Assembly (NCBI GenBank): GCA_020201335.1
Contig: JAIVGZ010000035.1
Location: 1 to 32,776 of the forward strand
Source: Natronospirales bacterium
Lineage (GTDB): Bacteria; Pseudomonadota; Gammaproteobacteria; Natronospirales; JAIVGZ01
Length of the DNA stretch: 32,776 nucleotides
Direction of reading: 5' to 3'
Shown here: one piece after another, positions 1 through 32,776 of the stretch
Layout of the letters: each line of letters starts with the position of its first letter
Position numbering within the stretch: position 1 is the first letter of the stretch
Made by a program: the position numbers and the translations under genes
The notes under the pieces: model-generated
Told to the model about the DNA's origin: nothing
The model's input: only the letters and a program-made list of their open reading frames with translations
The model's database searches: none

Positions 1-335
<335 letters not shown>

Positions 336-530
336 GAACTGATTGGTTGCTTTTTGGGCAACCAGTCCATTCGATGAAGATGACCCCTTAAATCAGAATG
401 TACTGACTTAAAGATTTACAAAATGGCCACTTGCATCCTATCGGTTTGCGAACAAACCCATAGACGCGAGCGCCCACACAAGTTGTCTAGTTCAAGTTGT
501 TAAAGAGCTTCGGCTTTAACCCGAGGCGAG
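336..530 (-). promoter_or_regulatory. rRNA operon leader with boxA antitermination site
   Basis: This is the transcribed spacer between the rRNA promoter and mature 16S. On the minus strand GCTCTTTAACAA (497-508) matches the rrn boxA core bound by NusB/S10 in the antitermination complex. A stable hairpin with a UUCG loop follows (stem 443-448 with 453-458), and a second 6-bp hairpin (345-350 with 358-363) lies just before the 16S end. Such leaders normally pair with sequence downstream of 16S for RNase III processing, but that partner is outside the window. No protein-coding signal is visible here. Confidence 0.8.
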
Positions 531-564
531 CCGACCATTATATATGGTTAAGGGGTCTCGTCAA
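531..564 (-). promoter_or_regulatory. rRNA operon sigma-70 promoter
   Basis: On the minus strand TTGACG (564-559) and a perfect TATAAT (542-537) are separated by 16 bp, with transcription expected to start near 530. The stretch between the -10 box and the start is very GC-rich (GGTCGGCTC), the type of discriminator that makes rRNA promoters sensitive to ppGpp/DksA. No AT-rich UP element is obvious upstream of the -35 box, so activation by an upstream element is not supported. Only one promoter is evident. Confidence 0.85.
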
Positions 565-673
565 CAGGTAATGTGTTCGGTAAGCCGCGCTGCAATCGCT
601 GCAGGGACGCGCATTCTAGCGGGTTTCGGAGAGGGGTCAAGGGGTTTCTCAAATACCTTTTACCGCGCCGAAA

Positions 674-699
674 TCGCGGTGCGGAGCACCGCTCCTACA
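674..699. repeat. REP-like GTAGGAGCGG hairpin
   Basis: A perfect 7-bp stem GCGGTGC/GCACCGC (676-682 with 686-692) closes a 3-base loop. Read on the minus strand it starts TTGTAGGAGCGG and ends CCGCGATTT. That framing resembles the GTAG-headed REP elements common in Pseudomonas and Xanthomonadales intergenic regions. It lies 20 bases past the tyrS stop, so it could also act as a terminator or mRNA stabiliser, although no T-run follows. The rest of the 565-712 spacer shows no gene. REP identity is by pattern; copy number cannot be judged from one window. Confidence 0.5.
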
Positions 700-712
700 A
701 TCGCGACTTTGG

Positions 713-1897
713 TCAGCCTTTTATCTTGATTTGGGCGATTCGACGCTTGCCGACTTGGGCGAGCACGGTGTCGCCGGCGGCGAACTCGCGGTCGGCCGAA
801 TCGATGCGCTCGCCGTCCAGCCTGACCGCGCCCTGCGAGATCAGCCGGAGCGCCTCGGAAGTGCTGGCAACGAGGCCGGCAGCCTTCAGCAGGTTCGGGA
901 GCTTTAATGGGGCGCCGGTGACGGCGACTTCGGGAACCTCGTCGGGCAGCTGGCCCTGGCTGAAACGCCGCACGAACCCATCTTGCGCGCCGGAACCCGC
1001 CCCGGCGCCGTGGAAGCGGTCGACGATTTCGGCGGCGAGCTCGAACTTGGCGTCTCGTGGGTTCAGCCCGTCGCCGACTGCCTGACGCAGCTTCGCGATA
1101 TCGGCGAGGGGTCGGAAGCTGAGCAGCTCGAACCAGCGCCACATCAACTCGTCGGAAATCGACATCACCTTGCCGAACATTTCATCTGGCGGTTCGTCGA
1201 TACCGACGAAGTTGCCCAGCGACTTCGACATCTTTTGCACGCCGTCCAGGCCCTCAAGTATCGGCATCATCAGCACGACTTGTGGCTTCTGCCCGTAGGC
1301 TTCCTGCAACTGGCGGCCCATCAGCAGGTTGAATTTTTGGTCGGTGCCACCGAGTTCGACATCCGCCTCGAGCGCCACAGAGTCGTAGCCCTGCACGATC
1401 GGGTACAGCAGCTCGTGCACCGCAATCGGCTGGTTCGCAGCCTGGCGCTTGCTGAAGTCGTCGCGCTCGAGCAAACGGGCAACCGTGTGCCGGGCTGCCA
1501 GCCGCACGAGGTCGGCAGCCGACATCACGCCCATCCAGCGCGAATTGAAGTCGACGCGGGTCCGTGCCGGGTCGAGCACCTTGTATATCTGTGCCTCGTA
1601 GGTACGGGCATTCGACTGGATTTCATCGGGCGTGAGCGGCGGCCGCGTTGCATTGCGCCCGCTCGGGTCACCAATCATCCCGGTGAAATCGCCGATTAAG
1701 AATATGACCTCGTGGCCGAGGTCCTGAAACTGGCGCATTTTGTTGAGCAGCACGGTGTGCCCGAGATGCAGGTCCGGAGCGGTAGGGTCGAACCCGGCCT
1801 TCACCCGCAGCGGGCGACCGAGCGCGAGGCGCTGCTGTAGCTCGGCCTCAATCAGAATCTCTGCGGCGCCGCGGCGGATCTCTTCGAATGCGTCCAT
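713..1897 (-). CDS. tyrS: tyrosyl-tRNA synthetase
   Basis: Charges tRNA-Tyr with tyrosine in the cytoplasm (class I aminoacyl-tRNA synthetase). The 394-residue product has the HIGH-type motif HLGH at 44-47, the KMSKS loop intact at 222-226, the tyrosine-site region around [14 protein letters not shown] (171-184), and a C-terminal S4-like RNA-binding domain from about 330. The length fits the TyrZ-like form. The start is an ATG with an AAGGAA stretch about 14 bases upstream, somewhat far for a ribosome site. It lies between the rrn operon and the divergently transcribed M23 peptidase gene, an order also known in Pseudomonas, and has the same orientation as the rrn operon. Confidence 0.97.
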
Positions 1898-1949
1898 TAA
1901 AGGTATTTTGTTCCTTCCCGTTTATTGACCCGTTACGCGGCTGCGGGAT

Positions 1950-3365
1950 ATGTTGGACCAAGACTCAGGGGAACACCTCATAGTGCGCCAGCGCTCAGCC
2001 ATTCAGACCGATTATAAGCCAGCCGCCCGGCTGCGCAGCGCCGCCCGTCGCCACCCGGTGATGCTGGCCATCGTGCCGGTCGCTGTGCTGGCGTTCGCGG
2101 TTTTCGCGTTGCACGCGTCTGGTGACCGGGAGCCCTTCCCGAGGATAGAGCGTGAGTTGCAATTGCCCGACCCGCGGAGCGATTTGCCGTCGCTGACCGC
2201 GCAGGCGGGTGCACCGATAGAGGTCGAGGGCGACCCAGCGACATCGGTAGTCACGGTGCGTAGCGGCGACAGCCTCGCGAGAATTTTCAACCGCGTCGGG
2301 CTGACGGCCGCCGATGTGCACGCAGTCGTGAACGCTTCGCGGGACACGCGCAGGCTGAACGCCCTCCAACCCGGTCAGCAATTGTCGTTCACGCGGGGCG
2401 CCGACGGGGAACTCGTCCGCCTTGATTACGCGATCAGCGACGACGAGACACTGGCGGTCCAGCTTGAAGGCGGGACCTTTGCGAGTGAAGTGATAGCGCA
2501 TCCACTTGAGCGCCGCGTGAAATTCGCCGAAGGGGTGGTCACGACCAGCTTGTTTGATGCAGGCAAGGCCGCAGGCCTCTCCGACGGCACAATCGTGTAC
2601 TTGGCCAACGAAATCCTTGGCTACGACATCGACTTCGTGCTCGACATCCGCCGCGGCGACCGCTTCATGGTGCTGTACGAAGAACTGTACCGCGACGGGG
2701 AACGCCTGCGCGTCGGCGCGATCCTCGCCGCGGAGTTCATAAATCAGGGCCGTAGCGTGCAGGCAGTGCGATTCGTCGACGATGACGGCCAACCCGACCA
2801 CTACGCACCCGACGGGCAGCGAATGCGCAAGGCATTCCGCCGCGTGCCGATGGACGTGTTTCGTGTCAGCTCTCACTACAATCCGAATCGGCGCCACCCG
2901 ATTCTGAACACCATCCGCGCCCACCGGGGCGTCGACTATGCGGCGCCTACGGGTACGCCGATTTACGCCGCCGGTGACGGCCGCGTGCTCCGTCGTACTT
3001 CGAACGCGGGCCTCGGTAACCATGTTGAAATCCAGCATGCGGGCGGTATCACTACCTTATATGCGCATATGTCGCGCTTCGCGCGCGGCGTCACCGCAGG
3101 GACGCGCGTTCGGCAAGGCCAGACCATCGGGTACGTCGGCATGACCGGACTCGCCACAGGGCCACACCTGCACTACGAGTTCCGAGTCGGCGGGCGCCAT
3201 GTGAACCCGGTTACCGTTGCGCTCCCGAACGCCGCGCCGCTGCCCGCGCGATACCGGGAGCGCTTCGCGGCGACCTCGGTGCCGATGCTCGCGCACATGC
3301 AGGCGCTGTCGAACCATGCGCCGCGCATGGCCGCAGCCACGCAAGACGGCGACGACGCCGGTTGA
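1950..3365 (+). CDS. M23 family metallopeptidase, membrane-anchored murein hydrolase
   Basis: Predicted zinc endopeptidase that cuts peptidoglycan cross-links in the periplasm, resembling MepM/YebA. The 471-residue product has a single N-terminal membrane anchor at about 38-55, a LysM/OapA-like domain around 90-140 (VRSGDSLARIF), and a C-terminal LytM domain. Zinc and catalytic residues are present: H325 and D329 in HRGVD, H373 in YAH, and H406/H408 in PHLHYE. An in-frame GTG at 1983 is preceded by AGGGGAA with 9-base spacing and may be the real start, removing 11 residues; the ATG used has no clear ribosome site. The stop overlaps the anmK start, so the two are probably co-translated and both act on cell-wall material. 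Confidence 0.93.
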   Translation: MLDQDSGEHLIVRQRSAIQTDYKPAARLRSAARRHPVMLAIVPVAVLAFAVFALHASGDREPFPRIERELQLPDPRSDLPSLTAQAGAPIEVEGDPATSVVTVRSGDSLARIFNRVGLTAADVHAVVNASRDTRRLNALQPGQQLSFTRGADGELVRLDYAISDDETLAVQLEGGTFASEVIAHPLERRVKFAEGVVTTSLFDAGKAAGLSDGTIVYLANEILGYDIDFVLDIRRGDRFMVLYEELYRDGERLRVGAILAAEFINQGRSVQAVRFVDDDGQPDHYAPDGQRMRKAFRRVPMDVFRVSSHYNPNRRHPILNTIRAHRGVDYAAPTGTPIYAAGDGRVLRRTSNAGLGNHVEIQHAGGITTLYAHMSRFARGVTAGTRVRQGQTIGYVGMTGLATGPHLHYEFRVGGRHVNPVTVALPNAAPLPARYRERFAATSVPMLAHMQALSNHAPRMAAATQDGDDAG

Positions 3366-4477
3366 CTGCGCTGTTCGCGGGGCTGATCTCCGGCACCAGC
3401 GCCGATGGCATTGACGCTGCGCTGGTCGAATTCGACGACCATGGGCACCCGTCTCTCCTCACGTCAATCACGCATCCCTATCCCGCACCGCTACGCGCCC
3501 ACCTCGAGCGCGCGGTGCGCGCGCAGGCGTTTCCGCTGGCAGAACTCGCAGTACTCGACGCAGCAATCGCTGACGCGTTCGGCGATGCGGCGGATGCGCT
3601 ACTGACGGCCGCGGGCGTGGAAGCCGCGGCGGTTTCCGCGCTCGGCAGCCACGGCCAGACGCTCGGCCATTATCCTGGAGGGGTACACGGCAACACGCTG
3701 CAGGTCGGGGACCCGAACCGGATTGCAGCGCGCAGTGGTATCCCGGTCGTTGCAGATTTCCGGCGCGCCGACATGGCGGTGGGCGGCCAGGGCGCACCGC
3801 TCGCGCCGCTGTTCCACGCGATGGTATTCGGGTCAGAGTCCGAGCGCCGCGCGGTCCTTAACCTCGGCGGCATCGCAAACCTGACAATACTCGACCCAGG
3901 CTGCGACATCAGTGGTTTCGACGTTGGGCCCGCTAACACGCTGCTCGATGGCTGGGCCGACAGGCATGGCCATGGCCGCTACGACACCGGAGGCGCGTTC
4001 GCGGCAACCGGTACGGTCGACCGCGTGCTGCTCGAAGAACTGTTGCGGGAACCGTTCCTTGCGGCAGCGCCGCCGAAGAGCACGGGACGCGAATACTTCA
4101 ACCTTGGGTGGCTCGACGTACGGCTGGGTGTTCAGCACCGAGATCCAGCCGACGTGCAGGCGACACTCGCCGAATACACCGTGACGACGATTGCCGATGC
4201 GCTGAAGGCGTACGGAACGGGCGTAGCGCGCGTATATGTATGCGGTGGCGGTGTCGGGAACACCGACCTGATTCGGCGGTTGGAGGCACGCTTGCCGATG
4301 CCGCTGGCATCGACTACGGAACTCGGCGTCGATCCCGATTTCGTCGAGGCAATGTTATTCGCGTGGCTCGCGCGGGAGCGGATCAATGCGCATAGCCCGG
4401 CCGGTCTGGCCAATGTCACCGGCGCGCAAGCGCGCGCGGTGCTGGGGGGAGTGTGGTTACCGCCGAGGAAACTGTAG
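3362..4477 (+). CDS. anmK: anhydro-N-acetylmuramic acid kinase
   Basis: Phosphorylates and opens 1,6-anhydroMurNAc to MurNAc-6-phosphate during peptidoglycan recycling in the cytoplasm. The 371-residue length is normal for the family. The N-terminal nucleotide-binding motif reads GLISGTSADGIDAAL (usually GLMSGTSLDG), the middle carries LNLGGIAN, and the catalytic-Asp segment is GFDVGPANTLLDGW where GFDTGPGN is usual. The Asp is kept but two neighbours differ. The start is TTG, sharing bases with the TGA of the M23 peptidase gene, and no alternative start keeps the conserved N-terminus. AmpD, which releases the substrate's peptide, is encoded at 16822-17370, so both recycling steps are in this window. 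Confidence 0.95.
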   Translation: MTALFAGLISGTSADGIDAALVEFDDHGHPSLLTSITHPYPAPLRAHLERAVRAQAFPLAELAVLDAAIADAFGDAADALLTAAGVEAAAVSALGSHGQTLGHYPGGVHGNTLQVGDPNRIAARSGIPVVADFRRADMAVGGQGAPLAPLFHAMVFGSESERRAVLNLGGIANLTILDPGCDISGFDVGPANTLLDGWADRHGHGRYDTGGAFAATGTVDRVLLEELLREPFLAAAPPKSTGREYFNLGWLDVRLGVQHRDPADVQATLAEYTVTTIADALKAYGTGVARVYVCGGGVGNTDLIRRLEARLPMPLASTTELGVDPDFVEAMLFAWLARERINAHSPAGLANVTGAQARAVLGGVWLPPRKL

Positions 4478-4492
4478 GCGCGAATCCTACAG
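4472..4492. terminator. Hairpin between convergent anmK and erpA
   Basis: A perfect 7-bp inverted repeat, CTGTAGG and CCTACAG, encloses the loop CGCGAAT. The anmK stop codon TAG lies inside the left arm, and erpA ends ten bases beyond the right arm. The position between two converging genes suggests a bidirectional terminator, but there is no strong T-run on either side (only GGTGGTTTG to the right). Function is inferred from position. Confidence 0.45.
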
Positions 4493-4501
4493 GGTGGTTT
4501 G

Positions 4502-4852
4502 TCAGGCTGAGAACGAGCTGCCGCAGCCGCAAGTAGTTGTCGCGTTCGGATTACGGATGATGAACTGCGCGCCCTCGAGGCCTTCTGAATAATCGATTTC
4601 GCCACCAGCAAGGTACTGGAAGCTCATCGGATCAACGAGCAGCGTAACGCCGGCCTTCTCAACCTGTACGTCACCTTCAGTGATTTCTTCGTCGAAGGTG
4701 AAACCATACTGAAACCCTGAGCAACCGCCACCCGAGACGAACACCCGCAGCTTGAGCTCCGGATTCTCTTCTTCGTCGATCAACTGCTTCACTTTCAGCG
4801 CTGCAGCTTCGGTGAAGATCAACGGGGTATCGGCTTCCATCACTGTAGACAT
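4502..4852 (-). CDS. erpA: iron-sulfur cluster insertion protein
   Basis: A-type carrier that delivers Fe-S clusters to apoproteins such as the isoprenoid enzymes IspG/IspH. The 116-residue product has the three conserved cysteines in family spacing: C44 in [10 protein letters not shown], then C108 and C110 in CGCG near the C-terminus. The N-terminal extension and the FTFDEE segment favour ErpA over IscA or SufA. It follows the bactofilin gene by 11 bases and is probably in its transcript. No other Fe-S assembly gene is nearby. Confidence 0.95.
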
Positions 4853-4863
4853 CGTTCTCTCGT

Positions 4864-5277
4864 TTAGCCTGTTCCGGTTTCCGTAGCGGGAGGGCGCAGT
4901 TCGAGCAGCTTCGGCCCACCCGGCTGGTGGACCAGCTTGCCGTTCACTTCGGCGCCCGCCGCCATCTCAATCAGATTATAAAACACATTGCCGGCAACCC
5001 GTGCATTGGGCGCGAGCTCAAGCCGTTCGGACGCGAACACATCACCCAGTATCACGCCGTCCACCAGCACATTCGGCACACGCACCTCGCCTTCAACTTC
5101 GCCGTGCTCGCTGATGCTCACGATTGCGTGCGGGTCCGTCGTCGCAACGACATTTCCGCGCACCTTGCCGTCGACGTGCAGGCCGCCGGAAAACGAAAGG
5201 TCACCGACGATTTCCGTGTTCTGCCCTACCAGCGTGTCGATGCGCGCGGCACTGCGCTTGCTCTTACCACCCCACAT
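4864..5277 (-). CDS. bactofilin (polymer-forming cytoskeletal protein)
   Basis: The 137-residue product is made of short beta-helix-type repeats rich in V, G and I (e.g. [30 protein letters not shown]), the hallmark of bactofilins (DUF583), which polymerise without nucleotide and often guide cell-wall enzymes. The ATG at 5277 (MWGGKSKR) is chosen because the open frame upstream runs into the DUF6776 gene and has unrelated composition. The segment before the repeats is short and basic, possibly membrane-associating. It is flanked by the DUF6776 membrane protein gene and erpA. The M23 endopeptidase encoded 1.9 kb away is a plausible functional partner, since bactofilins elsewhere pair with M23 peptidases; this is inference. 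Confidence 0.92.
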
Positions 5278-5287
5278 GGAACCCCCG

Positions 5288-5998
5288 TCAAGCGGCCGGC
5301 CAGTCGAATACACGCTCGACACGACCGTCGCGTTCGTTGCGCGGTACCAGTTCGACCTCGATCCGGTTCGGCGCGAAACCCTGCGGTAGCAGGATATCAC
5401 CGTCGAACTCCTGGAAGTAACGGAAGTCGTAAGGAAACCCGCCCTCCTCATGTTCACCTAGGTCCGCCAGCGACATACGCAGCGGCACTCCATCGCTGGC
5501 GCCGACGACCGCCACACGCGCCAGGCCCTGCGCCTGACGGTCGTGCTGCATCGCCTGGATAAGCGTCAGCCGGAACCGCCAATGGGTACCGCCGACTTGC
5601 TCGACGCGCAGACCTTGCACTTGCAGGCCGCGCCGCGCATCGGCGGGCGATACGATGCCACGGTAGAAGGCCAGTTCCTCACGCAGCCGCAGGATTTCGT
5701 CATTCTGCGCGAGCAACGAGCGGCGCAATTCGTCGTGGCTCTGCCGGTCGACCTGGCTGGAACGTTCAGCGAGTGCGACGCGCTCGCGCAACGCCCGATT
5801 CTCACCTTCGACCCGCTGCAGGCGGTTCAACGCCTCGCGGCGCTCAGTACGCGCTGCGGTGAAATCGTGCCCAACCTGCATGCGGCCGTACTCGACCAGA
5901 CCCCAGCCCACCAGCAGCAACAGCAATACGCCGGCGGCGACCCGTATCCGCATTGCGGAAGGGTCGTGGGGCCTGACTACCAGCCGAATGCCTTTCAT
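5288..5998 (-). CDS. DUF6776-like membrane protein with coiled coil
   Basis: The 236-residue product begins with a basic cytosolic stretch (LVVRPHDPSAMRIRV), then a single membrane helix at about 20-37 (VAAGVLLLLLVGWGLVEYG), a charged coiled-coil region at about 50-110, and a globular C-terminal domain. This matches a family found next to bactofilins in Gammaproteobacteria, DUF6776 as I recall it. Its biochemical function is unknown to me. Ten bases separate it from the bactofilin start, suggesting co-transcription and perhaps a role as membrane anchor or partner. The start is 17 bases from the divergent hemJ start, so the promoters must overlap coding sequence. Confidence 0.85.
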   Translation of the reverse strand: MKGIRLVVRPHDPSAMRIRVAAGVLLLLLVGWGLVEYGRMQVGHDFTAARTERREALNRLQRVEGENRALRERVALAERSSQVDRQSHDELRRSLLAQNDEILRLREELAFYRGIVSPADARRGLQVQGLRVEQVGGTHWRFRLTLIQAMQHDRQAQGLARVAVVGASDGVPLRMSLADLGEHEEGGFPYDFRYFQEFDGDILLPQGFAPNRIEVELVPRNERDGRVERVFDWPAA

Positions 5999-6015
5999 GC
6001 CGCTATGATAGACGC

Positions 6016-6438
6016 ATGCTTTGGGTCAAGGCACTGCATGTCGCTTCGATGGTGACCTGGTTCGCCGGGCTCTTCTACCTGCCGCGATTGTTCGTCTATC
6101 ACGCGGAGTGCGGTGACGAAGCCGGGCATGCGCGATTCTGCGTGATGGAGCGCAGGCTGTTCGCGATCATGACGCTCGGCGCAGCGCTCACAGTTTTGAC
6201 GGGCGTCTGGCTGGTCGCACTCTACGGCGCGGATTTTTGGCGTAATGCGGGATGGCTGCACGCGAAGCTGGTGTTCGTCGCGCTACTGGTCGGATACCAC
6301 TGGGCGTGCCACCTATACATCCGCGCATTCCGCGAGCGGCGCAACCCCCACTCGAGCCGCTGGTACCGATGGTTCAACGAAGTCCCTTCGGTGCTCTTGC
6401 TGGTGATCGTAGTGCTCGCGGTGGTGAAACCGGTCTAG
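6016..6438 (+). CDS. hemJ: protoporphyrinogen IX oxidase, HemJ family
   Basis: Oxidises protoporphyrinogen IX to protoporphyrin IX in haem synthesis as an integral membrane enzyme. The 140-residue product fits the family (UPF0093) with four membrane helices. The N-terminal H8 in KALHVASMV and the Lys in WLHAKLVFV correspond to the conserved His and Lys needed for activity in characterised members. A TATGAT box ends six bases before the ATG, so the message may be leaderless. The stop codon overlaps that of the convergent receptor gene within a shared CTAG. It is the only haem-biosynthesis gene seen here. Confidence 0.93.
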   Translation: MLWVKALHVASMVTWFAGLFYLPRLFVYHAECGDEAGHARFCVMERRLFAIMTLGAALTVLTGVWLVALYGADFWRNAGWLHAKLVFVALLVGYHWACHLYIRAFRERRNPHSSRWYRWFNEVPSVLLLVIVVLAVVKPV

Positions 6439-8370
6439 AAATCGTAACGGATTCCGACCGTAACCGAGCGCGGCTTGCCGGGCCTGGCGCCGGCCGGACG
6501 CCACGCGACGATGTGCTCGTCGTCGAGCAGGTTATCGACCTTGCCGACCAGCGTCAGCCCGTCACGAATCGTCCAGCCCGCCGCGACGTCGAGCACCAGG
6601 TAGCTGTCGGTGCGGTCGGTCCTGACCGGCGTGCCCCGGCCCGCGGTCGTGCGCATCTCGTCGACCCACGCGGCACCGAGGTGCACCTGCCATGCCGCGG
6701 CCTCTATGCCCGCGCCGATGCGCAGCTGGTGCTCGGGCAGGTACGGCAGTTCATCGCCGCGCTGCACGGATCCCCATTCGCCGAATCCTGAATCGAACGC
6801 CGTATCGAAGCGCGCGCGCGTCATCGTATAGCTCAGGCTCAGCGGCAGGCGTACCGCACCGGCGGTCACGCCATAGCCGAGTGAGAACTCGAGGCCGCTC
6901 ATCGAGACCGCACCACCGTCGAACTGGTCGCCGATTTCGCAGCCGCCGCCCGTCGATGCGGTGCAGGTGCCGACGAGGTTGCTGTAGTCGTTGTAGAAGC
7001 CAATCGCCTCGCCGTACAGCGCGCCACCGCCGTAGCGGATGCCGTATTCGTAATTGACGCTTTCCTCGGCGCGCGAGGTGCTGCCCGGGGCCGGCGGCGT
7101 GAAACCGCGGTGCGCGCTCGCGAACGCGAACAGGCCGTTGCCGAGTTCGCGGTTGACGCCGAGACCGGGGATCGTCACCGACTCGCTGCTGCGACGCACG
7201 CGCGTTGGCCCCGCCGCACGCGTCGGGTCGGTGCGCGCGTAGTCGTAGCGCGCCCCGTCGATACGCTCGTGGCGGATGCCGGGCGTAATCGTCCAGGCAC
7301 CGGCGCGTATCTCATCCTGGATGAATACCGCGACCGCATCGGCCCGCGCCACGCGGTTATCCTGAGAGCCGCGTGCGCCCAGCCCGAACACGCTCTGTAT
7401 GCCGCGGCTGAAATAGCTGCGGTCGTTGTTGCGGATTACCAGCGCGTCGTCGGGGCTGTCCGACCCGGTCAGCCATGTGTACTCGTCGGCGAACGCGCCG
7501 GGGTTGCGCAGCACGCCCGACAGGCCGGCGCCACCAACGCTCTGCAGCTTGTACCACGCGCGGGAGAAGTCGTTGTTGTAGACCACGGTGGTGAGGTCGC
7601 TGTCAGGCCCGATCGCCCACTCGTGGCGCAACTGGTACTGGCGATGGCTGGTCTCGATGTTGTCGCGCTGCGATGCCGCGTAGCGGCGGAACGGCGTCGC
7701 CGCGAAATCGGTCGCTGTCAGGCCGAGGTAGGTCTCATCGCCCGCCTGCTCGGTTGCGCCGAGTTTCAACTCGAAGCTGTGGTCCACGAGCGGCATCCAG
7801 CGCAGTTTCACCAAGTAGTCGGACAGCGTGTAACCGGTATCCCCGCCGCCGTCGAGGTCCTTGAAACCATCGGTGCGTTGCTGCACGGTTTCGACAAGGA
7901 AGCCGACCGTATCGCCGCTGCCTCCGAAATGGGCGTGCAGGTTCTGCATCGCATGGCTGCCAGCGTCGATCTCGACGCGGCCGCCGCGCGCATACGGAAT
8001 CGGTGTGCTGAGCATGTTCAGCGCACCGCCGGTCGTGTACGGCCCGTGCTTGATCGACGCCGAGCCCTTGCGCAGCTCGATGCCCGACATGCGAGCTGCG
8101 GTCGGGAAGTAATACGCGGCGGGCGCGGCATACGGCGCCGGCGCGATCAAAACACCGTCTTCGAGCAGCGTGATGCGCGCGCTACGGTCGGTGCCGGAGC
8201 ACGTGCGCTGAACCCGCGGTGCGGCGAATCGACGCCGGGTCGCCGACGACCGACATGCGGTCATAGTCGAGCAACTGGGTGTCAGGTTCGACCGGAGTTT
8301 GGGCGGAGGCGGTGTAGGCGATTAGCGCGGCGAGGACGGCCACAGCCGTCAGCGGGAGTCGTTGGCGCAT
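6435..8370 (-). pseudogene. TonB-dependent receptor, FecA-like, internal deletion with frameshift
   Basis: Outer-membrane transporter for a ferric chelate or similar ligand, disrupted. The first frame (8370 to 8182) encodes a signal peptide (MRQRLPLTAVAVLAALIAYT...), a TonB-box-like YDRMSVVG and the start of the plug domain (SIRRTAGSAHVL), then stops. A second frame continues from about 8205 with GTDRSARITLLEDGVLI and runs through the rest of the plug and the whole beta-barrel to the terminal Phe (RYDF). In FecA-like relatives about 40 residues join these two parts, including VPGV and GLRPNIG-type segments; they are missing. A deletion of roughly 120 bases that also shifts the frame explains this. 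The promoter and ribosome site (AAAAAGGA, 10 bases before ATG) look intact. Assembly error is the alternative. Confidence 0.85.
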
Positions 8371-8426
8371 TCTCGTGGTGTCCTTTTTCTGTCCGGGTTT
8401 CTGGCGCGGTGGCGCCGGTGCGACAG

Positions 8427-8455
8427 ATACTAACGAGAATGAGAATGATTATCAA
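8427..8455 (-). promoter_or_regulatory. Fur-controlled promoter of the TonB-dependent receptor
   Basis: On the minus strand TTGATA (8455-8450) and TAGTAT (8432-8427) are 17 bp apart, giving a start near 8420. The spacer and part of the -35 box are filled by a Fur box (8435-8453, plus-strand GAGAATGAGAATGATTATC) that matches the 19-bp consensus at 16 positions. Fur with Fe(II) bound here would block RNA polymerase, so expression is expected only under iron limitation. The box lies within the last codons of rppH. Confidence 0.88.
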
Positions 8456-8951
8456 TACCGAAAATCAATGGCGCCAATTCTTCGAGCGCCCGCCGATAGA
8501 CGCGCTGCTTGAAGAAGATGACCTCTTCAGCAGGCGTCCAGTAATCAGTCCAGCGCCAGGCCTCGAACTCCGGAGAGTCGCTCGCATCAAGGCGAATCTC
8601 TTCTTCCGGCGCGGTCAGCCGCAACAGGAACCAGATCTGCTTCTGGCCGATGCACAAGGGCTGCCTCGCCGGCTGCCGATAGCGGGCTGGTAAGCGGTAG
8701 CGCAGCCATTTGCGGGTCCGCCCTACGACCGTCACCTGCTCACGGCCAAGGCCGATTTCCTCAGTCAGCTCTCGGTACATCGCATCCAGCAGCGATTCAC
8801 CCTGCGCCAGCCCACCCTGCGGGAACTGCCAACCGCCGCGGCCCACGCGCTGACCCCAGAAAACCTGGTCGGCGTCGTTACAGAGGATGATGCCGACATT
8901 GCGCCGGAATCCGTCCGCGTCTATCACTCGGGGATCCTCATCGGTTCGCAT
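8430..8951 (-). CDS. rppH: RNA pyrophosphohydrolase (Nudix)
   Basis: Removes pyrophosphate from the 5' end of mRNAs to start RNase E-dependent decay. The 173-residue product has the RppH N-terminus DADGFRRNVGIILCN, a complete Nudix box at 46-68 (G46, E52, R60-E61, then EE), and the conserved WQFPQGG just before it. An in-frame GTG at 8927 (VIDADGF) aligns with the usual start of E. coli RppH and may be the true one; the ATG used adds eight residues. The final residues (DNHSHSR) are encoded by the Fur box of the neighbouring receptor gene, so the C-terminus is shaped by a regulatory site. It is divergent from the permease gene with almost no spacer. Confidence 0.94.
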   Translation of the reverse strand: MRTDEDPRVIDADGFRRNVGIILCNDADQVFWGQRVGRGGWQFPQGGLAQGESLLDAMYRELTEEIGLGREQVTVVGRTRKWLRYRLPARYRQPARQPLCIGQKQIWFLLRLTAPEEEIRLDASDSPEFEAWRWTDYWTPAEEVIFFKQRVYRRALEELAPLIFGIDNHSHSR

Positions 8952-8953
8952 TT

Positions 8954-9961
8954 TTGCACGAATGCATTACGCTCGTCGGCCTCATGCCCCGCGTCGCCGC
9001 CCTGCCGTTTTTCGGATCCCTGCTGGTGCTGGTCGCGTTGTCGTTCGTGGTCGCGCTCGCCTGGGGCAGCGTGCCGTTGTCGCCACGCCTCGTCATTGCG
9101 ACGCTTTTCGGCGGCGGCGACGAGTTTTCTCGCACTGTCGTGCTGGAACTCCGGCTGCCGCGCGCGCTCGCAGCATTTGCGACCGGCGGCCTGTTGGCGC
9201 TGGCCGGCGCGCTGATGCAGGTGCTGCTGCGCAACCCACTCGCCGACCCGTACATCCTCGGGGTGTCCGGCGGCGCGGCAGTATTCGCGCTCGGCGCAAT
9301 CATGCTCGGGCTCGGCGGTCTGTGGATCGGCGCCGGCGCGTTTGCCGGTGCGCTGACTTCGACATTCGCCGTGTTCGCGCTCGCGCATGGCCGCGGGGGT
9401 TGGACGCCGACGCGCCTGCTGCTGACGGGCGTTGTCGTGGCTGCGGGTTGGGGTGCGGTAATCAGCCTGATGCTGGCGCTCGGCTCGGACGGAAGCCTGC
9501 GCAGCATGCTGTTCTGGCTGATGGGCGACCTGTCGCACGCCACCCTTCCGACGGGCGGGCTGGCGGTGCTCGCGCTTGGTATCGCTCTTGCAATGCCATT
9601 TGCGCGCTCGCTCAACATCCTCGCGCGCGGGGAACTCCAGGCCGGCGCGCTCGGCGTCGCCGTGCGGCCGCTGAACATTGGGCTTTATGTCGTCGCGTCG
9701 CTGCTGACGGCGTCGGCGGTGACGATGGCCGGGGCTATCGGTTTCGTCGGGTTGGTGGTCCCGCACATGTTGCGGCTGGTCACGGGTACCGACCACCGCC
9801 GCCTGTTGCCCGGCGCGGTTTTGCTCGGCGGCGCGCTCCTGATTACAGCCGACACGCTTGCACGCAGCGTGTTGGCACCGCAGCAATTGCCGGTCGGCGT
9901 GGTCACCGCGTTGATTGGTGTGCCGCTGTTCCTCTACCTGTTGCACAGGGCGCGGCAATGA
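8954..9961 (+). CDS. FecCD/BtuC-family ABC transporter permease
   Basis: Inner-membrane channel subunit of an importer for vitamin B12 or iron chelates. The 335-residue product is almost entirely hydrophobic with 9-10 helices and carries family signatures LRLPRALAAFATGGLLALAG, NPLADPYILGVSGGA and, near the end, GFVGLVVPHMLRL. An internal ATG at 8984 (MPRVAAL) gives a more typical N-terminus and may be the real start; neither has a good ribosome site. The stop overlaps the ATPase start (ATGA). The nearby B12 riboswitch, btuB and BtuF-like gene favour corrinoid as substrate, but the adjacent Fur-regulated receptor makes an iron chelate possible. Confidence 0.93.
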   Translation: MHECITLVGLMPRVAALPFFGSLLVLVALSFVVALAWGSVPLSPRLVIATLFGGGDEFSRTVVLELRLPRALAAFATGGLLALAGALMQVLLRNPLADPYILGVSGGAAVFALGAIMLGLGGLWIGAGAFAGALTSTFAVFALAHGRGGWTPTRLLLTGVVVAAGWGAVISLMLALGSDGSLRSMLFWLMGDLSHATLPTGGLAVLALGIALAMPFARSLNILARGELQAGALGVAVRPLNIGLYVVASLLTASAVTMAGAIGFVGLVVPHMLRLVTGTDHRRLLPGAVLLGGALLITADTLARSVLAPQQLPVGVVTALIGVPLFLYLLHRARQ

Positions 9962-10743
9962 CCCACGGCGCGCCATTGCCGCTGCTGGAAACGCGCGAGC
10001 TCTCTGTCGGCATCGGGGGCAAAAGCGTCTGCCGCGGGCTCGACTTACGGCTACAGGCCGGCCAATGCCTCGGCATCCTCGGTCAGAACGGCGTTGGAAA
10101 AACGACGCTGCTGCATACGCTCGCGGGGCTGCGGCCCGCCGAGAGCGGCTCAATCCTGCTGCGGGGTGCGCCACTGGAGCAATTATCGCGACGGCGCGTC
10201 GCGCAGCAGGTAGGCCTGCTGATGCAGGAACATGAAGACCCATTCCCGGCGCTGGTACTGGAAACCGCGCTCGTCGGCAGGCACCCGCACATCGAGTTCT
10301 GGCAATGGGAAAGCGCAAGCGATATCCGCGTCGCGCGCGCTGCACTTGATGCTGTCGACCTCTCAGAGCTCGAGACGCGATCGGTGAACACGCTGTCGGG
10401 TGGCGAGCGCCAACGCCTCGGCCTCGCGACCGTGATTACGCAGGACCCCGATGTCTTCCTGCTCGATGAGCCGACGAACCACCTGGATTTACAACACGAG
10501 ATTGACCTGCTCAGGATGCTGGTGCGTTTCGCGCGCGAGGGCGGCAAGGGCGTCGCGATGACGCTGCACGACATTAACCTCGCCGCCCGCTTCTGCGACC
10601 GCCTGCTGCTGATGTTTGGGGATGGCGAGACGCTGCTCGGCGCGACCGCCGACATCCTGACTGCGGATAATCTGCACCGACTGTTCGGCGTGCCGGTTGC
10701 AGCGGTGCAGTGGGATGGCGGCACCGTATACGTGCCGCAATGA
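9958..10743 (+). CDS. ABC transporter ATP-binding protein (BtuD/FecE type)
   Basis: Cytoplasmic ATPase that powers the permease encoded just upstream. The 261-residue product has Walker A GQNGVGKTT (42-50), signature LSGGE (146-150), Walker B VFLLDEP (166-172) and the switch His in TLHD near 200. The ATG overlaps the permease stop (ATGA), and the Met-Thr-His start gives the normal family length; the open frame upstream is out-of-frame permease sequence. Stoichiometry is expected to be two copies per transporter. Substrate as for the permease: corrinoid more likely than ferric chelate. The gene ends two bases from the convergent phzF-like gene. Confidence 0.93.
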   Translation: MTHGAPLPLLETRELSVGIGGKSVCRGLDLRLQAGQCLGILGQNGVGKTTLLHTLAGLRPAESGSILLRGAPLEQLSRRRVAQQVGLLMQEHEDPFPALVLETALVGRHPHIEFWQWESASDIRVARAALDAVDLSELETRSVNTLSGGERQRLGLATVITQDPDVFLLDEPTNHLDLQHEIDLLRMLVRFAREGGKGVAMTLHDINLAARFCDRLLLMFGDGETLLGATADILTADNLHRLFGVPVAAVQWDGGTVYVPQ

Positions 10744-10745
10744 AT

Positions 10746-11534
10746 TCAGAACCGCAGTACGCCGGACATCACCTCGACCGCGTGGCCGGAAATTCGGACG
10801 CGGTCTCCTTCGACGACGCACCATAGCTCGCCGCCGCGCGCCGACACCTGGCGCGCGTACAACGAATTCTTGCCGAGCCGCCGCGCCCAGTACGGCGCGA
10901 GCGCGCAGTGCGCCGAACCCGTCGCCGGGTCTTCGGGCACGCCGACGCGCGGCGCAAAGAAGCGCGATACGAAATCACCGCCGCCCTGGCCCGCCGGCGC
11001 GGTGGCAATCAGGCCGACGGCGTCCAGCTGCGCGATACGCTTCAGGTCCGGCGTCAGCGCGCGGACCGCGTCCTCATCAGCGAACACCGCCATATAGTAA
11101 TTTGCGTGCCACAGTTCCGTCGGCACCGCGCCGAGCGTCTGCGAAATTCCCAGCGTCACCTCCAGCTGTTCCGCGGGCCATGCGGGGAAATCCATCTCAA
11201 GGCGGCCATCATCGAGCCGCACGACAGACAGCGTGCCACTGCGTGATGCGAACGCGACCACCGGCCCTTCCACCGCGTCGCGCGAGAAGAGCACCGAAGC
11301 GGCGGCCAGCGTCGCATGCCCGCACAGGTCCACTTCAGCGGTCGGCGTGAACCAGCGGATCATCAGACCGTCGTCATCTGGGCCGATGAACGCAGTCTCG
11401 GAGAGGTTGTTCTCGGCAGCGATCGACTGCAGCAAATGGTCCGCCGGCCATTCCTCGACCGGGCACACCGCGGCCGGGTTGCCGGCGAATGGTCGCGATG
11501 AGAATGCATCAACCTGGTAGATGATCAGCTCCAC
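10746..11534 (-). CDS. PhzF family isomerase/epimerase-like protein
   Basis: Member of the PhzF/diaminopimelate-epimerase-fold family. The 262-residue product shows the N-terminal VDAFSSRPFAGNPAAVC, the catalytic Glu at 46 in NNLSETAF, DLCGHATLA, and the C-terminal EDPATGSAHCAL. These conserved blocks predict acid/base isomerisation of a small metabolite. Only a few relatives have known substrates, and no phenazine genes are nearby, so the substrate is unknown. It overlaps the upstream inositol-monophosphatase-family gene by ten bases and is probably co-expressed with it. Confidence 0.9.
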   Translation of the reverse strand: MELIIYQVDAFSSRPFAGNPAAVCPVEEWPADHLLQSIAAENNLSETAFIGPDDDGLMIRWFTPTAEVDLCGHATLAAASVLFSRDAVEGPVVAFASRSGTLSVVRLDDGRLEMDFPAWPAEQLEVTLGISQTLGAVPTELWHANYYMAVFADEDAVRALTPDLKRIAQLDAVGLIATAPAGQGGGDFVSRFFAPRVGVPEDPATGSAHCALAPYWARRLGKNSLYARQVSARGGELWCVVEGDRVRISGHAVEVMSGVLRF

Positions 11535-12313
11535 AGTGCCTCCAACACTCGTTCATGCAGCACGCCATTAGTCGCGACCACGGAGGTCGTCGCCAGCCGC
11601 ACCGGTTCGCCGTGCATGTCGGTCACTCGGCCACCGGCTTCCTCGACAATCGTCGCGAGCGCCGCAATGTCGAGTATGTTCACATCCGATTCGATTACCA
11701 CATCGAGCTGACCTGCCGCCAACTGGTGGAAATGGTAGAAATCCCCGTAACCGCGCACGCGGTCGACCTGCGCGACCAACGCGCCAAGCCCGACCCAGCC
11801 GCTACCCGAGGCCAAAGTACGCAGGTTGCCGGTCGACAGTGCGGCGGCGGCCAATGTATCGGTCCGGGAGACCTGCAGCCGTGCACCGTTCAGCCACGCA
11901 CCCTCGCCGACCACAGCATGAGCGCGCTCTGCAAAGCGCGGCGCGTTCGACACGCCGAGTACCCGTTTGCCGTGTTGCAGCAGAGCGAGCTGCGTCGAGA
12001 AGAACGGCTGCCGGCGAACGAAGCTCTTGGTCCCGTCCAGCGGGTCGATCAACCACACGCACTCGGCATCGGTGCGGTCACTGCCACCTTCTTCGCCGTA
12101 GAATCCGTGGTCGGGGAACGCTTCGGCAAGTACGCTGCGAATTGCGGCTTCCGCCTCCTCGTCCGCGAGCGTGACCGGAGTCGCATCGGCTTTCATCCGC
12201 GCGACCGCGCCGTGTTCCCAGTAGTGGTTGAGCACCTGTTGTGCGGCCTCGACCGCATGCTGCGCAACGTTGAGCCATCGAGCGTCCACCGCGAAAGCAT
12301 ACACGCTTGACAC
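11525..12313 (-). CDS. inositol monophosphatase family phosphatase (possible histidinol-phosphatase)
   Basis: Metal-dependent phosphomonoesterase. The 262-residue product has the metal-binding blocks of the family: EE at 74-75, DPLDGTKSF at 90-98, and D215 in ILDIAAL. The GYGDFYHFHQLAAGQLD segment and the lack of the usual WDxAAG form resemble HisN-type histidinol-phosphate phosphatases more than SuhB or CysQ, but the substrate cannot be fixed from sequence. The start is uncertain: the GTG at 12313 sits inside the -35 box of the divergent riboswitch promoter, and GTGs at 12304 and 12289 are possible. No other histidine gene is in the window. Confidence 0.87.
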   Translation of the reverse strand: MSSVYAFAVDARWLNVAQHAVEAAQQVLNHYWEHGAVARMKADATPVTLADEEAEAAIRSVLAEAFPDHGFYGEEGGSDRTDAECVWLIDPLDGTKSFVRRQPFFSTQLALLQHGKRVLGVSNAPRFAERAHAVVGEGAWLNGARLQVSRTDTLAAAALSTGNLRTLASGSGWVGLGALVAQVDRVRGYGDFYHFHQLAAGQLDVVIESDVNILDIAALATIVEEAGGRVTDMHGEPVRLATTSVVATNGVLHERVLEALWS

Positions 12314-12335
12314 CGTTTCTGACCGCCCATAGAGT
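12307..12335 (+). promoter_or_regulatory. sigma-70 promoter of the cobalamin riboswitch/btuB transcript
   Basis: A perfect -35 TTGACA (12307-12312) is followed by a 17-bp spacer and TAGAGT (12330-12335, four of six matches to TATAAT). Transcription should begin near 12342, just before the riboswitch aptamer. The -35 box overlaps the apparent 5' end of the divergent phosphatase gene. Confidence 0.8.
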
Positions 12336-12341
12336 CGACGC

Positions 12342-12525
12342 TGCTTCAGGCGTTCCGCTCAGGTGGAACAACGGGAAGCCGGTGGGTCCTTCGGGACGAT
12401 TCCGGCGCTGCCCCCGCAACGGTAAGCGGATGAAGGTGCATCTCGAAGCCACTGTGCGTAACGCATGGGAAGGCGATGCACCGGACGGATAAACCGTCAT
12501 CCGCGAGCCCGGAGACCGGCCTGTG
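12342..12525 (+). promoter_or_regulatory. cobalamin riboswitch aptamer
   Basis: The characteristic blocks occur in order: AACGGGAAGCCGGTG (12370-12384), CTGCCCCCGCAACGGTAA (12408-12425), GAAGCCACTGTG (12445-12456), GGGAAGGCGATGCA (12467-12480) and the B12 box GAGCCCGGAGACCGGCC (12505-12521). It binds adenosylcobalamin or a related corrinoid and reduces expression of the following gene. Downstream is btuB, the expected target. Ends are set by visible motifs and may be off by about 10 bases. Confidence 0.95.
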
Positions 12526-12618
12526 GCGTGAACCCGGCACCGCGGTGGGCGGTCGGCGTGGATCGCGGCCCCGCCCCTTCCCGCCTTCGCTTCCCCCGGA
12601 CCGGACATACACCGGACC

Positions 12619-12644
12619 GCACGCGGGCGCGCGTGCACGGAGCG
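12619..12644 (+). promoter_or_regulatory. Hairpin beside the btuB ribosome-binding site
   Basis: A 7-bp perfect stem GCACGCG/CGCGTGC with loop GGCG (12619-12636) ends three bases before the GGAG ribosome site at 12639-12642, seven bases before the ATG. There is no U-run, so a classical intrinsic terminator is not supported here. Control of ribosome access by the riboswitch is more likely. The pairing partners that would switch it cannot be resolved by eye. Confidence 0.45.
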
Positions 12645-12649
12645 AAAAC

Positions 12650-14437
12650 ATGAGCCGTATTCACCAATGCGTCGCGATCTGCGCGGCGTTGCTGACCCCA
12701 ACCGCCGCACCCGCCGAAGCCATCGACTCCGAGCAGACCGTTGTCGTCACCGCGACGCGGACGCCGCTCGCCATCGACGACGCGCTCGCGCCGGTCATCG
12801 TCATCACCGCAGAAGACCTGCGGCGTACCGCGACATTCGACATCGCCGAGGCGTTGCGCGTGTACGCCGGCATCGAGATCGGGCGCAATGGCGGCCCCGG
12901 CCAGGCGACATCGCTGTTCATACGCGGCACCAACAGCAACCACGCGCAGGTGCTGGTCGACGGCGTCCGTGTGAATCCCGGCACGCTCGGCGGGGCTGCG
13001 CTGCAGAACATCAGACCGCAGGACATCGAGCGCATCGAAGTCGTGAAAGGGCCGCGCTCTTCGCTGTACGGCACGGAGGCGATAGGCGGCGTCGTCAACA
13101 TCATTACGCGGCGCGCACGGCGGCCGTTCCATGCAGACGCCGAGGCCGGTGCCGGGCGCTACGGCACGCGGACTGCCGGCGCGGGTATCGCCGGCCGCCA
13201 AGGCGCCTGGTATGCCGGCCTGCGCGGCGACTATCTAACGACCGACGGGTTCCCGCCCCAATCCGGCGCGACCGTCGACCGCGGTCACGAGAATACGACG
13301 CTCGGCGCCCATGCGGGCTGGGAGAACGCGGGTCACCGCCTGGCGTTGCGGCACCGCGAGGCGCGCGGCAACACCGAGTACCTGGATTTCCTCGGCACAC
13401 CCGTTGACCAGGATTTCACCAACGCTGTCAGCGCGCTCGAATACGCGGCGCCGCTCGGCGACGCGGTCCGGTCCACGCTGCGGCTTGCTCGCGCGGTCGA
13501 CGAGATCCACCAGCAGCAGTCGCCGGATTACGCGGAAACCCGCCGCACCAGCATCGATTGGCAAGTGGACTGGACGCCGACGGCAGCGCACGCGTTCAAC
13601 CTTGGTTTATACCAAGCGCGTGAGAATACCCGCGCGGAAGTTTTCGGCGGCGCGTTCGACGAACGGCCCGAGACCCGTGCCGCCTTCGTGCAGTATCAGC
13701 GCCACGGTGCGCGCACGCAGCAACTGGTCGCCGCGCGCCACAGCGACCACGACGCATTCGGCGGGCACATGACCTGGAATGCGGAGCACGCATGGCTCAT
13801 CGGCGATGACTGGCGTTTGGTCGCCGGCGCCGGCACCGCGTTCCGCGCGCCGGACAGCACGCAGCGCTTCGGTTTCGGCGGCGACCCGGCGTTGCGCCCG
13901 GAACAATCACGGAATATCGAGCTCGGGTTGCGCGGACGGCTCGGTGAGCACCGGCGCATCGAGTGGCAGGTGTACGAGAACCGCATTGACGACCTGATTG
14001 CGTTCGACCTCGCCACTTTCACGCTCGCGAACATCGACCGCGCGCGCATCCGCGGCACGGAGCTTGCGTTCACGCACGCGCGCGACCGCTGGTATTGGCG
14101 CCAGTCATTCGTATTGCAGCGGCCGGAGGACCTCGGCACCGGCGACCCGCTGCCACGGCGTGCGCGCCGCAGCATGCAGACCGCGCTGCGCTACGACGCC
14201 GGCGCCGTCCACTTCGGCGGGGAATTGATCGCGACCGGACCTCGTAAAGACTCTGGGTTCAGCGACGACTACATCGGCGGCTATGTGCTTGTGAACCTGT
14301 CGGCACAGTGGGCGCTCACGCCGCGCTGGACGCTCGACGCACGGCTCGAGAACGCGCTCGACAAGCGGTACGAGACGGCGCTCGGTTTCCCTATGGCGGG
14401 GCGCTCGCTGTTCGTGCGCGCGCGGTGGCAGCACTGA
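12650..14437 (+). CDS. btuB: vitamin B12 outer-membrane receptor, TonB-dependent
   Basis: Imports cobalamin across the outer membrane using energy from TonB. The 595-residue product has a signal peptide (MSRIHQCVAICAALLTPTAA...), a TonB box within EQTVVVTATRTP, a plug domain with LFIRGTNSNHAQVLVDGVRV and KGPRSSLYG, and a C-terminal barrel; length fits BtuB (about 600). The ATG with GGAG seven bases upstream is chosen; the open frame continues upstream but only through the riboswitch. The riboswitch and the following adenosyltransferase remnant and BtuF-like gene support corrinoid as ligand. Unlike the FecA-like receptor at 6435-8370, this gene is intact. Confidence 0.94.
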   Translation: MSRIHQCVAICAALLTPTAAPAEAIDSEQTVVVTATRTPLAIDDALAPVIVITAEDLRRTATFDIAEALRVYAGIEIGRNGGPGQATSLFIRGTNSNHAQVLVDGVRVNPGTLGGAALQNIRPQDIERIEVVKGPRSSLYGTEAIGGVVNIITRRARRPFHADAEAGAGRYGTRTAGAGIAGRQGAWYAGLRGDYLTTDGFPPQSGATVDRGHENTTLGAHAGWENAGHRLALRHREARGNTEYLDFLGTPVDQDFTNAVSALEYAAPLGDAVRSTLRLARAVDEIHQQQSPDYAETRRTSIDWQVDWTPTAAHAFNLGLYQARENTRAEVFGGAFDERPETRAAFVQYQRHGARTQQLVAARHSDHDAFGGHMTWNAEHAWLIGDDWRLVAGAGTAFRAPDSTQRFGFGGDPALRPEQSRNIELGLRGRLGEHRRIEWQVYENRIDDLIAFDLATFTLANIDRARIRGTELAFTHARDRWYWRQSFVLQRPEDLGTGDPLPRRARRSMQTALRYDAGAVHFGGELIATGPRKDSGFSDDYIGGYVLVNLSAQWALTPRWTLDARLENALDKRYETALGFPMAGRSLFVRARWQH

Positions 14438-14467
14438 GCCAGCGTCCGTATTCCATTGGCGTTGCTA

Positions 14468-14582
14468 ACGCTCCGCCGAGTGGGACGGGTTCCGGGAACG
14501 CCGCAAGTACGTCCCTGTAGGCTCCGTAGGCAACATCCCTGTTGCCTACGGTCCCGGAAACCGTCCCACGTCGGCTGCGCGT
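14468..14582. repeat. Nested palindromic intergenic element
   Basis: An outer inverted repeat pairs 14480-14497 with 14552-14569 at 17 of 18 positions and extends imperfectly outward through GCCGA. Inside is a perfect 12-bp stem, CCGTAGGCAACA and TGTTGCCTACGG (14524-14535 with 14540-14551), closed by TCCC. The two stems abut on the right side, while an unpaired 26-base arm (14498-14523) lies on the left. It fills most of the 183-base btuB to adenosyltransferase gap. It may act as terminator or be a member of a dispersed palindromic family; no transposase is near. Confidence 0.7.
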
Positions 14583-14620
14583 GGTGCCGATAACGAAGAG
14601 GGGTATGGCAGACTAACGCG

Positions 14621-15060
14621 ATGGGAAACAGGCTCAGCAAGATTTATACAAGGACCGGGGACGACGGCACGACCGGGCTCGGTGACGGCACGCGCGTCGG
14701 AAAGGACAGCGTACCAACGTCGGAGGCGAGTTGTGCGTGCCGGGCATGACACTCGTCGATGCAACCCGGGTCGAGGCGCTCGAGCGTGAGCTCGACGCGT
14801 TCAACGCCGACCTGCCCGCGCTCAAGGAATTCATACTGCCCGGCGGCAGCCCCGCCGCTGCCGCATGCCATCTGGCCAGGACGATTTGCCGGCGCGCGGA
14901 AAGGCGCATCGTCACGCTGGCACGAACCGAACAGGTCGGTACCGACCTCATCAGTTACATCAACCGCCTGTCGGACCTCTTGTTCGTCGTCGCGCGGGTA
15001 CTTGCGCGCGAAGCGGGCGGCAGCGAAGTGATGTGGCAGAGCGACCGCACCAGTCGCTGA
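14621..15060 (+). pseudogene. PduO-type cob(I)alamin adenosyltransferase, internal deletion with frameshift
   Basis: Would convert cob(I)alamin to adenosylcobalamin using ATP. The N-terminal 29 residues are canonical (MGNRLSKIYTRTGDDGTTGL, then GDGTRVGKDS), including the ATP-binding TRTGDDG, but that frame stops at 14749. From about 14717 another frame gives GGELCVPG and runs through LKEFILPGGS, ARTICRRAERR and YINRLSDLLFVVARVL to a normal end. Relatives have about 45-55 further residues between KDS and GGELC; these are missing. A deletion of roughly 150 bases that shifts the frame explains it. The ATP-phosphate and corrinoid-site residues of the second half remain, but no single product could fold normally. 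Assembly error is the alternative. Confidence 0.85.
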
Positions 15061-15064
15061 GCGC

Positions 15065-15937
15065 CTAGCGGGCGCGGTCGATGTAGCCGCACATCCGTTC
15101 AACCTCGTCGAGCATCCTCGGGGTCGGTCGCCCCATCAGTGACGCGTCGAGCCGGTACAGGTGACCATCACGCACCGCTGGGATGCGTTCCCAGCGCCGC
15201 CACGCGACGAGCGCAGCGGGCTCCTCACCGGGCGGTGCGTAAACGCCGCTTAGAATCACTTCCGGCCCGGCCGCAAGCACGGCCTCCAGTGCGACGGCCG
15301 GTGCCGGCACTTCGATGGACCCGAATATGTTGGTGCCGCCGCAGAGCGCGATAGCGTCATTCACCGAATGCGGGCCGCCGACCGTGTAAAGCGGCCTCTC
15401 TGAAATTTGATAGAACACGCGCACCGGCGTGCTGCGTCGGTATCGTGCGCGCAATGTCTCCAGGCGACGCTCGAACGCATCGGCAGCAGCGCCCGCAGCC
15501 TCCGCGGTGCCGGCGAGACGGCCGACCACGCGCAGGTTTGCGCCGATGTCATCCATCCGATCCGTGCGGATGATGACGACGCGCAGACCGATACGCTCAG
15601 CGTCGGCGGCAACCGCAGCCTGGTTCCCTTCTCCCCACGCGAGTACCAGGTCGGGCTCGAGCGCGACCAGCCTTTCGAGGTCGATGCGGAACGCGTCGCC
15701 GACGCGCGGCAACTCTGCAACAAATGACGGGTGGTCGCTGTAGGCGACGGTGCCGACCAGGCGTTCGCCCGCGCCAGCCGCGTCGACAAGTTCAGCGAGG
15801 TGCGGAGCAAGCGTGACGATGCGCGCTGCCGGTGCTGCGACCAGCGGCGCGGAGAAGAGGGCAAGTACGACGAGCAGCGACTGATGGGTCAGATTGCGAA
15901 ACCCGCGATAGTGAGCAAGCCAAACAGCACCACCCAC
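15065..15937 (-). CDS. btuF: BtuF-like periplasmic cobalamin-binding protein
   Basis: Binds corrinoid in the periplasm and hands it to the BtuCD-type permease. The mature part starts near ARIVTLAPHLAELVDAAGA, typical of the helical-backbone binding proteins, followed by DLVLAWGEGN and, toward the end, RPTPRMLDEVERM. A signal peptide core LLVVLALFSAPLVAAP is present. The ATG at 15937 gives 290 residues but puts 45 bases inside ampE; a CTG at 15892 overlapping the ampE stop is an alternative. It is encoded opposite to the adenosyltransferase remnant, with four bases between the two ends. No own riboswitch is seen, as it follows ampE. Confidence 0.88.
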   Translation of the reverse strand: MGGAVWLAHYRGFRNLTHQSLLVVLALFSAPLVAAPAARIVTLAPHLAELVDAAGAGERLVGTVAYSDHPSFVAELPRVGDAFRIDLERLVALEPDLVLAWGEGNQAAVAADAERIGLRVVIIRTDRMDDIGANLRVVGRLAGTAEAAGAAADAFERRLETLRARYRRSTPVRVFYQISERPLYTVGGPHSVNDAIALCGGTNIFGSIEVPAPAVALEAVLAAGPEVILSGVYAPPGEEPAALVAWRRWERIPAVRDGHLYRLDASLMGRPTPRMLDEVERMCGYIDRAR

Positions 15938-16782
15938 AACACCAGGGTCCGGAGGATCAATGCGAGCGCCGACCGGACGACACCCAGGCCAGCGGCGTTA
16001 CTGCCGTCGTCGGCTTCACGAGCATCGCTCATGCGCAGCGCGCCTCTGCCGGTGGCCGCAATCAGGTCGAGGTTGCCCTGCCAGAACAGGTCCGACTTGC
16101 GCTCTCCGTACGCGCGCCAATCGGTGATCGCTTCTTCGAAACTGCCGGCGAGTGCATACCCAAGCGCGAGCAGGCGTGCCGGGACCCAATTCAGTATTCC
16201 GTGCAGCCGCAGTACCGCATCCGTATACCCGGCATCTTGAGAACCACCCTGTACATCGCGCCGCGCTAGGCTCGACAGCCGGTACATCACTGCGCCGAGC
16301 GGGCCGAGCAGTACGAACCAGACCAACAACCCGAAGGTGCGGTCGTTGAATTCCAGCAACACCGCTTCGGCCAAAGCCCGGTTGCGCGCGGCGCCGCCGG
16401 CCGGCATCACATCCCCGCCTATTGCGTGTGCGAGCTGGTCGGCACGCGCGTCATCGCCGCTCTCGACCGCGTTGATGTAACGAGTCGTCTCGGCGTCGAG
16501 TTCGCGTGGCCCCAGGCAGTACACCAGCACGGCGACGCTGAACACGAGCGCGAGCAGGCTCAGCAATGCGCCGCCGAGCAGCGCGTAGACGAGGCCGGTC
16601 ACTGCGGACGGGACGCCGACCAGCACCAGCACGGTCAAGGTGCCAGACCAGGAGCCGGTGGTGGGCATCGAATCGTGGACCCAGCGGACATAGCGCGCGA
16701 ACCAATCCCACTCGCGCCCACGCTCGCGGTCGCCGAGCAGGCGTTCGATCAGCAGCGCGATGACCATGGCGATGAAGTTCAT
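15889..16782 (-). CDS. ampE: AmpE-like inner-membrane protein
   Basis: Membrane partner of AmpD in beta-lactamase regulation and cell-wall recycling; its biochemical role is not well defined. The 297-residue product begins MNFIAMVIALLIERLLGDR, has four or more membrane helices (about 45-90, 150-170 and at the C-terminus), and the conserved LNWVPARLLALGYALAGSFE segment. It starts 39 bases after ampD ends, in the same direction. No ampC or ampR gene is in the window, so a beta-lactamase role here is unproven. Its stop overlaps the BtuF-like gene. Confidence 0.92.
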   Translation of the reverse strand: MNFIAMVIALLIERLLGDRERGREWDWFARYVRWVHDSMPTTGSWSGTLTVLVLVGVPSAVTGLVYALLGGALLSLLALVFSVAVLVYCLGPRELDAETTRYINAVESGDDARADQLAHAIGGDVMPAGGAARNRALAEAVLLEFNDRTFGLLVWFVLLGPLGAVMYRLSSLARRDVQGGSQDAGYTDAVLRLHGILNWVPARLLALGYALAGSFEEAITDWRAYGERKSDLFWQGNLDLIAATGRGALRMSDAREADDGSNAAGLGVVRSALALILRTLVLWVVLFGLLTIAGFAI

Positions 16783-16821
16783 ATGCGAACAAGTAAAAGG
16801 TTTCCAGCCCCAACTTGCAAG

Positions 16822-17370
16822 TCACCCGCCGCGCGTGGCCTCCAGCCGCGACCAATCGAACGCTGGACCAGGGTCGTTCTTGCGGCCCGGCGCGATATCC
16901 GAGTGCCCGGCGACCGCGTCGGCGGCCAATGTCGGGTAATGCGCCCGCAAGTCTCTGAGCACCGCTGCGAGCGCCGTATATTGGGCGCTGGAGTAGGCGA
17001 GTTCATCACACCCCTCGAGCTCGATACCGACCGAGAAGTCGTTGCAGTGCTCTCGGCCACGCCATGCGGAACTGCCTGCATGCCACGCCCGCTGGTCGAA
17101 CGGCACGAACTGCACCAACGAACCGTCGCGCCGGACCAGCAGGTGTGCTGATACGCGCAGGCCGTCCAGTGATGAAAAATAGGGGTGCGCGGAGCAATCC
17201 AGGGTATTCAGAAACAGGTGCTCGACCCACGCTGCGCCGAACTCTCCCGGCGGCAGGCTGATGCCGTGCACGACGACGAGTTCAACGCCAGCGCCTGCCG
17301 GGCGTTCGTCGCAATTCGGTGAACGCATGCGCTGCGCACCATCCAGCCATCCGTCCTCGATCCGGTTCAT
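16822..17370 (-). CDS. ampD: 1,6-anhydro-N-acetylmuramyl-L-alanine amidase
   Basis: Zinc amidase that cleaves the stem peptide from anhydroMurNAc peptides imported during peptidoglycan recycling. The 182-residue product has the zinc ligands in family context: H35 in VVVHGISLPPG, H156 in GHSDIAPGRK and D166 in NDPGPAFDW. The ATG giving MNRIEDGWLDGAQR is chosen because it matches the normal AmpD N-terminus; sequence upstream belongs to the argE side. Together with anmK (3362-4477) it covers two steps of the recycling route. It is divergent from argE with a 49-base spacer. Confidence 0.95.
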   Translation of the reverse strand: MNRIEDGWLDGAQRMRSPNCDERPAGAGVELVVVHGISLPPGEFGAAWVEHLFLNTLDCSAHPYFSSLDGLRVSAHLLVRRDGSLVQFVPFDQRAWHAGSSAWRGREHCNDFSVGIELEGCDELAYSSAQYTALAAVLRDLRAHYPTLAADAVAGHSDIAPGRKNDPGPAFDWSRLEATRGG

Positions 17371-17419
17371 CACATCCGCTCGATTGCTTTGACGGGCCGC
17401 CTCCCCGAGAATCGGCGCC

Positions 17420-18589
17420 ATGCCAACCCAGCGTCCACCCCGGCTCGAAGCGATGTTCGACGCGTTGTTTGCCGCGCACTCAGTCAGCAGCATGATACCT
17501 GCATTCGATTCGTCGAACCTCGCGGTCATTACGCTGCTCGCCGAGTGGACGGCAGACCTCGGTTTCGCGGTTGATGTGCAGGCTGTCGACGGCGCCCCCG
17601 GCAAATACAACATGGTCGCGACGCTCGGGCGCGGCGCCGGTGGCTTGGTGCTTGCCGGCCACACCGATACGGTGCCTTGGGACGAGCATGGGTGGCGCCA
17701 TGACCCGCTACGCGCGACGGTCGATGGCGACCGCGTCTACGGGTTGGGCGCCGCCGATATGAAGTCATTCTTTGCGCTTGTGCTTGACGCTTTGCGCGAA
17801 ACCCGCGCACAGGACCTCGCAGCGCCCATCGTCATCATTGCGACCGCCGACGAAGAAAGCACGATGTCCGGTGCGCGTGCATTGACCGCCGCTTCTCTGC
17901 ACGGCGCGCGCCACGCGCTGATCGGTGAACCTACCGGCATGCGGCCGGTGCGCGCGCACAAGGGCATCATGATGGAAGCGCTGCGCGTTACGGGGCGGCC
18001 CGGCCATTCGAGCGACCCGGCCCTGGGTGACAACGCGATCGAGGGTATGCACCGCGTGCTGTCCGCGCTGATGGCGTGGCGCGCGGAACTCCAGCGCGCG
18101 CATGTGGATCCGGCGTTTCGCGTGCCTTTTCCGACGATGAATTTCGGGCACATCCACGGCGGTGACAACCCAAACCGAATATGCCCGACCTGCGACCTCC
18201 AACTCGACTTGCGGCCGCTGCCCGGCATGGACATCACCGCCCTTCGCACCGAGCTCCTGCAACGCGCGACGGACGCGGTCGCCGGCACTGCGTTCCGCGT
18301 TGAAGGCACGGCGCTGTTCGGCGGCGTGCCGGCTCTGGCGACTGCGCCGCACGCCGCGATGGTCCGGGCAGCCGAGACGCTGACCGGCCACGCAGCGGAG
18401 GCTGTCGCGTTCGCGACCGAGGCACCGTACCTCGCGGATCTCGGGGTCGAAACGGTCATTCTCGGTCCAGGGGACATCGCGCAAGCCCACCAGCCCGACG
18501 AGTACCTGCTGCTCGACCGTGTGGCGCCGATGCAGGGCGTCGTGCGCGACTTGGTCCAGCGTTTCTGCGTCGCGCCGGAGGCGGCGTGA
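17420..18589 (+). CDS. argE: acetylornithine deacetylase
   Basis: Hydrolyses N-acetylornithine to ornithine and acetate in arginine synthesis. The 389-residue M20-family metallopeptidase-like product has metal and catalytic residues in place: H81 and D83 in GHTDTVP, D113 in GAADMK, E145-E146 in DEEST, EPT near 180 and the C-terminal His in AHQPDEY. The NRICPTCDLQLDLRPLPG segment in the lid domain fits ArgE rather than DapE. The stop overlaps the bioA start (GTGA). Use of ArgE implies a linear rather than ArgJ-cyclic acetyl route, if no argJ exists elsewhere. Confidence 0.93.
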   Translation: MPTQRPPRLEAMFDALFAAHSVSSMIPAFDSSNLAVITLLAEWTADLGFAVDVQAVDGAPGKYNMVATLGRGAGGLVLAGHTDTVPWDEHGWRHDPLRATVDGDRVYGLGAADMKSFFALVLDALRETRAQDLAAPIVIIATADEESTMSGARALTAASLHGARHALIGEPTGMRPVRAHKGIMMEALRVTGRPGHSSDPALGDNAIEGMHRVLSALMAWRAELQRAHVDPAFRVPFPTMNFGHIHGGDNPNRICPTCDLQLDLRPLPGMDITALRTELLQRATDAVAGTAFRVEGTALFGGVPALATAPHAAMVRAAETLTGHAAEAVAFATEAPYLADLGVETVILGPGDIAQAHQPDEYLLLDRVAPMQGVVRDLVQRFCVAPEAA

Positions 18590-19938
18590 CGGATAACGCG
18601 TCGTGGACCGCCCGCGACCTCGCGGTGCTTTGGCACCCGTGCACGCAGATGAAGGACCACGAGACGCTGCCGCTGACCCCTCTGCGGCGCGGCCGCGGCG
18701 TCTGGCTCGAGGACTACGACGGCAGACGCTACCTCGACGCGATCAGCTCTTGGTGGGTCAACCTGTTCGGTCATGCGAACCCGGTAATCAACGACGCGCT
18801 GAAGGCACAGGTCGATGAGCTCGAGCACGCTATCTTCGCGGGGTTTTCGCACGCGCCGGGCATTGAACTCGCAGAGCGGCTCGTCTCCCTCACCCCGCCG
18901 GGCCTTGAGCGGTGCTTTTTCGCGGACAACGGGTCGGCGGCAGTCGAAGTCGCGCTGAAGATGAGTTTCCACTATTGGCGGAATACGGGCCGCGGCGAAC
19001 GCCGACGCTTCATTGCGCTGACGAACAGCTACCACGGCGAAACACTCGGCGCGCTGGCCGTCGGCGACGTCCCTCTGTATAGGGAGACATACGGGCCGCT
19101 GCTGATGGAAACGATCAAGGTCCCGGCCCCGGATTGCTACGAGCGGGCGCCGGATGAGGACTGGGAGGCCTGTTCGCTGCGCATGTTCGAACCAATGGAA
19201 CGGGCACTGGCCGAGCACGCACATGAAGTGTGCGCGGTCATCGTGGAGCCACTGGTGCAGTGCGCCGGCGGCATGCGCATGTACCACGCGGCATACTTGC
19301 GCCGCCTGCGTGAAGCGTGCGACCGGTACGGCGTCCACATGATTGCCGACGAGATCGCGGTTGGCTTCGGGCGCACTGGCACGATGTTCGCGTGTGAGCA
19401 AGCGGAGATCAGCCCTGACTTCATGTGCCTGTCGAAAGGACTGACGGGCGGCTACCTGCCACTGTCCGCGGTGGTCACCACAGACCGTGTATACCAGGCG
19501 TTTTACGACGACTACACACGCCTGACCGCGTTCCTGCATTCGCATTCTTATACCGGCAACCCGCTCGCCTGCCGCGTCGCCCTCGCGACGCTGGGCTTGT
19601 TCGACGATGGTGATGTCATCGTGCGTAACCGCGTGACCGCCGCGAGCATGGCCGAGCTCGCTGCGCCGCTCGCCGCGCACCCGCACGTCGCCGAGGTGCG
19701 CCAGACAGGGATGATCCTCGCGATTGAGCTGGCGCGCGACCCGGCGCAGCGCGGCGCCTACCCGTGGCAGGAACGTCGTGGGCTGCGCGTCTACCGGCAC
19801 GCGCTTGCAGCGGGCGTGCTGCTGCGACCGGTCGGCGACGTCGTTTACTGGATGCCGCCGTATGTGATCGACGATGAAGCGCTCGCGCTACTCGCCGAAG
19901 TCACGCGCACCGGCATCGACGCTGCGACGACGGACTGA
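18586..19938 (+). CDS. bioA: adenosylmethionine-8-amino-7-oxononanoate aminotransferase
   Basis: PLP enzyme of biotin synthesis that transfers the amino group of S-adenosylmethionine to KAPA, giving DAPA. The 450-residue product has the BioA N-terminus LWHPCTQMKDHE, ISSWWVNLFGHANP in the substrate pocket, NGSAAVEVALKM, NSYHGETLGAL and the PLP lysine K284 in CLSKGLTGGY. The GTG start shares bases with the argE stop; the next in-frame starts would cut conserved residues. The stop touches the rsmE ATG (TGATG). No other bio genes are in the window. Confidence 0.95.
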   Translation: MTDNASWTARDLAVLWHPCTQMKDHETLPLTPLRRGRGVWLEDYDGRRYLDAISSWWVNLFGHANPVINDALKAQVDELEHAIFAGFSHAPGIELAERLVSLTPPGLERCFFADNGSAAVEVALKMSFHYWRNTGRGERRRFIALTNSYHGETLGALAVGDVPLYRETYGPLLMETIKVPAPDCYERAPDEDWEACSLRMFEPMERALAEHAHEVCAVIVEPLVQCAGGMRMYHAAYLRRLREACDRYGVHMIADEIAVGFGRTGTMFACEQAEISPDFMCLSKGLTGGYLPLSAVVTTDRVYQAFYDDYTRLTAFLHSHSYTGNPLACRVALATLGLFDDGDVIVRNRVTAASMAELAAPLAAHPHVAEVRQTGMILAIELARDPAQRGAYPWQERRGLRVYRHALAAGVLLRPVGDVVYWMPPYVIDDEALALLAEVTRTGIDAATTD

Positions 19939-20660
19939 TGCGCGGCATCCGCGTGTTTCACGCCGAGCCGCTGACCGACGATGCGTCGTTCACGCTCGCT
20001 CCCGGCGCAGCGCGACACCTGGTACGTGTGTTGCGCTTGCGCGCCGGCGCGCGCTTCACCGTGTTCGACGGGAGTGGCCGCGAATGGCCTGCAGAACTCG
20101 TGGACGAAAAGGGCGACGCTCGGACCGGTGTCGGCGCCGCGGTCGACCGCGAATCACCGCTCCCAGTCACGCTGGTGCAAGGCGTCTCCAAGGGCGAGCG
20201 CATGGATATCGCAGTACAGAAAGCCGTTGAACTCGGCGCGGTCGCCATCTGGCCGGTGATTGCTGAACGGAGCGTCGTACAACTGGACGCACAACGGGCC
20301 GCGCGCCGGGTCGCGCACTGGCAAGGTATCGCCGTGGCCGCCTGTGAGCAGTGCGGTCGCAACCTCGTGCCGCGCGTGCACGAGCCAATGCCGTTCGCGG
20401 ACTGGCTGGCTGCGAATGAGCTGCCTACGCTGGTTCTTGAACCCGGTGCGAACGCGACTCTGGCGGATGCCGCGGTGCAGCCGGGCGCAGGAGTGGCGTT
20501 GCTGGTCGGCCCCGAAGGTGGGTTCAGCGAAAGCGAACTCGCGGCGGCGCGCGCTGCCGGATGCACCGCGGTCCGCCTTGGACCTCGCGTGCTACGCACC
20601 GAGACTGCGGGCATCGCGATGCTCGCCGCGCTGCAAGCGCTATACGGCGACTACCGCTGA
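19938..20660 (+). CDS. rsmE: 16S rRNA (uracil(1498)-N(3))-methyltransferase
   Basis: SPOUT-fold methyltransferase that makes m3U1498 in 16S rRNA using S-adenosylmethionine. The 240-residue product has the N-terminal RNA-binding PUA-like region (HLVRVLRLRAGARFTVFDG), QGVSKGERMDIAVQKAVELG and the knot motifs LLVGPEGGFSESEL and RLGPRVLRTETAGIA near the C-terminus. It is the last gene of the argE-bioA-rsmE set, and its 3' end overlaps that of the convergent chpA gene by ten bases. Confidence 0.95.
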   Translation: MRGIRVFHAEPLTDDASFTLAPGAARHLVRVLRLRAGARFTVFDGSGREWPAELVDEKGDARTGVGAAVDRESPLPVTLVQGVSKGERMDIAVQKAVELGAVAIWPVIAERSVVQLDAQRAARRVAHWQGIAVAACEQCGRNLVPRVHEPMPFADWLAANELPTLVLEPGANATLADAAVQPGAGVALLVGPEGGFSESELAAARAAGCTAVRLGPRVLRTETAGIAMLAALQALYGDYR

Positions 20661-23600
20661 ATCGCGGCGACGGCGTCCTCGAACTCAACCCCGGCGAACG
20701 GTTTCGCCACGCACACTGCGACACCCAGGTCCGCCGCACGCTGTCGGCGCTGGTCGGTGAATTCGGCGCTGACCAGGATGATTGGTGTGCCCTTCAGCGC
20801 GTTTTCCGAGCGTAACCATTCGACAATCGTCAATCCGTCGTAGCCGGGCATGTCGACGTCCAGGACGATCAACTGCGGTCGCTCCCGTGCCAACCGCTGT
20901 CGCGCCTGCGAGCCGTCTTCCACGGCCATCACGCGCCAGCCCAGGCGTTCGAGCTTGCGCACGACTTCGTCTCGCGCAGTCGGAGAGTCGTCGGCGATGA
21001 ACGCGTACGGCCTGATTTTCAAAACCGAGCCGGCCGCTTCGATCGCGGCATCCACGTTGATGACCGTCGACAGCCGCCCGCCGTCAAGCAGGCCGACGCC
21101 CGCCACGCACACGCCGCCGCGCAGGTCCCCCGGGCGTAGTCGGTGCATCGCCACTTCGGTCTCGCCCAGATTCTCGTCGACGATGACGGCGATGCCGGAC
21201 TGCCCACTGCGCACCAGGACCGCCGTCCTTGCATCCTGCGCGGTGCGGGCGCTGTTCATCCCTATGGCGCCCGCGATTTCCACCAGCGGCCACGACTCTC
21301 CATCGTGCTCAACTGCCGTTGCGCCCTCCTCGAAAGTGCGCACAGACACGGTGTTTTGCCATGGAATCGCTACCAGCGCATTGCCAGCCCGCACGAGCTC
21401 CACCGCGAGCACCGGCGAGGGATTCGGCAGATGCAGCGTGAAGCGCGTGCCCTTGCCGACCGTCGTGTCGAGTTCAACGCGGCCACCGAGCTCCCGGACC
21501 CCGGCACATACCGTGTCGACGCCCATCCCGTAGCCAGAAGCGTGCGTAACCGCGGGCGCGGTCGAAAAGCCGGGTGTCGCGAGCACCGTGAGCAGTTTGC
21601 GGTTGTCGAGAGTGCCTTCCGGAATCGCGAGCCCCCGATCCCGCGCAGCCCGGCGCACCTTGTCGACATCCACCCCGGCGCCGTCGTCCTCTATCTCTAT
21701 GACCACACCCTCGCGGTCCATGACCGTGCGGATCACGATGACGCCGGCTGCGGGCTTGCCGGCCGCGCGCCTCGCGAATGGCGACTCGATGCCGTGTGCG
21801 ACAGCATTGCGGAGCAGGTGCTCTAATGGCGCAATCAAAGCGTCCAGCAGGCGCCGGTCCACTTCGGTTTCCGAACCCTCAAAGCGCAACTCGACTTCGC
21901 GGCCCGTGTCCTCCGCAGCCTGCCGGGCGGTCCGACGCCAGCGCGACGCGTGCGTGTGCACCGGCGCGACGCGCGCGCGCACCAAGAGGTCGCGAATTGC
22001 GGCAGCGTCGTCCGCCAACTCCTTCAACACCCCACCGATCGTCGCGATATTCCACATCGTCTGTTCGTGCATTTGGCGGTCCAGTGCGGCGCTGCGCAGC
22101 CCAAGCGACAGCGCGCGCACCAGTGCCCTGTCGAACTGGTCGGAGCGGACGCGCTCGCTCTCTGCGGCGACGCGCGGCTTGCGCCGGCGGTCCGCACCGC
22201 TCGACACCGGCGGAAGCGATCGGTCGTCTCCCGACAGCTGCTTCAGCTCCTCGATCACCTGCGCAGCACGCTCGCCGGAAGTAGCCGCGGTATCCGGCTC
22301 CAGCATCCCGTACATCGCGTCGAATGCGCGCCCCAGCGTCCACAGCAGCCGTGGCGTGACGATCATCTTTTCCTGCGCGATTGCACGCAACACCGCCTCC
22401 AGCGTGTGTGCGATGTCGGACAGCGCGCGGAACCCAGCGACGCGTGATGCGCCCTTCAGCGTGTGCAGCACCCGCTGCATGCCGAGCACGGCATCGGCGT
22501 CGGCCGCATCCTGCAGCAGCGCGTCGCAGCCTGCACCCATCCGGTCGAGCAATGCGTGCGCCTCTTCGCGGTACGCGTCCGCAGCAATGGGGTCGACTTG
22601 CCCGTCCGGCAGCGGCGCGACTGCTGCCTGCATCGCATCAAGGGCGGCGGCGACTTCACGCTGCAGCGGCTCGTCCACCGCGGCTGCGGACTCGAGTCGC
22701 TCGCCCAACGCGGCTGCATCCGCGCCGACCTGCAGCGCGCCGAGCACCTCAGCGGCTGACGAAAAGTCGCGCAGCCCATCGCACACAGCCGGGGGCACCT
22801 GCCCCGACCCCTTGCCGGCGGCTACTGCATCGAGCCAACGGTGCACGGTGTCGAAGTGGCGCGCGGCAAGCGCAACGAGTACCGGACGCGCAGTCGCACC
22901 GGGAACCGCAGCTGGGTCATTGGTCTCTGCCGCTTTCCGCAATGGGCGCAGGTCGATGCCGGGGTCGGTCCCGCTGAGGATCTGCTCAACGAGCGATGGC
23001 AGCGTCGCAACGGCCGCGCCCGTGAGTTCAATGAGAGCCGGCGTCGGCGCAGCGCCGGATTCCTCGAGGCGACCAATCAGGTCCTCGAAGCACTTCGAGA
23101 ACTCAGCGATGCGCAGCGCGCCGACCATCCTCCCGCTCCCCTTCAGCGTATGGAATAGACGCTGCAACTCCCCGCGCGGACCGGGGGTGTCGGGGTCCGC
23201 GCGCCATTCGGCGACGCGGGCGCGTGCCTCGACCGTGCACTCCTTGGCCTCCTCGACGTAGATGTCGAGCAGGTCCGGGTCGGGTTCGCCCGCAACGACT
23301 GGCGGCTCCTCATCCTCAGCTTGCCCGCTGGTACGCTCGCCGGCAGGTATCGCCTCGCCGAGTACGCTGCGCGCCCGTTGCAGGAGGTCTGTCGGCGCAT
23401 CCGGCCGGTCCCGGCGCGCGCCAAGGTACATCTCCAGGCAGACGAGCGCCTCTGCCAGCGCGTCCAGCGGCGCACCGCCGGCGGCGGCGCCACGCATCGT
23501 ATCGGCTGCTTCACGCACCAGCGCCGCGGCCTCGTCGAGCCCGCTGACTTCGAGCGCGCCGGCGAACTGCGCCATTTTCGTGGGCATGTCGGCGAGCGCT

Positions 23601-24937
23601 TCCCCGTCATCCACTTCGGACGCTTCGAACAGAGCCTGCCGCAGGCCAGAGAGAACATCCTGGGCCGCATCGACGAGCGCGCGGATCGCCTCGTCGCGCA
23701 ATTTGTCGCCCGGGCCTTCGACTCCGGACGAAAGCACTTCCTCGGCACGCAACATTTGGTCGGCGATTGCGTTCGCGGTATTGCCAAGCGGTTGGCCTTC
23801 GACAAGGGCTGCAAGAGAGGTCCTTACATCGGCGAGCAACTCGGCAGCGATACCGAGGTCGGCGACTTGCAACGGCGCAACGACCATATCCAAGCGTGCC
23901 ACCGCCGGTTTAAGTAAGTTCGTATCGGCGGCACCGGAGCGCAGGAACACGTCGAACGCGTCGCGTACCCGCGCAAGCTCTTCGCGCGCGGCCTCGGCCA
24001 CCGCGGTACGTGCGTCGCCGGCGCCCGCGCTGTCGGTTGGTGCGCTGATGATTTCAGCAGTCAGCGCGTACAGACCGTACACACGGTCGATGCGAGCAAG
24101 CTCCGCGTCTCCCTGCGGCGCGGCCCTCAGCGCGTACAGGAGCCGGTACGCCCAGCCCGTGTCGACCGGTGACCCACCGGACAACTCCTCAACGCGGACA
24201 TCGAGTTCGGTAAGCGCCGCCACCGCGGGTGCAGCGGCGATTTGCGCGGCCAGAGCCCGTTCCGCCAATACGCGCGCGAGCCACCACGGCGCGAACGCCT
24301 CGGCGCCGTCCGCAGTCCGTTCGAGCGAACCTGCGAGCTTGCGCACCGCCTCCAGGCCAGGTTTCGGGTCGCCGCCACGCTTGAGTGCCGCGACAATCTT
24401 GCGTGCAGGGTCGAGTGCGCGTTGCGCGACGGTCGCCTGTGGGGGCATCGCTGCGGTGGGCGCGGTGAACGGTACGGGATAAGGTGCGCGCGCGCGCATC
24501 AACTCGATGAACAGCGTGCGCGCATCCAGCACTGGTGTGCCGCGCGCCGCGCGCAACCTGTTGATGTCGGCGACAACGTTCCCGGCTGGTGCCGGTGCGC
24601 CTGACTGGGCCGCGCTGAGGTGTCCGCCTAGCGCTACCAGGCCCTCGGCGACCGCCTGGCGCCTGGCACCGGACCCATCATCGCCCGCGGACTCGGCGAG
24701 CAGGCGGCAATCAACGGCGAGTAGCGCGATGCCTTCGAGCTGGCCGACCTTTGCAACGAGCTCGAGCTGCGCGAGCGTCGAAAGAAGCGTGTCGGCGGCG
24801 TCCTCATCGCCATCGAACCAGCGCTCGCAGGCGCTAAGCGCCGCTTTTCCCTGTTCACGCAGCTGCCCGAGCAAGGCAGCGTGCGCCTTGCGCCCGTGGT
24901 CGGCGGCGGCGAGGTCGCTCACGGGGACTGCCGCCAA
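20651..24937 (-). CDS. chpA: ChpA-type hybrid chemotaxis histidine kinase
   Basis: CheA-like kinase of the type IV pilus (Pil-Chp) signalling system. The 1428-residue product has Hpt-like helical modules across the first 900 residues. Two have a canonical phospho-His: H596 in LFHTLKGSGR and H825 in VLHTLKGASR; the others look degenerate. An ATPase core follows (LRNAVAHG near 1044, DDGAGVD, GYGMGVDTV), then a CheW-like domain, then a receiver domain with D1360 in LDVDMPG. It is shorter than the well-studied Pseudomonas ChpA (over 2400 residues). The start is uncertain: a TTG directly after the pilG stop, or the GTG at 24922. pilG lies immediately upstream. Confidence 0.93.
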   Translation of the reverse strand: MAAVPVSDLAAADHGRKAHAALLGQLREQGKAALSACERWFDGDEDAADTLLSTLAQLELVAKVGQLEGIALLAVDCRLLAESAGDDGSGARRQAVAEGLVALGGHLSAAQSGAPAPAGNVVADINRLRAARGTPVLDARTLFIELMRARAPYPVPFTAPTAAMPPQATVAQRALDPARKIVAALKRGGDPKPGLEAVRKLAGSLERTADGAEAFAPWWLARVLAERALAAQIAAAPAVAALTELDVRVEELSGGSPVDTGWAYRLLYALRAAPQGDAELARIDRVYGLYALTAEIISAPTDSAGAGDARTAVAEAAREELARVRDAFDVFLRSGAADTNLLKPAVARLDMVVAPLQVADLGIAAELLADVRTSLAALVEGQPLGNTANAIADQMLRAEEVLSSGVEGPGDKLRDEAIRALVDAAQDVLSGLRQALFEASEVDDGEALADMPTKMAQFAGALEVSGLDEAAALVREAADTMRGAAAGGAPLDALAEALVCLEMYLGARRDRPDAPTDLLQRARSVLGEAIPAGERTSGQAEDEEPPVVAGEPDPDLLDIYVEEAKECTVEARARVAEWRADPDTPGPRGELQRLFHTLKGSGRMVGALRIAEFSKCFEDLIGRLEESGAAPTPALIELTGAAVATLPSLVEQILSGTDPGIDLRPLRKAAETNDPAAVPGATARPVLVALAARHFDTVHRWLDAVAAGKGSGQVPPAVCDGLRDFSSAAEVLGALQVGADAAALGERLESAAAVDEPLQREVAAALDAMQAAVAPLPDGQVDPIAADAYREEAHALLDRMGAGCDALLQDAADADAVLGMQRVLHTLKGASRVAGFRALSDIAHTLEAVLRAIAQEKMIVTPRLLWTLGRAFDAMYGMLEPDTAATSGERAAQVIEELKQLSGDDRSLPPVSSGADRRRKPRVAAESERVRSDQFDRALVRALSLGLRSAALDRQMHEQTMWNIATIGGVLKELADDAAAIRDLLVRARVAPVHTHASRWRRTARQAAEDTGREVELRFEGSETEVDRRLLDALIAPLEHLLRNAVAHGIESPFARRAAGKPAAGVIVIRTVMDREGVVIEIEDDGAGVDVDKVRRAARDRGLAIPEGTLDNRKLLTVLATPGFSTAPAVTHASGYGMGVDTVCAGVRELGGRVELDTTVGKGTRFTLHLPNPSPVLAVELVRAGNALVAIPWQNTVSVRTFEEGATAVEHDGESWPLVEIAGAIGMNSARTAQDARTAVLVRSGQSGIAVIVDENLGETEVAMHRLRPGDLRGGVCVAGVGLLDGGRLSTVINVDAAIEAAGSVLKIRPYAFIADDSPTARDEVVRKLERLGWRVMAVEDGSQARQRLARERPQLIVLDVDMPGYDGLTIVEWLRSENALKGTPIILVSAEFTDQRRQRAADLGVAVCVAKPFAGVEFEDAVAAIQR

Positions 24938-25369
24938 TCAGTCGCCGCCGGCCTGCGGCGCGACGTGACGCCTGACAACTTCGACGAGCTCATCCCTGGA
25001 GAACGGTTTACCGAGATAGTGTTCGGAGCCGGCCAATTTGCCGCGCGCGCGATCGAACACGCCGTCACGGCTGGATAACAGGATTACCGGGATCTTGCGG
25101 TACTTCGGGTTGCTCTTGATCAATGTGCATGTCTGATAGCCGTCGAGGCGCGGCATCATGATGTCGACGAACACGATGTCAGGCGGCGTCTCGGCGATTT
25201 TAGCCAGCGCGTCGAAGCCATCCTCAGCCGTCACGACTGAAAAGCCCTCCTTGCCGAGGAGCGTCTCCGCAGTGCTCCGGATCGTACGGCTGTCGTCCAC
25301 GACCATTACGGTCAGCTTCCGACCTTCCTGTCCCGCTGATTCGCTCACGTCGGACCCCCCTGAATTCAT
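24938..25369 (-). CDS. pilG: PilG-like single-domain response regulator
   Basis: CheY-like receiver that relays phosphate from ChpA to control type IV pilus extension. The 143-residue product has the acidic pocket VVDDSRT, the phospho-acceptor D69 in VDIMMPRLDGYQTC, the conserved LLSSRDG and the Lys in LGKPFS. The DIMMPRLDGYQTC and GSEHYLGKPFSRDEL blocks match PilG closely rather than PilH. The ATG giving MNSGGSDVSES is chosen, since the longer open frame crosses the divergent gshA start. The stop abuts the chpA start with no spacer. Confidence 0.94.
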   Translation of the reverse strand: MNSGGSDVSESAGQEGRKLTVMVVDDSRTIRSTAETLLGKEGFSVVTAEDGFDALAKIAETPPDIVFVDIMMPRLDGYQTCTLIKSNPKYRKIPVILLSSRDGVFDRARGKLAGSEHYLGKPFSRDELVEVVRRHVAPQAGGD

Positions 25370-25412
25370 GCCCGAAACACTATAGCCCAAGCGCGGCGTT
25401 ATAGTATGCGGC
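25370..25412. promoter_or_regulatory. Divergent pilG / gshA promoter region
   Basis: Two outward-facing TATAGT hexamers form an inverted pair. One on the plus strand (25400-25405) ends seven bases before the gshA ATG; one on the minus strand (25384-25379) ends nine bases before the pilG ATG. Neither has a recognisable -35 box at 16-18 bp, and no ribosome site fits in the space left. If both are -10 boxes, both messages are leaderless or nearly so. Confidence 0.4.
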
Positions 25413-26714
25413 ATGGGCATTGAACACCTGCAGGCAGTCCCACACCTAAACACCGCGCTCAGCGGCCCGCTTTTGCAACTGGAAGGGCTGATGCTCGCGA
25501 ACCAGACGCGGATCGAAGCGTGGTTCCGCCAACTCTGGCGCGACACGCCAGCCCCGTTCTACGCGTCGGTCGACCTGCGCAATGCGGGCTACAAGCTCGC
25601 CCCGGTCGATACCAACCTGTTTCCGGCGGGGTTCAACAACCTTGGCCCCGGCACCGAGGCGCTGTGCATACAAGCGCTGCAAGCGGTACTTGAGCGCAGC
25701 TGCCCAACCGCGAATGGCGTTTTGCTCATCCCCGAGGCGCACACGCGCAACCTCTTCTACTTGGACAGCGTTGCGCGACTCGTCGAGTTGCTGCGCATGG
25801 CGGGATATGAAGTCAGGCTCGGCACGCTCGCGCCGGACGCGACCGGCCCGCACACGCTCGTATCGAAGTCGGGCCACGAACTCACATTCGAACCGGTGCA
25901 GCGCGAAAATGACCGATTGTCCGTCGGCGATTTCCGCCCCTGCGTTGTCGTGCTGAACAACGACCTGTCCAGCGGCCGGCCGGCCATCCTGGACGGGGTC
26001 AAGCAGCCGATCCTGCCTCCGCCGGGCGTCGGCTGGTCGAACAGGCTGAAGTCCGAGCACTTCACTCTGTACAGCGACGTCGCGCGCGAATTCGCCGAGC
26101 TGCTCGGAATAGACCCGTGGCTGGTCGACCCGCTGCACCGAAATTGCGGTCAGATTAATTTCATGAAGCGCGAAGGTGAAGAGTGTTTGGCCGGGAACAT
26201 TGATGCGCTGCTCACGCAGATCCGCGCGAAGTACTCAGCGTACGGGATTGAACAGGAGCCGTTCGTGGTTGTGAAGGCCGACGCCGGCACCTACGGAATG
26301 GCGGTCATGATGGTTCGCAGTAGCGACGAGGTACGCCAACTCAACCGCAAGCAGCGCACGAAGATGGCGGCAGGCAAGGAAGGCTTGGAAGTCAGTGGCG
26401 CAATCATTCAGGAAGGCGTGTACACGCTGGAGACCTGGGGCGAGAAGCAATCGACCGCAGAACCGGTCGTCTACATGATCGACCATTTCGTGGTTGGCGG
26501 CTTCTACCGCGTACACACAGGGAAAGGCACGTCGGACAACCTGAATGCGCCGGGGATGCAGTTCGAGCCGCTGGCATTCGCCGAGCCGTGCAACACCCCG
26601 GACCTCGCGCGAGCACCCGGCGCGTGTGCAAATCGTTTCTATGGGTATGGCGTCGTCGCGCGGCTAGCGCTGGCCGCCGCAGCGCGCGAGATCGCGCGGT
26701 TCGGATCCCGCTAA
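25413..26714 (+). CDS. gshA: glutamate-cysteine ligase, proteobacterial GshA (Pfam GshA) type
   Basis: Forms gamma-glutamylcysteine, the first step of glutathione synthesis. The 433-residue product belongs to the separate GshA family first seen in Acidithiobacillus-like bacteria, not the E. coli family. It has an ATP-grasp-like second half with VVKADAGTYGMAVMMV and a C-terminal YMIDHFVVGGFYRVHTGKG block. The ATG fits a short N-terminus before HLNTALSGPL. It opens a run of ten tightly packed genes and is followed by gshB after one base, so both glutathione steps are coupled. Confidence 0.92.
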   Translation: MGIEHLQAVPHLNTALSGPLLQLEGLMLANQTRIEAWFRQLWRDTPAPFYASVDLRNAGYKLAPVDTNLFPAGFNNLGPGTEALCIQALQAVLERSCPTANGVLLIPEAHTRNLFYLDSVARLVELLRMAGYEVRLGTLAPDATGPHTLVSKSGHELTFEPVQRENDRLSVGDFRPCVVVLNNDLSSGRPAILDGVKQPILPPPGVGWSNRLKSEHFTLYSDVAREFAELLGIDPWLVDPLHRNCGQINFMKREGEECLAGNIDALLTQIRAKYSAYGIEQEPFVVVKADAGTYGMAVMMVRSSDEVRQLNRKQRTKMAAGKEGLEVSGAIIQEGVYTLETWGEKQSTAEPVVYMIDHFVVGGFYRVHTGKGTSDNLNAPGMQFEPLAFAEPCNTPDLARAPGACANRFYGYGVVARLALAAAAREIARFGSR

Positions 26715-26715
26715 A

Positions 26716-27669
26716 GTGGGTCGGCGTACTGTCGCAATCGTGATGGACCCAATCGCGTCGATCAAGCCGTGGAAGGACACGACTTTCGCGATGGCGCTCG
26801 AGGCCCAACGGCGTGGCTGGCGCGTGCTTTATCTCGAACTCGCAGACCTCTACCTGGTCGACGGCGTGTGCAGGGCGCGGGCGCGCGAGCTCGAAGTCCA
26901 CGACCGCGAATCGGAGTGGCATGCGTTCGGCGACGCGCACGACGGTCCGTTGCACGAACTCGCGGACATCGTGCTGATGCGTAAAGACCCCCCTTTCGAT
27001 ATCGAATACATCTACGCAACCTACCTGCTCGAGCGGGCGGCAACTGCCGGCGCGCTGGTGGTCAACGCGCCGCGTGCGTTGCGCGACGTCAACGAAAAGG
27101 CTTACATCGCATGGTTTCCACAATGCTGCGCGCCGACGTTGATCACGCGCGACATGGCGCGCCTCAAGGCATTCGCAGCGGAACACGGTGACTGCGTGCT
27201 GAAACCACTTTCAGGAATGGGTGGCGCGTCGGTGTTCCGGGTCCGTCCGGGCGACGCCAACCTGTCGGTGATCGCCGAGACCCTCACCGCGCACGGCACA
27301 CAGTTCGTGATGGCACAGCGCTTCATCCCCGAAATCTCTGCCGGCGACAAGCGGATTCTGCTGATTGATGGCGAGCCGGTGCAGTACGCGCTGGCGCGCA
27401 TTCCCGCCGCGGGCGAGACACGCGGTAACCTTGCTGCCGGCGGCCGCGGCGAAGGCGTGCCGCTAAGCGAGCGTGACCATTGGATTTGCGCACAGCTTGG
27501 CCCATCGCTGAGGGAGATGGGGCTGTTGTTCGTCGGTCTCGACGTCATCGGGGATTACTTGACCGAGATTAATGTCACGAGCCCCACTTGCGTGCGTGAG
27601 CTTGACGCCGCGTACGACATCAACATCTCCGGAACCTTCTTCGACGCGCTCGAAGCGCGGCTTCAGTGA
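26716..27669 (+). CDS. gshB: glutathione synthetase
   Basis: ATP-grasp ligase that adds glycine to gamma-glutamylcysteine. The 317-residue length is standard. Features in order: VAIVMDPIASIKPWKDTTFA at the N-terminus, VLMRKDPPFDIEYIYATYLL, VNAPRALRDVNEKAY, the ATP-binding VLKPLSGMGGASVF and the terminal metal site DYLTEINVTSPT. The GTG start lies one base after the gshA stop. The stop overlaps the apbE start (GTGA). Confidence 0.96.
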   Translation: MGRRTVAIVMDPIASIKPWKDTTFAMALEAQRRGWRVLYLELADLYLVDGVCRARARELEVHDRESEWHAFGDAHDGPLHELADIVLMRKDPPFDIEYIYATYLLERAATAGALVVNAPRALRDVNEKAYIAWFPQCCAPTLITRDMARLKAFAAEHGDCVLKPLSGMGGASVFRVRPGDANLSVIAETLTAHGTQFVMAQRFIPEISAGDKRILLIDGEPVQYALARIPAAGETRGNLAAGGRGEGVPLSERDHWICAQLGPSLREMGLLFVGLDVIGDYLTEINVTSPTCVRELDAAYDINISGTFFDALEARLQ

Positions 27670-28664
27670 CGCGCGGGCGCGTCGCGGGCGCGGCCGTCGC
27701 GGCGGCCTTCGTCATGGCGTGCAGCGGCGCGCCTGAGGGCCCCGCTACCGATCAATACCCCGCTCTCGGTACGCTGATAGAGGTGTCGATCCGCGGCGTC
27801 GCGCCGGATGCACAGGCAGACGCGTTCCGTGCAGTTCGCGACGCCTTCGCACATGCCGAGCTGAATTGGCACGCGTGGGCGAACGGCGATCTGGCAGTTC
27901 ATAACGCCGCGCTCGCTGACGGTCGCCCGACCGCGCCGCCATCCGACCTCGCGGCGTTACTGGCGCGGGCCGAAGAGATACGCACAGCGACCGGCGGTCT
28001 GTTTGACCCGCGCCTCGGTGCACTGGTCGAGGCGTGGGGATTCCACGACCCCGGTTCCGCGCCTTCCGCGCCGCCAGCAGACGCGATTGATGCCTGGCTC
28101 ACCGGCACGATACCCGTGCGCCTTGACCTCGGTGGGATAGCCAAGGGAGCGGCAGTCGCAGAAGCGCTTCGCCGCCTCAATGCGCTAGGCGTCGAGCACG
28201 CGCTCGTTAACGCCGGTGGCGACGTCGCGGTAATCGGGCGCGCCGATAGCCGCCGTTGGAGCATCGGCATACGCAACCCGCGCGGCGTTGGTGTCATCGC
28301 CGGCGTGGAACTCGCATCCGGTGAAGCGCTCATCACTTCCGGCGACTACGAGCGCGGCTACGACCTCGACGGCGTCCGCTTCCACCACCTGCTCGATCCC
28401 CGCACGGGATACCCGGCGCGCGGCACCGCGTCGGTGACGGTGCTGCATACCGACCCCGTGCTCGCCGACGCGGCGGCGACAGCGTTGTTCGTCGCCGGGG
28501 ATGCGTGGCCGGAACTCGCGACGACGCTCGGCATCGAAACCGTCCTGCGCATCGCCGACGATGGTACCGCGTATGTAACCGACGCGATGGCGGCACGGCT
28601 GCTGCCGACAGCCATCGGACCACCGCTCAAGCTGACTCGTGTTACGCCTGCTGCGCCCCGCTGA
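27666..28664 (+). CDS. apbE: FAD:protein FMN transferase, lipoprotein
   Basis: Attaches FMN covalently to Ser/Thr of extracytosolic redox proteins. The 332-residue product has a lipoprotein signal with lipobox VMAC (Cys 19), the family start YPALGTLIEVSI, DLGGIAKG at 154-161, NAGGDVAVIG, HHLLDPRTG at 240-248 and the metal-site ADAAATALFVAG. All catalytic blocks look intact. The GTG start overlaps the gshB stop. It is followed by NusG_II and Gx genes, the same trio found in flavin-based electron-transfer loci of Gram-positive bacteria. Its FMN-accepting target is not seen in this window. Confidence 0.94.
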   Translation: MTRGRVAGAAVAAAFVMACSGAPEGPATDQYPALGTLIEVSIRGVAPDAQADAFRAVRDAFAHAELNWHAWANGDLAVHNAALADGRPTAPPSDLAALLARAEEIRTATGGLFDPRLGALVEAWGFHDPGSAPSAPPADAIDAWLTGTIPVRLDLGGIAKGAAVAEALRRLNALGVEHALVNAGGDVAVIGRADSRRWSIGIRNPRGVGVIAGVELASGEALITSGDYERGYDLDGVRFHHLLDPRTGYPARGTASVTVLHTDPVLADAAATALFVAGDAWPELATTLGIETVLRIADDGTAYVTDAMAARLLPTAIGPPLKLTRVTPAAPR

Positions 28665-29007
28665 TTTCGCGGTCGTCTCGCTCGCAGTACTTTTTGTCGC
28701 GGCCGTCGCGGTGGTTTCCTGGGCGCCACGCAGCGCCGCGCAGGTCGCCGAACTCCGGGGCCCCAGCGGCATCCAGCGCATCGCGTTGGACAACGATGGC
28801 GTATATCCAATCAGCGGCCGACTCGGAGAAAGCGTGGTCGAAGTAAAGGACGGCAACGCGCGGTTCGTCGACTCGCCGTGCCGCAACCGGGTATGCATCG
28901 CGGCCGGCTGGCTGGCGCGCAGCGAAGATTTCGCGGCATGCGCACCGAACGGTGTGAGCATGCGCTTGCGCGGCCAAGGGCAACGCTATGACGCAATCGC
29001 TCACTGA
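28639..29007 (+). CDS. NusG domain II-containing membrane-anchored protein (EetA-like)
   Basis: The 122-residue product has one N-terminal membrane anchor (about 9-27, FAVVSLAVLFVAAVAVVSW) and a small extracytosolic domain carrying the NusG_II pattern SPCRNRVCIAAGWL...CAPNGVSMRL with three cysteines. The family is named for a fold shared with a NusG insert and has no transcription role; it recurs beside ApbE and Gx genes. The GTG start is inside the end of apbE (26-base overlap), and its own end overlaps the Gx gene by 20 bases. Function is not established; the paired cysteines suggest a redox or cofactor role. Confidence 0.85.
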   Translation: MLRLLRPADFAVVSLAVLFVAAVAVVSWAPRSAAQVAELRGPSGIQRIALDNDGVYPISGRLGESVVEVKDGNARFVDSPCRNRVCIAAGWLARSEDFAACAPNGVSMRLRGQGQRYDAIAH

Positions 29008-29500
29008 CCGCCAACTCGCGCTGTACGCGGCGCTCGCCATCAGCGTCCACCTCATCGAGGCCGGCATCCCGTCGCCCTTGCCCGGCGTGAAACCGGGGCT
29101 CGCAAATGTGGTCGCGCTGGTCGTGCTGCTGCGCCACGGTGTTGCTGCGGCCGCGTGGGTCACTGGATTGCGGGTGGTCGGCGGCAGCCTACTGCTCGGC
29201 ACCTTCCTCGGTCCGTCTTTCATCCTCGCGGCGGCCGGCGGTGTCGCAGCGGTTGCGATGCTCGCGCTGCTGCACACGAGCACGGGCACCTTATTGGGCC
29301 CGGTCGGCTACGCAGTTCCGGCTGCGATTGCCCACACCGCCGCACAACTCGCAGTTGCGCGGTTGCTGTTCATACCCGACCCGGGCCTATGGCAGCTCGC
29401 GCCAGTGCTGTTCGCGTTCGCGGTCGCAGCCGGCATCACCACCGGTATAATCGCAGCGGGGATCATCGCCCGCCTGCCACCGAGGCACGATGCAAGCTGA
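28988..29500 (+). CDS. Gx transporter family membrane protein (HepA/Gx, EetB-like)
   Basis: The 170-residue product is strongly hydrophobic with about six helices and has the family motif PLPGVKPGLANVVALVVL near 30-48. The family resembles the membrane subunits of ECF-type transporters and is often annotated beside polyprenyl diphosphate synthases. In Gram-positive extracellular electron-transfer loci the homologous position is EetB. The start overlaps the NusG_II gene by 20 bases and the stop overlaps tonB by 11, implying tight translational coupling. The substrate is unknown; a flavin or quinone-precursor role is inference from company. Confidence 0.87.
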   Translation: MTQSLTDRQLALYAALAISVHLIEAGIPSPLPGVKPGLANVVALVVLLRHGVAAAAWVTGLRVVGGSLLLGTFLGPSFILAAAGGVAAVAMLALLHTSTGTLLGPVGYAVPAAIAHTAAQLAVARLLFIPDPGLWQLAPVLFAFAVAAGITTGIIAAGIIARLPPRHDAS

Positions 29501-30407
29501 CGCGCTCACCAAGACGATTACTTCGCGCGACCGGCTGACGACCACCGTCTGCTTCGCGCTGCTGTTGCACGGGCTGCTGATTCTGGGCGTCGGCTTCACC
29601 GCCGACGACCCATCTTCGGTGTCGGGCGCGCGTGCCCTGGAGGTCATGCTCGTCAATGCCCCGACCGACGAGCCACCTGAGCATGCCGATTACCTCGCGG
29701 ATGCCGCGCAGCGTGGCGCAGGCAACACGGACGAACGCTTGCGTGCGCGCAGCCCGCAAGCGCGTGCCGGCGACCCTGCGGCGCGTGCCACACATGACCG
29801 CGGACCCGCGTTGCTTCCGGGCGAATTCGCCGACCGCAACCCGGATGACGGCAGGCCCCGGGCCGCATCGGTGCCCGAGCCCGTCATCGCCGCGCGCCGG
29901 GACACCCATGTACGCATTGCGCTCACGCTGCGCGCAGGCGGCGGTAGCGCCGCACCCGCCGCTCACGGCGACACGATGTTGCGGCCGAGCATCCCCGCGG
30001 ATACCGACGCGCACACCGCGCTCGCGTACAGCCGCAATCCGCGTGAGCGCTTCATCAGCGTCAACACGCAGGAATCGCTTTATGCGCCTTACCTGCACGC
30101 GTGGCGGGAGCGCGTCGAACGCGTCGGCAACCTCAATTACCCGGACGAAGCGCGGCGGCGCGGGCTCAGCGGCGCGCTGGAACTCGAAGTGGCGCTGGGC
30201 GCGACCGGTAATGTTCGCCAATTGCGCGTCCGCGAGAGTTCGGGCCACCGGCTGCTCGACGAGGCCGCGATGCGTATCGTGTACATGGCGGCCCCCTTCC
30301 CGGCCTTCCCGGACGACCTGCGCCGTGAAGTCGATGTGCTCCGGTTCGCCTTCGTCTGGGAATTCGGCGATGGTGTGGCAACCGCGTCGGTGCGTGCACG
30401 CCGATGA
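29490..30407 (+). CDS. tonB: TonB-family energy transducer (TonB3-like)
   Basis: Inner-membrane protein that passes proton-motive force to outer-membrane receptors. The 305-residue product has one N-terminal membrane helix (about 17-35, TTVCFALLLHGLLILGVGF), a long disordered periplasmic spacer that is not the usual Pro-Lys/Pro-Glu repeat, and a C-terminal TonB domain (YPDEARRRGLSGALELEV, RESSGHRLLDEAAMRIV). Position between gshB and yqgE matches the Pseudomonas TonB3 locus, where the protein is needed for twitching motility. That fits the nearby pilG-chpA pair. No exbB/exbD genes are here. It could also serve BtuB. Confidence 0.9.
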   Translation: MQADALTKTITSRDRLTTTVCFALLLHGLLILGVGFTADDPSSVSGARALEVMLVNAPTDEPPEHADYLADAAQRGAGNTDERLRARSPQARAGDPAARATHDRGPALLPGEFADRNPDDGRPRAASVPEPVIAARRDTHVRIALTLRAGGGSAAPAAHGDTMLRPSIPADTDAHTALAYSRNPRERFISVNTQESLYAPYLHAWRERVERVGNLNYPDEARRRGLSGALELEVALGATGNVRQLRVRESSGHRLLDEAAMRIVYMAAPFPAFPDDLRREVDVLRFAFVWEFGDGVATASVRARR

Positions 30408-30973
30408 ATGCGCGCGAAACAACTTCGCTGGCGGGCCACCTGCTAATCGCGATGCCTACGCTCGCGGATCCGAATTTCTCGCGCACCGTGACTTTCCTCT
30501 GCGAGCATGACGAGCAAGGCGCGCTGGGCGTCACCATCAACCGTCCACTGGAGATCACGCTCGGCGAGGTACTCGCCCAGCTGCAGCTGCCAACGGATGA
30601 CGCGGTCGTAGCGGGCGCCCCAGTGTTCCACGGTGGCCCGTGTCACACGGAGCGCGGTTTCGTCATACACGATGCAACGCACGAGTACGCCGCGACGCTG
30701 CGGGTCACCGATGAGCTCGCCGTGACCACCTCGCAGGACGTGCTCAAATCGATTGCGTCCGGCATCGCGCCACCCCGCATCCTGGTTGCGCTCGGGTGCG
30801 CGGGATGGGCGCCCGGCCAGCTCGAGCAAGAACTTGCGGAAAACACTTGGCTGAGCGTCCCCGGCGCCGCGCGCATCGTGTTCGAGACACCGTTCGACCA
30901 GCGTTGGGACGCGGCCGCCGGGTTGCTGGGCGTCGACATCCGGCTATTGACCGGCGATGCCGGGCACGCATGA
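30404..30973 (+). CDS. yqgE: YqgE/AlgH family protein (UPF0301)
   Basis: Conserved protein of unclear function, named AlgH in Pseudomonas for a proposed link to alginate regulation. The 189-residue product has the family blocks GHLLIAMPTLADPNFSRTV, GALGVTINRP, VFHGGPCHTERGFVIH and LVALGCAGWAPGQLEQEL. Length is normal. The ATG overlaps the tonB stop and the TGA overlaps the ruvX start (both ATGA), a yqgE-ruvX pairing that is common in Gammaproteobacteria. Confidence 0.95.
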   Translation: MNARETTSLAGHLLIAMPTLADPNFSRTVTFLCEHDEQGALGVTINRPLEITLGEVLAQLQLPTDDAVVAGAPVFHGGPCHTERGFVIHDATHEYAATLRVTDELAVTTSQDVLKSIASGIAPPRILVALGCAGWAPGQLEQELAENTWLSVPGAARIVFETPFDQRWDAAAGLLGVDIRLLTGDAGHA

Positions 30974-31401
30974 ACGATACCTACCTGGGTTTCGATTTCG
31001 GCATGAAACGCATCGGTGTTGCCCTCGGCAGCCGTAGTACTGCCGACGCCCGCCCGCTCGCGACGGTCCGGAACGGCGCGGGCGGCCCAGAATGGCAGGC
31101 GGTCGACCGCCTCGTCGAAGACTGGACACCGGCCGCGCTCGTCGCCGGCGTTCCGTATAATGCCGACGGCTCCGCGCACGCGGTGACCGTCGCGGCGCAA
31201 GCATTTGCCGCCACGCTCGCCGAACGGTACCGGCTGCCGGTGCATACGGTCGACGAGCGGTATTCGTCGCTCGCGGCAGCAGACGCACTGACCGCCCGCC
31301 GCCAGCGCGGTGACCACCGCCGGGTGCGGAGCGGCGATTTGGATGCCGCAGCCGCAGCGGTAATTCTTACGGACTGGCTGGCTGGAGAAGCGAACAGATG
31401 A
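30970..31401 (+). CDS. ruvX: putative pre-16S rRNA nuclease / Holliday junction resolvase-like
   Basis: RNase H-fold nuclease (YqgF) implicated in 5' maturation of 16S rRNA. The 143-residue product has the N-terminal catalytic region LGFDFGMKRIGVALG, VAGVPYNADGS, VDERYSSLAA and a C-terminal Asp in GDLDAAAAAVIL. The ATG overlaps the yqgE stop (ATGA); sequence upstream in the same frame is antisense-like noise inside yqgE. The stop overlaps pyrB. The pyrR gene found between ruvX and pyrB in Pseudomonas is absent. Confidence 0.95.
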   Translation: MNDTYLGFDFGMKRIGVALGSRSTADARPLATVRNGAGGPEWQAVDRLVEDWTPAALVAGVPYNADGSAHAVTVAAQAFAATLAERYRLPVHTVDERYSSLAAADALTARRQRGDHRRVRSGDLDAAAAAVILTDWLAGEANR

Positions 31402-32312
31402 CAGACGCCCCGCGCCACCTGCTGAGCCTTACCGCACTCAAAGACGCCGAGTTCCACCACCTGTTCGAGCGCGCAGCGGCGCTTGCTGATGGCGCGGATC
31501 CAGGCTTGCCGTTGAAAGGCCTGACGCTGGCGAACCTCTTCTTCGAGCCGAGCACGCGCACGCGTGCGTCGTTCGAACTCGCAGCGCGGCGCATAGGCGC
31601 GACCGTGCTGAACCTCGACCTCTCCCGTTCATCAGCCGTGAAGGGCGAGTCGCTCGCTGACACCGTGCGCACACTGCACGCAATGCGCACCGAACTGTTC
31701 GTGATACGCCATGCAGACGACGAAGTGCTTGCGGGCCTCGCGCGATCGCTCGACGGCACGCGCCTCGCAATAGCGAATGCCGGCGAGGGCCGCACCGAAC
31801 ACCCGACGCAAGGTTTGATCGACGCGCTTACCATCCATCGCCGCTTCGGCTGTTGCGCCGGGGTCGACGTGGCAATCATCGGTGACATCGCACATTCGCG
31901 CGTCGCGCGCTCCGCGGTGCATGCGCTAACGCGGCTCGGTGCGCGGGTCCGGATCGCTGGGCCAGCGCCGCTGCTTCCGGCCACCGACGCGTTGCCGGGC
32001 ACCGTACGCTGCAGCTCGTTCGATGAGGCCCTCGACGGTGCGCAGGTTGTGATGATGTTGCGCGTTCAGCGCGAGCGTATTGCGGAAGGCGCGCCTGATG
32101 AGCGCGCGTACTTCGCCGACTGGGGGCTCACCGACGCGCGTCTCGCCGGCGCGCATCCGGACGCCATCGTGATGCACCCGGGTCCGTTCAACCGCGAGGT
32201 CGAAATCGCTTCGACTGTCGCCGACGGCCCACGCCAGGTGATTTGGGAGCAGGTTGCGAACGGCATCCCGGTTCGCATGGCGGTCCTGGAATGGCTGGCG
32301 GACGGGCTGTGA
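31398..32312 (+). CDS. pyrB: aspartate carbamoyltransferase, catalytic subunit
   Basis: Condenses carbamoyl phosphate with aspartate, the committed step of pyrimidine synthesis. The 304-residue product has the carbamoyl-phosphate site STRTR at 52-56 in FFEPSTRTRASFE, K82-region RSSAVKGES, EHPTQGLIDALT and HPGPFNRE near the C-terminus. The start overlaps ruvX (ATGA). No pyrI follows; instead a PyrK-like reductase gene overlaps the end. No attenuator or PyrR site is visible, because the gene has no leader of its own. Confidence 0.96.
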   Translation: MTDAPRHLLSLTALKDAEFHHLFERAAALADGADPGLPLKGLTLANLFFEPSTRTRASFELAARRIGATVLNLDLSRSSAVKGESLADTVRTLHAMRTELFVIRHADDEVLAGLARSLDGTRLAIANAGEGRTEHPTQGLIDALTIHRRFGCCAGVDVAIIGDIAHSRVARSAVHALTRLGARVRIAGPAPLLPATDALPGTVRCSSFDEALDGAQVVMMLRVQRERIAEGAPDERAYFADWGLTDARLAGAHPDAIVMHPGPFNREVEIASTVADGPRQVIWEQVANGIPVRMAVLEWLADGL

Positions 32313-32776
32313 CCGCACACCGCGGCACAATTCTGGTCGAGGACGCCGAGGTCCTGTCACACACCCCGTTCAGTGGCGAGCAATGGGTCCTGCGCGTCCG
32401 CGCACCCGGCGTTGCCAAGCGTGCGCAGCCCGGCACTTTCGCGCACCTGACCTGTGACCCCGCGCTGCCGATGCGGCGGCCGCTGTCGATCATGCGCGCC
32501 TCCGTCGATGAAGGTTGGGTCGAGTTTCTGTACAAGGTGCTCGGCGAGGGCACGCGCCTACTCTCGTTGCGCAAGACCGGAGAGCCCATCAGCGTCATGG
32601 GTCCCATAGGCAACCCGTTCCGCCTGCACGCAGAGCACCCCCGGACGCTGCTGATGGGCGGCGGCGTCGGCATCCCGCCGATGGTGTTCCTCGCAGATAC
32701 GATCCGGCGCGACCGCGCCGCCGGCTGGAAACCGCTGGTATTGATGGGCTCCGAGGTACCGTTTCCGTTCCCGGCG
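32309..32776 (+). CDS. PyrK-like FAD/NAD(P) reductase (dihydroorotate dehydrogenase electron-transfer subunit), partial
   Basis: The first 156 residues, cut by the window end, show a ferredoxin-reductase fold: an N-terminal FAD-binding barrel with RRPLSIM at 56-62 (the RxxS flavin motif), GEPISVMGPIGNPF at 91-104 and a nucleotide-binding loop LLMGGGVGIPPM at 114-125. This combination is typical of PyrK, which passes electrons from dihydroorotate dehydrogenase 1B to NAD. The C-terminal [2Fe-2S] cysteine cluster that would confirm it lies beyond the edge. The GTG start overlaps the pyrB stop. A general NAD(P)H-flavin reductase is the main alternative. Confidence 0.82.
   Translation, partial: MTAHRGTILVEDAEVLSHTPFSGEQWVLRVRAPGVAKRAQPGTFAHLTCDPALPMRRPLSIMRASVDEGWVEFLYKVLGEGTRLLSLRKTGEPISVMGPIGNPFRLHAEHPRTLLMGGGVGIPPMVFLADTIRRDRAAGWKPLVLMGSEVPFPFPA

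Follow-up and report, generated by a model that had tools for sequence, protein, structure and literature searches.

Local assembly errors in metagenome-assembled genomes have been described by Chen et al. (2020; PMC7111523), whose account includes joins that no reads support and gaps where contigs were scaffolded; protein-coding genes that are incomplete or incorrect are named there among the outcomes. The errors in that paper were identified by read mapping, whereas those considered here are deduced from homologues and family profiles. The other described system that bears on this locus is the family of FecA-like receptors, in which E. coli FecA (PDB 1PNZ/1KMO) is the best solved relative of the orthologue family of the gene studied here (E 7e-52 to 1pnz, sequence profile). 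Like these receptors, the gene in our window (the whole stretch of 32,776 nucleotides that was analysed, from a draft genome of 77 contigs) has a receptor barrel domain (PF00593, TonB_dep_Rec_b-barrel; 5.9e-35, residues 178-579 of P0001, Pfam) and a Fur-box-like site upstream; unlike E. coli FecA, it falls far under the equivalog cut-off of the ferric dicitrate receptor FecA (NF041676; 47.5 vs 1100 bits). The Plug domain (PF07715) gave no match in P0001 (Pfam) and none at the receptor site in a search of the receptor's own genome. The features of the locus are as follows:

6016..6438, plus strand: HemJ-family protein, convergent neighbour, without internal loss
6435..8198, minus strand: downstream frame of the receptor, with the plug remainder and the beta-barrel up to the stop at 6435
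7379..7380, minus strand: junction 2, in-frame loss of ~43 codons (~129 nt), corresponding to barrel strand 9 of the orthologue model
8182..8370, minus strand: N-terminal frame of the receptor, with a signal-like peptide, a TonB-box-like stretch, the plug start to GSAHVL, four out-of-frame codons and a stop
8197..8199, minus strand: junction 1, frame change with ~125 nt of plug lost, a segment present in 24/24 homologues
8430..8951, minus strand: RNA pyrophosphohydrolase RppH, upstream neighbour, without internal loss
8440..8454, no strand assigned: Fur-box-like site with one mismatch to the 7-1-7 consensus, overlapping the last rppH codons

The receptor starts at the ATG at 8370 (minus strand), and its N-terminal frame ends with ...AGSAHVL, followed by RHRP and a stop at 8184-8182, while the downstream frame, read from 8198, begins with SGTDRSARITLLEDG and is open to 6435. 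The original prediction had proposed a receptor with signal peptide, TonB box and barrel all present, inactivated by a single internal deletion of about 120 bases at which the plug jumps into another frame. The jump from GSAHVL into the SGTDRSARITLLEDG frame at 8197-8199 is indeed found, and so are a signal-like peptide and a TonB-box-like stretch (YDRMSVVG), both recognised by eye, but the barrel lacks ~43 codons at 7380/7379. Both receptor pieces were aligned with 24 homologues, which remained from 30 loci tried (one had no long frame; five others were dropped, two as duplicates, two as too distant and one as partial). The segment missing at junction 1 is identical in length in 22 of the 24 homologues and two residues longer in the other two, and from this constant length of the plug core the loss can be put at ~125 nt, close to the predicted size. 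At junction 2, between ...SRGIQSVFGL and GARGSQDNRV, the receptor has no residues where all 24 homologues have 39-51 (exactly 43 in 13 of them); this second, in-frame loss had been overlooked, and the idea of one deletion event does not stand.

In a structural model of the orthologue from G006 (L023; mean pLDDT 83, pTM 0.83), which has 22 barrel strands as counted from the strand list, junction 1 corresponds to residues 55-95, within the plug, and junction 2 to residues 374-416, which contain the whole of strand 9 (380-407). Relative to this model the window receptor, missing the strand 9 region, would not have a 22-strand barrel, and its reading frame is disrupted relative to the orthologues, as in a pseudogene. 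Because the loss of a single strand would break the up-down order of the barrel, either loss by itself should abolish receptor function. Translation from a downstream start was considered and rejected as a source of working protein: an ATG at 8264 opens the barrel frame, but the first 22 residues encoded from there come from the leader region in a wrong frame, so that an export signal is not expected (by eye). Nor did the missing sequence appear to have moved elsewhere, as a search of the entire assembly with the open G006 orthologue (E ≤ 1) matched only the two pieces at the receptor site. Repeat-mediated deletion was also set aside; a GCTC overlap could be imagined at junction 1, but one codon of the missing sequence has to be guessed for it.

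What is retained of the gene is well preserved. Among 90 columns conserved in the homologues, the receptor lacks 14 and is substituted in 1 of the remaining 76, in agreement with the expectation that both sides of the lesion are conserved; when each of the 24 homologues was left out in turn, 0-9 substitutions were seen in 90-95 conserved columns, with no gaps there. To judge from this alignment the retained sequence is pristine, without substitution decay, and the remainder gives no sign of relaxed constraint (1/76), a picture that a very recent loss would also give. Upstream, a Fur-box-like site and promoter-like elements are found, as had been predicted. For the Fur box, chance would yield 0.10 matches at ≤3 mismatches per window, and the region 8300-8560 holds two promoter-like hexamer pairs, compared with 0.1 in shuffled sequences.

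We consider it most probable (roughly 0.86) that both receptor losses are errors of local assembly in a scaffolded draft genome, a reading for which sequence comparison gives indirect evidence. Flanking sequences would have been joined without the intervening part and without Ns, and the receptor gene would be intact in the organism, where it would encode a FecA-like TonB-dependent importer of the ordinary kind, preceded by a Fur-box-like site. An argument for this comes from housekeeping genes of the same draft. Six of them, compared with family profiles, are split into two parts in different frames, with 13-118 profile positions unmatched:

RpoD (contig 19, ~72.6-74.3 kb, junction at ~73.38 kb; L151:6595-8296): NF004208 positions 16-208 and 327-631
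EttA: profile positions 1-274 and 324-552
RecN: profile positions 1-445 and 492-552
HrcA: profile positions 1-97 and 191-337
TrkH: profile positions 1-368 and 382-482
RmuC: profile positions 1-185 and 247-290

RpoD is the most telling of these: this primary sigma factor is essential, and a cell without it is not viable and does not grow. In the draft genome the split rpoD copy is the only match above the family cut-off and sits on the window's own contig, so that a gene indispensable to the cell is broken on the same contig as the receptor. Its open frame has 359 aa, against 606-659 aa in G001, G003, G005 and G006; G009 gave no RpoD match above the family cut-off. The first part of the split copy carries 45 further residues outside the profile alignment, and the true loss is therefore smaller than the 118 unmatched positions. 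As the genome is 84.75% complete, a second rpoD copy could be missing from the assembly. EttA is whole (562-569 aa) in all four relatives searched. Since the same type of lesion is found in unrelated genes, including one for an essential protein, assembly error is the most likely explanation rather than real gene loss. The headline of the original prediction, inactivation by one deletion, thus gives way to two losses whose signature recurs in housekeeping genes including that of RpoD, and this recurrence argues indirectly for the alternative that it had also offered, an assembly error.

The recurrence was also examined across genomes. In a survey of same-strand frame jumps by a codon-usage model, such lesions were more frequent than in comparable genomes, with 24 suspects in 713 kb of the draft (window included) vs 5 in 1,358 kb of four controls (conditional p ~1e-7). 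Family checks cover only part of these 24; ordinary gene overlaps may account for some, a repeat protein holds one, and another coincides with an N run. Iron or receptor hits guided the choice of part of the sampled sequence, and a 2.8-kb overlap between the window and one other stretch is counted twice in the 713 kb. The controls contributed 0 suspects in 400 kb (G001), 4 in 400 kb (G005), 1 in 416 kb (G003) and 0 in 142 kb (G009). Leaving out the window and the stretches chosen for iron or receptor hits gave 18 suspects in ~560 kb of the draft, and a strict set, which required a stop ≥100 nt past the jump and omitted the repeat protein and the N-run case, gave 12 vs 0 in the four controls. 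G006 yielded 8 suspects in 121 kb (7 at the strict cut-off), which were set aside as antisense model errors, the flagged peptides looking antisense and phzF lying on the opposite strand at one site; if these events were real, the G006 assembly would be as poor as the draft under study. A first version of the survey had given 6 suspects in 339 kb of the draft, compared with one for G001 and two for G005 (400 kb each), and the later version used more sequence, more genomes and lower costs. Both versions miss the window receptor and a broken FbpA-like gene (see below), which indicates limited sensitivity.

An orthologue-based survey of 68 genes of the draft found 4 frame changes and 3 in-frame losses. 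Those in the window receptor, a second receptor and the FbpA-like gene were kept, two window matches were dropped as antisense to real genes on the other strand, and two further matches were caused by repeated domains. The controls showed no frame change and one in-frame loss in 55 genes of G001, and two frame changes (one gene-start site seen twice in overlapping stretches) and one in-frame loss in 58 genes of G005; the excess by this survey alone is small. The sampled 713 kb of the draft hold five N runs (16, 58, 76, 78 and 162 bases) and the stretches of the other five genomes none, showing that contigs were scaffolded over gaps of that size class. Some observations count against assembly error. 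Among the other genes of the window (18 tried, 14 besides the receptor with at least three orthologues), none of the 14 has lost more than 4 consecutive residues present in 90% of orthologues. Receptors also look over-represented among broken genes, which random gaps do not predict. Six receptors were counted, namely five places with a plug match plus the window receptor: a second receptor (contig 42) lacks ~50 nt with a change of frame, a third (contig 35) has a frame change near the gene end (by eye), and those on contigs 10 and 70 are open (by eye). Three of six are therefore broken, or two of five without the window's (P 0.008-0.08 for two of five at assumed base rates of 3-10%). This excess may reflect strain variation hampering assembly, or a real component.

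The next explanation is a real and recent inactivation, in which two deletions would form the last step in the dismantling of an iron-import island; we regard it as unlikely. It would account for two losses falling within one gene, and the locus in relatives lends it some weight. In five genomes of the same order an open orthologue lies between hemJ and rppH, and in all five bacterioferritin (bfr) and an FbpABC-like transporter stand beside it; in a sixth genome, of the same class, the receptor is flanked by rppH and bacterioferritin, and no FbpABC-like transporter was found in the stretch. In the window the hemJ-rppH interval holds only the receptor, with neither bfr nor fbpABC there; the receptor's stop overlaps that of hemJ, which makes the join look natural. 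That the locus lacks bacterioferritin and FbpABC is a separate and probably real difference, in a genome that is incomplete. Bacterioferritin was not found elsewhere in this incomplete genome either; two ferritin-family matches correspond to a single rubrerythrin-like frame (named by eye), one of them running past its stop. Other iron genes also carry frame changes, as in the receptors of contigs 42 and 35 and in an FbpA-like gene (contig 26, L059:5253-6120) that lacks ~180 nt (~68 residues) and is directly followed by an open FbpB-like permease. A decay specific to iron genes looked promising after the FbpA-like gene and the second receptor and was weakened by the housekeeping cases, for the lesion in RpoD, EttA, RecN, HrcA, TrkH and RmuC shows that the pattern extends beyond iron genes and reaches a gene that is essential. 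The lack of substitution decay in the receptor remainder also speaks against real loss, with the reservation made above for a very recent event. A broader scenario is less probable still: the iron-gene losses would all be real, the hemJ-rppH island having been stripped of bacterioferritin and FbpABC, the receptor killed twice, and FbpA and two other receptors lost in a cell turned from TonB-dependent ferric iron import, with the breaks in rpoD and other housekeeping genes as separate assembly faults.

The hemJ-rppH interval (window 6439-8429; L061, L062, L064-L066, L069-L074) seems to be a fixed place for iron modules within this order. In another family, six genomes have an FTR1-like permease and a cupredoxin-like protein there (by eye; families checked for L069), and one of these six also has bacterioferritin in the interval. 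Beyond rppH, window positions 8954-14437 contain a permease gene conserved in relatives (FecCD-like in our naming), an ATPase similar to those of heme and iron importers and, at 12476-14437, a BtuB-like receptor that scores below the B12 cut-off; this is perhaps a separate corrinoid uptake cluster. As to whether close relatives share the receptor allele, a single scan of viral contigs detected no relative.

Least probable of all, and hardly credible, is a strain mosaic, in which a minority strain truly has one deletion and the assembler wove its allele into a mostly intact consensus: it would fit the apparent over-representation of receptors among broken genes, as expected if strain-variable genes assemble badly, but leaves RpoD and EttA unexplained unless the same artefact is invoked for them.

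Assembly error at both junctions, the reading we favour, matters beyond this receptor, as pseudogene calls from draft genomes are used to argue that genes were lost or that a cell depends on its neighbours. A tidy-looking case, with a good promoter, a clean deletion and flanks that are conserved, has here the same lesion as the gene for the primary sigma factor elsewhere on its contig. Caution is warranted for split or absent genes in this draft genome, and a check of essential genes within the same assembly is quick and helps to tell real loss from assembly gaps.
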